Shown here in pieces: positions 1 through 56,168 of a DNA stretch of 56,168 bases. The notes beneath the pieces are model-generated. The model was not told where the DNA came from and made no database searches. It saw only the letters and a program-made list of their open reading frames with translations. Each line of letters starts with the position of its first letter. The first letter of the stretch is position 1. The stretch spans positions 1 through 56,168 of the forward strand of contig JASHNW010000072.1 of the NCBI GenBank assembly GCA_030041435.1. Direction: 5' to 3'. The DNA comes from Acidobacteriaceae bacterium (GTDB lineage: Bacteria; Acidobacteriota; Terriglobia; Terriglobales; Acidobacteriaceae). Position numbers and translations under genes: made by a program.

Positions 1-1130
1 GCGATCCAGAGAAGGAGGACAGAGACGGTGGCGAGGCGGATGGCGGCGAGGTGAGCGCGGAAGCCGCGGATCGTCCCACCCTGTCGGTCCTGACTGCGGT
101 CTGACAAGGATGGGGCACCCGAGGGGTCGGCTGAGGATTCGGGGGTGGTTTGGAGGATGGAGAGGGAAGGTTCGGTGGCGGGCTCGGATTCGGGCTCGGC
201 GGATTGCTGATCGAGCTGTTGGCGGAAGCGCGCGGGAATGAGCCAGCGTACGCTGTGGTCGTCGAGGAGGAGAAAGCCGAGGACGAGGACGAGATAGTTG
301 AGAAAGGCGTAGTTTGCGGTGAGGATGACGCCGATTTCCCAGGGCGTGACGATGAAGAAGCAGATGAGGCGCACACGACGGGGAAGGAAGAGCATCCAGA
401 CGATGCCGATTTCCATGACCAGCGTGCCGCCGGCGGTGGCGACCTGAAACCAGTGGGGGAGGTGCTGGACGTACCAGCCGATCCACGTAGGGAGCGGGCC
501 GTTTTGGTAGTACTCGTCCATCGCGGTGAGGTGACGCCACTCGGGATCGCCGGAGAGCAGCTTGACGATGCCGGATTCGAAGTAGATGCGGAACCATTCC
601 CACTGCAGGAGGAACAGTGCAGTGCGCGGCGGCGGGGAGTTGATGCCCAGGCCAGGCCAGAGGCCGCGCGGTGCGAAGAAGAGGGCGAGGAAGCCGGCTT
701 CGAGCAGCATGCCGTCGGACTGGTAGCCGGAAAAATCGCCGGCCGCGGAGACGAACGACAGGAAGCAGACGAAACAGAGGAAGAAGCTGAGGCGAGGCCA
801 GGCGTTGAGGAAGGCGGCGATGGAGGCGAGGAGGCCAATCCAGGTGACGACCATTATCCAATGAGAGCCGGAGGAGAGCCAGAACAGGGTGGGAGCGTAC
901 CAGTAGCGGAGGCTGCTGGCGTTCTGCGCGACCGCGTCGAGGAGGTTTCGAGCGGGCAGGACGCCCTGGGGACCGATGAGGCCTTTGATCTGGAAGACGA
1001 GGGCGAGGAACGCAGAGAAGTAGATGGCGCCGAGAGCACGCAGGACGAACCAGCGCGGGACGAAGCGGGTGCGCGGGCCGGAGTCCGAGGCGAAGAGCCA
1101 ATGGACGAGATTGCGGGGCGTGCGCTCCAT
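1..1130 (-). CDS. Lipase maturation factor (LMF1)-like membrane protein, C-terminus cut by window edge
   Basis: Multi-pass membrane protein whose 3' end lies beyond base 1. The visible 376 residues begin MERTPRNLVHWLFASDSG and contain the hallmark LMF block: GIVKLLSGDPEWRHLTAMDE, then a PLPTWIGWYVQHLPHWFQ-like stretch around residues 190-225. In animals LMF1 is an ER protein needed for lipase folding; the role of bacterial homologues is not established. ATG 1130 is the start because an in-frame TAG lies ten codons upstream. No good Shine-Dalgarno is visible. It follows the VKOR-family gene by 53 nt on the same strand, so a shared role in folding exported disulfide proteins is possible but inferred. 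A hydrophilic Ser/Pro/Gln-rich linker near residues 310-355 carries an imperfect inverted repeat. HTTM/gamma-carboxylase-like proteins are a more distant alternative. Confidence 0.75.
   Translation of the reverse strand, partial: MERTPRNLVHWLFASDSGPRTRFVPRWFVLRALGAIYFSAFLALVFQIKGLIGPQGVLPARNLLDAVAQNASSLRYWYAPTLFWLSSGSHWIMVVTWIGLLASIAAFLNAWPRLSFFLCFVCFLSFVSAAGDFSGYQSDGMLLEAGFLALFFAPRGLWPGLGINSPPPRTALFLLQWEWFRIYFESGIVKLLSGDPEWRHLTAMDEYYQNGPLPTWIGWYVQHLPHWFQVATAGGTLVMEIGIVWMLFLPRRVRLICFFIVTPWEIGVILTANYAFLNYLVLVLGFLLLDDHSVRWLIPARFRQQLDQQSAEPESEPATEPSLSILQTTPESSADPSGAPSLSDRSQDRQGGTIRGFRAHLAAIRLATVSVLLLWI
75..115. repeat. Imperfect inverted repeat inside the LMF-like gene
   Basis: CCCACCCTGTC at 75-85 faces GACAAGGATGGGG at 103-115, complementary apart from one bulge and one mismatch. 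It encodes part of a low-complexity linker (SGAPSLSDRSQDRQGG). It looks like an intergenic-type repeat captured in frame. Confidence 0.4.
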
Positions 1131-1183
1131 GGGAAGCGGCGGCGCGGGAGGGGGCGCCTACGGGGATGATACGGCCAGTGCGC

Positions 1184-1648
1184 TCAGGCGCGCCGGGGAC
1201 GCGAAAAGAGCCCGGCGATGGCGAGCAGGGTGATCAGGGCGATGAGGCACTGCGAGATGACGCAGTAGAGGCACCAAACCTCCAGCACGTGGGCCTCGAT
1301 GTTGCTGAGGTACAACGCGAGGGCGAGGCCGGCGAGCGAGAACAGCAGGGTGAGCCAGCGGCGGCGGAAGAGAGCGAGGAGGACGATAGCGGCATATCCG
1401 ACGATGCCAAGCGTGGCGACGGGGAAGCCGGTGCGTGGAGCGGGACCGGTCATCGTGCCGGGGTGACGCGAGGCGCGCAGATGCCACAGGAGACCATCCA
1501 CCGTGGCGTAGGAGCTGCGATTCACGGTGCCACAATCCCAGTGGGAGTTGATGTCGCAGGGCTCGACGCCGGTGGTGTTGTGGACATGGAGGGCGAGCGA
1601 GGAGACGACAATTCCGGCGACGGCGAGCAACGCGATCAGGTAACGCAT
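1184..1648 (-). CDS. Vitamin K epoxide reductase (VKOR) family membrane protein
   Basis: A 154-residue protein with about four membrane segments. It has the VKOR cysteine layout: a loop pair C31 and C39 (EPCDINSHWDCGTVN) and a C126-x-x-C129 redox site (EVWCLYC) at the start of the last helix. Bacterial VKORs reoxidise DsbA-like thioredoxins using quinone and so drive disulfide formation in the periplasm. No fused thioredoxin domain is present, and no DsbA lies in the window. It sits 184 nt downstream of ctaE and 53 nt upstream of the LMF-like gene on the same strand, so it may be read from the oxidase operon or from its own promoter in the gap. Confidence 0.85.
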   Translation of the reverse strand: MRYLIALLAVAGIVVSSLALHVHNTTGVEPCDINSHWDCGTVNRSSYATVDGLLWHLRASRHPGTMTGPAPRTGFPVATLGIVGYAAIVLLALFRRRWLTLLFSLAGLALALYLSNIEAHVLEVWCLYCVISQCLIALITLLAIAGLFSRPRRA

Positions 1649-1761
1649 GATTGGGATCAGTCTAGAGCATCCGGGGACGAATCCGACTTGCCGTCAACGT
1701 CTCGTCTGCAATGTCCGTTCTATCGATCCAGCATCCCAACCGCGGATCCTTCGTCTGCATT

Positions 1762-1779
1762 TGGCGCGTAAACGCGCCA
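1762..1779 (-). terminator. Stem-loop after the cta operon, possible terminator or attenuator
   Basis: TGGCGCGT and ACGCGCCA form a perfect 8-bp palindrome with two central bases, about 55 nt past the ctaE stop. No T-run follows on the minus strand, so intrinsic termination would be weak. The rest of the 184-nt gap shows no other gene. Confidence 0.35.
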
Positions 1780-1832
1780 GCCTCCGCTCTGGATGACGGC
1801 GTATTTTTGCAATCCACTTCAGGAACAGGGCG

Positions 1833-2594
1833 CTAGTGCTGGGAGCAGATGAGCAGCACGAAGATGAATGCCCAAAAAATGCCCATGGCATGCCAGTACC
1901 AGGCAGAGCAGTCGACGGCGATCTGCCGCAGCTCTACGCGTTTGAAGCGGAACATGGCGATGAGCGCGAAGAGCAGAATGCCCAGGCCCAGCAGCAGGTG
2001 GACGCCGTGGGTAACGGTGACCAGGAAGAAGAAGTTGCTGTTGGGGTTGGTGGAAAACGTAAGTCCCTGCTGGACCAGCTGTTGCCATGCGATCCACTGG
2101 CCGCCGAGAAAGAGGCCGCCGAGAGCGATGGTCGCCAGCAGCCAGGGAGCGGCGCGGCGGACAGCGGGCCGTCCGAGGCCCAGCCACTCTTCCATGATGT
2201 CGATTTCGTGGAAGAGCTGGCGGCGAGCGATCTCCGCGGTGACAGCGGAGAGCAGCAGGACGGCGGTATTGAGCCAGAGGATGGGAGGGATGGCAAGCGG
2301 ATGCCAGTCGGAGACGAAGCTCTCGCTGGCGTTGATGTGGCCGTCGCTGGGGCGCACGAAGAAGACGCTGATGAGAACGGCGAAGAACACGAAGTCGGCG
2401 GTGAGTACGGAGAGCACAGCGAGCCGGTAGCGAATGAGCAATTCGTGAGGGCCGTGGCGGCCGGAGGGGCGGGAATCCCAGTTGTCATCGCCGCCGCCAC
2501 CCCCGGTAGGCCGGCGGTCGAGCGGCGGTTTGCCCCCATAGCCAGTGTCCTTACGCTCGACTTCGACCGGATGGCGGGTGAAGGTGGCGGGCAT
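1833..2594 (-). CDS. ctaE: Cytochrome c oxidase subunit III
   Basis: A 253-residue integral membrane protein with about five transmembrane helices after a roughly 50-residue hydrophilic Gly/Pro/Arg-rich N-terminus. Recognisable family stretches are VTHGVHLLLGLGI and the terminal AWYWHAMGIFWAFIFVLL. It is the non-redox subunit III of the haem-copper oxidase and supports proton uptake and complex stability. The start is backed by AAGGGAG six bases upstream of ATG. It lies 29 nt after ctaD and is the last gene of ctaC-ctaD-ctaE. The five-helix form is typical of bacterial oxidases in which the first two helices are missing from this subunit. Confidence 0.93.
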   Translation of the reverse strand: MPATFTRHPVEVERKDTGYGGKPPLDRRPTGGGGGDDNWDSRPSGRHGPHELLIRYRLAVLSVLTADFVFFAVLISVFFVRPSDGHINASESFVSDWHPLAIPPILWLNTAVLLLSAVTAEIARRQLFHEIDIMEEWLGLGRPAVRRAAPWLLATIALGGLFLGGQWIAWQQLVQQGLTFSTNPNSNFFFLVTVTHGVHLLLGLGILLFALIAMFRFKRVELRQIAVDCSAWYWHAMGIFWAFIFVLLICSQH

Positions 2595-2623
2595 AACAGC
2601 TCCCTTGATCGAGTGCTAAAAGC

Positions 2624-4375
2624 TTACTCCGGTTTGGCCGCGGCTTCCCAGCCCGGCGGGCCGATATGTGAAATATCTGAAGCGGCGGATTGCCATTGGG
2701 GGAGAAAATCCGCATTGGGTCCGGCATCCGGACCGTATACATACGGACCTCCCTCTGTGATGGGATGCCCAATCGGCGACCACTCGAGGGTGGTGGCAGC
2801 CCAGGGGTTTTCACCGGCCAAAATGCCGCGGCGGCTGCTGCGGACAATATTGAAGAGAAAGATAAACTGGGCAGCGGCCAGAGTGAGGGCCGCGAAGGTA
2901 ATGCCTTTCTCGACGGGAATGAGACTGGCAAAGGACTCGGCAGGCCCGGCGAGCTGGGCGTAGTGGCGGGGCTCACCAGCCAGCCCGGCGAAGTGCATGG
3001 GGAAAAAGGTGCCGTAGGCAGCAATCAGGGAGATCCAGAAGTGGAGCTTGCCGAGGGTTTCATTCATGAGGCGTCCGGTAAGCAGCGGATACCAATAATA
3101 GATGCCGGCGAAGAGCGAGAAGACACCGGCCATGGCCATGACCAGGTGAAAGTGAGCGACGACGAAAAACGTGTTGTGCAGATAGGCGTCGAGCGCGGGC
3201 TGGGCCAAGACGGGTCCGGTGAGTCCGCCGGCGATGAAAAACGAGATGAAGCCGAGGGTGAAGAGCATGGGAGTGGTTAGACGCATGCGGCCGCGGAACA
3301 GCATGCCGAGCCAGGTAAGGACTTCAGCGGAGCTGGGCACGGCGATGGCGATGGTGGTGAGGCCGAAGGCAGTGCCGGCGTAGGGGTTCATGCCGGAGAC
3401 GAACATGTGATGGCCCCAAACGCCGAGGCCGAAGACGCCGATGAGGAGGGTGGCAGCGACCATCCCGCGATAACCGAGGACGGGGCGCCGAGTAAAGTTG
3501 GCCAGCAGCGAGGAGGCGAGACCCATGCCGGGGAGGATGGAGATGTAGACCTCCGGGTGGCCAAAGAACCAGAAGAGATGGAGCCAGAGCATGGGCGAGC
3601 CAGGCGCCGCGGGGTCGTGCTGGCGGATGCCGTTGATGACTTCGCCGGCGGGGAGAAAGAAGCTGGTTCCGAAATGGCGGTCGGCAAGGAGCATGGCAGC
3701 GGCAGCGAGGAGCACGCTGAAGGCGATGACGGTAAGCGCGGAGCTGACCAGCCACGACCAGACGGTGAGGGGCAGGCGGGTCCACGTCATGCCGTGCGTG
3801 CGCCGGGCGACGATGGTGACGAGGAAATTGGCGGAGGCGGCGAGCGAGGCGATGCAGAAGAGAGCGATGCTGGCGAGCCAGAGGTCCATGCCTGCGCCCT
3901 GGCCGGGGCCGGCGGCAGCGAAGGCGCTGAGGGGTGGGTAGCTGGTCCAGCCGGAGATGGGCGCGCCCTGGGGAACGAAGAAGGCCGCAAGCAGGACGAG
4001 CAGAGAGGCGAGGGTGATCCAGAAGGCGGCGGCGTTGAGGCGCGGGAAGGCCATGCGTTCTGCGCCGACTTGAGCAGGGAGGACGAGGTTGGGGAACGCG
4101 GCCTGGGGCACGACGGTGAGGACGAAAAAGACCATCAGCGTACCGTGCATGGTGACGAGGGCGAGATAGTCTTCCGGCTTGAGGACGCCGTAGAGCGGGA
4201 AGGCCAGCGTGGGCCAGACGCGATGGATGCGGATGACGAGCGAGAGCAGGGTTCCGGCGATGACGGCGGCGAGGCCGAGCAGGAGATAGAGGACGGCGAG
4301 GGCGCGGTGGTCCGTGGTGAAGATGCGGCGGCGGAAGAAGCCGGGGGATGCGGCGGTCTGCGGGGGAGTGGTCAT
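2624..4375 (-). CDS. ctaD: Cytochrome c oxidase subunit I with altered proton-channel residues
   Basis: A 583-residue catalytic subunit of a haem-copper oxygen reductase. The metal sites are complete: H77 (MHGTL) and H410 for low-spin haem, H408 for the high-spin haem, H273 with crosslink Tyr277 (FGHPEVY) and H322/H323 (WGHHMF) for CuB. E275, the internal proton donor of A-type oxidases, is present. By eye alignment to Paracoccus subunit I, the D-channel entrance Asp (GAPDMAFPR) is Arg107 here (GAERMAFPR). The K-channel Lys (VPTGIKV) is Glu351 (VPSSAEV). These changes suggest a divergent A-type enzyme with non-standard proton uptake. The start overlaps the ctaC stop by 4 nt (ATGA). Confidence 0.93.
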   Translation of the reverse strand: MTTPPQTAASPGFFRRRIFTTDHRALAVLYLLLGLAAVIAGTLLSLVIRIHRVWPTLAFPLYGVLKPEDYLALVTMHGTLMVFFVLTVVPQAAFPNLVLPAQVGAERMAFPRLNAAAFWITLASLLVLLAAFFVPQGAPISGWTSYPPLSAFAAAGPGQGAGMDLWLASIALFCIASLAASANFLVTIVARRTHGMTWTRLPLTVWSWLVSSALTVIAFSVLLAAAAMLLADRHFGTSFFLPAGEVINGIRQHDPAAPGSPMLWLHLFWFFGHPEVYISILPGMGLASSLLANFTRRPVLGYRGMVAATLLIGVFGLGVWGHHMFVSGMNPYAGTAFGLTTIAIAVPSSAEVLTWLGMLFRGRMRLTTPMLFTLGFISFFIAGGLTGPVLAQPALDAYLHNTFFVVAHFHLVMAMAGVFSLFAGIYYWYPLLTGRLMNETLGKLHFWISLIAAYGTFFPMHFAGLAGEPRHYAQLAGPAESFASLIPVEKGITFAALTLAAAQFIFLFNIVRSSRRGILAGENPWAATTLEWSPIGHPITEGGPYVYGPDAGPNADFLPQWQSAASDISHIGPPGWEAAAKPE

Positions 4376-5130
4376 TGGGTGTCTCCACGGGCAGCGAGGG
4401 CGGCGCGTTCGCGGGCTGCGAGCCAGCGCTCGTAATCGGCTTCCGAGACGACGCGGAGACGGGCCTGCATGCGCGAGTGGCCGAGTCCGCAGACCTGGCT
4501 GCAGAGGATGGCGTAGTCGCCGGGGACCGTGGGCGTGAACTGGAGATGGCCAAGCATGCCGGGGATGGCATCCTCCTTGAGGCGCATGCCGGGGATGAAG
4601 AGGCCGTGGATGACGTCCTGGGTGCGCAGGCGGAGATCGACCGGGCGGCCGACGGGCAGGACCAGGATGGCGGAGACGATGTCGTCGCGGCTGTGCGGAT
4701 CGTTGGGGTCGAGGCCGAGGGGGTTACCGGCGGGCGCGTTGACGAGATCGGGACGCAGCGTGCCGTAGATGCCGTCGTCGCCGGGGTAGCGGAAGTACCA
4801 GTCGAACTGGACGCCGGTGACTTCAACCTGAACGGCCTGCGGATTGTTCGCCGCTTCGCGGCGAGCGGCCCAGAGTTTGTGGCTGGTGAAGACCATCCAG
4901 ACGTAGAGGGCGGTGATGGCGGCGAGCGGAAGGAAATGGAACACGCGGGCCGCCGGGGAGTGGGGCCGGATCGGACGCTGGGGCGAGGCTGCGGATTTGC
5001 GTCTGAAGAGAGCGACAAGGAGAAGTGCCTGCGCCGCGATGAAGAGCCAAAAGACGATGGCGAGATTCCACCGCAGCAGGTGGTCGAAGGCGAAGCCGTG
5101 CAGCGCGCCGTTGGGCGGGAGCCAGTTCAT
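4372..5130 (-). CDS. ctaC: Cytochrome c oxidase subunit II (CuA subunit)
   Basis: A 252-residue protein from ATG 5130 (MNWLPPNGALHGF). It has two N-terminal membrane helices (about residues 23-43 and 65-83) and a periplasmic cupredoxin domain. The CuA ligands are complete: H175 (DVIHG), C210, C214, H218 and M221 in CSQVCGLGHSRM. It accepts electrons from cytochrome c and passes them to subunit I. The usual CSEL glutamate is Gln212. There is no fused cytochrome c domain, so a separate carrier is needed. The frame stays open further upstream, but those residues fall in intergenic repeats and in pdxT, so they were not used. It is the first gene of the cta operon, 70 nt after pdxT. Confidence 0.93.
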   Translation of the reverse strand: MNWLPPNGALHGFAFDHLLRWNLAIVFWLFIAAQALLLVALFRRKSAASPQRPIRPHSPAARVFHFLPLAAITALYVWMVFTSHKLWAARREAANNPQAVQVEVTGVQFDWYFRYPGDDGIYGTLRPDLVNAPAGNPLGLDPNDPHSRDDIVSAILVLPVGRPVDLRLRTQDVIHGLFIPGMRLKEDAIPGMLGHLQFTPTVPGDYAILCSQVCGLGHSRMQARLRVVSEADYERWLAARERAALAARGDTQ

Positions 5131-5133
5131 GAG

Positions 5134-5203
5134 AGCAGCCGGTAGCCGGAAGCTGGGAGCCAGTAGCGGTTCCTTCAGGCTACCAGCTACGAGCCACTGG
5201 CTA
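5134..5203. repeat. Intergenic AGC-GGTAGC iterated repeat between pdxT and ctaC
   Basis: The gap is filled by short iterations: CAGCCGGTAGCCGGAAGC, GAGCCAGTAGCGG, GCTACCAGCTACGAGCCA and CTGGCTAC. The two halves are partly complementary. It resembles the GGTTAGC/GGTCAGC repeats found at other gene boundaries here and reaches the pdxT stop codon. Confidence 0.6.
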
Positions 5204-5815
5204 CAGGCCGGCGATCTTCGAGCGTACGAGCGAGACGAAGCGCTGATGGACGCGGCGGTCGGCGGAGAGTTCGGGATGGAAGGTGGCGGCCATGATGTGG
5301 CCCTGCTCGACGAGGACCGGGAAGCCATCACGTTCGGCAAGGACAGTGACGCCGTCACCGGTTTTCACGATGCGCGGAGCGCGGATGTAGACCATTTCGA
5401 GCGGTCCGCCGGGGAGTTGCGTGTCGCCGGTCCGGATGGAGGAGTCGATCTGGCGGCCGTAGGCGTTGCGCTCGACTGTGGCGTGGAGGACGCCGAGGCT
5501 CTGCTGGGGCGGGTGCGTGACTTCAGCGGCGAGGAGGATGCAGCCGGCGCAGGTGCCAAAGGTGGGCTTGCTTTGGACAAAGTCGCGGAGGGACTCGAGG
5601 AAGCCGTTGCGTTCCAGAAACTTGAGGAACGTGGTGGATTCGCCGCCGGGGATGATGAGGCCGTCGATGCCGGCGAGCTCTTCGGGACTGCGGACGAGGA
5701 CGGGCTCGGCGCCAACATCACGGAGGGCCTGGACGTGGGCGTCGTAGTCGCCCTGGAGGGCAAGGACGCCGATGCGCGGGATGTTTGTTTCCGTCGGTCT
5801 TTCAGGTGCTGTCAT
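5201..5815 (-). CDS. pdxT: Pyridoxal 5'-phosphate synthase glutaminase subunit
   Basis: A 204-residue class I glutamine amidotransferase that releases ammonia from glutamine and passes it to PdxS in the deoxyxylulose-independent PLP pathway. The catalytic triad is visible: nucleophile C89 in FGTCAGC, and H180 with E182 in FHPEL. The GGES oxyanion motif is at 57-60. Length fits the family. Its ATG overlaps the stop of the PIN-domain gene by 4 nt, so it is translationally coupled to a toxin-antitoxin pair that separates it from pdxS. This arrangement is unusual, since pdxS and pdxT are normally adjacent. Confidence 0.96.
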   Translation of the reverse strand: MTAPERPTETNIPRIGVLALQGDYDAHVQALRDVGAEPVLVRSPEELAGIDGLIIPGGESTTFLKFLERNGFLESLRDFVQSKPTFGTCAGCILLAAEVTHPPQQSLGVLHATVERNAYGRQIDSSIRTGDTQLPGGPLEMVYIRAPRIVKTGDGVTVLAERDGFPVLVEQGHIMAATFHPELSADRRVHQRFVSLVRSKIAGL

Positions 5816-6309
5816 TCAGTGCTTTCCGTCCCCGTCCGGTGCGTCATCTCGCTCAAAAGGTCAGCCACCAGACGCGGAGAGACGAAGAAATTCGTCGCCA
5901 ACAGTTTGGCGATGGCTTCCGGTAAGTCGACGATTCGTTGAAGAGCAGCGAGTCTCAATACTCCCAGAGTGCCCGTGACCTTCAGGTTTCTCTTTTCAGC
6001 TTCCTCGCGGGCATCTGCGTCATCGATGAGGACCAGATCGGCCTTCAGCGCTTCAGCGAGCGCGATTCCTTCGATTTCCCCTTGCCCCAGATTCTCGATT
6101 GGCGGAACGACGCCGACGGCAGCATGAATGTGAATCCACTCGGGTAACCTGCCGATCCATCCGCGGACCGGCTCGGGAGCATTCGGATCGCTTAACTCTT
6201 CGAATACAGCAGGCGGGACGAGGATGACACCAAACAGCTCCGGCAGCAGATGGTCATAGCCAGTGACGATGAGATAGTTTAGCGGAGACGTATCAGCGAC
6301 AACGATCAT
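5812..6309 (-). CDS. PIN-like DUF3368 toxin
   Basis: A 165-residue protein with a PIN-nuclease-like fold. It begins MIVVADTSPLNYL, with the first acidic residue D6, followed by VFEELSDP and then LIDDADAREEAEKR with further conserved acids; DUF3368 proteins share this pattern. Such proteins usually act as ribonuclease toxins partnered with UPF0175 antitoxins. The ATG overlaps the stop of the UPF0175 gene by 4 nt, and its own stop overlaps the pdxT start by 4 nt. The toxin assignment rests on family and pairing. Confidence 0.85.
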   Translation of the reverse strand: MIVVADTSPLNYLIVTGYDHLLPELFGVILVPPAVFEELSDPNAPEPVRGWIGRLPEWIHIHAAVGVVPPIENLGQGEIEGIALAEALKADLVLIDDADAREEAEKRNLKVTGTLGVLRLAALQRIVDLPEAIAKLLATNFFVSPRLVADLLSEMTHRTGTESTE

Positions 6310-6590
6310 GCTGAACGCTTGCGTGTCGCCGCGATCTTGAAAAGCTGATCCGTGACCTCAATGTCCTTTTGCAATTCGGCGCTGGAGTAATTCAGATAAA
6401 CTCCATGCTCCTTCAGGAAAGCGTGGACCTGCATGGGTGTGCTGAAACCAAGAAGCCGCTGGACCTGACCGCCCGTGAGTCGACGTGAGCGGTAGCCCTC
6501 GAGGGCAATCGCTTCGAGAGCTGCACGGGAGAGATCCTCCGCTGAGAGTGCCTGCGCGATTTCTTCCGGCAATTCGAATTGAACCTGCAT
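6306..6590 (-). CDS. UPF0175 family antitoxin
   Basis: A 94-residue protein beginning MQVQFELPEEIAQALS. It has a helical HTH-like core (SRRLTGGQVQRLLGFSTP) and the MQVHAFLKEHGVYLNYS segment typical of UPF0175. The start at 6590 is preceded by AAGGAGG five bases upstream. A longer frame to 6650 is open but adds residues without any such site. UPF0175 proteins pair with DUF3368 PIN toxins, as here, and are expected to neutralise the toxin and possibly autoregulate. The gene lies 60 nt after pdxS. Embedding in the pdx operon may place the pair under vitamin-B6 gene control. Confidence 0.87.
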   Translation of the reverse strand: MQVQFELPEEIAQALSAEDLSRAALEAIALEGYRSRRLTGGQVQRLLGFSTPMQVHAFLKEHGVYLNYSSAELQKDIEVTDQLFKIAATRKRSA

Positions 6591-6650
6591 GAGGCCCTCC
6601 TTGCTTTCCCTCTCTTCGCCGCGAGGCGCGTCCGCCCGTTCGGCGAGCAC

Positions 6651-7613
6651 TCACCAGCCGCGGGTTTGGAGCAGCTGCGATTCCTCAATGGCGGCGGCGG
6701 CCAGGCCTTTCATGGTTCCGGTGACCTGCTCGCTGACCTCGGCCAGGATCTTCGGGTCGTTGTAATGCGTGGTGGCGATCACGATGGCTTTGGCGCGGGA
6801 GACGGCTTCTGCGCGTTCTTTGGGGTCGTTTTCGACGTCGAGGGGAGTGGCGCGCTCCTTCATGAAGATGCCGGAGCCGACAAAGATGGCTTCGGCGCCC
6901 AGCTGCATCATGAGTGCGGCGTCGGCGGGTGTGGCGATGCCGCCGGCGGAAAAGTTGGGAACGGGGAGCTTGCCGGCCTGCGCGACCATGCGGATGAGCT
7001 CATAGGGCGCCTGATGCTCCTTGGCGGCCGCGTAGAGTTCCTGCTCGGAGAGAACGGTGAGCGCCTTCATCTCGCGAGTGATCTGGCGCATGTGCTGCAC
7101 AGCGTGGACCACGTCGCCGGTGCCGGCTTCGCCCTTGGTGCGGATCATGGCCGCGCCTTCTGCGATGCGGCGGAGGGCTTCGCCGAGGTTGCGCGCGCCG
7201 CAGACAAACGGGGTGGTGAAGGCGTGCTTGTCGATGTGGTGCGCTTCGTCGGCGGGGGTGAGGACTTCGCTCTCGTCGATGAAATCGACACCCAGCTCCT
7301 GCAGGATCTGCGCCTCAGCGAAATGGCCGATGCGGGCCTTGGCCATGACCGGGATGGAGACGGCCTGGATGATTTCCCGGATGAGTGCGGGCCTGGCCAT
7401 ACGGGCAACGCCGCCTTCGGCGCGGATCATGGCGGGCACACGTTCCAGGGCCATGACGGAAACTGCGCCGGCTTCCTCGGCGATGCGCGCCTGCTCCACG
7501 TTCATCACGTCCATGATGACGCCGCCCTTGAGCATCTCGGCGAGGCCGATCTTGAGGCGGAGAGTGGTGCCGGAACCAAAGGCGGCGCCGTTGTTGTTGT
7601 GCGTGTTGGCCAT
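6651..7613 (-). CDS. pdxS: Pyridoxal 5'-phosphate synthase lyase subunit
   Basis: A 320-residue (beta/alpha)8 enzyme that builds PLP from ribose 5-phosphate, glyceraldehyde 3-phosphate and ammonia supplied by PdxT. The two Schiff-base lysines are visible: K92 ([10 protein letters not shown]) and K160 ([10 protein letters not shown]), matching K81 and K149 of the Bacillus enzyme with a constant offset of 11. D35 (VIMDVMN) is also conserved. ATG 7613 is chosen because MANTHNNNG is a typical variable N-terminus and GAGGAG lies close upstream. The open frame continues to 7946, but into non-homologous sequence. It is the first gene of pdxS-UPF0175-PIN-pdxT. Confidence 0.96.
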
Positions 7614-7679
7614 GATGTCTCCTCGGGACCGACTCAAATGTGCCGGAGACGCGGGAGTGCGCAGGCAGAAGTGGTCCTG

Positions 7680-7691
7680 AAACTTAAGTTT
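7680..7691. promoter_or_regulatory. Perfect 12-bp palindrome upstream of pdxS
   Basis: AAACTTAAGTTT lies about 70 nt upstream of the pdxS start in an AT-rich island of an otherwise GC-rich 163-nt gap. Its position suits an operator or promoter element for the pdx operon. No regulator gene is adjacent, so the assignment is speculative. Confidence 0.3.
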
Positions 7692-7776
7692 AACAAGTTG
7701 TGAGGCGCGGGGCACGAAGCTTTCAGCGCGGAGGCGCCGCTGCGCGGTGGTGGGTGATGCCGGGACGCGCTGCGGA

Positions 7777-9135
7777 CTACGCCGAATACAGATTCGTTTG
7801 CAGAAACTCATTGCGGAATTTGCCGTCAGGATCGTAGCGCGCGGCGAGGGTGCGGAAGTCGGCCAGGCGCGGGTACTGGCGGTCGAGCAGGGGGCCGGGG
7901 ATGGTGAAGAGCTTGGCCCAGTGCGGGCGCGGTCCAAAGGGCGCAAGTTGGGCTTCGATTGCGGGGAGGATCTGGCGGACGGCGGGCCACTCGGGCTTCC
8001 AGGTGAAGTGGATGGCGAGGGAGAGGCGCTGGTGGGCCATGCTCATCCAAAGGTCGTCGGCGGCGATAGTGCGCAGCTCGGTGACGAAGAGGTGGGGCGT
8101 GATGCGGTCGCGGAGGGTCTCGATGGCGCGGATGGCCTCGTAGCCGCGATCGAGGGGGACAAAGTATTCGGTCTGCAGCTCACGCCCACTCGACGGCGTG
8201 AAGTTCATGCGGAAGTGGGGCAGGCGCTCGTACCACGGGCCGGGAACGCCCAGCTGCTCGGTGCAGGCGTCGGCGGGATGGCCGGTGATGGGGTGCATCT
8301 TCACGGTGGCGCGGCGCGCGCCGTAGAAGTCTGCGCCCAGAGCCGGCGCGGAGCGATCCGGTTCGCTGAAGTCGGTGCGGCGCTTGATCCAGACCTGCGT
8401 GGCGCGGCTTTGCTGCCAGTCGGTGAAGAGGCTGACGCTGTATCCGCTCGAAAAGATGTCGGTGAGATGATGCTCAAGCTGGGCGAAGGGCAGATCGAGA
8501 TAGACGGTTTGCGCGACCTCGTAGGTGGGCTGCATGTCGAGGGTGGTGCGGGTGAGAACGCCGAGCGCGCCCAGATGGACGGCGGCTCCGGCAAAGACGT
8601 CGGGGTGATCGGCACGGGAGAGGCGGACGAGTTCACCGTTGGCGGCCACGAATTCGAACGCGGAGACGGCGGTGGTGAGGTTGCCGTTGTGGATGCCGGA
8701 GCCGTGCGTGGCGGTGGCGATGGCTCCGGCGACGGAGATGTGCGGGAGGGAGGCGAGATTGTGCAGGGCGAATCCCCTGGCGTCGATGACCGGGGCGAGA
8801 TCGCCATAACGAACGCCAGCACCGACGGTAACGGTGCGGGCGGCGGAGTCGATTTCGATGGATTTGAGCGCAGAGGGGGCGAGCTGATTGTCGACGCTGT
8901 CGGCGATGCTGTTGAAGGAGTGCCGCGAGCCGAGCGCGCGCAGATGGCGAAGGTCGCGGACCTCAGACTGCACTTCGCCCGCGGTGCGCGGCTCGAGCAG
9001 GTTGGGCGCGGAGTAGGTGTAATTCCCGGCCCAGTTGGTGCGCGGGGCCGAAGCGGCCTGGGCGTGCAGGAAGCGGGAGAGCATACTGCCGGCTATGGTA
9101 ACGCCCGATGCTTTGAGAAATGCACGCTTGTCCAT
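7777..9135 (-). CDS. Exported FAD-dependent alditol / arabinono-1,4-lactone oxidase-like protein
   Basis: A 452-residue member of the vanillyl-alcohol-oxidase/PCMH flavoprotein group. It has an N-terminal export signal ([17 protein letters not shown]...AQA), with KR before FLKASG resembling a weak Tat motif. [12 protein letters not shown] at 69-80 is the FAD-binding segment, where H72 matches the covalently flavinylated His of alditol oxidase. [17 protein letters not shown] follows. The C-terminal HWAKLF matches the conserved HWGK of the ALO group. Likely substrates are sugar alcohols or aldonolactones, with oxygen or another acceptor; the sequence does not decide. It lies 163 nt upstream of pdxS on the same strand. 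Confidence 0.85.
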
Positions 9136-9207
9136 GGCTCGTCTCCGCGCGGCGGATACGCTCTGCCTGTATAGGCTGCGCCATGGGTTGCTGGCAAGCC
9201 CGCAGGC

Positions 9208-9687
9208 TCAGCTGGTGGTGGAGTTCGATGCGGTCTTGCGGAGAAAACCGGGGTCGACGGCGACGAAGAGAGCTTTGGCGGTGGCGAGGATGTGGCCAGA
9301 CGCGTCGGCGATCCGGGCTTCGCAGTGGTGAGCTCGTCCGTGGGCGCTGACGTGGTGTGCGGTGAGGGTAAGCGGCGCGCCGAGGGGGACGGGGCGGAGG
9401 TAGTGGACTTCCATGTGGCGGGTCATGGCGACGACGCCTCGGGCGCGATTCGCCTTGCTCATGGCTTCGTCGAGGAGGGTGGCGATGATGCCTCCGTGGG
9501 CGTGGTCGGGGGGTCCGGAGAAGCGGCGCGCGAGGCGGGTGTGACAGACAATGGCGCCGTCGTCGGCGAGGAAGAATTTGAGGCGCAGGCCGGAGGGGTT
9601 TTCGAGGCCGCAGCCGAAGCAGTGGTTGAGGGCGCCGTGGGCGAGCGGGATAAGCGCAGGTTCCTTGTGTGGGTTGTGGGCCGGCAT
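9208..9687 (-). CDS. PaaI-type hotdog thioesterase
   Basis: A 159-residue hotdog-fold protein, probably an acyl-CoA thioesterase. Visible features are CFGCGLENPSGLRLKF, then GPPDHAHGGIIATLLDEAMS, where HGGIIATLLDEAMS is the classic PaaI/YiiD active-site helix. RHMEVHYLRPVPLGAPL is the central strand. The start at ATG 9687 (MPAHNPHKE) was preferred. A GTG at 9720 would add 11 residues, and neither has a clear Shine-Dalgarno. The gene is free-standing between the oxidase-like gene and the methyltransferase-like gene. The CFGCG motif is common in this subfamily, and the substrate cannot be predicted. Confidence 0.82.
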   Translation of the reverse strand: MPAHNPHKEPALIPLAHGALNHCFGCGLENPSGLRLKFFLADDGAIVCHTRLARRFSGPPDHAHGGIIATLLDEAMSKANRARGVVAMTRHMEVHYLRPVPLGAPLTLTAHHVSAHGRAHHCEARIADASGHILATAKALFVAVDPGFLRKTASNSTTS

Positions 9688-9759
9688 AGGTGTGGTTTCA
9701 GAGTACCCGGGTTTTGACACTCGGGCGGGACGGTCAGCACACGGGGATAAGGAGGCGGT

Positions 9760-10350
9760 TCAGAGAATGAACGGAACGAGGGCGGCGACGCGGCGGGAAT
9801 AGGCAGCGTAGGCGTCGCCGAACTGACCGCGCATCCAGTGTTCTTCCATGCGCAGCTTGTACCAGAGAGCGGCAAAGACCAGGAGGAAGGCGATGGGGCC
9901 GCGGATCTGGTCGAGGGCGAGGGCCGTGCCGAGGAAGCCGGTGAGGATGCCGGTGTAAATGGGGTGGCGCACGAGAGCATACGGGCCGCTGGTGATGAGC
10001 TGATGATCCTGCTTGATGGTGACGGAGCGGCTCCAGTTGGCGCCGAGATCATGGCGCGCCCAGATGGCGAAGAGCAGGCCGGCGGCGGTGATGGCCGCGC
10101 CGAGCCAGAACATCCAGAGGCTGTAGGGCGCGATTGGCCGGTAGAGCCACGGCAGCGGAATGTGCGGCAGAGAGAGCAGGGCGATGGCAATGAGGAAGAC
10201 GACAGAGCGGACGATGCGCGACCCAGCGGACTCGAAGCGCGTCGTCATCTTAGTGTTCGCGGCTTTGATCTGCCAATAGAGCAGGAAGCCGATCCACAGA
10301 GCGGGAAAGATGGATTCGTAGAACCAGAGCATATTGTTTTCCAGCTGCAT
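9760..10350 (-). CDS. Isoprenylcysteine carboxyl methyltransferase (ICMT)-family membrane protein
   Basis: A 196-residue integral membrane protein with about five hydrophobic helices. The family signature LITSGPYALVRHPIYTG lies near residues 130-146, and the C-terminal RMEEHWMRGQFGDAYAAYSRRV is the matching PEMT/ICMT tail. Family members use SAM at the membrane; bacterial substrates are largely unknown. The start was set at ATG 10350 (MQLENNMLWFYES), ten bases after the HpnK stop. ATG 10332 is an alternative. The frame continues upstream through the hpnK region only as an overprinted artefact. Cotranscription with hpnK is likely. Confidence 0.83.
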   Translation of the reverse strand: MQLENNMLWFYESIFPALWIGFLLYWQIKAANTKMTTRFESAGSRIVRSVVFLIAIALLSLPHIPLPWLYRPIAPYSLWMFWLGAAITAAGLLFAIWARHDLGANWSRSVTIKQDHQLITSGPYALVRHPIYTGILTGFLGTALALDQIRGPIAFLLVFAALWYKLRMEEHWMRGQFGDAYAAYSRRVAALVPFIL

Positions 10351-10360
10351 CAGGAGAGTA

Positions 10361-11248
10361 CTACGAGGGCGGGGCGACTCTGGTTCCGAGATCGCGCCAG
10401 GAGGCGAGTGGCGAGACCCTGGGGATGAGCTTGAGGAGGGCCGCATGTTCTTCGGCGCGGGAGGCGCGGAGGCGAGTGCGGACGCGGTCAAGGTGCTCGT
10501 CGAGGTAGCCTGGGTGGCAGACCAGTTCCCAGATGCCGCCAGGCACGGCGCCGAGCAGAGGCAGGAGGGTGGACTCGACGTTGACAGTCCCGGTGGCGAG
10601 GATGCCGAGCGTGCCGTCGGGAGTGGCAAGACCGGCGGCGCGCACCTGGAGGCGGAAAGTGCGGCGGTACGAACCCAGCGCGACGATCTGCAGGCGGCGG
10701 AGGCGGCTGGCGCCCGTGGTGCTGCGCAGAGCCCAGGCCGGTTCAAAGGGATTGCGAATGGCGGGGACGCCGCAGGCGCGCGCGGCGCGGAGCAGCGGAC
10801 GCAACACGCGCGGGAACATGTGCGTGTGCTTGTGTGTGTCGACGTGGGAGACACGGAGGCCGGCGGCCTGCAGGCGACGGATTTGCGCGGCAGCTTCGGC
10901 TTCGATTTCGGAGGCGCGGATGCGGCCGAGGTGGAGATCGGCGGCGAAGCGGCCGAGTGTGGGCCGCAGGGAGTGGCCGTCTGGGCAGAGGGAGGGGATC
11001 TGCGCGGCCGGCAGCGCGGGGGCGCCGTCGACGAGAAGGACGTGGCAGCCGACTTCGAGGGTGGGGTTTGATTTGGCAACGGCTACGGCGTCTTCGAAGA
11101 ATGCGCCTGTGGCCATGAGAGTGGCGGAGGTGAGCACGCGGGCCTGGTGCAGCTCGGCGACGGAGCGGTTCACGCCAGGGGTGAGGCCGAAGTCGTCGGC
11201 ATTGACGAGGAGGGGCACGACAGACAGGGTACAGGGTACGGGACGCAT
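10361..11248 (-). CDS. hpnK: YdjC/ChbG-family carbohydrate deacetylase, HpnK-like
   Basis: A 295-residue polysaccharide-deacetylase-like protein. The metal and catalytic motifs are VNADDFGLTPGVN (residues 15-27), HVDTHKHTHMFPRVL (around 134-148) and WELVCHPGY near 240. Members remove acetyl groups from sugars: ChbG acts on diacetylchitobiose, and HpnK is tied to hopanoid glycolipid loci. No other hopanoid genes are in the window, so the HpnK label is by resemblance only. The start is ATG 11248; VVPLLVNADDFG starts at residue 10, so a shorter start is possible. It is followed ten bases later by the ICMT-like gene. Confidence 0.8.
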   Translation of the reverse strand: MRPVPCTLSVVPLLVNADDFGLTPGVNRSVAELHQARVLTSATLMATGAFFEDAVAVAKSNPTLEVGCHVLLVDGAPALPAAQIPSLCPDGHSLRPTLGRFAADLHLGRIRASEIEAEAAAQIRRLQAAGLRVSHVDTHKHTHMFPRVLRPLLRAARACGVPAIRNPFEPAWALRSTTGASRLRRLQIVALGSYRRTFRLQVRAAGLATPDGTLGILATGTVNVESTLLPLLGAVPGGIWELVCHPGYLDEHLDRVRTRLRASRAEEHAALLKLIPRVSPLASWRDLGTRVAPPS

Positions 11249-11251
11249 GGC

Positions 11252-11309
11252 GCAGGGAAGAAGCGGTCAGTTTAAAAATGGCCAGCGGAACGTCGGTCAG
11301 CGAAAAACC
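11252..11309. repeat. Intergenic GGTCAG repeat array
   Basis: It contains AGAAGCGGTCAG, AATGGCCAGCGGAA and CGTCGGTCAGCGAAAAACC. These belong to the same iterated family as the arrays near 49.5 kb and 52.3 kb. It fills most of the 76-nt gap between hpnK and the DUF4254 gene. Confidence 0.6.
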
Positions 11310-11324
11310 ATTCCATGTGTGGGA

Positions 11325-11936
11325 TCAGGGTTCGCTGCCGTAGATGGCGGGATTGAGTGTGGGATCGTTGTACATCTTGAGCTGGCGGTAGATTTTGAAG
11401 CGGCGCGTGCCGGCGAGGATCTGCTCCCAGAGGCGATCGAGGCAGAGGACGAGGTCGCCGCGCTGTTCGGTGAGGAGCGCGAGGCGTTCGCGGTTGCGCT
11501 CGGCATGGCCGGCGGGGGCGCCGGTGCGGTGGATCTCTTCCTCGGTATGGAAGATTTTGAGCGAGAGGACGCTGAGGCGGTCAATGATGAGGCCAGGGCT
11601 TTCGGAGTGCAGCTCGGCGGATGGATGGGGCAGGCTGAGGGCGCGCAGGGTATCGAAGAGGAGCACGTCGCACTTTTCGGTGAGGTCGTTGCGGTGCTGG
11701 TTGCAGCGGTCGATGAGGCGCTTGACATCGGCGATTTCGGTGTTGGTGGCGAGGGGTGCGCGGGCGCGGTCTTCGGCATGCCAGAGGTCGAAGTTGGCGC
11801 GGTGCTGGGCGAGAACGGTGTCGAGGAATTCGGATCCGAGGGAGAGGATAGAAAACGGATCGGCGTGCCACTCGGCGGTGGCGCGGTCGTGCAGGGCGGC
11901 GAGGTCGCGCGCCGATAAATGGGGTTCCGCGGACAT
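11325..11936 (-). CDS. DUF4254 domain protein
   Basis: A 203-residue, mostly helical cytoplasmic protein without membrane segments. It carries the family's conserved blocks: FDLWHAEDRAR, LIDRCNQHRNDLTEKCD and SPGLIIDRLSVLSLKIFHTE. DUF4254 proteins are often found near lipopolysaccharide or glycosyltransferase loci, but their activity is unknown. The start is taken at ATG 11936 (MSAEPHLSARDL). The frame remains open to a TTG at 11996, but that would overlap the divergent ATP-grasp start. The 59-nt divergent gap to the next gene must hold both promoters. Confidence 0.8.
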   Translation of the reverse strand: MSAEPHLSARDLAALHDRATAEWHADPFSILSLGSEFLDTVLAQHRANFDLWHAEDRARAPLATNTEIADVKRLIDRCNQHRNDLTEKCDVLLFDTLRALSLPHPSAELHSESPGLIIDRLSVLSLKIFHTEEEIHRTGAPAGHAERNRERLALLTEQRGDLVLCLDRLWEQILAGTRRFKIYRQLKMYNDPTLNPAIYGSEP

Positions 11937-11995
11937 AGGATGCGTGATGAGGCTATCGTAGAACAGAGAGGAATCCCCCGGCGGGGCGAATCGCA

Positions 11996-13195
11996 ATGAC
12001 AGCCGATCCGCGAATCTTGTGCATTACCAGTTACGAAAAGGGACAGCCCTTTATGCGGGAGTGCGCGGCGCTGGGGTGCCGCGTGATTTTGCTTACGGTG
12101 GAGAAGCTGTGCGACGCCGACTGGCCGCGCGACATTCTGGAAGAGCTGATCACGATGCCCGAGGGGCTGACGCAGGAACAGATCACGAACACGGTGACCT
12201 GGCTCGGGCGGACGCGGAAGTTCGACCGGATTGTGGCGCTCGACGAGTTCGATATGGAGGTCGCCGCGCATCTGCGCGAGCACATGCGGATTCCGGGCAT
12301 GGGGCGGACGGCGATTGCACATTTTCGCGACAAGCTGGCGATGCGGTATGCGGCGCGGGCGGTGGGGATCGTGGAGCCGGAGTTCACGCGGGTGCTGTTC
12401 CACGACGAGGTGCGGGAGTGGATGGATCGCGTGCCCGATCCGTGGGTGCTGAAGCCAAGGGCAGAGGCGTCGGCGATCGGGATCCGCAAGATGCACACGG
12501 CCGAGCAGGTGTGGCAGACGCTGGAGGAACTGGGCGACCGGCAGAGCCACTTTGTGCTGGAGCAGTTTGTGCCGGGCGATATTTTTCACGTGGACGGCAT
12601 CGTTAGCGAAGCCGAAGTGGTGTTCGCAGCGGTAAGCGGCTACGGGAAGCCTCCGATGCAGGTGATGCACGAGGGAGGCGTATTCACGACGCGGGTGCTG
12701 GATCGCGGGTCAGCGGAGACGCGGGCGCTGACCGCGATCAACGCGGAGCTGATTCCGGCGCTGGGGATGGTGCGGGGCGTGACGCACGCGGAGTACATCC
12801 GCGGAGCCGATGGGCGCTACTACTTTCTGGAAGCAGCGGCACGCGTGGGCGGCGCGTTCATTGCGGACGTAGTGGAGTTTGCGACGGGCGCGAATTTGTG
12901 GCGGGAGTGGGCACGGATCGAAGTGGCGTCGCTGCGCGGCCTGGCGTACTACCCGCCGGAGCAGAAGAGGCTGTATGCGGGGAGCGTGCTGTGCCTGGCG
13001 AAGACGGCCGAGCCGGACACGTCGATGTTTACCGAGCCGGAGATTGTGCTGCGGCTGAAGAAGCATCATCACGCGGGGCTGATTGTGCAGTCGGACCATG
13101 CCGCGCGCGTGAAGGAACTGGTCGACGGCTACGCGCAGCGTTTCGCCGAGGCGTATCTGGCCACTGCGCCGGTGCCGGAGAAGCCTACGGCGTGA
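11996..13195 (+). CDS. ATP-grasp domain ligase of unknown substrate
   Basis: A 399-residue enzyme with an N-terminal Rossmann-like preATP-grasp domain (ILCITSYEKGQPFMRECAAL) and an ATP-grasp core. Nucleotide-binding cues are PWVLKPRAEASAIGIRK (around 148-164), HFVLEQFVPGDIFHVDG (around 183-199) and the metal-binding EAAARVGGAF near residue 280. It resembles stand-alone biotin-carboxylase-like or carbamoyl-phosphate-synthase-like ligases that join a carboxylate to an amine or thiol. No partner gene identifies the substrate. The start is ATG 11996. It is divergent from the DUF4254 gene and 91 nt upstream of galT. Confidence 0.85.
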   Translation: MTADPRILCITSYEKGQPFMRECAALGCRVILLTVEKLCDADWPRDILEELITMPEGLTQEQITNTVTWLGRTRKFDRIVALDEFDMEVAAHLREHMRIPGMGRTAIAHFRDKLAMRYAARAVGIVEPEFTRVLFHDEVREWMDRVPDPWVLKPRAEASAIGIRKMHTAEQVWQTLEELGDRQSHFVLEQFVPGDIFHVDGIVSEAEVVFAAVSGYGKPPMQVMHEGGVFTTRVLDRGSAETRALTAINAELIPALGMVRGVTHAEYIRGADGRYYFLEAAARVGGAFIADVVEFATGANLWREWARIEVASLRGLAYYPPEQKRLYAGSVLCLAKTAEPDTSMFTEPEIVLRLKKHHHAGLIVQSDHAARVKELVDGYAQRFAEAYLATAPVPEKPTA

Positions 13196-13202
13196 AGGGC
13201 AG

Positions 13203-13232
13203 CGGGTGGCGATAGCATATAGCGTTTAGCGT
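13203..13232. repeat. Intergenic ATAGC/TTAGC iterated repeat
   Basis: GATAGCATATAGCGTTTAGCGTG is a small iterated array between the ATP-grasp gene and galT. It is similar in style to the TTAGC-based array after mdh, and shorter and more degenerate than the arrays at 49.5 and 52.3 kb. Confidence 0.45.
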
Positions 13233-13286
13233 GTAAGAGGGGCTGGCGGGGCGTCAGCACGACCAAGGGCCGCCGGAGGGTTGATT

Positions 13287-14330
13287 TTGTCGGAGTCGCT
13301 GCAGTTTCCGCATCGGAGGTATAACCCGCTGTTGCGGCAGTGGGTGCTGGTGTCGCCGCACCGGACAGACCGGCCGTGGCAGGGGGAAGTGAACAAGTCG
13401 TCGGGGTTCTCCGATGTGCACTACGACCCGCAGTGTTATTTGTGCCCGGGGAATACGCGGGCGGGCGGGCATGGTACGCCGAAATATGAAAGCGTCTACA
13501 TTTTCGACAACGATTATGCGGCGCTGTTGCCGGACTCTCCGGAGCCGTCGAGAGACAGTGCACCGGAGTTGCTGCGCGCGGAGCGGGAGCGGGGGCGGTG
13601 CCGGGTGTTGTGCTTCCACCCCGATCACAGTTTGACACTGGCGCGGATGGATCCGGCGGACATTCGCAAAGTGGTGGACGCGTGGACGGAGGAATACCGC
13701 GGGCTGGGCGCGGCGCCGTATATCCGCCACGTGCAGATTTTCGAAAACCGCGGGGCGATGATGGGGGCGAGCAATCCGCACCCGCATGGGCAGATTTGGG
13801 CGACGGAGCATGTTCCGGACGAGCCGCAGGCGGAGATGGAGGCGCTCGAGGAATATCGGCGCGCCAAGGGGAGCTGCCTGCTGTGCGACTACGCGCGGCT
13901 GGAAGCGGGCGAAGCGGCGCGGACGGTGTGCGAGAACGACGGATTTCTGGCGGTGGTGCCGTGGTGGGCGGTGTGGCCGTTTGAGACGCTGGTGATGGCG
14001 AAGCAGCATCGCCGGTCGCTGCTGGATTTCGCGGACGCGGACCGGAATGCGCTGGCGGACATTCTGAAGCAGGTGACGACGCGGTACGACAATCTGTTTG
14101 AGACCAGCTTTCCTTATACGATGGGCTTCCACCAGGCGCCGACCGACGGAGAGGCGCATGAGGAGTGGCATTTTCACGCGCATTTCCTGCCACCGCTGCT
14201 GCGGTCGGCGACGGTGCGAAAGTACATGGTGGGGTTCGAACTGCTGGGGATGCCGCAGCGGGACATTACGCCGGAGACCGCGGCGGAACGGCTGAGAAAT
14301 CTGCCGGCGGTGCACTTTACCTTGCGCTGA
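13287..14330 (+). CDS. galT: Galactose-1-phosphate uridylyltransferase
   Basis: A 347-residue GalT that exchanges UMP between UDP-glucose and galactose 1-phosphate in the Leloir pathway. The catalytic HPHGQ is in SNPHPHGQIW near residue 167. The zinc-site cysteines CYLC (PQCYLCPGN) and SCLLC are visible, and EEWHFHAHFLPPLLRS is the C-terminal His motif. TTG 13287 is preferred as start because GGAGGG ends six bases upstream. A TTG at 13281 directly abuts that site. No galE or galK is adjacent. The ORF is intact and of normal length. Confidence 0.94.
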   Translation: MSESLQFPHRRYNPLLRQWVLVSPHRTDRPWQGEVNKSSGFSDVHYDPQCYLCPGNTRAGGHGTPKYESVYIFDNDYAALLPDSPEPSRDSAPELLRAERERGRCRVLCFHPDHSLTLARMDPADIRKVVDAWTEEYRGLGAAPYIRHVQIFENRGAMMGASNPHPHGQIWATEHVPDEPQAEMEALEEYRRAKGSCLLCDYARLEAGEAARTVCENDGFLAVVPWWAVWPFETLVMAKQHRRSLLDFADADRNALADILKQVTTRYDNLFETSFPYTMGFHQAPTDGEAHEEWHFHAHFLPPLLRSATVRKYMVGFELLGMPQRDITPETAAERLRNLPAVHFTLR

Positions 14331-14930
14331 GGAAACCTCGGGCCGGATCGATGCGGGACTGGTGAAGACGCCCCAAAACACATACCCGGAGCATGAGCCT
14401 ATTCGGATCCTCCCTACGCCAGACGCGTCCGTATCGATGCTCCGCCGAATCGGATAAGGTTGCAGACTGCGCCGCTTCTCTTTGCATGGCTATACCAGGA
14501 ATAATCCTGGTTCCATCGCGGCCGGGAATTGCGCTATTTTGAACGAAATGGCGTTCTTTGGCGTGGGCTTTTTCGATCCCATATCAAAAATGTCTTGAAC
14601 ATGCCGCGCGGTTGGAGGACGCACGGTCTGCATGAACTTTCCGGGCGATCAAACGCTAATGGTTCAATCAAATGTGAGATTAAGCGTCACGCCATCCGTT
14701 GAGCGAAAGCGAAATGGCCTGCATGCATCGGCCACCGACGATCGCTCGAAGCCTGCACCCGTATTTTCTGTGGCGCGCGATGCAGCAGAGGCACGCACGG
14801 CTCCAGTTATTGCCACCCGCATTTCAACCACCATTCCAACTGTGGAACGCAGACTAGGTTCATGGTGATAAGGAAGGCGCGAGGTGCAGGGCCACGGCAC
14901 TCAAAGGAGTGCGCCGAAAGAGGCCCTCAA
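14331..14930 (+). other. 600-nt non-coding or weakly coding region with a stem-loop
   Basis: No convincing gene is seen. Base composition is noticeably less GC-rich than in the flanking genes. ACCAGGA-ATAA-TCCTGGT at 14494-14511 is a perfect 7-bp stem with a 4-nt loop, and ATTCGG at 14401 faces CCGAAT at 14444. A 78-codon frame at 14632-14868 (MNFPGDQTLMVQSN...) has GGAGG 13 nt upstream, which is too distant, and no recognisable motif. It could be a leader peptide or chance. The region probably holds the promoter for the HTH gene. Confidence 0.45.
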
Positions 14931-15347
14931 TTGACCAACGTTCTCACATCGTGGAAAGAGATCGCAAATTATATGGGCAAGGGTGTTCGTACGGTACAGC
15001 GCTGGGAGAGACAATTTGGGTTTCCGATTCGAAGACCTTTGAGCCTGTCGCATAAAGCAGTGTTGGCGTTGCCAGAAGAAATCGATGTCTGGCTTCGCTC
15101 TCGGACCAGAGCGCAAGCGATGCCTTCTGGTTCGACAGACGAGTATCTGCTGGCAGAGATAGATCGGCTGCGAGCGGAGAACGCGGAACTCAGGTTACGG
15201 TTGATCGCCATCCGTACAGGTGCGCTTAGGGGAACAGGTCAGCCGGAATCTAAACCGGACAGAAGCCGGATTGGCCTCAGGAACGAAGGAAGGAAGATCG
15301 GCAGCAGCATGACTCAGGCGGCGGTAAACTCAGGTTCCCGCAGGTAA
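14931..15347 (+). CDS. Small helix-turn-helix DNA-binding protein
   Basis: A protein of about 138 residues. The N-terminal DNA-binding domain reads LTSWKEIANYMGKGVRTVQR, followed by WERQFGFPIRRP and ALPEEIDVWLRSR. This is the MerR/excisionase-like winged-helix pattern common in Acidobacteriota regulators. A short coiled coil (EIDRLRAENAELRLRLIAI) follows, then a basic tail. The TTG at 14931 gives the usual short lead before SWKEIA, and AAAGAGG lies seven bases upstream. An ATG at 14862 would extend the protein by 23 residues without a ribosome site. Its target is unknown. In other proteins of this type the HTH precedes a TPR or kinase region, which is absent here. Confidence 0.72.
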   Translation: MTNVLTSWKEIANYMGKGVRTVQRWERQFGFPIRRPLSLSHKAVLALPEEIDVWLRSRTRAQAMPSGSTDEYLLAEIDRLRAENAELRLRLIAIRTGALRGTGQPESKPDRSRIGLRNEGRKIGSSMTQAAVNSGSRR

Positions 15348-15436
15348 ATGCTGCCCTCCAGGATCGAGTCATTGCCGGGATGAGCGTTGCTGGCTCGACG
15401 AAGTCATTGCCGGACTCGGTAGTCCGCTGCCAGGCT

Positions 15437-15503
15437 CGGCATCCCCATGAACGTAATAACGATAAGGTCGAACGTCCAGTCGATTTCAGACATGGGGATG
15501 CCG
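15437..15503. repeat. 13-bp perfect inverted repeat flanking a 41-nt spacer
   Basis: CGGCATCCCCATG at 15437-15449 is the exact reverse complement of CATGGGGATGCCG at 15491-15503. The spacer contains GAACGT twice. Just upstream, GTCATTGCCGG occurs twice (15369 and 15403). The rest of the 216-nt gap up to the tRNA gene shows no coding sequence. It could be a structured RNA element, a mini transposable element remnant or a bidirectional terminator. Confidence 0.55.
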
Positions 15504-15563
15504 GAGCTGAACGGGATCGAAGCGGCGCTGCGTCTTCGGGAGGCGGAAGTTTATTATTTTGCG

Positions 15564-15639
15564 TGGTGAGCCCGCTGGGATTCGAACCCAGGACCCACGC
15601 CTTAAAAGGGCGTTGCTCTACCAACTGAGCTACGAGCTC
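15564..15639 (-). tRNA. tRNA-Lys (anticodon TTT)
   Basis: A 76-nt cloverleaf on the minus strand. The acceptor stem GAGCTCG pairs with CGGGCTC. The D-arm is GCTC-AGTTGGTAGA-GC, the anticodon stem ACGCC/GGCGT with loop CTTTTAA, and the T-arm CTGGG-TTCGAAT-CCCAG. Discriminator A and an encoded CCA complete the 3' end. All stems pair, with one T-G wobble in the acceptor. Confidence 0.97.
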
Positions 15640-15747
15640 ACTTCTATTCCAGGTTAGCACAGCTGCGCCGGCGTCCGCTGGCGTGCACGGCGTTTCGTTC
15701 GTGTGGCATTCGAGGCGGATTCGGCTTGCTCGCGCGGTGGTCCGGGG

Positions 15748-15764
15748 GTACAAAGGAGCCACCC
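15748..15764 (+). promoter_or_regulatory. Shared upstream element, copy 1
   Basis: GTACAAAGGAGCCACCC begins 96 nt before the GTG start of the first DUF3857 gene and matches consensus GTAMAAAGGWGCCACYC, found before all three dead-site paralogues. CTTCACCTGAAG, a small palindrome, follows at once. Confidence 0.45.
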
Positions 15765-15843
15765 TTCACCTGAAGGTTTTGGCTCGCCGGTTTGGGGCGA
15801 AGCTGGAGGTGAAGAATCGCCGTTCTGCTGCGAGGGGCCTGCC

Positions 15844-17784
15844 GTGGCTCGTTGTTTCCGAGCATTGTTTTTAGCCATTGCGTTGTGCGCCTGGGTTCCG
15901 GCCTTCGGCGGGGCAAAGTGGACGCAGCCAACACCCGAAGAACTGAAGATGACGTCGGATCCGGAAGCGCCGGGGGCGGCGGCCGTGTATCTGTATCTTG
16001 AGCAGACGGCCGACGACACCAGGCACGAACGCACGTACTACGCACGCATCAAGGTGCTGACCGAAGACGGAAGGGCATACGGCGATGTAACGATGCCTTT
16101 CTGGAAACGGCAGGAGACGATTCGCAGCATCGAAGGACGCACGATTCACACTGACGGAACAGTGATTCCTTTCACCGGCAAGCCGTGGCAGAAGGAACTG
16201 GTGAAGAGCGGAGGCGTCCGGATCATGGAAAAGGGGTTCTCGTTGCCCGATGTGCAGGTGGGCAGCATCCTTGAGTATCGGTACCGGACGGTCTATAGCG
16301 ACTGGTGGCCGCCGAAGTGGTACCTGCAGCAAGACGTATTCGTTCACGAGGCGCATTACCATTTCATGCCCGGCGGGGGAAGCAACGTCTTCGCAACGCG
16401 ATTCCTGCCGCAGAACGCGCAGATCAACGAGAAGCACGGGTGGGATCTGCATGTCACCAATATTCCGCCGCAGGTGGAGGAGGACGATTCGCCGCCGCTG
16501 CACAGCCTGGGATACCGTGTGCTGTTCTATTACCTCGGCCCTAACCTCACCTCCCCAGGCCAGTACTGGGCTTCGCAAGGTGGGGGATGGAGCTTTAGCG
16601 TCGACGAGTTTGCCGCTGCCGCCAAGTTGAAGAGCGTGGTGGCGCAGATCGTTGCGCCAGGCGACAGCGACGAGCAGAAGGTCGAGAAGATCTACGCGGC
16701 GGTGATGAAGCTGGAGAACACCACCTTCACGCGTGAGCACACGGCGCAGGAAGACAACGCCCGGAACGTGAGGGAAAGCAACGCCGCGGATGTCTGGACG
16801 CAGCAGCGCGGCAACCGGCAGCAGATTACGCTGCTGTTTCTTGGCCTTGTGCGCGCCGCCGGGCTGACGGCCTGTGCGATGCAGGTGACCAGCCGCGACG
16901 AAAACGTGTTTATGCCAAAGGAGGCGGACTGGGACCAGCTGGACGACCTGATTGCCATTGTGAATGTGGATGGCGAGGAGCAGTTCTTCGATCCGGGAGA
17001 GCGGTATTGCGAGTTCGGCAAGCTGCACTGGAAGCACACATGGACCGGAGGCGTGCGGCAGACAGCTCACAGCGTCGAACTGGGAGCCACTCCGTTTCCC
17101 GCGTACCAGGATACGGCGGTCACGCGCAGCGCGGATCTGGCGATGGACGCGGAGGGACAAGTGCGTGGGAGCATCCGCATCGAGATGACGGGCAACATGG
17201 CGCTGCGCTGGCGGCAGGAAGCATTGCTCACAGACGAGGAACAGGCGAAGAAGGAATTCGGCGATGAATTGCAGGCGGAGATGCCGGCTGGGACGACCGT
17301 GAAGATGCAGGGATTCACAGCGTTGCAGGACTACACGCATCCGCTGGTGGCAACGCTGGCAGTGAGCGGGACCATGGGCACGAAAACGGGGAAGCGGCTC
17401 TTTCTGCCGGGAACGTTCTTCGAGGCGCAGGCGAAACCGCGATTCGCGACGGCGACGCGGGTGAATCCGGTGTATCTCCCTTACACCTATGTGGTACGGG
17501 ACGACGTGAAGATGAAGCTGCCGCCGAATGCATCGGCGGAAATTGTGCCGACCAACGCGGAGATCCCTTACGCTGAGCATGCCGATTTCTCGGCGAACTA
17601 CCGGGTTGCAGGGAATATCTATCAATGTAGCCGAATGGAGCTCGTGAGCAAGGTTCTCTATCCGACGAAGGATTACCCGGACCTGCGCGATTTTTTCCAG
17701 AAGATGAACGCACAGGATCAGGCGCAGCTGGTGCTGAAGATGGCGCCCGCGACAGCGACGGCGAGCGTGGGTAAGAAAGAATAA
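15844..17784 (+). CDS. Exported DUF3857 / transglutaminase-fold protein, catalytic Cys and His lost (paralogue 1)
   Basis: A 646-residue protein with a signal peptide (MARCFRALFLAIALCAWVPAFGGA), then KWTQPTPEELKMTSDP, a DUF3857 domain (about 60-250), a transglutaminase-like core (about 260-400) and a C-terminal beta-rich domain. At the catalytic Cys position (GDCKD in active members) it has R325 (RGNRQQITLLF), and at the His position D368. Only D383 of FFDPGERYCEFG remains. An invariant C389 follows in all three dead-site paralogues. GTG 15844 is chosen because GAGGGG lies six bases upstream and the signal peptide starts there. The open frame back to 15703 carries no sensible N-terminus. A non-enzymatic binding role in the periplasm or outer surface is inferred. 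Confidence 0.85.
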   Translation: MARCFRALFLAIALCAWVPAFGGAKWTQPTPEELKMTSDPEAPGAAAVYLYLEQTADDTRHERTYYARIKVLTEDGRAYGDVTMPFWKRQETIRSIEGRTIHTDGTVIPFTGKPWQKELVKSGGVRIMEKGFSLPDVQVGSILEYRYRTVYSDWWPPKWYLQQDVFVHEAHYHFMPGGGSNVFATRFLPQNAQINEKHGWDLHVTNIPPQVEEDDSPPLHSLGYRVLFYYLGPNLTSPGQYWASQGGGWSFSVDEFAAAAKLKSVVAQIVAPGDSDEQKVEKIYAAVMKLENTTFTREHTAQEDNARNVRESNAADVWTQQRGNRQQITLLFLGLVRAAGLTACAMQVTSRDENVFMPKEADWDQLDDLIAIVNVDGEEQFFDPGERYCEFGKLHWKHTWTGGVRQTAHSVELGATPFPAYQDTAVTRSADLAMDAEGQVRGSIRIEMTGNMALRWRQEALLTDEEQAKKEFGDELQAEMPAGTTVKMQGFTALQDYTHPLVATLAVSGTMGTKTGKRLFLPGTFFEAQAKPRFATATRVNPVYLPYTYVVRDDVKMKLPPNASAEIVPTNAEIPYAEHADFSANYRVAGNIYQCSRMELVSKVLYPTKDYPDLRDFFQKMNAQDQAQLVLKMAPATATASVGKKE

Positions 17785-17792
17785 GTGCAGCC

Positions 17793-17836
17793 GGGCAAAG
17801 TTGCCCACTGCGCGGGATAAGAATTTGCTTGCGCAG
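17793..17836. repeat. Two adjacent stem-loops between paralogues 1 and 2
   Basis: GGGCAA-AG-TTGCCC (17793-17806) is followed by CTGCGC (17808-17813) facing GCGCAG (17831-17836) across a 17-nt loop. They may reduce read-through or stabilise the upstream mRNA end. No T-run follows. Confidence 0.4.
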
Positions 17837-17850
17837 GAGGACACGAGGCC

Positions 17851-17870
17851 GTAAAAAAAGTGCACACTCC
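17851..17870 (+). promoter_or_regulatory. Shared upstream element, copy 2
   Basis: GTAAAAAAAGTGCACACTCC lies 89 nt before the TTG start of the second DUF3857 gene. It is the most divergent copy of GTAMAAAGGWGCCACYC but keeps the spacing. Confidence 0.35.
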
Positions 17871-17939
17871 CGTACGGATGATATCTGTGCATTTCGCCTT
17901 GGCTGCGGGAGAGTTCTTTGTTTGTGCGAGGCTCCTGCT

Positions 17940-19934
17940 TTGGAATCCAATGCTCGTCATATCTTCCTGTTGTTGATTACCTTTCTGGGTTTGGTTGTGG
18001 CAGTTCCGGTGTATGCCGGCACAAACTGGACCGAACCTACACCCGAAGAGCTGAAGATGACCTCGGATCCGGCCGCGCCGAATGCGCCGGCGGTGTACTT
18101 ATTTCGCGAAGAGACGGTGGACGACAAGCTCCACTATCACCAGCTCTATGCGCGGATCAAGATCCTGACGGAAAAGGGAAAAGAGGAATACAGCGACATC
18201 GAGATTCCCTACGAAGCGGGGATGTCGAATATCAGGGCCATAGAGGGGCGAACGATTCATGCGGACGGAACGGTGATCCCGTTCACGGGCAAACCGTATG
18301 ACAAGGTGCTGGAGAAGTCCGGCGACATCAGGATCAATGAAAAGGCCTTCAGCATGCCGGATGTGCAGGTGGGGAGCATCGTGGAATACCGCTGGGAGCT
18401 TCAGTACGACGACCTCTATTACATGCCGCCGCGCTGGTATATCCAGCAGCCGATCTATGTGCACAAGGCGCACTACCATTTTGTGGCGGCGGACATAAGC
18501 CTCCATCCAATAATGGTGACGGACGCACTGGGCAAGGAGAATCCGGCGAACCGGCTGCTGTATTATCAGGTGCTTCCACCGGGGGCAGCGGCGAGGGAGG
18601 GGATGGATGGTTTTGACCTTACGGTCAGCAACATTCCGGCGCTGACGGACGAAGATTACTCGCCGCCGCTGGACAGTTTTTCGTACCGGCTGTTGTTCTA
18701 CTACTCGCCGGCATTTACGGGTGAGGAGTTCTGGAAACAGGAAGCCAAGATCTGGTCGAAGGATGTGGACCGGTTCGCGAATCCGTCGGACAAGATACGG
18801 CAGGCAGTGGCGCAGATTGTGGCGCCGGGCGACACGGACGACCAGAAGCTGAGGAAGATCTATGCCGCGACGATCGGAATCGAGAACACACGCTTTACCC
18901 GGGAACACTCGGCAGCGGAAAACAACGCCGAAGGGCTGCGGGTGAAGACGGCGGCGGATATCTGGGAACAGAAGCGGGGGAACGACGACGAGATCACGCG
19001 GCTGTTTATTTCGATGGCGCGGGCAGCGGGCATGAAAGCGTACGCGATGATCGTGACGGAACGTAATCGGAACCTGCTGAACATCGGATATCTGTACTGG
19101 GGGCAGCTGGAAGACGAGATCGCGATCGTGCAGGTTGGCGGCAAGGAGGTCTTCTTCGATCCGGGGCAGCGGTACTGCGAGTACGGCAAGCTGCACTGGA
19201 TGCACACGCAGATGATCGGGGTGAGGCAGTCTGATCATGGGCCGGTGCTTGCCAAGGCCGCGGACGCGACATACCAGGACAATGTGACGCAGCGCTCGGC
19301 GGATTTACAGTTGAGCGCGGATGGAACGGTGAAGGGAGTAGTGAGAGTCTCGATGTCGGGCGAGGAGGCGCTGCGCTGGAGACAAGAGGCGCTGCGAAGC
19401 GATGAGAGGGCGACGAAGAAGGCGTTCGAGGATGTGCTGCAGGAGGAGGTTCCGGCCGGCGTGCAGGTGAAAGTGAATCATTTTATCGGCCTGACGGACA
19501 TCTCCTCTGTGCTGATGGCGGTAGTGGATGTGAGCGGCAATATGGGAACGGCAACGGGGAAGCGCGTCTTTGTGCCATCCGCGTTTTTCGAAGCGGGCGC
19601 AAAGCCGTTGTTTGCGGCAGAGAAGCGGGAGAGCCCGGTGGACCTGCGCTATCCCGCTATGGTGCACGACGAGGTCACGGTGACACTGGAGCCGGGGTTG
19701 TCGGTGGAGAGTGTCCCGGCGGATGCGGTTGTGCCGTTTCTGCCCAACGCCGAATACAAGAGTAAATACGGCCACACGGCGAATATCTATCAGATGGATC
19801 GGGTGGCGGCGCTGGGCAATACGATTTACAAAACTGAGGAGTATCCGCAGCTTCGCGATTATTTTCAGAAGATAAGCGCGCAGGATCAGCAGCAGATCGT
19901 GCTGGACCGGGTGGCTGTGACCGCGAGCCGATAA
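17940..19934 (+). CDS. Exported DUF3857 / transglutaminase-fold protein, catalytic Cys and His lost (paralogue 2)
   Basis: A 664-residue paralogue with the same layout: signal peptide (ESNARHIFLLLITFLGLVVA...YAG), NWTEPTPEELKMTSDP, DUF3857, transglutaminase-like core and C-terminal domain. Where active members have GDCKD it reads RGNDDEITRLF, so the Cys position is D349. The His position is D392 (LEDEIAIV). D407 in FFDPGQRYCEYG is kept. TTG 17940 is the likely start: the hydrophobic segment begins seven residues later and a GCGAGG site lies about eight bases upstream. The 37 residues upstream in frame look non-coding. It sits 155 nt after paralogue 1, with a similar upstream element, so each gene may have its own promoter. 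Confidence 0.85.
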   Translation: MESNARHIFLLLITFLGLVVAVPVYAGTNWTEPTPEELKMTSDPAAPNAPAVYLFREETVDDKLHYHQLYARIKILTEKGKEEYSDIEIPYEAGMSNIRAIEGRTIHADGTVIPFTGKPYDKVLEKSGDIRINEKAFSMPDVQVGSIVEYRWELQYDDLYYMPPRWYIQQPIYVHKAHYHFVAADISLHPIMVTDALGKENPANRLLYYQVLPPGAAAREGMDGFDLTVSNIPALTDEDYSPPLDSFSYRLLFYYSPAFTGEEFWKQEAKIWSKDVDRFANPSDKIRQAVAQIVAPGDTDDQKLRKIYAATIGIENTRFTREHSAAENNAEGLRVKTAADIWEQKRGNDDEITRLFISMARAAGMKAYAMIVTERNRNLLNIGYLYWGQLEDEIAIVQVGGKEVFFDPGQRYCEYGKLHWMHTQMIGVRQSDHGPVLAKAADATYQDNVTQRSADLQLSADGTVKGVVRVSMSGEEALRWRQEALRSDERATKKAFEDVLQEEVPAGVQVKVNHFIGLTDISSVLMAVVDVSGNMGTATGKRVFVPSAFFEAGAKPLFAAEKRESPVDLRYPAMVHDEVTVTLEPGLSVESVPADAVVPFLPNAEYKSKYGHTANIYQMDRVAALGNTIYKTEEYPQLRDYFQKISAQDQQQIVLDRVAVTASR

Positions 19935-20001
19935 CGACGGGCGCGTGATGGCGAGGGATTGCGCAACGCGAGAATTCTCTTGCCTGAGGGCGTGGCGAGG
20001 G

Positions 20002-20019
20002 GTAAAAAGGTGCCACTCC
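20002..20019 (+). promoter_or_regulatory. Shared upstream element, copy 3
   Basis: GTAAAAAGGTGCCACTCC begins 104 nt before the GTG start of the third DUF3857 gene and is a close match to copy 1 (GTACAAAGGAGCCACCC). Confidence 0.45.
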
Positions 20020-20105
20020 AGCCAGCCAGCGATACCTGCCACCATGCCAGGCGTGAGTGCGGGACTACGGGTGGCTGATTGGTTGAGTTCCAGGGGGATT
20101 CTGCT

Positions 20106-22130
20106 GTGACGCGTTCTATTGGTTGTGACGTCATTTTTCTGTCTTTTGCTTTGGCTTTCTATCTTCCGGCGCGTGGCGCGACGACATGGACGCAGCCGAC
20201 TCCGGAGGAACTGAAGATGACGTCGGATCCGGCGGCGCCGAATGCGCCTGCGGTGTTTCTTAACTACGACGAATATATGGATGTCCCGGGTCACTTCGAC
20301 CGTTATTACGGACGCATCAAGATCCTGACCCAGAAGGGAGTCGTGGAGTTCGGGGATGTGAGAATTCCCTATCCGGCGGGAGTGGTGAACGTGAGGGCTC
20401 TGGAAGGGCGCACGATTCACAGCGACGGAACGGTGATCCCGTTCGCCGGGCAGCCATACGACAAGGAGATTGTGAAGGCGGGCGGCGTGAAGGAGATGGA
20501 GAAGGTGTTCTCGCTGCCGGACGTGCAGGTGGGAAGCATCATCGAGTATCGATTTGAGATTCAGTACGACGACCGATGGATCTTCTGGCCGGAATGGTAC
20601 CTGCAGCAGCCGATCTTTGTTCACGAGGCGCACTATCACTTCATTCCGGCGGCGCTCGATGTGAACAGCACGATGGAGATCATGGTCCCCGATCCTCAGG
20701 GGAAGCAGATTCCGGCGACACGTCTTCAGTATGACGCGGCGCTTCCGCCGGGGGCGAAACTCCAGGATTTGCCGAGCGGAATGGATCTGACGGTGAAGGA
20801 TATACCGCCGATTCCCGACGAGCCGGACTCACCGCCGCTGGGCAGTTTTTCGTATCGACTGTTTTACTACTACACGGGAAACTACTCCGCGAAAGAATTC
20901 TGGACGGGTGCGGGGAACGCCTGGTCGAAGTCGGTGGACCACTTTGCGGAGCCTTCGGACGCGATCCGGCAGGCGGTGGGGCAGATTGTCTCTCCGGGAG
21001 ATACAGACGCGCAGAAGCTAGAGAAGATCTATGCGGCGGTCATGACGATCGAAAATACAAGGTATTCGCGGGAGCGCTCGCAGGAAGAGAACAAGGCTGA
21101 AGGCGTGAAGGTGTTGACTGCGGCGGATGTCTGGAGCGAGAAACGGGGAACCCCCAACCAGATCACGCGGCTGTTTATCGCGATGGCGAGGGCAGCGGGA
21201 ATGAACGCGTACGCGATGGCGGTGACGGAGCGCGATAAGAGCGTGCTGAACGCAAATTATCTGAACTGGCACCAGCTGACCGATGAGATTGCGATTGTCG
21301 CCGTGGGTGGGAAAGAGGTCTATTTCGATCCGGGGGAGCGTTACTGCGAATACGGGAAGCTGGCCTGGAAGCACACGCAAGTGCTGGGGATGCGCCAGAC
21401 AGCAAGCGGCACGGAACCGGTGCTGACACCGGCGGCGGAGTACAAGGACAACGAAGAGGATCGCATGGCCGGACTGCAACTGGGGCCGGACGGAAAGTTG
21501 CTGGGAGAGATCAAGATATCGATGACCGGAGCGGAAGCGCTGCGCTGGCGGCAACAGGCCCTCACCAGCGACGAGGAGGCGACGAAGACGGCATTCGATC
21601 GGCATCTTCAGGGGGAGGTTCCGCCTGGAGTGGTAGTGAAGACGCGGCAATTTACCGGACTGACGGACGACACGCAGCCGCTGGTGGCCATTGTGGACGT
21701 GAGCGGCGGCATGGGTACGGCAGCCGGAAAGAGGGTCATTTTTCCGGGCACGTTTTTCGAGGCGTCCGCGCAGCCGCGGTTCGCAGCGCAGACGCGGGAG
21801 AACCCTGTGGATTTGCGGTATCCGTACCTGATTCGCGACCAGGTGAAGGTGACGCTGGCGCCGGGGCTGACAGTGACGAGCGTGCCGAACAGCGCGCAGA
21901 TCCCGTTTCCGCAGAACGCGGAGTACATTGCCAAATACGGCGGTTCGGGCAACACGTATCAGCAGGCGCGGCTGCTGGCGGTGGGCAACACGCTCTATAA
22001 GAAGGAGCAATATCCGGACCTGCGGGACTTTTTCCAGAAGGTGGACGGCCAGGATAAAGGGCAGGTCGTGCTGGACCGGACAGCGGCAGGCTCGGCGCAG
22101 GCGGGAACGGCGGCTGGAGCGAACCAATGA
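20106..22130 (+). CDS. Exported DUF3857 / transglutaminase-fold protein, catalytic Cys and His lost (paralogue 3)
   Basis: A 674-residue paralogue. GTG 20106 gives MTRSIGCDVIFLSFALAFYL and cleavage near PARGA; GGGGG lies about eight bases upstream. TWTQPTPEELKMTSDP follows, then DUF3857 and the transglutaminase-like core. The Cys position is P350 (RGTPNQITRLF), the His position is D393 (LTDEIAIV), and D408 survives in YFDPGERYCEYG. It is closest to paralogue 2 by eye (shared TSDPAAPNAPAV, IENTRYSRER, TAADVW blocks). Its stop overlaps the start of the fourth gene by 4 nt, so these two at least are cotranscribed. The third non-ATG start in a row suggests deliberately low translation or simply lineage habit. 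Confidence 0.85.
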   Translation: MTRSIGCDVIFLSFALAFYLPARGATTWTQPTPEELKMTSDPAAPNAPAVFLNYDEYMDVPGHFDRYYGRIKILTQKGVVEFGDVRIPYPAGVVNVRALEGRTIHSDGTVIPFAGQPYDKEIVKAGGVKEMEKVFSLPDVQVGSIIEYRFEIQYDDRWIFWPEWYLQQPIFVHEAHYHFIPAALDVNSTMEIMVPDPQGKQIPATRLQYDAALPPGAKLQDLPSGMDLTVKDIPPIPDEPDSPPLGSFSYRLFYYYTGNYSAKEFWTGAGNAWSKSVDHFAEPSDAIRQAVGQIVSPGDTDAQKLEKIYAAVMTIENTRYSRERSQEENKAEGVKVLTAADVWSEKRGTPNQITRLFIAMARAAGMNAYAMAVTERDKSVLNANYLNWHQLTDEIAIVAVGGKEVYFDPGERYCEYGKLAWKHTQVLGMRQTASGTEPVLTPAAEYKDNEEDRMAGLQLGPDGKLLGEIKISMTGAEALRWRQQALTSDEEATKTAFDRHLQGEVPPGVVVKTRQFTGLTDDTQPLVAIVDVSGGMGTAAGKRVIFPGTFFEASAQPRFAAQTRENPVDLRYPYLIRDQVKVTLAPGLTVTSVPNSAQIPFPQNAEYIAKYGGSGNTYQQARLLAVGNTLYKKEQYPDLRDFFQKVDGQDKGQVVLDRTAAGSAQAGTAAGANQ

Positions 22131-24142
22131 AACGCACAGCGGCCAGCGAACAGCGATCAGCGATCAGAATGCCGGGCGCGGTGAGGAGAATGCGCTGGTG
22201 GGCAGGCGCCTTGCTGGCGCTGGGCTGCGCGGGCGCGGCGCACGCGGGAACTCCGGAGCTCCCGGACTGGGTGACGCAGGCTGCCGCCAGCGCGCCGCTG
22301 CCGGCAGCGTGGCGGGATGCGAAGGCGGTCTATCTGCTGGAGGACACGCTGCTGACGGTGCAGCCGGATGGAAAGGCGGTGGAGAGGTATCGCGCGGTGG
22401 TGAAGATCCTGCGTCCGCAGGGGCGCGACGCCGCGCGGCCGATGGTGTGGTTTTCGAAGGACGAGAAGCTGAACTCGTTTCACGTGTGGAGCATTGGACC
22501 GGACGGGCACCACTACACGATGAAAGACTCCGAGTATGTGGAAGTGGGCGACGAGTCGTGGGGCATGCTGTACGTGGATTACCGGGCGAAGGTCGCGGCG
22601 CCGCCGGGGGCCGATCCGGGCGGGGTGGTGGCCTGGGAATACGAGCAGGATCTGCCATCGTACTTCAGCGAGGACCGCTGGGATTTTCAGCACCGCGAAC
22701 CGGCGCTGCACTCGGTCTACGAGATCGATCTGCCGCCGGGATGGCACCAGTACGCGGTGTGGGCGCGCCACGCCAGCGTGCAACCGACGGAGGTGACGCC
22801 GAACCACTTTCGCTGGGAGATGTCGAACATTGACGGGATCGACCTGACCGATGTGCCGCTGGCGCCGGCGTGGGCCGCGCTGGCGGGGCGCATGACGGTC
22901 CACTTTGCGGCAGACCCGCTGCCCGAGGGAGACGCGCTGTGGGCGAAGATCGGCGACTGGTATTACGGACTGGCGGCGCCGCGGAGCGAGAGCGGAACAG
23001 ACATCGTGAGCGAGGCGCGCAGCATCGCGGGCGATGGCGACTTCATGGCGAAGCTGGAGAAGGTCGCCGATTTTATGCAGCAGCAGATTCGGTATGTGGG
23101 GATCGAAGTGGGGATTGGAGGATGGCAGCCCCACCCGGCGGAGGATGTCTTCCGGAGCCGCTACGGGGACTGCAAGGACAAGGCCACGCTGACGGTGGCG
23201 ATGCTGGATGCCGTTGGGATCCGGGCGGCGTGGGTGAGCCTGGATGACCGGCGCGGGGTGATCGACCCATCGATGCCAACGCTTTTCGGAAACCACATGA
23301 TCGCGGCGATCGAGATTCCGAAGGGGTACGAAGATCCGCGATTGCAGGCGGTGGTGACGACGAAATCGGGGACGCGGTATCTGATCTTCGATCCGACGAA
23401 TCCCTACGTGGCGATCGGACAGATTCCGGAATACGAGCAGGGAAGCTACGCGGTGCTGGCAGCGGGCGCGGACAGCCAGCTGATCCAGCTGCCGATTTTG
23501 AGTCCGAAAGCGGATATCACCGAGCGGACGGCGAAGTTCGAGCTGACGCCGGATGGCACGCTGAAGGGCGACGTGGCGGTGATCCGGAATGGGGCGCGAT
23601 CGGATGACTGGCGTGGGACGCTGGCGATGGACAGCGACAAGGAGCAGCGCCAACTGATCGAAAAATCGCTGCAGCAGGATTTCTCAAGCTTCACGCTGGG
23701 CACAGAGAAGGCGGAGAACATTCGCGACCTGTATAAGCCGCTGGAACTGGATTATTCCGTTACCGCGCCGGTGTATGCGAAGAGCGCGGGCGCGCTGTTG
23801 CTGGTGCGGCCACGGGTGTTGGGCAGCGTGGCGGAAGCACTGGACGACAAGCCGCGCAAATATCCCATCAGCTTCGACGGCGTGGGGACATGGACGGATG
23901 ACTTCGATGTGAAGATTCCGCCGGGCTACACGGTGGACGATCTGCCCGATCCGGTGAATGTAGACGTGGGCTTTGCGACGTATCACAGCCAAGTGAAGGC
24001 GCAGGGCGACACGCTGCACTACCAGCGGGAGTACGTGCTGAAGAAGCTGACCCTGGCGCCGGGCGATTACCCGACGCTGCACAAGCTGGAGTCGGCCATC
24101 ACGACGGACGAGAACAGCGACGCGGTGCTGAAGAAGCAGTAG
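22127..24142 (+). CDS. Exported DUF3857 transglutaminase-like protein with intact Cys-His-Asp triad
   Basis: A 671-residue protein: signal peptide with a long basic n-region, ending near CAGAAHAG (about residue 41), a DUF3857 domain (about 60-270) and a transglutaminase core. The triad is C349 in YGDCKDKATL, H390 in FGNHMIAAIEI and D422 in LIFDPTNPY. It is thus the only apparently active member of the cluster and is quite divergent from the three preceding paralogues (no PTPEELKMTSDP motif). Activity could be transamidation, amide hydrolysis or peptidase-like. ATG 22127 forms an ATGA overlap with the previous gene. The first dozen codons are made of GGCCAGCGA/GATCAGCGA repeats, so a start at 22169 or 22190 is also possible. 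Confidence 0.87.
   Translation: MKRTAASEQRSAIRMPGAVRRMRWWAGALLALGCAGAAHAGTPELPDWVTQAAASAPLPAAWRDAKAVYLLEDTLLTVQPDGKAVERYRAVVKILRPQGRDAARPMVWFSKDEKLNSFHVWSIGPDGHHYTMKDSEYVEVGDESWGMLYVDYRAKVAAPPGADPGGVVAWEYEQDLPSYFSEDRWDFQHREPALHSVYEIDLPPGWHQYAVWARHASVQPTEVTPNHFRWEMSNIDGIDLTDVPLAPAWAALAGRMTVHFAADPLPEGDALWAKIGDWYYGLAAPRSESGTDIVSEARSIAGDGDFMAKLEKVADFMQQQIRYVGIEVGIGGWQPHPAEDVFRSRYGDCKDKATLTVAMLDAVGIRAAWVSLDDRRGVIDPSMPTLFGNHMIAAIEIPKGYEDPRLQAVVTTKSGTRYLIFDPTNPYVAIGQIPEYEQGSYAVLAAGADSQLIQLPILSPKADITERTAKFELTPDGTLKGDVAVIRNGARSDDWRGTLAMDSDKEQRQLIEKSLQQDFSSFTLGTEKAENIRDLYKPLELDYSVTAPVYAKSAGALLLVRPRVLGSVAEALDDKPRKYPISFDGVGTWTDDFDVKIPPGYTVDDLPDPVNVDVGFATYHSQVKAQGDTLHYQREYVLKKLTLAPGDYPTLHKLESAITTDENSDAVLKKQ
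22137..22168. repeat. GATCAGCGA/GGCCAGCGA repeat at the 5' end of the fourth DUF3857 gene
   Basis: AGCGGCCAGCGAACAGCGATC followed by AGCGATCAG iterates the same short unit seen in intergenic arrays, here overlapping the first codons of the reading frame. Confidence 0.5.
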
Positions 24143-24163
24143 GGACTGGCCGTCCGGGCACTG
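24140..24163. repeat. Dispersed 24-nt repeat directly after a stop codon, copy 1
   Basis: TAGGGACTGGCCGTCCGGGC, continuing ACTG, starts at the stop codon of the fourth DUF3857 gene. An almost identical copy starts at the icd stop codon (37260). Confidence 0.6.
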
Positions 24164-24227
24164 GGAGCTCCGCGCCGGGTTCGCTGCGGCGAGATTTCCG
24201 GCTCCTGGTGAAGTGGCAGCTGCCCGG

Positions 24228-24506
24228 TCAGGACTTCGATTTGCGTTTGGCGGCAATGCGCGGCCAGAACTGGAACTCGTCAGCGTAGAGTTCGCCATCG
24301 AGGTCGGAGACGCGCTGCTGGAGGCGCGCCTGGGCGTCAGCGATGGCTTTGTTGTAGATGACGGGTCCGATTTCTTCGAGAAAGTAATCGAGGAGCAGGC
24401 CAGCGCGCAGATCGCCAATCGGCTCCGCCATGTTTTCTTCGAAGTAGTGTTGGATGGAGGCGACGGCGTCGGCGCGACGCTGCTTCGGCAGCTCGATGGT
24501 GATCAT
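24228..24506 (-). CDS. DUF2164 family small protein
   Basis: A 92-residue soluble protein beginning MITIELPKQRRADAVASIQHY. The family core IGDLRAGLLLDYFLEEIGPVIYNKAI is at about residues 30-55, with a basic C-terminus. DUF2164 proteins are widespread, single-domain and without a known function. It lies 54 nt after the KdpD-like gene on the same strand and converges on the DUF3857 cluster. It could be the last gene of the TPR-ClC-kinase-KdpD operon. Confidence 0.85.
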   Translation of the reverse strand: MITIELPKQRRADAVASIQHYFEENMAEPIGDLRAGLLLDYFLEEIGPVIYNKAIADAQARLQQRVSDLDGELYADEFQFWPRIAAKRKSKS

Positions 24507-24560
24507 GGCGTGTCTCCCTGGCGGGCTTCCATTCCGCGAAGCTGCCGGTGTGCGTTCGGG

Positions 24561-25685
24561 CTATTTCCTTTCTTTCTGAATGGGTACGACCTGAACGGTG
24601 GTGTCGCGCATTTCGTTCAGGAAGCGGTTGATGATGGAGCCGCGGAGCAGGACGTCCCAGCGCGAGCGGGCGGACTGGCCGAAGACGACGTGGGAAATGT
24701 TTTCCTTGCGCGCGAACTCGATAAGCGCATCGGCAACACTTTTGTCCTGAAGAACGACAACGCGGGCGCCGAGATCGCGAGCCATGCGCTGGTATTCCTC
24801 GAGGCGGGCAAAGGCATCGGGGTTGCCGTGCCGGTGATCGATGCCGGGGGTCTCGACGTAGACGACATACCAGTTGGTGGCGAGACGGCCGGCGATGCGG
24901 GCGCCGACGCGGACGAGGCGCTCCATGCCGGGGCGCGGCGAGAGGCAGACCATCACCTTTTCGGGAATGGGCGCCTGCTCGAGGCCCTGGGTGCGGCGAT
25001 ATTCGGCTGCGGCAGTACCGACTTGCTCGGCCGTGGTGCGCAGGGCGAGCTCGCGCAGCATGTTGAGATTGCCCTTGCGGAAGAAATTGGCGAGGGCCTG
25101 CTCGACTTTTTCCGGAGCATAGATCTTGCCCTGGCGGAGGCGGTTGCGGAGCTCGTCGATGGTGATATCGACATTGACGATTTCGTTGGCACGGCGGAGG
25201 AAACTGTCGGGGACGGTTTCGCGAATCTGCGTGCTGGCGGAGCGGGCCACGGCATCGTTGAGCGTCTCGAGGTGCTGGACGTTCATGGCGGTCATGACGC
25301 TGATGCCGGCGTCGAGGAGTTCGAGCACGTCTTCGTAACGCTTGCGATTGCGCGAGCCGGGGACGTTGCTGTGCGCGAGCTCATCGACTATGCACCAGGC
25401 GGGATGACGGGCAAGGATGGCGTCGAGGTCCATCTCGCGCAGCGTAACGGAGCGGTACTGCATCTCCTTCAGGGGAATGACTTCGAGGTCTCGAATGATT
25501 GCGGCCGTATCCGCGCGGCCGTGCGGCTCGACGAGGCCGATGACGACGTCGATGCCCTGGCGGCGCATGAGGTGCGCGTCCTCGAGCATGCGATAGGTTT
25601 TGCCCACGCCGGGAGCGGCGCCGAGATAGACGCGAAGGCGTCCGGGCTCCACGGTCTCGTCCGGAGTTGGCGTCAGGCCGGTCAT
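24561..25685 (-). CDS. Stand-alone KdpD N-terminal sensor domain with Usp-like domain
   Basis: A 374-residue protein equal to the cytosolic N-terminal part of the potassium sensor KdpD, without its membrane and kinase domains. The Walker-A segment YLGAAPGVGKTYRMLEDAH is near residues 20-38. The KdpD signatures VIGLVEPHGR, VDELAHSNVPGSRNRKRYEDV and MTAMNVQHLETLND follow. Residues 240-374 form a universal-stress-protein-like domain ending VVFGQSARSRWDVLLRGSII. Its ATG overlaps the stop of the kinase-like gene by 4 nt, so the pair probably works together as a split sensor. No kdpFABC or kdpE is present in the window. ATP and possibly cyclic-di-AMP or K+ sensing is inferred from the family. Confidence 0.9.
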   Translation of the reverse strand: MTGLTPTPDETVEPGRLRVYLGAAPGVGKTYRMLEDAHLMRRQGIDVVIGLVEPHGRADTAAIIRDLEVIPLKEMQYRSVTLREMDLDAILARHPAWCIVDELAHSNVPGSRNRKRYEDVLELLDAGISVMTAMNVQHLETLNDAVARSASTQIRETVPDSFLRRANEIVNVDITIDELRNRLRQGKIYAPEKVEQALANFFRKGNLNMLRELALRTTAEQVGTAAAEYRRTQGLEQAPIPEKVMVCLSPRPGMERLVRVGARIAGRLATNWYVVYVETPGIDHRHGNPDAFARLEEYQRMARDLGARVVVLQDKSVADALIEFARKENISHVVFGQSARSRWDVLLRGSIINRFLNEMRDTTVQVVPIQKERK

Positions 25686-27484
25686 CCGGCCTCCACGGGG
25701 TGACGTTCGGGTTCCGCCGCGGCGATGGGCAGCGTGAAGCGAAAGGTGGTGCCGGAACCGAGGCGGCTTTCGACGGAGACCTGGCCGCCCTGGGATTCGA
25801 CAAGACGGCGAACGAGCGCGAGGCCCAGACCGGAGGTTCCGCCAGTGGGGTCGCCGGTGAATCGGCCGAAGATGGTGGGGAGCCGCTCGGCTTCGATGCC
25901 GCGACCGGAATCGTGCACGAAGAACTGGACGCGCTCCTGTTGTTCTGAAGCGCCAACGCGAATGTGGCCGCCCTCGGGCGTGTAGCGAAGAGCATTCGTC
26001 ACGAGGTTGTCGAGGATGGTGCGCATGGCGCGCCGATCCGCCTGGACCCAGGCGATGTCCTCAAAGGCCACGAGCTCAAGGTCAATGTTTCTGTCGCGGG
26101 CGTCGTCGCGGAAACGGTTGAGCGCGTCGCGCAGCGCGTCGATGGGACGGATCTTTTCGATTTTGAGCTGGCGGCGGCCGGTCTCCAGCTCGGCAACCTC
26201 GATGAGGTCGAGCATAAGATCGTCAAGGTGTTCGGCTTCGCTGGCGGCGCTGTTCGCCAGTTCGGCCTGGAGGGGCCGCAGCTCTCCGGAGTGGCCCTGA
26301 GTGAGAGCGTAGAGGGAGAGGCGCAGGCGCCGGAGGGGATCGCGGAGTTTTTGCGAGGCGACCGAAAGGAAACGCGACTTAAAGCGGTCGACCTCGGCGA
26401 TCTCGGTGACGTCCTCGAGCAGGGTGACCGCGCCGAGGAGCTTGCCTTCGCTGTCGCGCATGGGAGTGGTGCGGAGGCGGAAGCTGCGTTCGGCCTGGCC
26501 GATGCGCATGGGCAGAAGAGCCGCGGCGCCCTCTTCCGCGGTTGTGGCGCGCTGCATGGAAACGGCAGCGCGGATGGCGTTGAGTATTTTGTCGCCGCCG
26601 GGCGTGCTGGTGAGAATCATGCGGTCTTCGGACGAGCCGCCGAGGACTTCCACAGCCGCCTGGTTCAGCTTGAGGACCTGTCCTTTACTGTCGGTGACGA
26701 TGACCGGCTCAAAGATGGAGCGAACGACGGCGTCGATAAGCTGGAACTCCATCTGACGGCGGCCAGACTCGGTTTCGCGGAGATCGCGGAGGCGGATGGC
26801 GAGGCGGTTGAGCTCGGTGGCGATCGTACCCAGGTCGTCTTTGGAGCGCCACTCGACGCGCTGGTGCAGGTCGCCCTGGCCGATGCGGCGAGCCACGCGC
26901 GCGGTGTGGCGCAGAGGCATGACGACCAGTACGAGCATGATGCCGGAGATGACCGTGGCGGCGGCGATAGAGAGGCCGCAGGCGGCGATAAGGCGGGCGC
27001 GCAGGGCATCCTGCTGGCCGCGGAGCGAGGCGACGGCGGCGTAGCGGCGCGTGGAGAGCACATCGAGGTCGCTGCTCAATTCGACATGGAGCATCTCAAG
27101 CGTCTGAGCCAACTCGGAAGGGTTCTGGGGCAGATGCTGGAGGAAACGAGCATGCTGGGCGGCCAGCTTGTCTGCGCGGACGGAGGCATCAAATGCATGC
27201 ACATCAGCAGCGGCTGCCTGCAGGAGGATCTGCGTGCGCTGCCCCTGCGCTCGAAAATCGGCGAAGGTGGAGCTCCCCGTAGCGATGCGCGCGGCGATCA
27301 ACTCCTCGTGGGCCATGGCTGCCTGGGCGGAGGCCAGCGAGGCCACAGCCGTCTCCGCGACATGGACCTGGCCGTCGAGCATGGCCAGGCGCACAAACGA
27401 TGTACGCACCAGCAGGCTGACCGTGGTGACCAGTGCGATGAGGAGAACGCAGCCGAGAATCAGCCTTTGATAAAGGCTCAGCAT
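25682..27484 (-). CDS. HAMP-PAS histidine-kinase-like protein lacking the phospho-accepting His
   Basis: A 600-residue membrane sensor: TM1 about 8-28, extracytoplasmic helical region 30-165, TM2 about 168-190, HAMP 190-245, PAS about 250-365, dimerisation helices 370-440 and HATPase 485-590. The ATP lobe is complete: N-box 492-500 (DNLVTNALR), G1 DSGRG 525-529, IFGRF 538-542 and G2 GTSGLGLAL 549-557. The H-box reads FLSVASQKLRDPL, so the normal His is Gln378 (codon CAA at 26351-26353). It therefore cannot autophosphorylate in the usual way. It is translationally coupled to the KdpD-like gene. A role as an ATP-binding allosteric partner is inferred. Confidence 0.88.
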   Translation of the reverse strand: MLSLYQRLILGCVLLIALVTTVSLLVRTSFVRLAMLDGQVHVAETAVASLASAQAAMAHEELIAARIATGSSTFADFRAQGQRTQILLQAAAADVHAFDASVRADKLAAQHARFLQHLPQNPSELAQTLEMLHVELSSDLDVLSTRRYAAVASLRGQQDALRARLIAACGLSIAAATVISGIMLVLVVMPLRHTARVARRIGQGDLHQRVEWRSKDDLGTIATELNRLAIRLRDLRETESGRRQMEFQLIDAVVRSIFEPVIVTDSKGQVLKLNQAAVEVLGGSSEDRMILTSTPGGDKILNAIRAAVSMQRATTAEEGAAALLPMRIGQAERSFRLRTTPMRDSEGKLLGAVTLLEDVTEIAEVDRFKSRFLSVASQKLRDPLRRLRLSLYALTQGHSGELRPLQAELANSAASEAEHLDDLMLDLIEVAELETGRRQLKIEKIRPIDALRDALNRFRDDARDRNIDLELVAFEDIAWVQADRRAMRTILDNLVTNALRYTPEGGHIRVGASEQQERVQFFVHDSGRGIEAERLPTIFGRFTGDPTGGTSGLGLALVRRLVESQGGQVSVESRLGSGTTFRFTLPIAAAEPERHPVEAG

Positions 27485-27556
27485 GAGTAAGATGGCACCA
27501 AAAACAGTGAAACTTGAGCGTAGTGGCGCGGCGCTGGCGATGCAAGGGCGAAGATG

Positions 27557-29386
27557 TCAGTCCGGATTGCGGTAACGGCCCAGGACGTCGTTGAGCGTCA
27601 GGATACCTTCGAGCGTTTCGCGCGTGGCGCGGTTGGAAATGGGCAACACGGGCCAGCGAGGGAAGTAACGCAGGGTGCTGTCGAGAGGCATGTCGGGAAA
27701 GAGGCTCGGGGTGCGATCGGCCCGGATGACCCGCTCGACCGGCGTCTCGGGCGTGAGGGTGGCCGAAGCCGTGGTCAGCTCCTCGGCGGAAGCCGCGTAC
27801 CAGGAGTCATCGATCAGGCGCATGAGGCACACCGTCGCGTGGGACGCGGAGAGAGTGGCCAAAACGGACTGAAGGGTCTCGCTGCCGCGCACCATGGGGA
27901 CGCTGACAGGCTTCAGAGCATCCTCGATGTGCAGGGCAGACTCCTCGCGCTGCTCTTCCATGGATGGCAGGTCGAGGCCGTCCTGATGGGTGAAGATTTC
28001 GAAAATGCCGACTGGTTGCAGACTGCGTGAGATCAGAAATGCGAGAGTGTTGGCGAGAATCAGAGGCAGGATGATGGAGGAGTTGCCGCTGATTTCGAGA
28101 ACCATGAAGACGGAGGTTAAAGGAACGCGGAGAAAGCCGGCGAAAAGAACACCCATGCCAACGAGCGAATAGGCGCCCACAGTGCCGGTGAGGCCGGGGA
28201 AGAAGTGCTTTTCAAACGCGCCGACTGCACCGCCGAGCATGGCGCCGATGAACAGGGTCGGCGCGAACATGCCGCCCGGGGTGCCACTGGAAAACGACAG
28301 GGTGGTGGCGATCAGCTTGAGGAAGACGAGGGCCAGCAGCATCTGCCAGACGAACTGGCCGTGCATTGCCTGATCGATAACGTCGTAACCGACGCCCATG
28401 ACCTGAGGAAATCCGAAATAGCCGATGGTTCCGACCAGGAGGCCGGCGACGGCGGGCTGGACGTAGAGCGTCCAGCGCGGCATGGCGCGCAGGCGGGGGC
28501 GAAGAAATCCGAGGATGTGGGAGAACAGCGGAGCCAGCAGGCCGCCGATGACCCCCAAAACGGCATAAGCCATCAGCTCACGAGGATCGCGAACGGTGAT
28601 GGATGGAATGCGGAACATGGGTTCGGCGCCCATGAAGCCGCGCACGACGACGACGCTGGAGATCGCGGCGAGCACGAGCGAACCGAGGACGGCGGCGCTC
28701 CAGCTGCCGATCACTTCTTCGATCACGAAAAGGATGGCCGAGATGGGGGCGTTGAAGGCCGCGGCGAGGCCGGCGGCGGCGCCGATGGGAGCAAACATGC
28801 GCAGACGGCGGCGCGACAGGCGAAGGTTGCGGGCTATGATCGACGCAACGCCGGCACCGATCTGCAGGGACGGGTCTTCGGGGCCGAGGGAATGGCCGGC
28901 GCCAATGGCCAGCGCCGCGGTGAGAAACTTACCGATCACTGTGCGAATGGAGATGTAGCCGTCGTAAACGTATAAAGCGGCCTTGGTCTGATTGACGCCG
29001 CTGCCGCGCGCCGCGGGAAAAAACCAGATGACCAGCGCCGCGACCACCAAACCGGCAATGCCGGGAACGACGATGAGCCGCAACTGGCCTGCATGGGGAA
29101 CTGAGCCCAGAGCCAGGATTCTGACCCACTCGATAGCGATGCGAAATGCGACAACCAGGAGCCCGGAGATGACGCCGATGAAAATGGACAGGACGAGGAA
29201 AAGGCGCTCGTCGCGGCTGGGTGCGATTTTGTCGATGGCAGCGGCCATGCTCGAGCGCAGCGTGGCCGGTTCGTGGCCGGACGGCGCCGAATCGGCGAGC
29301 CGCGCAGCGCTGCCAGCGGAGGGATCTGCAGGGCCGCTCTTCGGTGATGCGGATTCCGACATCTCAGTTCGCGGGTCGGGCATCAT
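27557..29386 (-). CDS. ClC-family chloride channel/transporter with C-terminal CBS-like region
   Basis: A 609-residue protein: about 55 hydrophilic N-terminal residues, a ClC membrane core (about 60-460) and a cytosolic tail with two CBS-like halves (about 490-605, ending GILTLNDVLGRYRNPD). Selectivity motifs are GSGVNQ at 128-133 (usual GSGIP), GPEDP at 168-172 with the gating-glutamate position kept as E170 (usual GREGP) and GGMFAPTLFIGAMLGGAVG. These substitutions place it in a divergent prokaryotic ClC group, and channel versus Cl-/H+ exchanger cannot be decided. ATG 29386 overlaps the stop of the TPR gene by 4 nt. The kinase-like gene follows after 72 nt. Confidence 0.9.
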   Translation of the reverse strand: MMPDPRTEMSESASPKSGPADPSAGSAARLADSAPSGHEPATLRSSMAAAIDKIAPSRDERLFLVLSIFIGVISGLLVVAFRIAIEWVRILALGSVPHAGQLRLIVVPGIAGLVVAALVIWFFPAARGSGVNQTKAALYVYDGYISIRTVIGKFLTAALAIGAGHSLGPEDPSLQIGAGVASIIARNLRLSRRRLRMFAPIGAAAGLAAAFNAPISAILFVIEEVIGSWSAAVLGSLVLAAISSVVVVRGFMGAEPMFRIPSITVRDPRELMAYAVLGVIGGLLAPLFSHILGFLRPRLRAMPRWTLYVQPAVAGLLVGTIGYFGFPQVMGVGYDVIDQAMHGQFVWQMLLALVFLKLIATTLSFSSGTPGGMFAPTLFIGAMLGGAVGAFEKHFFPGLTGTVGAYSLVGMGVLFAGFLRVPLTSVFMVLEISGNSSIILPLILANTLAFLISRSLQPVGIFEIFTHQDGLDLPSMEEQREESALHIEDALKPVSVPMVRGSETLQSVLATLSASHATVCLMRLIDDSWYAASAEELTTASATLTPETPVERVIRADRTPSLFPDMPLDSTLRYFPRWPVLPISNRATRETLEGILTLNDVLGRYRNPD

Positions 29387-30573
29387 TCCTGTTCCACCGC
29401 GGCAGGGTTTTGGGCGATGCGCAGCAGGAGAGCTGCATCTCCTGAAGGCGGACCGCAGACCTGAGCCGTCACGGTTGCTGTGTCGTTCATCAGCTGAACG
29501 ATGGTTTGTTCCAGATCCGGCAACTGTGCCAGCTTCTCCGCGGTGAGACGCGCGGGCAACTGACTCCAGCGCGCAACAAGGCCGGAAAGCCGGGAGGCGG
29601 TTGCGGGGTTGCCGACGGCACAGTTGGTAAGGAGCATCCGCGCAATATTCTTATCCGCGAGAATTCGCTCCGCACGCTGCCGTGGAGGCAAATTGATGTC
29701 GGGGAAGAGGACGAGGATCCGGCTGGCCGTGTCGAGCATGCCGCGATCCTCGGCTTTTTGCGCGTCGGTCAGAGCGGAGGCGGCCGGGCTGGCGACGGCG
29801 CGGCCCAGATATTCGGCGGCAACGCGGTACATGCCCAGGGCGAAGGCGGCACGGCCGGCGCCCTCGAGAGCCTGGACGGGAGCGGGGCGCTGCGCGGCGA
29901 CAGCCCGATAGATGGCGAGGGCGCTCTGGGGATCCTGCGCGTTTTCCAGCAGACCGGCAATCTGCAATTTGACAGCAGGATCGTCCGGCGCGTTGCTGGC
30001 AGCGATGAGAAGCTGCGTGCGCGCCCGGGCGTACTCCTTCCGGGAGAGGAAATAGCCGGACAGCTCAAGGCGCACTTCGCGGCGGTGCTGGTAGCCGTTG
30101 CCCTCCCATGTACCGTCGAGGGCGGCCTCATAATGACGAACGGCCAGCGGTTCGTTGCCCTGTCGCGCGGTGAGACGGGCGAGCTGCAGGTTGATGATGC
30201 CGTCGCCGGGCGCGGACTCCCACAGAGTGTTAAAGTAGGCGGTCGCCTCGGTGGTGCGGCCTGCCTCGGCCAGAGCGGTGGCCAGCTCAATTTCGGTGCC
30301 GCGATCGGGAACGAAGCTAAGGGCCGCACGGAGCGCCTCGATGGCTTCCTGGGGATGGCCCTCGCGGAGCGCCAGCTCGCCGCGGGCCTTCCAGCGCTGG
30401 CCAAGCTCCTGCTGGTGATTGACGAAGGAGCGATGGAGGAACCAGGTGAGGGTGAAAATGACCGCAGTGATGAGAAAGAGGGTCAAAAGAGAAAGGGCAT
30501 CTCGCAGAATCAGTCTGCGTCTGGCCAGTCTTTCCTCCGGAGTGAGCACCGCGCCCGCGTGGGTGGTTGTCAT
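29383..30573 (-). CDS. Single-pass membrane protein with TPR repeats
   Basis: A 396-residue protein. One membrane helix is at about 27-47 (SLLTLFLITAVIFTLTWFL), followed by tetratricopeptide-like helical repeats from about residue 55 to 280 (for example ARGELALREGHPQEAIEALRAAL and QLARLTARQGNEPLAVRHYE). The C-terminus is helical without a clear repeat. Such proteins act as protein-interaction scaffolds. It is the first gene of the run leading through ClC, the kinase-like protein and KdpD-N, with an ATGA overlap to the ClC gene. The divergent 112-nt gap to larE should contain its promoter. Confidence 0.8.
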   Translation of the reverse strand: MTTTHAGAVLTPEERLARRRLILRDALSLLTLFLITAVIFTLTWFLHRSFVNHQQELGQRWKARGELALREGHPQEAIEALRAALSFVPDRGTEIELATALAEAGRTTEATAYFNTLWESAPGDGIINLQLARLTARQGNEPLAVRHYEAALDGTWEGNGYQHRREVRLELSGYFLSRKEYARARTQLLIAASNAPDDPAVKLQIAGLLENAQDPQSALAIYRAVAAQRPAPVQALEGAGRAAFALGMYRVAAEYLGRAVASPAASALTDAQKAEDRGMLDTASRILVLFPDINLPPRQRAERILADKNIARMLLTNCAVGNPATASRLSGLVARWSQLPARLTAEKLAQLPDLEQTIVQLMNDTATVTAQVCGPPSGDAALLLRIAQNPAAVEQE

Positions 30574-30685
30574 TGTTCGGTTCTCTCAATCTTCCCAGAT
30601 TTGAGACCTTCGGCAATCTTCTGCTGAGATGCATTGAAATTTACCCTGGTGAGGTCCGGGGGGTACGATCAGGAGGGTGGGCGGA

Positions 30686-31534
30686 ATGGCTGCGATGGAC
30701 CTGATCGGCAAGCAGGCGGCGCTGGACCAGCGGTTGCGGGAGCTGGGCAGCCTAATTGTCGCCTACTCCGGCGGCGTGGATTCTGCGTATCTGGCGTGGG
30801 CGGCGCATCGCGTTCTGGGCGAGCGGATGCTGGCAGCGCTGGCCGACTCGGCCTCGCTGGCGCGCAGCCATTATCGGGATGCGGTGGCATTCGCGCAGGA
30901 GCAGGACATTCCCCTGCTGGTGCTGGAGACAAAAGAGCTGGAAGATGAGGCTTACGCGAAGAATGAGGCGGACCGGTGCTTCCATTGCAAGGACGAGCTG
31001 TTTACAGTTCTGGAGGCAGAGCGGGCGCGGCGCAACATGGCGGCGGTGGCGTACGGACTGAATCTGGACGACGGCAGGGATTTTCGACCGGGACAGCAGG
31101 CGGCGGCGCAACATCGCGTGGTGGCTCCGCTGGCAGATGCGGAGCTGACGAAAACAGATATTCGCGCGCTGGCGCAGGAGGCGGGGCTGCGGGTTTGGGA
31201 TAAGCCGGCATCGGCGTGCCTCTCGTCGCGCATTGAATATGGGCGCCGCGTGACCACCGAAGCGCTGCGCCAGGTGGAGGACGCCGAGGAAGCACTGCGG
31301 GCGCTGGGTCTGCGGCGGTTTCGCGTGCGGCACCATGGCAGCGTGGCGCGGGTGGAGATTGCCGAAGAGGAGATGGCGCGGGCGCTGGATGCTGCATTCT
31401 TTCGCAAAATGGCCGCGGCGGTGCGGGGAGCTGGATTTCCATACGTCGCGGTGGACTGCGACGGGTACCGCTCCGGGTCGATGAACGAGCTGCTGCCGGC
31501 GGAGATGCTGGGGGGAAGCGCGCGGCGTTCCTGA
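30686..31534 (+). CDS. larE: Sacrificial sulfur transferase LarE (nickel-pincer nucleotide synthesis)
   Basis: A 282-residue PP-loop enzyme. LarE activates the carboxyl of the biscarboxylated pyridinium precursor with ATP and inserts sulfur from its own cysteine to make the pincer thiocarboxylate. Visible features are YSGGVDSAYLAW (PP-loop, SGGVDS at 28-33), DRCFHCKDELF (C98 and C101) and the sulfur-donor position C178 in KPASACLSSRI. ATG 30686 is nine bases after AGGAGG; a GTG at 30677 abuts that site and is less likely. It is the first gene of larE-larC-larB. Retention of C178 argues for the single-cysteine sacrificial type. Confidence 0.93.
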   Translation: MAAMDLIGKQAALDQRLRELGSLIVAYSGGVDSAYLAWAAHRVLGERMLAALADSASLARSHYRDAVAFAQEQDIPLLVLETKELEDEAYAKNEADRCFHCKDELFTVLEAERARRNMAAVAYGLNLDDGRDFRPGQQAAAQHRVVAPLADAELTKTDIRALAQEAGLRVWDKPASACLSSRIEYGRRVTTEALRQVEDAEEALRALGLRRFRVRHHGSVARVEIAEEEMARALDAAFFRKMAAAVRGAGFPYVAVDCDGYRSGSMNELLPAEMLGGSARRS

Positions 31535-31542
31535 AGATCGAT

Positions 31543-32862
31543 ATGACAGTTGGGATCATAGAGTGCTTTGCCGGGGTTTCGGGCGACATGCTGCTGGGAG
31601 CGCTGGTCTCGGCGGGCGTGCCGGTGGATCTGCTGCAGGCTGCTGCGGTCGCGTTGGGAATTGGCGCGGAGCTGCGGGTGCGCAGCGTCGACCGCAGCGG
31701 GATTCGCGCGATCAAGGCGGACGTGCTGGAGCATGGGCGGCTCGCGGAGGATGCGGGGCCAGATCACGAACATCTGCACGGAGATCGCGATCAGCATGGG
31801 CATGCGCATTCCGGCGGAGAGCTGCATGGTCACGAACACGTGCACGGGGCAAACCACGAGCACAGCCGTAACTGGCCGCAGATTCGCAGCCTGATCGAGG
31901 CAGCGGACCTTGAACAGCCGGCGAAGAAGCTTGCGTTGCGGGCGTTTGAATTGCTGGCCGAGGCTGAGGCGAAGGTGCATGGGATTTCGCCGGAGGAAGT
32001 GCATTTTCACGAAGTGGGCGCCGTGGACACGATCGTCGACATTGTGTGCGCGGCCGTGGGTGCGACGTCGCTGGGTGTAACGGAATGGCTTTGCTCGCCG
32101 GTGAACGTGGGCAGCGGATTTGTGAACTGCGCGCACGGGATGCTTCCGGTGCCGGCTCCGGCAACCGCGGAACTGGTGAAAGGCATGCCGGTGTATACCG
32201 CGGGGCCACAGATGGAGCTGACGACGCCGACGGGCGCGGCGCTGCTGCGAGCGCTGGAATGCCGCTTCGATGCGAGCGAGCCGGTGGTCGTGAGCGCGAA
32301 CGGCTACGGAGCGGGGAACCGCAATCCGGAAGGATTTGCGAACGTGCTGCGGCTTTCTGTCGGCACGCTGAAAGCTGCTACATCGGGAAAGCGGGGGTTT
32401 TCAGGCGATCGGGTAGTGGTGCTGGAGTGCGCCATGGACGATGCGACGCCGCAGGTGCTGGCGCATGCGATGGAACTGGCGCTGGAGCATGGGGCGCTGG
32501 ATGCGATGGCCGCTCCGGTGACGATGAAGAAGGGGCGCCTGGGTACGCTGCTGACTGTGCTCTGCAGGCCGCAGGACGAGGAAGCGCTTGAGAGGCTGCT
32601 GTTTCGCGAGACGACGACGCTGGGCATTCGGCGACGCGAGGAGGAGCGGGTCGTTCTGGAGCGGGAATTTGTAACCGTCGAGACGCTGTATGGAAGAATC
32701 CGCATAAAGATCGCGTCGGCGAGGGACGAAATACTGAACGCGATGCCCGAATACGAAGATTGCCGGCGGGCGGCGCGGGAACACGACGTTCCTCTGCGCG
32801 TGGCGATGGAAGCGGCGCGGCTGGCGTGGACGGAAATGCAGACGGCAAAGGCGAAACCATGA
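31543..32862 (+). CDS. larC: Nickel insertion protein LarC, uninterrupted, with His-rich loop
   Basis: A 439-residue cyclometallase-type protein that inserts nickel into the pincer nucleotide using CTP. The N-terminus GIIECFAGVSGDMLLGALV, HFHEVGAVDTIVDIV and MELTTPTGAALL are family hallmarks, and LECAMDDATPQVLA opens the C-terminal half. Residues about 73-107 form a His/Asp/Glu-rich stretch (HEHLHGDRDQHGHAHSGG and more), probably for nickel storage or delivery. In Lactobacillus plantarum LarC is made by programmed frameshifting from larC1/larC2; here one continuous frame encodes both. Its stop overlaps the larB start by 4 nt. Confidence 0.93.
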   Translation: MTVGIIECFAGVSGDMLLGALVSAGVPVDLLQAAAVALGIGAELRVRSVDRSGIRAIKADVLEHGRLAEDAGPDHEHLHGDRDQHGHAHSGGELHGHEHVHGANHEHSRNWPQIRSLIEAADLEQPAKKLALRAFELLAEAEAKVHGISPEEVHFHEVGAVDTIVDIVCAAVGATSLGVTEWLCSPVNVGSGFVNCAHGMLPVPAPATAELVKGMPVYTAGPQMELTTPTGAALLRALECRFDASEPVVVSANGYGAGNRNPEGFANVLRLSVGTLKAATSGKRGFSGDRVVVLECAMDDATPQVLAHAMELALEHGALDAMAAPVTMKKGRLGTLLTVLCRPQDEEALERLLFRETTTLGIRRREEERVVLEREFVTVETLYGRIRIKIASARDEILNAMPEYEDCRRAAREHDVPLRVAMEAARLAWTEMQTAKAKP

Positions 32863-33656
32863 CGCGCGAGACGATCCTGCAACTGCTGGAGAGCGTGCAG
32901 ACGGGTGAGAGGACGCCGGCAGCAGCGCTGCGCGAACTGGCGAAGCTGCCCTACGAAGATGCGGGATTTGCGCGCATCGATCATCACCGCTCGCTGCGGC
33001 TGGGTTTGCCGGAGGTGATCTACTCGGAGGGGAAAACGCCGGCGCAGGTGGCCGAAATCTTTGCGCGGATGGCCGCGGCGGGAGGCAGCGTGCTGGCGAC
33101 GCGAGCCAGCGCGGAAGCTTATGACGCGGTGACCGCCCGGGTTCCGGAGGCTGTGTTCCACGAACAGGCGCGAATCATCGGGCTGCGCAAGCCGGAGGCG
33201 CGAGAAGATGCGGGGCCTGTGGCCGTTGTCTGTGCGGGAACCAGCGATTTGCCGGTAGCTGAAGAGGCCGCGGTCACGGCAGAATATCTGGGGATCCGGG
33301 TGGTGCGCATCAGCGACGTGGGGGTAGCGGGGTTGCACAGGATTCTGGCCGAACGCGAGACGCTGGGCGAGGTGCGTGCGGCCATTGTGTGCGCAGGAAT
33401 GGAGGGCGCGCTGCCGAGCGTGGTGGGCGGCCTGGTGGCGGCTCCGGTGATTGCTGTGCCGACGAGCGTGGGCTACGGCGCAGCGTTCGGAGGTCTCGCT
33501 GCGCTGCTGGGAATGCTGAATTCGTGTTCGCCGAACGTGTGCGTGGTGAATATCGACAACGGTTTCGGCGCGGCCTATGTGGCGGCGATGATGGTGCGGA
33601 GCCAGATTCGCGCAGGGGAGACCGCGATCGACGAAGCGGCGAGCGCGCGGCGCTGA
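32859..33656 (+). CDS. larB: Pyridinium-3,5-biscarboxylic acid mononucleotide synthase LarB
   Basis: A 265-residue PurE-like carboxylase/hydrolase that converts nicotinic acid adenine dinucleotide to the biscarboxylated mononucleotide, the first step of nickel-pincer nucleotide synthesis. A helical N-terminal segment precedes FARIDHHRSLRLGLPEVIY. The PurE-like core is VVCAGTSDLPVAEEAAVTAEYLG (written here in two joined motifs, VVCAGTSDLPVAE and AAVTAEYLG), followed by GMEGALPSVVGGL, PTSVGYGAAFGGLAALLGML and NSCSPNVCVVNIDNGFGA. ATG 32859 overlaps the larC stop. No lactate racemase LarA or other NPN-dependent enzyme is recognisable in the window. Confidence 0.93.
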   Translation: MTRETILQLLESVQTGERTPAAALRELAKLPYEDAGFARIDHHRSLRLGLPEVIYSEGKTPAQVAEIFARMAAAGGSVLATRASAEAYDAVTARVPEAVFHEQARIIGLRKPEAREDAGPVAVVCAGTSDLPVAEEAAVTAEYLGIRVVRISDVGVAGLHRILAERETLGEVRAAIVCAGMEGALPSVVGGLVAAPVIAVPTSVGYGAAFGGLAALLGMLNSCSPNVCVVNIDNGFGAAYVAAMMVRSQIRAGETAIDEAASARR

Positions 33657-33702
33657 ATCTCCAGACAAAAAGCAGGACGTTTCCGCTGCTGCTGCGGCGC
33701 GT

Positions 33703-34575
33703 TCAGGCGCCGACGGGGCGCTGCTTCGGCTTTTTTGACAGCAGATAGAGCATGAAGAGGACCGCCAGAACGGCGCCCATGCCGGCAAAACCGAGGATGC
33801 GCAGCACGGCCACGGTGTAGCGTCCCTGCGAGGGCGAGTAGTTGCAGCAATAGAGGAGAATGATGTCGCTCAGGGTGCCGATGTGGCGGGTGCTGGCCTG
33901 GATGATGGCGAGCCGCACGTCGCGCGACTGAAAGTCGACGCCGAAGAGGTATTTTGACAGTCGCCCGTCGGGCGTGGCGATCATCACGACGCTGGAGTGG
34001 GCGAACTGATCCATCTTACCGTCAGGACCGGGCACGCGGACATAGTGAAAACCGGTGGCCCCCGCCAGATCGGTGATGGAGGACTGCGGTCCGGTGAGAA
34101 AATGCACGGCGCTCGCGGCGGATGCGGGAGCGTCCAGCATGGAAAGGAACTGCTGTTTCTTCTCGGCCCCTTCCGCAGGCGTGTCGGTCGGGTCGATGCT
34201 GGCGACGACGACGTCGTACTGATTGCCGGCCTGGAAGCCGCTTGCGCGGAGCGCGACGGCCATACCGTGCAGCACCTGGGGGCAGAGCATCTGGCAGTTG
34301 TAGTACATCAGCTCGAGCATGACAGGACGGCCGTGGCTGAAGTAGTCGCCGAGCTTCACGGCGTGGCCGGATTCATCGATGAATGCGTCGTTCAGCGGCA
34401 GCGGATGGCCGAGGTTCTGATCGATGCCTGCATTCTTTTGCCAATCCGGGGCATGCTGGGCCGTGGCTCCCACGGGCTGGTCGGCAGAGTATTGCCAGGC
34501 GCGCGCAACGGGCGCGGCGAGGGTGAGGCAGAGAACAACGACAAAGCCGGCAGCAACAATGCGGAGGCGACTCAC
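33703..34575 (-). CDS. SCO1/SenC/PrrC-family copper chaperone
   Basis: A 290-residue exported thioredoxin-fold protein that delivers copper to the CuA site of cytochrome oxidase or reduces its cysteines. It has an N-terminal signal (RIVAAGFVVVLCLTLAAPVARA), the CxxxC copper site C94/C98 in YYNCQMLCPQ and the third ligand His in FAHSSVVMI (about residue 192). An unusual C-terminal extension has a membrane helix near 265-283 and ends in a basic tail, so it may be membrane anchored at the C-terminus. It is about 28 kb from the cta operon. It converges on larB with 46 nt between them. Confidence 0.9.
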   Translation of the reverse strand: MSRLRIVAAGFVVVLCLTLAAPVARAWQYSADQPVGATAQHAPDWQKNAGIDQNLGHPLPLNDAFIDESGHAVKLGDYFSHGRPVMLELMYYNCQMLCPQVLHGMAVALRASGFQAGNQYDVVVASIDPTDTPAEGAEKKQQFLSMLDAPASAASAVHFLTGPQSSITDLAGATGFHYVRVPGPDGKMDQFAHSSVVMIATPDGRLSKYLFGVDFQSRDVRLAIIQASTRHIGTLSDIILLYCCNYSPSQGRYTVAVLRILGFAGMGAVLAVLFMLYLLSKKPKQRPVGA

Positions 34576-34606
34576 CCCTTCAGGATACGCCGCCGCACCG
34601 TGGCTG

Positions 34607-35725
34607 CTACGGCAACGGATGCAGGACCACGGTTTTCCCCGTGCGGACGGACTGGCGCGCAGCGTCCAGAATCTGCATCACGATGACGTTGGTATCGAGC
34701 GAGGTCAGGTCGCCCTGGGGTTTCAGCTGGCCGCGTTCGACGGCGGCGAGGTAGTGCAGCGACGTGTCCTCGGGCGCTGTGAGCGGCGGAATGGTGAGGC
34801 CGACCGCGGGAGATGATTCGCTCATGCGCTCGAGGATGTGGTTGGAGTCGACGGCGATGGCATAGGCTTTCGTGCCGTAGACTTCCATGTCTTTGCGGCC
34901 GAAGGTCCAGTCCCACGAGGGCATGAGGACGGCTTGGGCGCTCGGATAGCGGAGGATGATGGTGGCGTCGTCGTCGACGCGGGGATAGATCTGCGGCTTG
35001 TCGGTCTGCGCGACGGCGGTGACGCTGATGGGGGCTTGGCCGTGCATGATCCAGGTCATGAGGTCGGCGCCGTAGCAGCCGAAGTCATAGAGCGCGCCGG
35101 CGCCGTTCAGGGCGGGGTCGGTGAGCCACTGGAGGAATTCCGGCTGCACGCCGATTTCCTTCGGGCCCTGATGGCCGTCGTGAACGACCACTTTACGAAG
35201 ATCGCCGAGGCGGCCCTCCTGAAGCAGGTCGTAGACGGCGCGATTGCTGGAGTACCAGGTGGTCTCGTAATTCACCAGCACATGGATGTGGTGTTCGCGC
35301 GCCACGCGGCGAATGGCGAGCGCGTCGTCGAGGGAAATGGTGAGCGGCTTCTCGACCATGACGTCGAGGTTGTGCGCCGCGGCTTCCTCGATGATGTGGC
35401 GGTGTTCGCCGATGGAGGTGTAGACGAGGAGCGCCTGCGGATGCTGCTGGGCGAGCAGCGCGTCGAGGGTGGGATAGAAGAGCGCGTGATCGAGATGGTA
35501 TTGCTGCTCGTATTTGGCGCGGAGCGCGGGATTGGGATCGACAATGCCGACGAGCTGGGCGTCATTCTGGCGCGGAAACGCCTGCAGGAAGCCGGTGACG
35601 TGTCCGTGCTCGAGGCCGATGATGGCAACGCGCACGGGCGGCTGCTGGGCGAGGAGCGCGGGGCAGAAGAGCGAGACGATGCAGGCTGCGAGCAGAGGGA
35701 GAATGCGAGCGATCCGGCTGAGCAT
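34607..35725 (-). CDS. Exported Gfo/Idh/MocA-family oxidoreductase
   Basis: A 372-residue protein with an N-terminal NAD(P)-binding Rossmann fold ([20 protein letters not shown], unusual in replacing the GxGxxG glycines), the family motif VEKPLTIS and a C-terminal alpha/beta domain with GGxDxG-like [13 protein letters not shown]. The first 26 residues ([20 protein letters not shown] and on to LLAQ) look like a Sec signal peptide without twin arginines. Export of a nucleotide-cofactor enzyme by Sec would be odd; it may be periplasmic with a bound sugar substrate but altered cofactor use. It lies 31 nt upstream of the SCO gene on the same strand. Confidence 0.8.
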
Positions 35726-35861
35726 ACCGTCATGTTACCGCGGAGCAGCGACGGAGTGCGGAACGTTGCAACGCTTCCTGGCCGGGTGTTACCGTGAAAA
35801 TTCGAAGCTTTCACGACGAAGACCGGCAGCAAAGAAACCAGCACGAAGGAAATCACCGCAC

Positions 35862-37262
35862 ATGCAGATCAGCTATAACGGACTTGCCCTGCCCGAGGGT
35901 GGCGAGGCGATTCAGTATGTCAACGGCAAGTATCAGATCCCGGACCATCCCATTATTCCTTTCATCGAAGGCGACGGCACGGGCCGCGACATCTGGCGCG
36001 CATCGCAGCGCGTCTTCGACGCGGCAGTGGAGAAAGCTTACGGCGGCAAGCGCGCGGTGAAGTGGTTCGAGATTTATGCCGGCGAGAAGGCGTTCCGCGA
36101 GTTTAAAAATTGGCTGCCGGACGACAGCGTGAAGGCGGCGACGGATTTCCGCGTTTCGATCAAAGGCCCCCTGACAACGCCGGTGGGCGGCGGCATTCGT
36201 TCGCTGAACGTGGCGCTGCGGCAAATTATGGATCTCTACGCGTGCGTGCGGCCGGTGAAGTATTACGCGGGAGTGCCGAGTCCGGTGAAGCACCCGGAGA
36301 AGCTGGACGTGGTGATCTTCCGCGAGAACACAGAAGACGTGTACGCGGGCATTGAGTTCAAAGAGGGCACGGCGGATGCGAAGAAGCTGATCGACTTTCT
36401 GAACGACGAAATGCTGAAGGACGGCAAGAAGAAGGTCCGCGAAGATTCGGGTGTGGGGATCAAGCCCATCTCGATTACGGGAACGAAGCGACTGGTGAGG
36501 TATGCGATCAAACACGCGATCGCAACGGGGCGCAGGACCGTGACGCTGGTGCACAAAGGAAACATTCAGAAGTTCACCGAAGGTGCGTTTCGCGAATGGG
36601 GCTATGAGGTCGCGGTCGAGGAGTTTCGCGATCATGTGGTGACGGAGCGCGAGAGCTGGATTCTGGGGAATGTGGAAGCGAATCCGGGGATCACCGTCGA
36701 GCAGAACGCGGCGCTGATCGAGCCGGGACTGGAATTTGGGAGCGAGGAGTTTCGGCAGGGACTGTATGCGGAAGTCAAAGGAGTGCTCGACGCCATCGGG
36801 AAATCGCACGGCAACGGGCAGTGGAAGAAGAAGGTGCTGATTAACGACCGCATAGCGGACTCGATCTTTCAGCAGGTGATTATCCGGCCGGCGGAGTACA
36901 GCATTCTGGCTTGCCCGAACCTGAATGGCGACTACATTTCCGACGCATGCGCGGCGCAGGTGGGCGGGCTGGGGATCGCACCGGGCGCGAATATCGGCGA
37001 CGGCTACGCGGTGTTCGAGGCGACGCACGGTACGGCTCCCAAGTACGCAGACAAGGACGTGATCAATCCCGGCTCTGTGATGCTGTCGGGGGTGATGATG
37101 TTCGACTTCCTGGGCTGGAACGAGGCGGCGAAGCTGATTGAAAGCTCGATGGAGAAGACGATCCAGCAGAAGTATGTGACGTACGATTTCGAGCGGCAGA
37201 TGCAGGGCGCGGCCAAGGTGAAGACCAGCGAGTTTGCGACGCACATGATTGCCAACATGTAG
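35862..37262 (+). CDS. icd: NADP-dependent isocitrate dehydrogenase
   Basis: A 466-residue TCA-cycle enzyme that oxidatively decarboxylates isocitrate to 2-oxoglutarate. Motifs are [11 protein letters not shown], the substrate loop [13 protein letters not shown], with the serine that AceK phosphorylates in enteric bacteria, [27 protein letters not shown] and NADP-specifying [17 protein letters not shown]. The start at ATG 35862 gives the expected N-terminus, with AAGGA about 11 bases upstream. The frame is open back to 35514 over the opposite-strand oxidoreductase and was ignored. It is about 50 residues longer than the E. coli enzyme, owing to insertions around 165-190 and 290-320. It is followed after 76 nt by mdh. 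Confidence 0.95.
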
Positions 37263-37283
37263 GGACGGGCCGTCCGGGCAACT
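37260..37283. repeat. Dispersed 24-nt repeat directly after a stop codon, copy 2
   Basis: TAGGGACGGGCCGTCCGGGC, continuing AACTG, starts at the icd stop codon. It differs from the copy at 24140 by one substitution and one inserted A. GGACGGGCCGTCC is nearly palindromic. Confidence 0.6.
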
Positions 37284-37338
37284 GCGCCTGCGGCGCTCGA
37301 CAAAAGGACACGATCCACGAGATTCGGAAGGAGAACGG

Positions 37339-38265
37339 ATGCGGAAGAAAGTAACGATTGTTGGAGCAGGGAATGTGGGAGCGACGGCGGCTCACTGGAT
37401 TGCGTCGAAAGAGCTCGCCGATGTGGTGTTGATCGACGTGGTGGAGGGCATCCCGCAGGGCAAGGGGCTCGACTTGCTGGAAGCGATGCCGATTGCGAAG
37501 ACGGACTGTCACATCGTCGGAACAAACGATTACACCATCACGGCGAATTCCGACATTGTGGTGATTACGGCGGGGATTCCGCGCAAGCCGGGCATGAGCC
37601 GCGACGACCTGCTGCAAACGAATTACAAGATCATGTCGGACGTGGTGGGAAAAGTGACGGCGAACTCGCCCAACTGCATCCTGATTATCGTTTCGAATCC
37701 GCTGGACGCGATGGCGCAGGCCGCGTTCCGGCAGGCGAAGTTCAATCGCGAGCGCGTCATCGGCATGGCCGGCGTGCTGGACTCGGCGCGCTTCCGGACG
37801 TTTATTGCCGAGGAACTGAATGTGTCGGTCGAGAACGTGACCGCGTTTGTGCTGGGCGGGCACGGCGACACGATGGTTCCGCTGACGCGGTATTCGACGG
37901 TGGCGGGCATTCCGATCACGGAGCTGATTCCGAAAGATCGTCTTGACGTCATCGTGCAGCGCACCCGCGACGGCGGCGCCGAGATCGTGAAGTATTTGAA
38001 GACGGGCAGCGCTTACTATGCGCCTTCGGCCGCGACCGTGGAGATGGTGGAGGCGATTCTGAAGGACAAGAAGAAGATTCTGCCCTGCGCTGCGTATCTG
38101 GAAGGCGAGTACGGCATCAGCGGCTATTACATCGGCGTGCCGTGCAAACTGGGCACGCGCGGGATCGAGCAGATTATCGAAATCAAGCTGACGGCCGAGG
38201 AGGATGCGGCGCTGAAGAAGAGCGCAGCGGCGGTGAAAGAGCTTTGCGCCGTGATTGGAGTGTGA
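37339..38265 (+). CDS. mdh: Malate dehydrogenase (LDH-like type)
   Basis: A 308-residue NAD-dependent malate dehydrogenase that interconverts malate and oxaloacetate. It has the Rossmann start [18 protein letters not shown], the substrate loop [16 protein letters not shown] with arginines rather than the lactate-specifying Gln, [13 protein letters not shown], the catalytic His in [12 protein letters not shown] and the C-terminal [20 protein letters not shown] six bases before the ATG supports the start. icd and mdh form a short TCA operon, and a strong hairpin ends it at 38332-38367. Confidence 0.95.
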
Positions 38266-38334
38266 CGAGCTAAAAGCCGGTTAGCCAAAAGACGGCTGGC
38301 TAGAGGGCGATTAGCATAAGCGCGGTTAGCGAAA
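38266..38334. repeat. Intergenic GGTTAGC iterated repeat
   Basis: It contains AGCTAAAAGCCGGTTAGCC, AAAAGACGGCTGGCTAGAGG and GCGATTAGCATAAGCGCGG followed by TTAGCGAAAGG. Four or five degenerate units lie between the mdh stop and the terminator. Confidence 0.65.
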
Positions 38335-38367
38335 GGCGGGAACGGTTCACTGAACCTCCCGCCTTTT
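38332..38367. terminator. Bidirectional rho-independent terminator between mdh and the MgtE-N gene
   Basis: AAAGGCGGGA (38332-38341) pairs with TCCCGCCTTT (38357-38366), and the interior GGTTCA-C-TGAACC forms a second stem. TTTT follows on the plus strand. It serves two converging genes. Confidence 0.8.
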
Positions 38368-38368
38368 C

Positions 38369-39643
38369 CTATGCCCGGGCGCGCAGGAAGGCGATGACGT
38401 GATCGGCTTCGACGACGCCGACGAGACGATTAGAGCCGTCGACGACGGGCAACGCACGCAGATTGTATTTGTCGAAGAGCTCGGCCACGTCGTTCTCGTG
38501 CTGGTCGGCGCGGCAGGAAATGATGCGCGGGTCACTGAGGACTTCGAGGCGCGTTTCAGGACGAGCGAGCACAAGGCGCGCCAGCGGCACGACCCCGTGC
38601 AGCACTTCCGCTTCGTCGATGAGATAGATCTCGGTGATGGTTTCCGAGTCGCCTTCGAATCCGCGGAGGGCGCGGATGCCGTCCGCTACAGTTGCGGAGC
38701 GAGGCACGGCGACGTACTCGGTGGTCATGCGGCCGGCCGCGGAGTTCTCGCGGAATTCGAGAAGCTCTTTGACCTCTTCGCGCTCCTCGGGGCCCATCTC
38801 GTCGAGGATGGCTTCGGAGCGCTCTTCGGGCAGTTCGGCAAGAAGGTCGGCGGCGGCTGAGGGGTCCATCTCCTCGACGATGCTGGCTGCGGTTTCCGAG
38901 TCGAGAGCCTGGACGAGCGACTTCTGCAGGCGCGGCTCCACCTCTTCCAGGGTTTCGGCGGCCACTTCTTCATCAAGGGTGCGGAGCACGGCTTCGCGCT
39001 CAGCCGGCGCCAGATCTTCGAGAATGTCGGCAATGTCGGAGGGATGCAGCTGCGCGAGCCGCTCGTGCTCGATTTTGAGCTTCACGCGGCGGGCAGGATC
39101 GACCTCGATCATGTCCACGAAATTCCAGGGAATGACGCGAGGCGGCAATTTGGAGACCAGAGATTCGAGCGTGCGCCTGGGCAGCGTTCCGGTGAAGAGG
39201 CGCCGCACGGCGCCGCGCAGACCGACTTCGACTTCGGAAACGCAGAGCTGCTCCGTCGAGTCGTGATCGGGGAGCCAGCGCAAATTCACGTCGTTGACGC
39301 GAACAACCTTGCGGCCATGGACATCGATAATCTGGCGATCGAGCAGGTCCTGGCGGAGGAAGATATAGTTTTCATCCCCATGCAGAGGATTCAGGACAGC
39401 ATCCGGGCGAAGTTCCAGGGCTCCGCCGGGCGTCCAGCGCACCTCTTTTGAAGCCACAAGCTCCAGGCCTTTGCGCGTTTTCAGCACCAGGCCGGCAACG
39501 CGGCCCGCATCGGTGCCGGTGCCCACCGCGACGTCCTTTAATCGCCCGCGAAGCCGCCCACGCACGCTGGTGATGGGCGTGCCAAGGATGGCAGTCAGCG
39601 ACTGCGCAACGGGCTCGGCCGGCAGGTACTTCATTCCCGGCAT
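38369..39643 (-). CDS. Soluble PRC-barrel / MgtE-N / CBS-pair protein
   Basis: A 424-residue cytosolic protein with no membrane helices. The N-terminal region (about 20-150) resembles PRC-barrel domains. Residues about 195-310 are a MgtE intracellular N-domain (LHPSDIADILEDLAPAEREA and repeated ALDSETAASIVEEM, LPEERSEAILDEMGPEER). Residues about 315-424 are a CBS pair (MTTEYVAVPRSATVADGIRA; LPVVDGSNRLVGVVEADHVI). It looks like the regulatory half of the magnesium transporter MgtE without the pore, so it may sense Mg2+ or nucleotides for another transporter. It is divergent from the APC permease across a 225-nt gap in which no gene or clear repeat is seen. Confidence 0.88.
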   Translation of the reverse strand: MPGMKYLPAEPVAQSLTAILGTPITSVRGRLRGRLKDVAVGTGTDAGRVAGLVLKTRKGLELVASKEVRWTPGGALELRPDAVLNPLHGDENYIFLRQDLLDRQIIDVHGRKVVRVNDVNLRWLPDHDSTEQLCVSEVEVGLRGAVRRLFTGTLPRRTLESLVSKLPPRVIPWNFVDMIEVDPARRVKLKIEHERLAQLHPSDIADILEDLAPAEREAVLRTLDEEVAAETLEEVEPRLQKSLVQALDSETAASIVEEMDPSAAADLLAELPEERSEAILDEMGPEEREEVKELLEFRENSAAGRMTTEYVAVPRSATVADGIRALRGFEGDSETITEIYLIDEAEVLHGVVPLARLVLARPETRLEVLSDPRIISCRADQHENDVAELFDKYNLRALPVVDGSNRLVGVVEADHVIAFLRARA

Positions 39644-39868
39644 GAGTGTATCAGTCCGGTGCAGCGAGGGATGCGGTCGCGATTTTGGGTCAGCAACGAC
39701 CGCAACAGCGCGTGCGGCAGGTCCGTAACACCAGCGTAACCAACGTCTCAGCGACGGGCGCGCGAACTCGATTGACTGGACAGGGCTATCGCCTTACACT
39801 CAGCGCTGGGCGCGTCGGCGGGGCAGGAACACCGCATTCGCCGGCGCCTGCGAGACCTCTCACCCTTC

Positions 39869-42229
39869 ATGGCCTCTGGAACTACCCGGTACGCGCCGCA
39901 CCCGGATCGTGTGAAGCTGGTTGTCGCTTCCTCGGTCATGCTCACCTTTATTTCGTTTTGGCGAGCGGCCGCGGTGGTGCTCAACGACCTTGGATCGTCA
40001 GCGTTTTACGCGGGCGGCATTGCGGAGCAGGCGGTGGGGAAGGCGGCTCCCTGGTTCATCCTGGGGGTCATGCTCTTCTCGTTTGCCGTGCGCTCGGTGT
40101 ATGTGGAGAGCTGCTCGATGTTCACCCGCGGCGGCGTCTACCGCGTGGTGAAAGAGGCGCTGGGCGGAAACTTCGCCAAGCTAAGCGTCTCCGCACTGAT
40201 GTTCGACTACATCCTGACGGGGCCCATATCGGGCGTGTCGGCGGGACAGTACATCGTTGGACTGCTGAACGAACTGGTCGGCGTGGGGGCGACGCACGGG
40301 TGGCTGCCCGCGTGGCTGATGGGCAGCGGTCACGTGGCGATAACGCTGCCGGTCAATGAGACATCGGCGATCCTCGCCGCCGGAGTGACGATTTACTACT
40401 GGTGGCAAAACATCAAGGGCATCGAAGAGTCGAGCGACAAAGCGCTGGCCGTGATGCAGGTGACCACGGTGATGGTGGTGCTGCTGCTCGGCTGGGGGTT
40501 CGTCACCGCCTTTCACCGTCATGCATCGCTGCCGCCCCTGCCGATACCCTCGAACCTGCACTTCTCTTCCGATGCGCTGGGCTTTTTGGGTGGCACGAAG
40601 CTGGCGACGACGCTGGGGATGTTCGGCATCCTCATGGCGTTCGGGCATTCCGTGCTGGCCATGAGCGGCGAGGAAACGCTGGCGCAGGTGAATCGGGAGA
40701 TCGAGCACCCCAAGCTCAGAAACCTGAAGCGCGCGGCCATCGTCATCGCCATCTACAGCTTCGTGTTTACCGGGATCGGAACGCTGCTCGCGACGATGAT
40801 TATTCCCGACAGCGTCCGCGTGCCGCTGTACCGCGACAACCTGATCGCCGGCATGGCGATGTATATGTGGGGTCCGCTGATGCTGCGGATCGTCTTCCGG
40901 GTTTTCGTGGTTCTGGTCGGCTTTCTCATTCTTTCCGGAGCGATCAACACATCGATCATCGGCTCGACCGGCGTGATGATGCGCGTGGCCGAAGACGGCG
41001 TGCTCACGGACTGGTTCCGCAAACCGCACCGGCGGTTCGGGACAAGTTATCGCATTGTCAACCTTGTGGTTGGGATGCAGTTATTCACGATCATCGTGAG
41101 CCGCGGCAACGTGATCATGCTCGGCGAAGCGTACGCGTTCGGGGTGATCTGGAGTTTCACCTTTAACTCGCTGGCCATGCTGGTGCTGCGCTGGAAGTAC
41201 AAAGGAGAGCGCGGCTGGAAGGTGCCGGTTAACCTGCGCGTGGGCAAGACGGAACTGCCCATCGGATTGTTCTGCGTGTTTCTGACGCTGCTGATGACAG
41301 CCACGGTGAATCTGGCGACCAAGAGCGTGGCCACGGAGAGCGGCATCGCTTTTACCATCGTGTTTTTCACGATCTTCGCCATCTCGGAGAGAAAGAACGC
41401 ACAGAAGCATCAGCTGACGCAGGAGCAGATGAAGGAGCATTTCCAGCTGGAGCAGCAGGACACCATCGGGCGCGATACATTGCAGGTGAGGCCCGGCGGC
41501 GTACTGGTGACGATGCGGGATGCGGTGAATCCATACGCACTGAAGTGGGCGCTGGTGCGCACCAACACCGAGAAGCAGGACATCGTCGTGCTGACGGCAC
41601 GGATGATGGGAGCAGGCGGACCGGAATACGTCGAGCAGCAGATCTTCAGCGAGCACGAACAGATGCTGTTTACCAAGGCTGTTTCGGTTGCGGAGAGCTT
41701 CGGCAAACATATCTCCCTTCTGGTGGTGCCGGCGGGCGACGTTTTTGCAGCGCTGGTGCAGGCGGCTAACTCGCTGGAAGTGGCCGCACTGGTGTCGGGG
41801 CTGTCGACCAGGATGTCGGCGCAGGAACAGGCATTTCACGTTGGCCAGGCGTGGGAGAACCTGCCCGAGCCGAAGCGGCAGTTCACCTTCTATGTGGTAA
41901 TGCCGGATGGAGAGGCGGAGGCATTTCATATCGGCCCGCATGCGCCCGCCCTGCGCGCGGAAGATGTGCAGCTGGTGCACCGCCTGTGGCTGAATTTCCG
42001 CCGCGATCCGGAGATGCAGGGTCTTCATCACAGCGACATTGTGACCTATGCCCTGACGCGTATGGCCATGGATTATGCGCGCGATAAGCAGGAGACGCTG
42101 CGCGATCTGCGCCGCTTTACCCAGGACAGCAGCCGCGACACGCGGCTGGGAATCACTTCGCGCGCACCAGAGCGGGAAGATCGCTCCATTCCCGCGCCCA
42201 GGCCATCTGCAGAAGAAGATCTGCAGTAG
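39869..42229 (+). CDS. APC-superfamily permease with large cytosolic C-terminal domain
   Basis: A 786-residue transporter. About 12 membrane helices occupy residues 15-515 in APC order (FISFWRAAAVVLNDLGSSAF; VESCSMFTRGGVYRVVKEAL; GMFGILMAFGHSVLAMSGEE). The remaining 270 residues are cytosolic and include a universal-stress-protein-like stretch (YALKWALVRTNTEKQDIVVL; HISLLVVPAGDVFAALVQAA). This architecture recalls KimA-type potassium importers of the APC superfamily, which have a C-terminal Usp domain, but amino-acid transport is equally possible. Divergent pairing with the MgtE-N/CBS protein hints at ion transport. The start is ATG 39869, with no strong Shine-Dalgarno. Confidence 0.85.
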   Translation: MASGTTRYAPHPDRVKLVVASSVMLTFISFWRAAAVVLNDLGSSAFYAGGIAEQAVGKAAPWFILGVMLFSFAVRSVYVESCSMFTRGGVYRVVKEALGGNFAKLSVSALMFDYILTGPISGVSAGQYIVGLLNELVGVGATHGWLPAWLMGSGHVAITLPVNETSAILAAGVTIYYWWQNIKGIEESSDKALAVMQVTTVMVVLLLGWGFVTAFHRHASLPPLPIPSNLHFSSDALGFLGGTKLATTLGMFGILMAFGHSVLAMSGEETLAQVNREIEHPKLRNLKRAAIVIAIYSFVFTGIGTLLATMIIPDSVRVPLYRDNLIAGMAMYMWGPLMLRIVFRVFVVLVGFLILSGAINTSIIGSTGVMMRVAEDGVLTDWFRKPHRRFGTSYRIVNLVVGMQLFTIIVSRGNVIMLGEAYAFGVIWSFTFNSLAMLVLRWKYKGERGWKVPVNLRVGKTELPIGLFCVFLTLLMTATVNLATKSVATESGIAFTIVFFTIFAISERKNAQKHQLTQEQMKEHFQLEQQDTIGRDTLQVRPGGVLVTMRDAVNPYALKWALVRTNTEKQDIVVLTARMMGAGGPEYVEQQIFSEHEQMLFTKAVSVAESFGKHISLLVVPAGDVFAALVQAANSLEVAALVSGLSTRMSAQEQAFHVGQAWENLPEPKRQFTFYVVMPDGEAEAFHIGPHAPALRAEDVQLVHRLWLNFRRDPEMQGLHHSDIVTYALTRMAMDYARDKQETLRDLRRFTQDSSRDTRLGITSRAPEREDRSIPAPRPSAEEDLQ

Positions 42230-42367
42230 CTCTCTGATGACTTACCCTTCCATCATTTGTCAAGTAACTCGTGTTGCGAGTAGGCTCAAAGCAGCAGACG
42301 CGCAGGAAGTCATCCTTCCGCTTTCAGGACCGGGACGGCTTCCCAATCCAACAAACGTGGAGGATAT

Positions 42368-42625
42368 GTGGAAGTTAAGCAGATAGTGGCTGAGCTGGAA
42401 CGGGAAATTGCACGGCTGAGACAGGCACGATCCCTGCTTGCAGGCGAAGGATCTCGTGCAGGAAGACGGGGAAGGCCCGCTGGTCGGGTGACCGCACCGC
42501 GCAAGGCAAAGAAGCGCAACCTGACTCCGGAAGGCAGAAAGCGCATCTCCGAAGCTCTAAAGCGCCGCTGGGCCGAACGGCGCAAGGCCAATGCCAAACC
42601 CGCAAAGGCAGCAAAGGCAGCTTAA
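42368..42625 (+). CDS. Small basic coiled-coil protein with AT-hook-like core
   Basis: An 85-residue protein. A short N-terminal coiled coil (VKQIVAELEREIARLRQARS) is followed by an AT-hook-like RRGRPAGRV and a highly basic TPEGRKRISEALKRRWAERR, then an Ala/Lys tail resembling histone H1-like proteins. DNA or RNA binding is inferred. GTG 42368 follows GGAGG at a four-base spacing; an overlapping ATG two bases earlier is in another frame and stops after six codons. It stands alone 138 nt after the APC gene. It ends just before a strong hairpin. Confidence 0.75.
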   Translation: MEVKQIVAELEREIARLRQARSLLAGEGSRAGRRGRPAGRVTAPRKAKKRNLTPEGRKRISEALKRRWAERRKANAKPAKAAKAA

Positions 42626-42639
42626 ATCGGCAGAAGTCT

Positions 42640-42672
42640 AACAAGGCGGACGCACTGGGCGTCCGCCTTGTT
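42640..42672. terminator. Strong bidirectional rho-independent terminator
   Basis: AACAAGGCGGACGC (42640-42653) pairs perfectly over 14 bp with GCGTCCGCCTTGTT (42659-42672) around a 5-nt loop. It separates the basic coiled-coil gene from the converging efflux operon. Confidence 0.88.
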
Positions 42673-42674
42673 GC

Positions 42675-43787
42675 TTAAAGCGTGCGCCGGAACAGTGCCG
42701 TGGCTATCAGCAACGATCCCACTCCAAATGCGAAGAGAAAAAATAAGTCGGAGCCGATGGCGGCGAATCCGCCGTCTTTGAGAAGGATCGCTTTCATGCC
42801 ATGCACCGCATAGGTGAACGGGTCGACGATGGCAATGGCGCGCAGCCAGGGCGGAAATGCTTCGATCGGATAAATAGCTCCGCTGGGGAAGAAGAGCAGG
42901 GTATTGAGCACCCCGAACATGGCGCGGGGAACCAGCGGGTCGTCGACGCGCACCATCAGCAGGAACATCATGCCGTTGAATGCTATCGAAGTAGCGACGA
43001 TCAGCAGCGCCAGCTGCACGACCGCGGCGGGATTGAAAATGACGCCGAGGCCGGCCAGCAAAGAGCCGATGACGGTGAGACTGATTCCGGCCATAACGGC
43101 CTTAATGGCTCCGGCGACATTCAGTCCCATGACCAGCTCGAGTTTGGTGATGGGAGTTACGAGATAGCCTTCATGTACGCCGCGGGCTTTGTCGTCGATG
43201 TATAGCATGCCGCCGCCAATCATGACCGAGACGTACATGGCGAGAGCGATGGATCCGGCGAGCAGGAACTTCATGTACGCGACATAGGGATAGAGCTCCA
43301 CGATGTCGAGAGTGATGTTCTGCACGACTTTGGACTGGATGAGCGGAGCATTCAGCGCGTCGACAACCGACTGCACTTCGCTTTCCAGACTGCCGCTGAC
43401 GAACTGGTCGGAGTTATCGACCACCAGGCCGATCTGAGGCGATTCGCCGGCAAGCACGCGGCGGGAATATTCGGCGGGGATGACCACGGCAGCGTCGATT
43501 TTGCCGGTGCGCACATCTTCTTTGGCGGAGTTCTCGTTGTCATAGGGAATCGTTGTGAAGGTGCGGATGTTAGCGGCGACAGCGACGAAAGCCTCGTGAA
43601 TCTTCAGAGCCTCTTCGCCGTGGTCGTAATCGACAACGCCCACGCGGGCGTTCGTCACTTTGCCGCCGAAAGCGTTGCCCAGAATGATGAGCTGGACAAG
43701 AGGCAGCATCATGGACATGAGCATGAGCGCAGGCGAGCGGAAGAACTTGCGCAGCTCGCGTTCGACAATCGCCATCATGCGGTTCAT
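42675..43787 (-). CDS. ABC-2 type efflux permease
   Basis: A 370-residue permease: N-terminal helix (SPALMLMSMMLPLVQLIIL), a large extracytoplasmic domain (about 45-185), then five more helices ending SLLIATALFRRTL. This is the YhhJ/YbhR-type ABC-2 layout. It is the only permease in the operon, so the transporter would be a homodimer, unlike E. coli YbhFSR, which has two. Its ATG overlaps the ATPase stop by 4 nt. Substrates are likely hydrophobic drugs or lipids, inferred from the HlyD/TetR context. Confidence 0.9.
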   Translation of the reverse strand: MNRMMAIVERELRKFFRSPALMLMSMMLPLVQLIILGNAFGGKVTNARVGVVDYDHGEEALKIHEAFVAVAANIRTFTTIPYDNENSAKEDVRTGKIDAAVVIPAEYSRRVLAGESPQIGLVVDNSDQFVSGSLESEVQSVVDALNAPLIQSKVVQNITLDIVELYPYVAYMKFLLAGSIALAMYVSVMIGGGMLYIDDKARGVHEGYLVTPITKLELVMGLNVAGAIKAVMAGISLTVIGSLLAGLGVIFNPAAVVQLALLIVATSIAFNGMMFLLMVRVDDPLVPRAMFGVLNTLLFFPSGAIYPIEAFPPWLRAIAIVDPFTYAVHGMKAILLKDGGFAAIGSDLFFLFAFGVGSLLIATALFRRTL

Positions 43788-44803
43788 GGGCGCATCCCCG
43801 GGCGGTCCGGCATCATAAAGCTGACCGTCTTCACCTGCTCGTCGCGCAGCTGACGGCCCGTGTAGTACACGAAGACATCGTCGAGAGTGGTGTTCTGGAC
43901 GCTGAGCGAGCCGATAGGATCGCTGGTCGCCAGCGCCATCTCCACCAGTTGCGTCGTGGACTGCGAGCCGTTCGATGTCATCACGCGGTAGCCGCCGGTG
44001 CCGTGCGACTCTACTCCGGTCACGGCCGCCAGCTGCCGCAGGCGCTCTTCGCGCTCCGGGACGTCGCCCTTGAAATGCACTTCGATCACGCTGCTGCCGG
44101 GCACGCTGGCCTTGAGGCCGATGGGCGTATCCAGAGCCACCAGCTTGCCGTGGTCGATGATCGCGATGCGGTCGCAGAGATTATCGGCTTCGTCCATATA
44201 GTGCGTCGTAATCAGGATCGTGAGTTTCATGCTCACGCGCAGGCGGTCGAGCATCTCCCAGACGGCTACGCGGGAGACGGGATCGAGACCGGTGGTGGGC
44301 TCGTCGAGGAAGAAGATCCGCGGATTGTGGATGAGGCCGCGCGCGATTTCGAGGCGTCGCCGCATCCCGCCGGAAAGAGTTTTGGTCTGCGCCTGGCGCC
44401 ACTTGGTGAGATCGACCGCTTCCAGCAGCTGTGCGATGTTACGTTCGCGCTGCGCGCGGGGCACGCCGTAAAGCTTGGCGTAAATCGAGAGGTTTTCCTC
44501 CACGGTCAGATCGATGTCGCTGGTGAGCGCCTGGGGAATGACGCCGATCAGGCGGCGGACCGCGTCGGGTTCGCGGCTGACGTCGTGGCCGGCGATGAGC
44601 GCGCGGCCTTCGGTCACCGGGATCAGGGTCGTCATCATGCGGATGAGCGTCGATTTGCCTGCGCCGTTGGGCCCCAGCAGTCCGAAGATTTCGCCGTCTG
44701 CCACATTGAACGTAACGCCGCGTACGGCCTCGAACGTGCCGTAGCGCTTGACGATGTTTTCGACGGCGATGGCCGGCACCGCCGTATGCTGTGGGGCGGT
44801 CAT
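43784..44803 (-). CDS. ABC transporter ATP-binding protein (multidrug efflux type)
   Basis: A 339-residue ATPase. Walker A is GLLGPNGAGKSTLIRM, the Q-loop is in IPQALTSDIDLTVEENL, the signature is TLSGGMRRRLEIARGL, Walker B is RIFFLDEPTTGLDP and the switch His is in TTHYMDEA. A C-terminal 90-residue domain follows, as in DrrA/YbhF-like exporters. ATG 44803 overlaps the HlyD stop by 4 nt; the longer frame to 45073 overlies HlyD and is an artefact. It works with the adjacent ABC-2 permease and HlyD-like adaptor. Confidence 0.94.
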   Translation of the reverse strand: MTAPQHTAVPAIAVENIVKRYGTFEAVRGVTFNVADGEIFGLLGPNGAGKSTLIRMMTTLIPVTEGRALIAGHDVSREPDAVRRLIGVIPQALTSDIDLTVEENLSIYAKLYGVPRAQRERNIAQLLEAVDLTKWRQAQTKTLSGGMRRRLEIARGLIHNPRIFFLDEPTTGLDPVSRVAVWEMLDRLRVSMKLTILITTHYMDEADNLCDRIAIIDHGKLVALDTPIGLKASVPGSSVIEVHFKGDVPEREERLRQLAAVTGVESHGTGGYRVMTSNGSQSTTQLVEMALATSDPIGSLSVQNTTLDDVFVYYTGRQLRDEQVKTVSFMMPDRPGMRP

Positions 44804-45864
44804 TTGCTCACCAGCTTGTCGTGCGGAATGTAGACTTCCGCAGTCATCCCGGGAACGTAGCGCATGCCGGGGTTGTCGATCAGAAGCTTCAGCTGCACGG
44901 TTTCGATGTCGCGCTTGCGCCGGCTTACGTCGCGCTGTGTGGCAAAGCCAGCCAGCGCCGCTTTGGCGATGACCGTACCCCAGACGGTTGTGCCGCTGGG
45001 CATGACGACGCGGAGCTTGTCCCCGAGCTGCACGTAGTCGGAGTAAGTCTCGGGCAGCGGAGCGTAGACCCATGTCTGCGAGAGATCGACGATGGTGACG
45101 ATGGGAGTGGCGGGCGAGACCACTTCACCCTGCAGCGCGGCGCGCACATTCACGATTCCCGTGACCGGGGAGACAATGCGCGCATAGCCGAGCTGTACCT
45201 GCGCCTGGCTGAGCAGATCCTGGGCGTTCTGCACGTCGGCGCGGCTCGCGTCGACGGTTTCGAGCGCGGCCTGAGCCTGAAAAATATTGGCCTGAGCGGT
45301 GCGCACGGCGGCTTCCTGCGCGGCAACATTCTCGCGAGCGGACTCAACCGCGGCTTTCGCGGCGTTTAGGCTGGTGACCATCTCGTCGCGGGTCTGTTCG
45401 CTGGAGACGCCGGCCCTGGCCAGAGCCACGGCCCGCGTGGTGTCGGCCTCCTGGTGCTCGTAGTTCGCCTGCGCCTGCGCCAGCGAGGCTTTAGCGGCGC
45501 GGAGCTGCGCTTCCGCCGCGGCCAGCTGGCTGGCGGTGTCGCCCTCCGCCTGACGGGCGGCGTCGCGGGACTCGGCGAGCTTGTAGCGATCGCTGCTGGT
45601 GGCTGCTGCGGCGGCGTTGCGAGCGGCGGCAAGATCCTGGGCCTGGATGACGGCGATCAGCTGGCCGGCGGTGACCTTGTCGCCCTCCTGCACCGCAAGC
45701 GAATTAATGCGGCCCTGAATGCGCGAGCTGACAATGACCTCGTTCGCGTCGACCGTGCCAATGAGCTGCAGGTCGGCGGTGCGCGGCGTGGTGAAGAAAT
45801 AGATGCAGAGGGCGATTACGAACAGGATGCCCAGGATGATGAAGATGCGATTGCGTGGTTTCAT
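44800..45864 (-). CDS. HlyD/EmrA-family membrane fusion protein
   Basis: A 354-residue adaptor: one N-terminal membrane helix (IFIILGILFVIALCIYFF), a split biotinyl-lipoyl hairpin (VDANEVIVSSRIQGRINSLA and YARIVSPVTGIVNVRAALQG), and a long alpha-helical coiled-coil hairpin between (about 80-215, Ala/Gln-rich heptads). A beta-barrel near the C-terminus follows. It would bridge the inner-membrane pump to an outer-membrane channel, which is not encoded nearby. Its ends overlap both neighbours by 4 nt. Confidence 0.92.
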   Translation of the reverse strand: MKPRNRIFIILGILFVIALCIYFFTTPRTADLQLIGTVDANEVIVSSRIQGRINSLAVQEGDKVTAGQLIAVIQAQDLAAARNAAAAATSSDRYKLAESRDAARQAEGDTASQLAAAEAQLRAAKASLAQAQANYEHQEADTTRAVALARAGVSSEQTRDEMVTSLNAAKAAVESARENVAAQEAAVRTAQANIFQAQAALETVDASRADVQNAQDLLSQAQVQLGYARIVSPVTGIVNVRAALQGEVVSPATPIVTIVDLSQTWVYAPLPETYSDYVQLGDKLRVVMPSGTTVWGTVIAKAALAGFATQRDVSRRKRDIETVQLKLLIDNPGMRYVPGMTAEVYIPHDKLVSK

Positions 45865-46577
45865 GCGGTCTTTCTCTCCGGCCGGGCCACGTCCGGCATG
45901 GGCATCGCGGCGAGCACGGTTTTGGCGATCTGCGCGCCGCGTTTGCGGTCGACGAACAGGGCCTGGCCCAGGAACTCAATGCCTGCGGTGCGACGCGCGC
46001 CGACGGCCACAGGCTCCAGAGGATCGAAGGGCGCGATGAGCTGCACCATCGGTGCGCTGAGAAAATAAAAGACGTTGGCGCCAAGGGCGGAGTACATCAT
46101 CTGCATCCAGTCCATGTCGCACAGTTCGCCGATGCGCATGCCCTCGGCCGCGATGACCTGCACCCGGCGGACCATGGGCTCGAAGGCCTTTTTGGCGATG
46201 ATGGGCATCGCGGTGCTGTGGCCCTCGCGGAAGCGAACCATCTCCTGCTGCATCAGAGCCTGGAATCCCTGCTGGCAGAGAATGCGGTCGAAGTGCTGCA
46301 GGGCGAAGCGCAGCATGCGCTCGCCGGGGCTGCAGTCGAGATCGAGCACAGCCAGTGCATCGCCCGCGACCTTGCCCGCGACCTCTTCCAGAGCCGCGGC
46401 GTAGAGTGCTTCTTTGTCGCGAAAGTAGTAGTAGAGCAGGGCCTTGTTTACCTGCGCAGCAGCGGCAATGGCGCTGGTGCGCGCCCCGGCGAGGCCGTGC
46501 TCGCTGAACTCCCGGATGGCGGCCTGGAGGATGCGGTTACGGGTTTGGTCGGCGCGAGTTGGATGAGCTGGAGCCAT
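45861..46577 (-). CDS. TetR-family transcriptional regulator
   Basis: A 238-residue repressor. The HTH domain is residues 8-55 (TRNRILQAAIREFSEHGLAG; TSAIAAAAQVNKALLYYYFR), and the C-terminus is a helical ligand domain. It heads the TetR-HlyD-ATPase-permease operon, an order also seen in the E. coli cecR-ybhGFSR locus. The palindromic AGTTAGACTAACT 14 nt upstream of its ATG is the likely autorepression site. The ligand is unknown. Confidence 0.92.
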   Translation of the reverse strand: MAPAHPTRADQTRNRILQAAIREFSEHGLAGARTSAIAAAAQVNKALLYYYFRDKEALYAAALEEVAGKVAGDALAVLDLDCSPGERMLRFALQHFDRILCQQGFQALMQQEMVRFREGHSTAMPIIAKKAFEPMVRRVQVIAAEGMRIGELCDMDWMQMMYSALGANVFYFLSAPMVQLIAPFDPLEPVAVGARRTAGIEFLGQALFVDRKRGAQIAKTVLAAMPMPDVARPERKTA

Positions 46578-46585
46578 TTATTAAC

Positions 46586-46611
46586 CGTTTAGTTAGACTA
46601 ACTGTTTAGTC
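46586..46611. promoter_or_regulatory. Probable TetR operator
   Basis: CGTTTAGTTAGACTAACTGT then TTAGTC; the core AGTTAGACTAACT (46591-46603) is palindromic around one central base, flanked by the direct repeat GTTTAGT. It lies just upstream of the TetR ATG in an AT-rich gap. Confidence 0.6.
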
Positions 46612-46690
46612 GAAAATACCGCGATTTCGCCGAGACCGCAAGGTTTTGCACAAGTTTTTTCTGTGAATTTTACGATTTGTGTTGCAATGA

Positions 46691-46711
46691 TATAGTAAGT
46701 TAGTACACTAT
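46691..46711 (+). promoter_or_regulatory. Promoter -10 and candidate YtrA-type operator
   Basis: TATAGT at 46691 could be a -10 box. ATAGT-N10-ACTAT (46692-46711) is an inverted repeat ending 8 nt before the GntR ATG. No Shine-Dalgarno is visible in the remaining leader, so translation may be nearly leaderless. Confidence 0.45.
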
Positions 46712-46718
46712 TATTTGT

Positions 46719-47138
46719 ATGAAGCAGTTGCCCTCACAGGAATTCGCCTTTCACCTCGACGCCCGCAGCGGCGTCCCGGTCTACCGGCAGCTTATTGACC
46801 AGGTGCTGGCGGCCATCGCCACCGGCGCGGTCCGCACCGGCGATCAGCTCCCCACGGTGCGCCAGGTCGCGGTCGACCTGGCCATCAATCCCAACACCGT
46901 GATGCGCGCCTATCGCGAGATGGAGATTCGGGGCATCCTCGACACCCAGCAGGGTGCGGGGACCTTCATCGCGGAACAGCCGTCGCCGGCCGGTGGCGAG
47001 GAGCGCAGCCGGCAGCTGACCCAGCTGGCCAGTGAAGTGGTGGCCCGTGCCGGCTCGCTCGGCTTCAGCCTGGCGGATTTGCTCAGAGAGCTCCATGCGT
47101 TGGAACAGGGAACGGAAACGAACGGGAGGAACTTATGA
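46719..47138 (+). CDS. GntR-family regulator, YtrA subfamily
   Basis: A 139-residue protein. The winged-helix domain occupies residues 12-80 (PVYRQLIDQVLAAIATGAVR; LPTVRQVAVDLAINPNTVMR; GAGTFIAEQ), followed by a short two-helix tail typical of the YtrA group rather than a full ligand domain. YtrA-type repressors usually control a linked membrane operon. Here the stop overlaps the slipin gene by 4 nt. Confidence 0.93.
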   Translation: MKQLPSQEFAFHLDARSGVPVYRQLIDQVLAAIATGAVRTGDQLPTVRQVAVDLAINPNTVMRAYREMEIRGILDTQQGAGTFIAEQPSPAGGEERSRQLTQLASEVVARAGSLGFSLADLLRELHALEQGTETNGRNL

Positions 47139-48001
47139 GAAAAGCAGGAACGCAGTTCAGCAACCCAGGCGTGCTGGTCATGCTTGTCTGCATCGGCGCC
47201 GGCGTCTGGGTGTCGGTTGCCATCAACGGGCCATGGCCCGCCATCGCCGGATCCCTTGCCGGCGTCTACTTTCTCTTCGCTATTCGCGTTGTCGACCAGT
47301 GGGAGAAGGTCGCCCTGTTGCGCTTTGGCAGGTACCGCGGCCTGCGCGGCCCCGGCGTCTTTCTCATCGTTCCCGTCATCGACACTCTCAGCAAATACGT
47401 CGACCAACGGGTGCGCGTGACCACGGTCAGCGCGGAGTCGGCGCTGACGCGGGACACCGTGCCGGTAAACGTAGACGCGATCATCTTCTGGCTGGTGTGG
47501 AATGCGGAGAAATCGATCCTGGAGGTGGAGGATTTCATGCAGGCCATCACCACCGGCTCGCAGACCGCGCTGCGCGAATCGATTGGCCGGCATCACCTGG
47601 CGGAGATGATCACGGAGCGCGAGACCCTCGGCCACGAGCTGCAGAAGATCCTCGACGAGAAGACGACGCCGTGGGGGATCACGGTGCAGAGCGTGGAGAT
47701 TCGCGATGTGAAGATTCCGCAGGCGCTCGAGAACGCGATGTCGCAGCAGGCGCAGGCGGAGCGGGAGCGGCAGGCGCGCGTCATCCTGGGCGATGCCGAA
47801 GTGCAGGTGTCGGAGAAGTTCGCAGAGGCGGCGCGGGTGTACGAGGAAAATCCGGGGGCGCTGCATCTGCGCGGCATGAACATGCTGTACGAAGCGATGC
47901 GCGAGAAGGGATCGATGGTGATCGTGCCGTCGTCGGCGGTGGAGACGATGGGGCTGGGCGGCACGCTGGCGACAACGGCTGTGGCGAAGCAGCAGGGATG
48001 A
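47135..48001 (+). CDS. SPFH/band 7 protein, slipin (stomatin-like)
   Basis: A 288-residue membrane-anchored protein. Two N-terminal hydrophobic segments (about 12-32 and 36-50) precede a band 7 domain (DQWEKVALLRFGRYRGLRGP; ITTGSQTALRESIGRHHLAE; WGITVQSVEIRDVKIPQALE) and a helical C-terminus (QAQAERERQARVILGDAEVQ). Slipins form membrane-scaffold oligomers. Many bacterial slipins pair with an NfeD protein, but none is present here. It is coupled to the YtrA-type regulator. Confidence 0.92.
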   Translation: MRKAGTQFSNPGVLVMLVCIGAGVWVSVAINGPWPAIAGSLAGVYFLFAIRVVDQWEKVALLRFGRYRGLRGPGVFLIVPVIDTLSKYVDQRVRVTTVSAESALTRDTVPVNVDAIIFWLVWNAEKSILEVEDFMQAITTGSQTALRESIGRHHLAEMITERETLGHELQKILDEKTTPWGITVQSVEIRDVKIPQALENAMSQQAQAERERQARVILGDAEVQVSEKFAEAARVYEENPGALHLRGMNMLYEAMREKGSMVIVPSSAVETMGLGGTLATTAVAKQQG

Positions 48002-48010
48002 GGTGCGGCA

Positions 48011-49021
48011 ATGATGAGCCGAGTGGCTGGATTCGTATTGATCGTGGCGATCGATGTGAGCGCGGTCGTTGGGGCCATCGCCCATGGGCGGGTTGCGAAG
48101 GCCGCGGTTGAGCCAGCGTCGCAGCTCGTGACGGTTGAACCGGGAGTGCAGTTGCAGGTGCTGGACTGGGGCGGTCGAGGACGCCCGCTGGTCTTTCTCG
48201 CTGGTCTCGGCGACACGGCGCACGTGTACGACCAGTTTGCGCCGCGGTTTACCGCGCAGTACCACGTCTACGGGATCACGCGGCGCGGTTTCGGCGCGTC
48301 GAGCAAGCCCGAGCCGACGGACGCGAATTATTCAGCGGCACGGCTGGGCGAGGATGTGGTTGCGGTAATCGACGCGCTGCATCTCGATCGTCCGGTGCTC
48401 GCCGGGCACTCGATCGCGGGTGAGGAGCTGAGCTGGGTCGGGAGCCACGATCCGAACAAGGTGGCGGGGCTCATCTATCTCGATGCCGGCGATGCGTACG
48501 GCTTCTACGACCGGGCGCGCGGCGACACGTGGATCGACATGCTGGCGGTCAAGCGGCAACTGGATGGCCTGCGGGCGGGCGCGATCATCGATCAGGCTTG
48601 GAGAACGGGGCTGGAAGCGAATGCTGCGCAGCTGGAGAAGGACCTGAAGACGGATGTGCAGGAGTGGTCGGCCATCCCCGATGCGGCGGCTCCGCCGCCA
48701 CCGCCGCCGATCCCGCTGCCGGTGCTGTTTGGGGAGGAGAAGTTCACCACGATACACGATCCGGCGATGGCGATCTTCGCGTGCCCGCACGACCTGAGCG
48801 GAATGTTCCGCGGGCCGCTGGAGGGCGATGCAGCGGCGCAGGCTGCGATGAAGGCGAACGATCTGAAGAGATGTTCAGAGCAGTCAGCGGCCTTTGAAGC
48901 GGCGATGCCGTGGGTGCCAGTGGTGCGGATTCGCGATGCGAACCATCATGTGTTCGTGTCGAATCCGGAGGTGGTGGAGCGGGCCATGAACGACTTTCTG
49001 GCGAAGCTGCCGGCGCAGTAA
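48011..49021 (+). CDS. Alpha/beta hydrolase with N-terminal signal or anchor
   Basis: A 336-residue protein: hydrophobic N-terminus (about 4-24), then an alpha/beta-hydrolase fold. The nucleophile S134 is in the elbow LAGHSIAGEE, the oxyanion segment is FLAGLGDTAHVYDQ and the catalytic His is in RDANHHVFVSNPEVV. RRGFGASSKPEP is the usual post-strand motif. A proline run (AAPPPPPPIPLP) interrupts the cap region around residue 223. Substrate unknown. It follows the slipin gene by nine bases and may be cotranscribed with it. The 200-nt convergent gap downstream contains GGGGCACGGGCGCGCCCC, a weak hairpin. Confidence 0.87.
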   Translation: MMSRVAGFVLIVAIDVSAVVGAIAHGRVAKAAVEPASQLVTVEPGVQLQVLDWGGRGRPLVFLAGLGDTAHVYDQFAPRFTAQYHVYGITRRGFGASSKPEPTDANYSAARLGEDVVAVIDALHLDRPVLAGHSIAGEELSWVGSHDPNKVAGLIYLDAGDAYGFYDRARGDTWIDMLAVKRQLDGLRAGAIIDQAWRTGLEANAAQLEKDLKTDVQEWSAIPDAAAPPPPPPIPLPVLFGEEKFTTIHDPAMAIFACPHDLSGMFRGPLEGDAAAQAAMKANDLKRCSEQSAAFEAAMPWVPVVRIRDANHHVFVSNPEVVERAMNDFLAKLPAQ

Positions 49022-49221
49022 ACAGGGCACTCTGTTTCCCGGAGAAATCTCGCAAGCATTTGATTTCATTCAATCTGACGGACGGCTCTTTTGCGTATCC
49101 ATAACATTCCAGGGTGGATGCGGGAAAGCACTTTGTTTTGTTATGCCTGAGGGACAAATGATGGCAGGGCGGCGCGCGCCTGCGGTGCGGGACGTTGAAG
49201 GGGCACGGGCGCGCCCCAGGC

Positions 49222-49485
49222 TCAGTGGCCGGGGAGGTGCGGGCGGGCGGCCGGGTTCTCGGCGGGCTCGTGGGAGGGCTCCTTCGGGTGAGTATCGGAG
49301 TAGCGGCCCATAAGGAACATGGCGAGCCCGAAGACCAGCATCACGATTCCCCAGATGAGGTTGATGTCCATGCCGGCGGAGCGGGTGTAGATGGCGCTGC
49401 CATGGGTGACGAGTCCGTAGATGGAGAGGATGGCGCCGACGATGGTGAACATCAGGCCCATGGGAACGCGGAGGTCGAGGCTCAT
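49222..49485 (-). CDS. Small two-helix membrane protein of unknown function
   Basis: An 87-residue protein with two membrane helices (about 8-26, MGLMFTIVGAILSIYGLVT; and 42-61, INLIWGIVMLVFGLAMFLMG), then a His/Pro-rich hydrophilic tail. No known family is recognised with certainty. A good AGGAGAAACGC leader precedes the ATG. It is monocistronic, with an iterated repeat array directly upstream. Confidence 0.72.
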   Translation of the reverse strand: MSLDLRVPMGLMFTIVGAILSIYGLVTHGSAIYTRSAGMDINLIWGIVMLVFGLAMFLMGRYSDTHPKEPSHEPAENPAARPHLPGH

Positions 49486-49510
49486 GCGTTTCTCCTGGAA
49501 GGAGCATAGC

Positions 49511-49584
49511 GGCGGTCAGGGAAGAAGCGGTCAGGGATAAAACGGTCAGGGATAAAACGGTCAGCGAAAAAGCGGTCAGCGCGG
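49511..49584. repeat. Tandem GCGGTCAGSGAWAAA array (best-preserved copy)
   Basis: Five units of about 15 nt: GCGGTCAGGGAAGAA, GCGGTCAGGGATAAAA, CGGTCAGGGATAAAA, CGGTCAGCGAAAAA and GCGGTCAGCGCGG. The array lies 26 nt upstream of the small membrane protein gene and about 90 nt past the SSS symporter stop. Confidence 0.8.
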
Positions 49585-49674
49585 AATCCCACAACTGCCA
49601 AAATCGGGCAGATGTGGGGGATCCGACGGTTCGGTCGGGTCTGCATGTGCGATTGCCGGCTATTCTTCATTGGT

Positions 49675-51495
49675 TTACCGGAAGACGATGTTGAGGGCGA
49701 TGCCCATGGCGAGCAGGACGACGGCGATGACGGTGGGACGCGCGTACCACGCCATGTGGTGTTCGACGGGTTTGGGCGTCATTGAGTATACGAGGCCGAC
49801 GAGCTCTTCTTCGGGACGTGGTTTGGTCATAAGGCTGATGACGACGGTGAGGACCAAATTGATGGTGAAGGCGAAGATGGCCTGGTAGAAATTGAGAGCC
49901 ATGGCGCTGGGATAGACGTGGACGACGTGGATCCAGCCGCCATGGATGCCGGTGGCGGTGTCGACGGGGACGGTGAGGCCGTGATGGAGAATGGCAGCGA
50001 GGGTACCGCCGACGAGGCCGGTGAAGGCGGCGTGGCCGGTGGTGCGCTTCCAGAACATGCCCAGCAGGAAGGTGGCGAAGAGCGGGGCGTTCACGATGGA
50101 AAAGACCAGCTGCAGCGTGTCCATGATGTTGTTGAAGCCGAGGACGACGTAAGCGGTGCCCATGGAGATGAGGATGCCGACCACAGTGGTCCAGCGGCCC
50201 ATTTTGAGGTAATGGGCGTCGGTGCCGTTTTTATGGATGTAGGACTGGTAGATGTCGAAGGTCCAGACGGTATTGAAGGCGGTGACGTTGCCGGCCATGC
50301 CGGACATGAAGCTGGCCAGCAGGGCGGTGAGGCCGAGTCCGAGGATGCCGGTAGGGAAGTAGAAGAGCAGCATATTGGGGATGGCGAGATCGTAGTCGAG
50401 GATGGGCTGGCCGTGGGTGTCGAGCATGATCTTGCCGGTGACGGGATCGACTTTGGGGGGGATGAGGCCCTGACTGACTTCAAGACTGGATGAACTGGCA
50501 GCGGCGGAGGCCGTCATGCCGACGGGAGCCACGTGCGCCATGACGTGGCGGGTGACGGCGGGCGTGGCGATGGCGATGAGGCCGGGCAGGATGACGAGGA
50601 AGGGGAAAAACATTTTGGGGACCGCGGCAATGAGGGGGACGCGGCGGGCGGATTCCTCGGAGTCGGTGGCCATGGCGGTCTGGATGACGAGGAAGTCGGT
50701 GCACCAGTAGCCGAAAGAAAGGACGAAGCCGAGGCCGGCGACGAGACCGAACCAATCCACGCCGAGAGGATTGGTATGGGAGCTGGCCATGCCGCGCCAG
50801 GAGTGCATGTAGGCGGCGGGCAGAGCTGCCCTGAGGCCATGCCAGCCGCCGACATTTTTGAGGCCGACCCAGACGAGGGGCGCGAAGCCGGCGACGATGA
50901 GGAAGAACTGGAGAACTTCGTTGTAAATAGCGCTGGTGAGGCCGCCGAGGAAGATGTAGCAGAGCACGATGACGGCGGAGAGGACGATGGCAATGTGGAA
51001 GCTCCAGTCGAGCGGGAGGTGAAGCTCGGCGAGGGGCTTGTCGAAGACGTGGAGGATCTGGATGAGCCGCGCCATGGCGTACATGGAGATGCCGGAGGAG
51101 AAGACGGTCATGAAGGCGAAACTGCAGGCGTTCCAGGCGCGGGTCTTCTCGTCAAAGCGGAGGCGGAGAAACTCGGGGACGGAGCGGGCTTTGGAGCCGT
51201 AGTAGAAGGGCATCATGAAGACGCCGACGAAGACCATGGCGGGGATGGCGCCGATCCAGTAGAACTGGCTGGTGACGATGCCGTACTTGGCGCCGGAGGC
51301 GCCCATGCCGATGACTTCCTGGGCGCCGAGGTTGGCGGAGATGAAGGCAAGGCCGCAGATCCACGCAGGGAGGGAGCGACCGGCCTGCAGGTAATCCTTG
51401 CTGGTCTTCATGAATCGTTTGAGTGCGAAGCCGATGCCCAGCACAAAAACGAAGTACAGCAGCATGATGATCCAGTCGATCGAGGTCAGGTTCAA
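49675..51495 (-). CDS. Sodium:solute symporter (SSS family)
   Basis: A 606-residue transporter with about 14 membrane helices. SSS features are DYLQAGRSLPAWICGLAFIS, the Na+-site helix around SANLGAQEVIGMGASGAKYG, SFGYWCTDFLVIQTAMATDS and the LeuT-fold core ending near FATFLLGMFWKR. A roughly 60-residue soluble loop (ASSSSLEVSQGLIPPKVDPV and on) sits between helices near residue 340. It resembles sugar-type SGLT transporters more than proline or pantothenate carriers, but the substrate is not decided. It is monocistronic. Confidence 0.9.
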   Translation of the reverse strand: MNLTSIDWIIMLLYFVFVLGIGFALKRFMKTSKDYLQAGRSLPAWICGLAFISANLGAQEVIGMGASGAKYGIVTSQFYWIGAIPAMVFVGVFMMPFYYGSKARSVPEFLRLRFDEKTRAWNACSFAFMTVFSSGISMYAMARLIQILHVFDKPLAELHLPLDWSFHIAIVLSAVIVLCYIFLGGLTSAIYNEVLQFFLIVAGFAPLVWVGLKNVGGWHGLRAALPAAYMHSWRGMASSHTNPLGVDWFGLVAGLGFVLSFGYWCTDFLVIQTAMATDSEESARRVPLIAAVPKMFFPFLVILPGLIAIATPAVTRHVMAHVAPVGMTASAAASSSSLEVSQGLIPPKVDPVTGKIMLDTHGQPILDYDLAIPNMLLFYFPTGILGLGLTALLASFMSGMAGNVTAFNTVWTFDIYQSYIHKNGTDAHYLKMGRWTTVVGILISMGTAYVVLGFNNIMDTLQLVFSIVNAPLFATFLLGMFWKRTTGHAAFTGLVGGTLAAILHHGLTVPVDTATGIHGGWIHVVHVYPSAMALNFYQAIFAFTINLVLTVVISLMTKPRPEEELVGLVYSMTPKPVEHHMAWYARPTVIAVVLLAMGIALNIVFR

Positions 51496-51601
51496 ACGGG
51501 GCTATTCCTTCCTGCAGGTATGGGAGGAGCGTCGGAGGTCAATGTACACGCTTGCATCGGGCAAGTCCAGAAAGCAGCTGATGGGTAGTGGCGTAATTTC
51601 C

Positions 51602-51721
51602 CTGCATTTCGCCTATTACAATTTCTGCCGCGTTCGCCAGTCTTTGCGAATCACTCCCGCGATGGCTGCGGGGATTACGGATCACGTCTGGACTCTTGAG
51701 GAATTGGTATCCGTCCTCTAA
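51602..51721 (+). pseudogene. C-terminal remnant of an IS1-like DDE transposase
   Basis: The frame encodes LHFAYYNFCRVRQSLRITPA followed by MAAGITDHVWTLEELVSVL and a stop. The AYYNF-RxxxSLR-TPAMAAGI-D-VW pattern is the C-terminus of transposases found widely in Acidobacteriota and Alphaproteobacteria. The catalytic region is missing and no inverted repeats were found, so this is a decayed fragment. Its stop overlaps the end of the converging hypothetical gene. Confidence 0.7.
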
Positions 51722-52182
51722 AACTGCGCCTTCTCCAGACACTCTTGCAAGAGGTATTCGGATGTAGATTCCAACTCAAAAGTTCTCTGGTACGGGTCCG
51801 AAAGATATGCCTGCCCCGTACCAGGTTCTATTTGAATTAGGTAATCCCCGACACAAGACCCGCCATCATAGTGAATTCGGCTTCCGTCCGCATGGAATTC
51901 AAGACGCAAATTCGCCGGTGGGTTAACCCTGATAACGCGCAGTTTAGCGGGCAGTTCATCGTGAACCCTGTAATGCTCGCGGCCTAATTCTTTGTTTACA
52001 TCTGCACATTTTCGAGTGATTTCCTCTCGGAGCTGCTGCCACAGTGCGGGTCCCAGCTTTTGCTTGAGTTTTTCCCGCTGGACGAAAGCGGCGCTTTCAG
52101 TATTCTTCTGCTCTCTCTCTTCGGCGCGTACTGATTCCGCATTTCGTATCTCGCCAGCTAATCGTTTCGCAAAATCGTTCAT
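51718..52182 (-). CDS. Hypothetical protein in a low-GC island
   Basis: A 154-residue soluble protein starting MNDFAKRLAGEIRNAESVRA, with AGGGG about seven bases upstream of ATG 52182. The N-terminal half is charged and helical (EREQKNTESAAFVQREKLKQ). The C-terminal half is beta-rich (LRVIRVNPPANLRLEFHADG; GDYLIQIEPGTGQAYLSDPY). No family is recognised. Codon use is more AT-rich than in its neighbours, and a transposase remnant adjoins it, so recent horizontal acquisition is likely. Confidence 0.65.
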   Translation of the reverse strand: MNDFAKRLAGEIRNAESVRAEEREQKNTESAAFVQREKLKQKLGPALWQQLREEITRKCADVNKELGREHYRVHDELPAKLRVIRVNPPANLRLEFHADGSRIHYDGGSCVGDYLIQIEPGTGQAYLSDPYQRTFELESTSEYLLQECLEKAQF

Positions 52183-52310
52183 GCGGCTTCCCCTCCGTAC
52201 ACTGCGAGTGTACCGCTGGCGACCAAACTGTATGGAGAGGTTAAACTCTAGCAATTCTCATTCCATTCTACGTGAGCGGGTCACGCAAATTAGGACACCA
52301 CCGCTGGTGA

Positions 52311-52384
52311 AGCGGTGAGCGATGAGACGGTGAGGTAAGAAGCGGCCAGCGAAGAAGCAGGGAAAGATGAAACGGCCAGCGGTT
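52311..52384. repeat. Intergenic GCGGTGAGCGA / GCGGCCAGCGA repeat array
   Basis: AGCGGTGAGCGATGAGACGG, TGAGGTAAGAAGCGGCCAGC and GAAGAAGCAGGGAAAGATG, then AAACGGCCAGCGG. These are degenerate units of the same family as the 49.5-kb array, running up to the bshB1 stop codon. Confidence 0.7.
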
Positions 52385-53219
52385 AGAGGGACTGGACGGG
52401 CAGGAGCGTGAGGTCGTCGACGAGGCCGACTTCCTTCTGGACGAAGGGCTCGGCGTAGCGGACGCCGGCGAGGGTGCCGTAGTGGCGGGCTTCGGCGAAG
52501 GTGCGCTCGCGGATTTCCTCCTCCGGAACGAAGAGGCCGCTGCCGGCCGGCTGATTCGCGTACTGCGATCGGTAGGCCATGAGGGCGCGATGGCGGTCTT
52601 CGATGAAGGGTGTGATATCGACGACGAAGGTGGGGCGCACGTCGGCATAGAGGCTGGCGTAGACGATCTTGAAGGGGCGATGCGGGTGCTCCAACCCCAA
52701 CGCGCCAACACCGGGCGTGTTGGGGGCCCCTGTCTCCGCGCGCGGCGAACTGCGCTTCGCGCCAGCATCGATTTTGCCGGCTGCGGAGTCCACCAGCTCA
52801 AGTTTGGACAGGCCGGAGAGAAAGCAGGCTTCGTAGCCGAGGGTCGCGGTGGTGTAGTGGTCGGGGTGGCGGCCCGCCCAGTAGGGAAGAATGACGACGC
52901 GGGGGCGGATGCGGCGCAGGACTGCGACGATCTTCAGGCGATTTTCGAAGGTATTTTCGACGCGGCCGTCGGGAATGTCGAGAGCTTCGCGCCAGCCGGC
53001 GCCCAGGATGCGGGCGGCTTGGGCGGCTTCCGCGGCGCGGTCTTCGGCAGAGCCGCGGGTTCCGGCTTCGCCGCGGGTGAGGTCGAGAATTGCCGTGGAG
53101 ACGCCGAGCGACTGCAGGCGGAGCAGCGTGCCGCCGCAGGTCTGTTCCACATCGTCGCGATGGGCGGCGATGGCGAGAACTTCCGCCGAGAAGGATGAGG
53201 CTGCCGGCTGTTCCGCCAC
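52383..53219 (-). CDS. bshB1: Bacillithiol deacetylase BshB1, with an internal insertion
   Basis: A 278-residue PIG-L/LmbE-type zinc deacetylase that removes acetate from GlcNAc-malate in bacillithiol synthesis. The zinc motif reads AHRDDVEQTCGGTL (usual AHPDD, with Pro replaced by Arg), and the second site is YWAGRHPDHYTT. PTFVVDITPFIEDRHRALMA and AYRSQY are BshB1 hallmarks. It is about 40 residues longer than the Bacillus protein. The extra part (about residues 150-183) is encoded by GC-rich sequence with the palindrome CCAACAC-CGGGC-GTGTTGG and looks like a captured repeat. No other bsh genes are in the window. Confidence 0.9.
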   Translation of the reverse strand: MAEQPAASSFSAEVLAIAAHRDDVEQTCGGTLLRLQSLGVSTAILDLTRGEAGTRGSAEDRAAEAAQAARILGAGWREALDIPDGRVENTFENRLKIVAVLRRIRPRVVILPYWAGRHPDHYTTATLGYEACFLSGLSKLELVDSAAGKIDAGAKRSSPRAETGAPNTPGVGALGLEHPHRPFKIVYASLYADVRPTFVVDITPFIEDRHRALMAYRSQYANQPAGSGLFVPEEEIRERTFAEARHYGTLAGVRYAEPFVQKEVGLVDDLTLLPVQSL

Positions 53220-53252
53220 GGTGCTTTCCTGGTGCGGCCGAGGACCCGAAAA

Positions 53253-54743
53253 CTAGTAGATGGTGTTGTCGGCGTCGGTTCCGGCGTCCATGTAGGCGAC
53301 GTCGATGGCGGTGCCGGCGACGGTGACGTTGGAGTTATCGAGAGCCGCCATGGTCTTCGTGTTGTAGATATAAATCTGGCCGCCCTCGGTGGTGTAAACC
53401 TTATGCAGCCCGAGCACGGCAGCAATGCCGGTGCCATCTCCCTGATAGGGGCCGATGGTAGCTGTGTTGGTCGATGTATTGAACATCGTGATGCAGCCAT
53501 ACTGCACATTGGCTCCGGCCTCCACCTGCTGGTACCGCACTCCCTGATTGCAGTCCGAAGAGCCTATCCAGAGGGTGCTGTCGTCGGCAAAGACCATCCG
53601 GCTGTGGGTGCCGTCGCTGATGGGGAAGGTTCCGGCGATGGCGTTCGTCTGCGTATTCAGAATCGTGAGGAAACCGCCGAAGAGGCCGCTGGAGGGCTGG
53701 TATTGCTGGCCGGCGATATAGAGCGTGTTGCCGCTGAAGACGGCGTTGCTGGCGCCATTGGGAATGGGGATGTTGCTCTGCGCCACCAGGGCGATGCCGC
53801 TGGCTCCGTTGCTGCCGGGGTTGATGGAGGAGCCGGTAATGGGGATGGTGGTGAGGCCGGCGGTGGTTCCACCGCACTCGGGCCCGCAATTGACCACGTA
53901 AGCGGTGGTGCCGTCGGGCGAGAAGACGGCTTTGATGGGATGATCGAACGTTGCCGATGGGCCTGTGCTGACGGGAAAGACGCACCAGGTGGGCTGTTTC
54001 TGCGGTTCGCAGTCCTGGGCGCCGAGATAGTTCGGATTGTTGATGGCGGCAGCCTGCTCGGTGGCATTGAGCTGCACAATGCTGTAAACCGCGAACGAGT
54101 CAGGTGGGTCCACGTCGACCGTATGGCTGGGCACCTGGGTGGCGTTCTCGATGAACACCAGAGCCACTGTGCCTCCGGGATTGACGGAGACGCCATACGC
54201 ATTGGAGAGGTTGAGCGTGAGGGCGGAGCCGTTGGTGCGATTGACCACGCTGATGACGTGGGCCGCCGGATTCGCGGCGTAGACATAGTTGAGATCGCGG
54301 CTGGCCATGATGCCGTTGTAGGGACTGCCTTCGGCGCCGCTGGAGAGGCTGCCGGGCACTGTGACCGATGTGGAGACTTTCTCATCCGCGTAACTGACGA
54401 GGGTGAGGCTGCCGTCGCCGGCGTTATAGACGGCGCCGGCCTGCTGCTCAGGGAGGTTCTCGATGGTGAGGGGAAGTTTGCCGGAATAGCCGGCAATGCT
54501 GAAGGTTCCGGAATTTGTGTTGTAGGGATGACGAATGTCGTAATAGGCGTCGACGAAGGGCAAAGCGCCGGTGGAGAAAGCGCTGGGATTCTGTTCGGCT
54601 ACGAGCACGCGGTTGAGAACGCGGCTGGGCGGAAGCGAACGGCCGGCGAAGTAGTAATCCTTGCCGCACGAACCAACGACGATGCAGACGATAAAGACTC
54701 CGCTCAGGACACCAAACAAATACAGCGAACTTCTCTTCTTCAA
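53253..54743 (-). CDS. Beta-propeller lipoprotein
   Basis: A 496-residue protein. The lipoprotein signal peptide MKKRSSLYLFGVLSGVFIVC has a lipobox-like VVGSC, giving acylated Cys26. The mature part has repeated blades with YVTN/WD-like motifs (NYVYAANPAAHVISVVNRTN; TAYVVNCGPECGG; NTLYIAGQQYQPSS), suggesting a seven-bladed propeller. These surface lipoproteins are common in Acidobacteriota, and the ligand or enzymatic role is unknown. It is monocistronic and divergent from the methyltransferase gene. Confidence 0.83.
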   Translation of the reverse strand: MKKRSSLYLFGVLSGVFIVCIVVGSCGKDYYFAGRSLPPSRVLNRVLVAEQNPSAFSTGALPFVDAYYDIRHPYNTNSGTFSIAGYSGKLPLTIENLPEQQAGAVYNAGDGSLTLVSYADEKVSTSVTVPGSLSSGAEGSPYNGIMASRDLNYVYAANPAAHVISVVNRTNGSALTLNLSNAYGVSVNPGGTVALVFIENATQVPSHTVDVDPPDSFAVYSIVQLNATEQAAAINNPNYLGAQDCEPQKQPTWCVFPVSTGPSATFDHPIKAVFSPDGTTAYVVNCGPECGGTTAGLTTIPITGSSINPGSNGASGIALVAQSNIPIPNGASNAVFSGNTLYIAGQQYQPSSGLFGGFLTILNTQTNAIAGTFPISDGTHSRMVFADDSTLWIGSSDCNQGVRYQQVEAGANVQYGCITMFNTSTNTATIGPYQGDGTGIAAVLGLHKVYTTEGGQIYIYNTKTMAALDNSNVTVAGTAIDVAYMDAGTDADNTIY

Positions 54744-54926
54744 AATCTCAGGACCTCACCGTTTGCAAGGCTCGTTGGAGCTCGTGGGAAAGGCAAGTAT
54801 ATCAGGACGGAGGCCGGGGTTTCGCGGCAGTGCGCGCACCGGTTTGGCCGCAGCAGCCAGGGGAGCAGGCTGCCCGCCTTGCAGCCGGGGCGCAGAACAG
54901 CGGGCGGGAGAGATGGCCCTGATAGC

Positions 54927-55952
54927 ATGGTGCAACGGGTTGACGCGATGGCCGCCTTTCCAGAGCAATGGTTCGGGCAGCGAACCGTCCTCTGCGACGG
55001 CGCGATGGGCAGCTTGCTGTACGCGCGGGGAGCGAGCATGGAGCACTGCTGCGAGGAGCTGAACCTGACGCAGCCCGATCTGATTCGCGCGATCCATGAG
55101 GAATATCTTGAAGCCGGCGCCGCCATCATCGAGACCAACACATTTGGCGCAAACGGGTTTCGGCTGGAGCGGACGGGGCTGAAGGATCGCGTGGCGGAGA
55201 TCAACAGAGCCGGTGTCCGCATCGCCCGCCAGGCGGTGCAGCAGGTTGCCGGGAAACAGGCGGCGCGGGCGTACGTTGCCGGGTCGATTGGGCCGCTGGG
55301 CGTGGGGCTGGAGCCGCTGGGCAAGACCGGGCTCGAGGAGGCGCGAGCAGCGTTTGCCGAGCAGATTCGCGCATTGGCGGCGGGCGGTCCGGGGGTTGGG
55401 GCCGATTTGCTCATGGTGGAGACGATGACCGGGCTCAGGGAGGCAGAGCAGGCGGTGCTGGCAGCGCGCGCGACAGCACCGTGGCTGCCGGTGATGGTGA
55501 TGGTGACGGTGGACGAAAGCGGACAATGCCTGGACGGCAACTCGCCGGAGTCGGCTGCGGCGCGCATGGCGGCATGGGGTGTGGATGGGATGGGCTGTAA
55601 CTGCAGCGTGGGCCCGGCGACGGTGCTGACGGCCATCGAGCGCATGGCCACCGCGACCAGCGTGCCGCTGGCGGCGATGCCCAGCGCAGGGCTGCCGCGT
55701 TGCGTGGATGGGCGGAACGAGTATCTGTGCTCGCCGGAAGAGATGGCGGGCTTCGCGGGCAAATTTGTCAGGGCCGGCGCGCAGTTTGTGGGCGGGTGCT
55801 GCGGCACAACGCCTCAGCACATCCGCGCCATGAAGGCGGCTTTCGGCGTTTTCGACGGGGAAGACTCGGCGCCTCGCGCCTCATGCCGGGAAGCGATGGT
55901 GACAGCAATACCGTCTGTGCAACGGAAGGAGGCCGAAGTTGACCGGCTTTGA
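54927..55952 (+). CDS. Homocysteine S-methyltransferase family protein
   Basis: A 341-residue zinc-dependent methyltransferase domain as in the N-terminus of MetH, BHMT and MmuM. Motifs are LCDGAMGSLLYARG, AGAAIIETNTFGANGF, and the zinc ligands in MGCNCSVGP and VGGCCGTTPQHI. It lacks the folate and cobalamin domains of MetH, so it is either a stand-alone methyltransferase using S-methylmethionine or betaine-like donors, or one module of a split MetH. ATG 54927 is used; ATG 54948 (MAAFPEQWF) is an alternative, and neither has a strong ribosome site. The open frame further upstream, back to 53232, is antisense to the lipoprotein gene and not real. Confidence 0.87.
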   Translation: MVQRVDAMAAFPEQWFGQRTVLCDGAMGSLLYARGASMEHCCEELNLTQPDLIRAIHEEYLEAGAAIIETNTFGANGFRLERTGLKDRVAEINRAGVRIARQAVQQVAGKQAARAYVAGSIGPLGVGLEPLGKTGLEEARAAFAEQIRALAAGGPGVGADLLMVETMTGLREAEQAVLAARATAPWLPVMVMVTVDESGQCLDGNSPESAAARMAAWGVDGMGCNCSVGPATVLTAIERMATATSVPLAAMPSAGLPRCVDGRNEYLCSPEEMAGFAGKFVRAGAQFVGGCCGTTPQHIRAMKAAFGVFDGEDSAPRASCREAMVTAIPSVQRKEAEVDRL

Positions 55953-56154
55953 GGAGTCGCTGACGAAACTGGAAGAGATTGTGGCGCGGCTGGAGAGCGG
56001 CGAACTTTCGCTTGAAGATTCCGTGCGGCTGTTCGAGGAAGGCACGCGGCTCTCAGCCGAATGCCGGAAACAGCTGGAAGAGGCCGAAGGCAAAGTGGAG
56101 ATGCTGGTGAAGCAGCGCGACGGGGCGATGAAGCGCGCGCCATTCGGGGAGTAG
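55939..56154 (+). CDS. xseB: Exodeoxyribonuclease VII small subunit
   Basis: A 71-residue helical protein: MTGFEESLTKLEEIVARLES, GELSLEDSVRLFEEGTRLSA and ECRKQLEEAEGKVEMLV are the canonical XseB signature. It binds XseA to form the single-strand DNA exonuclease; xseA is not in the window. It starts with TTG at 55939, preceded by a strong AAGGAGG six bases upstream, and overlaps the end of the methyltransferase gene by 14 nt in another frame. Confidence 0.95.
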   Translation: MTGFEESLTKLEEIVARLESGELSLEDSVRLFEEGTRLSAECRKQLEEAEGKVEMLVKQRDGAMKRAPFGE

Positions 56155-56168
56155 GGGCAGGGTGCAGG

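Follow-up and report, generated by a model that had tools for sequence, protein, structure and literature searches.

The window analysed here is a 56,168-nucleotide stretch from an Acidobacteriaceae bacterium (contig JASHNW010000072.1), in which four consecutive genes, P1 to P4, encode exported DUF3857/transglutaminase-fold proteins (Table 1). All four open reading frames lie on the forward strand, as stated in an earlier note that described four exported paralogues in a row. The start codons used are the ones that match the residue numbering of that note and yield hydrophobic N-termini. P1 is 52% identical to both P2 and P3, P2 and P3 are 59% identical, and P1 and P4 share 19%. The DUF3857 (PF12969) profile is passed by P1 to P4 with 43.7, 50.8, 41.3 and 71.6 bits, respectively (cut-off 24.6). 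P3 (26.6 bits) and P4 (30.3 bits) are above the Transglut_core (PF01841) cut-off of 23 bits, with P1 (19.4) and P2 (21.7) just below it. The DUF3858 (PF12970) cut-off of 27 bits is not reached by P1 (13.3) or P4 (14.5), and P2 and P3 have no match to this family at E 1. Beyond these three families, the Pfam search at E 1 returned only a sub-threshold DUF553. NCBIfam yielded no family for P1–P4, and P3 has no plasmid match at E 1e-5. A role as an anti-phage defence system was rejected, given 0 PADLOC families for P1–P4 at E 0.001.

Table 1. Features of the array (positions in the window; residue numbers of the full-length chains).
Feature	Coordinates	Strand	Start codon	Details
P1 (D1), exported DUF3857/transglutaminase-fold protein	15844..17784	+	GTG	Cys replaced by R325, His by D368; Asp383 kept; Cys389 in YCEF
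P2 (D2), exported DUF3857/transglutaminase-fold protein	17940..19934	+	TTG	Cys replaced by D349, His by D392; Asp407 kept; Cys413 in YCEY
P3 (D3), exported DUF3857/transglutaminase-fold protein	20106..22130	+	GTG	Cys replaced by P350, His by D393; Asp408 kept; Cys414 in YCEY; AlphaFold2 model pLDDT 89.6; best PDB match 3kd4
P4 (A), exported DUF3857/transglutaminase-fold protein	22127..24142	+	ATG	Complete Cys349-His390-Asp422; AlphaFold2 model pLDDT 91.0; best PDB match 3kd4
ATGA overlap of P3 stop and P4 start	22127..22130	+		Would couple translation of P3 and P4

Catalytic residues and the two lineages

The Cys-His-Asp triad is complete in P4 and absent from P1–P3, in all of which both Cys and His are replaced. 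The residues given earlier for the three columns and for the Cys of the YCE motif proved exact. AlphaFold2 models of P3 and P4, predicted singly, agree with this assignment. In mature numbering, the Cys-column residues would lie at the start of the catalytic helix (P4 309–322, P3 325–338), the His-column residues at the start of the His strand (P4 350–356, P3 368–375), and the Asp-column residues at the end of the Asp strand (P4 377–381, P3 378–382). A misaligned triad finds no support in these models or in an alignment of 284 homologues. Nor does another Cys of P3 or P1 fill the site, an outcome the earlier note had allowed for. Mature P3 contains a single Cys, that of the YCE motif, so no further P3 Cys can occupy the active site, and the two additional Cys of the mature P1 chain (344 and 595) do not align with it. 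The single Cys of mature P4 is the catalytic one.

Homologues from Acidobacteriota were assigned to a dead type (D), as P1–P3, or an active type (A), as P4. D homologues were found with D profiles and taken from the top of the ranked list of matches, and 100 of the homologue regions were hand-picked from the top matches listed, some matches being skipped; the D set is therefore not a random sample. The alignment and the locus counts cover the window, L036–L076 and L107–L206, and the alignment alone includes the lone A locus L001, which is part of the 118 A. Nine ORFs below 130 bits, 15 ORFs shorter than 480 aa, and three duplicates were omitted from the alignment. Loci L006–L035 belong to a first homologue set only, and L077–L106 were left out; for each of these except L098, the genome already has the window or a longer locus to stand for it.

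Among the matches listed, the catalytic Cys is present in 0/166 D and 118/118 A, the His in 11/166 D and 118/118 A, and the Asp in 127/166 D and 117/118 A, with one A row gapped. The first set, which partly overlaps this one, gives the same picture for Cys (0/69 D vs 48/48 A). This split is far beyond chance, and the dead-site group is kept across the Acidobacteriota sample, as the earlier note had proposed to check. A tree built from 498 columns outside the catalytic core still separates D from A, with 0/284 proteins misplaced (support 0.855), which indicates that the grouping is not produced by the active site. By this sequence evidence, D is an old lineage separate from A, and an origin of P1–P3 as recent dead duplicates of P4 was rejected. 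Both types appear to be exported: among the matches listed, a simple proxy finds a hydrophobic, signal-peptide-like N-terminus in 163/166 D and 115/118 A. Residues that D conserves and A seldom has (mature P3 numbering) include R45, R77 and E122 in the N-terminal domain, and N292, R351 and W396, which by sequence are near the former site.

Median dN/dS is 0.134 for D (17 pairs) and 0.129 for A (29 pairs), so that purifying selection on D, as estimated from these pairs, is comparable to that on A. The loss of catalytic residues would suit a reading of P1–P3 as decaying, functionless duplicates of P4. This reading is nearly inconceivable in view of a dN/dS among homologues matching that of A, intact reading frames, a confidently predicted fold, and the age of the D lineage, which is no recent copy of P4. 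The non-transglutaminase role under selection that the earlier note envisaged for the dead group instead gains support from the dN/dS of about 0.13, the conservation in the phylum sample, and the partnership with an active protein described below.

A further proposal was that D has acquired a different chemistry through the YCE Cys. Among the matches listed, the 83 closest D have this Cys in 68 cases, the Asp in all 83, and the Cys together with a conserved His nine residues downstream in 62; mature P3, moreover, has no other Cys. Yet 15 of the 83 have A, T, V, M or N in its place, parsimony counts seven changes on the tree of these proteins, and several of these Cys-less proteins still adjoin an A (e.g., L107, L108, L126, L128 and L129). 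Over all D among the matches listed, the Cys occurs in 76/166. Such variation among close homologues speaks against new cysteine chemistry, which is improbable and does not hold as a family property. Because the Cys occurs together with a His in the near subclade, it may have a structural, metal or redox role there.

Genomic pairing of dead and active types

Among the matches listed, a D gene adjoins an A gene in 118/138 unique loci and in 100/111 away from contig ends, which bears out the search for dead/active pairs across Acidobacteriota suggested in the earlier note. Full-length D genes (at least 550 aa) number one in 97, two in 13 and three in 8 of these 118 paired loci, and a second full-length A is found in 0/118. 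The three-plus-one array is thus one instance of a general module of one to three D and one A, and no local oddity; the original observation holds and extends further than stated. In the three-D array of locus L039, P1 is closest to the first D (62%), P2 to the second (64%) and P3 to the third (66%). D A, A D and divergent arrangements all occur, so adjacency outlasts rearrangement. A conserved third partner was rejected, the commonest neighbour family being present in just 19/142 loci.

The two types also occur together across genomes. With cut-offs of 1e-60 and 1e-88, set after the lists had been seen, both types have strong matches in 29 of 61 relatives, neither does in 30, and just one does in two (Fisher p 4e-15); in these last two relatives, the gene runs off a contig end. 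The A profile also has weaker matches (1e-20 to 1e-74, for the most part in open frames of >1000 aa) in another 15 relatives, G035 being the only one of them with a strong D. The A-type relatives encoded on plasmids of Agrobacterium, Caballeronia and Aureibacter are solitary. The wider family therefore functions without D. D and A distances correlate at 0.96 over 95 single pairs, a value that vertical descent would produce as well and that is therefore not taken to prove contact. Adjacency and co-inheritance, like this correlation, are equally expected from vertical descent or from shared function without contact.

Among the matches listed, 11/111 unique loci away from contig ends have a D without an adjoining A. 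The genome holds a D/A pair elsewhere in six cases (G068, G228, G312, G362, G393 and G413), which leaves five. These solo loci are consistent with a D that does not touch A but serves the same pathway as a surface protein in its own right, with a ligand-binding or structural function. It might, for instance, bind an envelope polymer or be the acceptor that A modifies. A precedent would be the inactive transglutaminase domains of polymorphic toxins, which the passages dealing with them propose to be anchors that bind peptides (PMC3482391). This explanation has a modest share of the probability; by itself it leaves the near-constant place of D beside one enzyme type unexplained.

An in-frame four-base stop/start overlap (ATGA, GTGA or TTGA) is possible at 31/82 junctions from D to A, compared with 5/59 from A to D or D to D. 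With D before A and a possible overlap, as in the window and at these 31 junctions, D would be made first. Such an order would suit an inhibitor or chaperone that covers the active A like a cap in the periplasm and holds it in check until export or a trigger; a partner of the same fold is a plausible cap, and the co-occurrence of D and A across relatives agrees with it. The A-to-D order of 26 inner single-pair loci runs counter to this function, and a single A accompanied by as many as three diverged D fits specificity better than inhibition, which makes a capping role unlikely.

A link to cellulose synthesis, in which the module would modify or handle the bcs product, draws on 25 loci in which a same-strand bcsB or bcsC gene closely precedes the module, at a distance of no more than about 1.1 kb; it stands ahead of D A in near relatives of the window and ahead of A D in others. 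The window's own genome has no BcsB, and the remaining loci lack BcsB/BcsC at tblastn 1e-10, many of them holding only about 4 kb upstream. Of 20 separately retrieved upstream regions (19 of about 20 kb and one of 3.7 kb), 12 are without BcsB/BcsC. The bcs link is thus lineage-bound at most. A cellulose-only role was rejected because of the missing BcsB, and participation in cellulose synthesis is highly improbable.

Structural relatives and other inactive transglutaminase folds

A PDB sequence search at E 1 returned nothing with P4 alone or with the three D of the window, and wider profiles found 3kd4. This entry (3KD4, BDI_1141 of Parabacteroides distasonis), titled 'putative protease', comprises DUF3857, a transglutaminase fold and DUF3858. 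It is the top Foldseek match of both models, with a probability of 1.00 (P3: E 5e-28, TM by target 0.66, rmsd 7.7; P4: E 8.8e-30, TM by target 0.78, rmsd 5.8). DUF3858 remains under its cut-off in the array although the P3 and P4 models match 3kd4 over most of their length. 3KD4 is shorter (506 aa) and remote (13–14% identity). Its catalytic-helix sequence is YGTP where A has YGDC, so a Cys is missing there, and Thr occupies the His column, around which the alignment is weak. By these two columns, 3KD4 looks like the dead kind.

Intact and dead members also stand side by side in Persicobacter (Bacteroidota). Trees were made from 45 D and 45 A drawn at random, the window's four proteins, L001, and six outsiders. 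The Persicobacter D grouped with D in two of them (0.997 and 0.995) and not in the core-free tree (D alone 0.944), which makes a relationship to D probable rather than certain.

Among papain-fold Transglut_core enzymes, P4 shares the full triad and passes the Pfam cut-off, whereas P1–P3 lack the Cys and the His. Retention of the transglutaminase fold after loss of catalysis is described for Rad4/XPC, EPB42 (band 4.2) and CC2D2A, and Rad4 uses the fold for DNA binding (PMC10318531). P1–P3 resemble these proteins in that the fold outlives catalysis. The latter are, however, eukaryotic, and the sections of that source devoted to them describe no active paralogue encoded alongside. Foldseek also matches the P3 model to Rad4 chains, at weaker scores. 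The polymorphic-toxin domains share with P1–P3 a bacterial origin, a position behind a signal peptide or TM helix, and a lost triad; unlike P1–P4, which have no such Pfam matches, they are described as N-terminal and followed by RHS repeats (PMC3482391). In the open-licence literature searched, DUF3857 is mentioned in one paper, solely as a neighbour gene, no activity of any DUF3857 protein was found, and PF12969 and BDI_1141 are not mentioned. The titles and abstract starts of that literature contain no description of a D/A-type pairing.

Proposed role of the dead partner

The observed pairing is best read as a near-obligate module of pseudoenzyme and enzyme, with D as the partner that would bind substrate for A or activate it. 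Computed support consists of the modelled fold, site loss, the old D/A split, adjacency, possible translational coupling, co-occurrence, and purifying selection. D and A would be exported jointly and act as one unit, most likely a heteromer. D, keeping the cleft and the beta-sandwich domains, would serve as a substrate-binding, specificity or activating subunit, and A would perform the chemistry, which may be hydrolysis, deamidation or acyl transfer. Since D copies increase in number and diverge whereas A remains single, D is best read as deciding the targets of A. We rate the chances as about even that the array represents a conserved two-component envelope module of this kind, with one intact exported A and one to three exported pseudoenzymes as its substrate-binding, specificity or activating subunits.

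Such a unit would work like the metformin hydrolase MetCaCb of the ureohydrolase superfamily, in which, according to the part of the source concerned with the enzyme, two proteins of the same superfamily are paired, one subunit carries the metal centre, and activity is seen only jointly (PMC11271267). MetCaCb belongs to an unrelated superfamily with unrelated chemistry, and the D/A unit is known here from genetic linkage, co-occurrence and possible coupling. More speculatively, and somewhat doubtfully, an ancient exported enzyme system may be common to Acidobacteriota and Bacteroidota, with a single catalytic subunit whose specificity is set by interchangeable members of an expandable group of pseudo-transglutaminases; 3KD4 would then be a specificity subunit and no enzyme.

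The D/A pair of Acidobacteriota is an undescribed exported pair, with well-conserved inactive members that look as though they bound substrate for the active enzyme or steered it there. Many DUF3857-family proteins are, on this evidence, not enzymes of the annotated kind, and those sampled form an old lineage of their own tied to an active partner. The 'putative protease' title of 3KD4 is called into question. A family of unknown function is thereby offered a testable role in complex formation and specificity, and a phylum-wide case is added in which a pseudoenzyme stands beside an exported enzyme of the same fold.

The array and its fold

The four open reading frames of the array encode proteins P1 to P4 (646, 664, 674 and 671 residues), which carry export-like N-termini. 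The earlier note had described three dead transglutaminase-type paralogues (P1-P3) in tandem with one intact member (P4), and the catalytic-residue substitutions it listed proved exact on re-checking the sequence. In a profile search, all four proteins matched DUF3857; P3 and P4 were over the cut-off for Transglut_core and P1 and P2 slightly under it. P1 is 52% identical to both P2 and P3 and 19% identical to P4, and P2 and P3 share 59%. The tRNA gene beside the array is a possible insertion landmark.

Coordinates and loci of the features discussed
Feature	Location	Strand	Remark
P1-P4 array	15844-24142	+	four ORFs, predicted exported proteins
tRNA-Lys	15564-15639	-	anticodon ttt; directly upstream of array
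KdpD-type protein, histidine kinase	downstream of array	-	window neighbours
461-aa ORF	10533-11918	+	upstream of ATP-grasp gene; no Pfam match at E 0.001
Sole other DUF3857 match in the window's genome (L001)	G000 contig C107, 5127-6386		in 1068-aa open frame; YGDCKDK intact
Intact protein, Persicobacter sp. JZB09 (Bacteroidota) plasmid (L207)	7722-9611		
Dead protein, same plasmid (L207)	9604-11571		after intact one
bcs-linked loci	L036-L040, L043, L045, L048, L110-L115, L117, L119, L120, L122, L124, L126-L130, L138		
Aldolase-type neighbour loci	L147, L154, L157, L160-L174, L178		

AlphaFold2 models built from family alignments were confident for P3 (pLDDT 89.6) and P4 (pLDDT 91.0), and predict a transglutaminase-type fold for both. 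The best PDB match of each model, over most of the chain, was 3kd4, a DUF3857/DUF3858 structure titled putative protease. The catalytic helix, the His strand and the Asp strand start or end at aligned positions in the two models, so that secondary structure and alignment point to equivalent sites. The sole Cys of mature P4 is the catalytic one, that of mature P3 lies six residues past the kept Asp, and the mature P1 chain has two further Cys. The profile and tree alignments show that 3KD4 lacks a Cys where the catalytic one would stand; in the weakly aligned stretch around the His column it has Thr, not His. Its branch falls firmly with neither the dead type (D; P1-P3 and homologues) nor the active type (A; P4 and homologues).

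Dead and active lineages

Homologous loci were drawn from the window's own genome and those of 60 relatives (61 in all), from named GTDB contigs, all with titles from Acidobacteriota groups, and from 396 Acidobacteriota genomes. With the best three candidates scored per genome, 120 of the 396 had a D-type match at E 1e-25, and 100 regions were chosen from the top of that list. Types were initially assigned by profile score, and 166 D and 118 A reading frames were aligned for residue counts. The catalytic Cys is present in 0/166 D and 118/118 A, and the Cys of the YCE motif in 76/166 D and 0/118 A. The His is found in 11/166 D and 118/118 A, and the Asp in 127/166 D and 117/118 A, the remaining A being gapped. 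A Cys lies within six columns of the catalytic site in one of the 166 D (L175). Because 8 of the 11 His-keeping D read ADNE or ADNA at the GDCK position of A, the residues appear to have been lost in the order nucleophile, His, Asp. At L181, L182 and L184-L187, D-type genes with His and Asp, and with DNE or DNA replacing DCK, are oriented divergently from the A gene.

Among the 83 nearest D, the YCE Cys is present in 68, accompanied in 62 by a His nine residues downstream. Replacement by A, T, V, M or N in the other 15, with seven changes by parsimony, indicates that this Cys is dispensable in the family; it may be of importance within its own clade.

In a FastTree phylogeny from 498 columns outside the catalytic core, all 166 D fell on one side of a split (support 0.855) and all 118 A on the other, and by this sequence evidence D and A are two old lineages. 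The Persicobacter dead protein groups with Acidobacteriota D with all columns (0.997) and without the site columns (0.995), and is not grouped with them in the tree lacking the whole core. Both types are under selection: in pairs 80-98.5% identical, some sharing members and the window's genes being absent from those printed, dN/dS had a median of 0.134 over 17 D pairs (0.05-0.34) and of 0.129 over 29 A pairs (0.04-0.49). The three-D array at L039 has a different nearest member for each of P1 (62%), P2 (64%) and P3 (66%), with the gene order preserved; equally close relatives of P2 and P3 also occur in one-D or two-D loci. The three D were therefore probably already distinct before these species split.

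Adjacency, co-occurrence and surroundings

Dead/active synteny, for which the earlier note had suggested a search, recurs widely: after merging of near-identical loci, D and A stand together in 118/138 loci, and in 100/111 of those not at contig ends. Orders include D A, A D, D D A, D D D A, A D D, D D A D, as well as divergent arrangements. The 118 paired loci carry one (97), two (13) or three (8) full-length D, and a second full-length A occurs in none of them. No A accompanies D at eleven inner loci, six of them in genomes carrying the pair elsewhere. Across the 61 genomes, at cut-offs chosen post hoc with the lists already inspected, D (E <=1e-60) and A (<=1e-88) each occur in 30, both in 29 and neither in 30; the exceptions, G031 and G035, each have a gene truncated by a contig end. 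At a looser 1e-20, the A profile matches in 45/61 genomes, and the 15 extra, weaker matches, mostly in open frames of >1000 aa, would be other DUF3857 proteins. The P3 and P4 genes share an ATGA overlap. An in-frame four-base overlap is possible at 31/82 D-to-A junctions versus 5/59 others, and translational coupling from D to A is possible.

Beyond the pair, no gene is widely common, the top neighbour family occurring in 19/142 loci. At 25 loci, bcsB or bcsC of a cellulose operon lies directly upstream of the pair on the same strand; BcsB was not found in the window's own genome. At 19 loci, the upstream gene is on the opposite strand, and its representative matches the DeoC/LacD aldolase family PF01791.

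A proposed role for the dead partner

The fold family takes in peptidases, deamidases and transglutaminases (see also PMC10318531). Inactive members are already known among eukaryotic proteins (PMC10318531) and as toxin domains (PMC3482391), and same-fold enzyme/pseudoenzyme pairs are known elsewhere, such as MetCaCb (PMC11271267). The D/A pairing did not appear among the papers listed from the open-licence literature searched. We propose that D and A would form a heteromer, in which A would be the catalyst and D a binding, specificity or activating part. A specificity role for D is preferred over inhibition, mainly because one A occurs with several diverged D.
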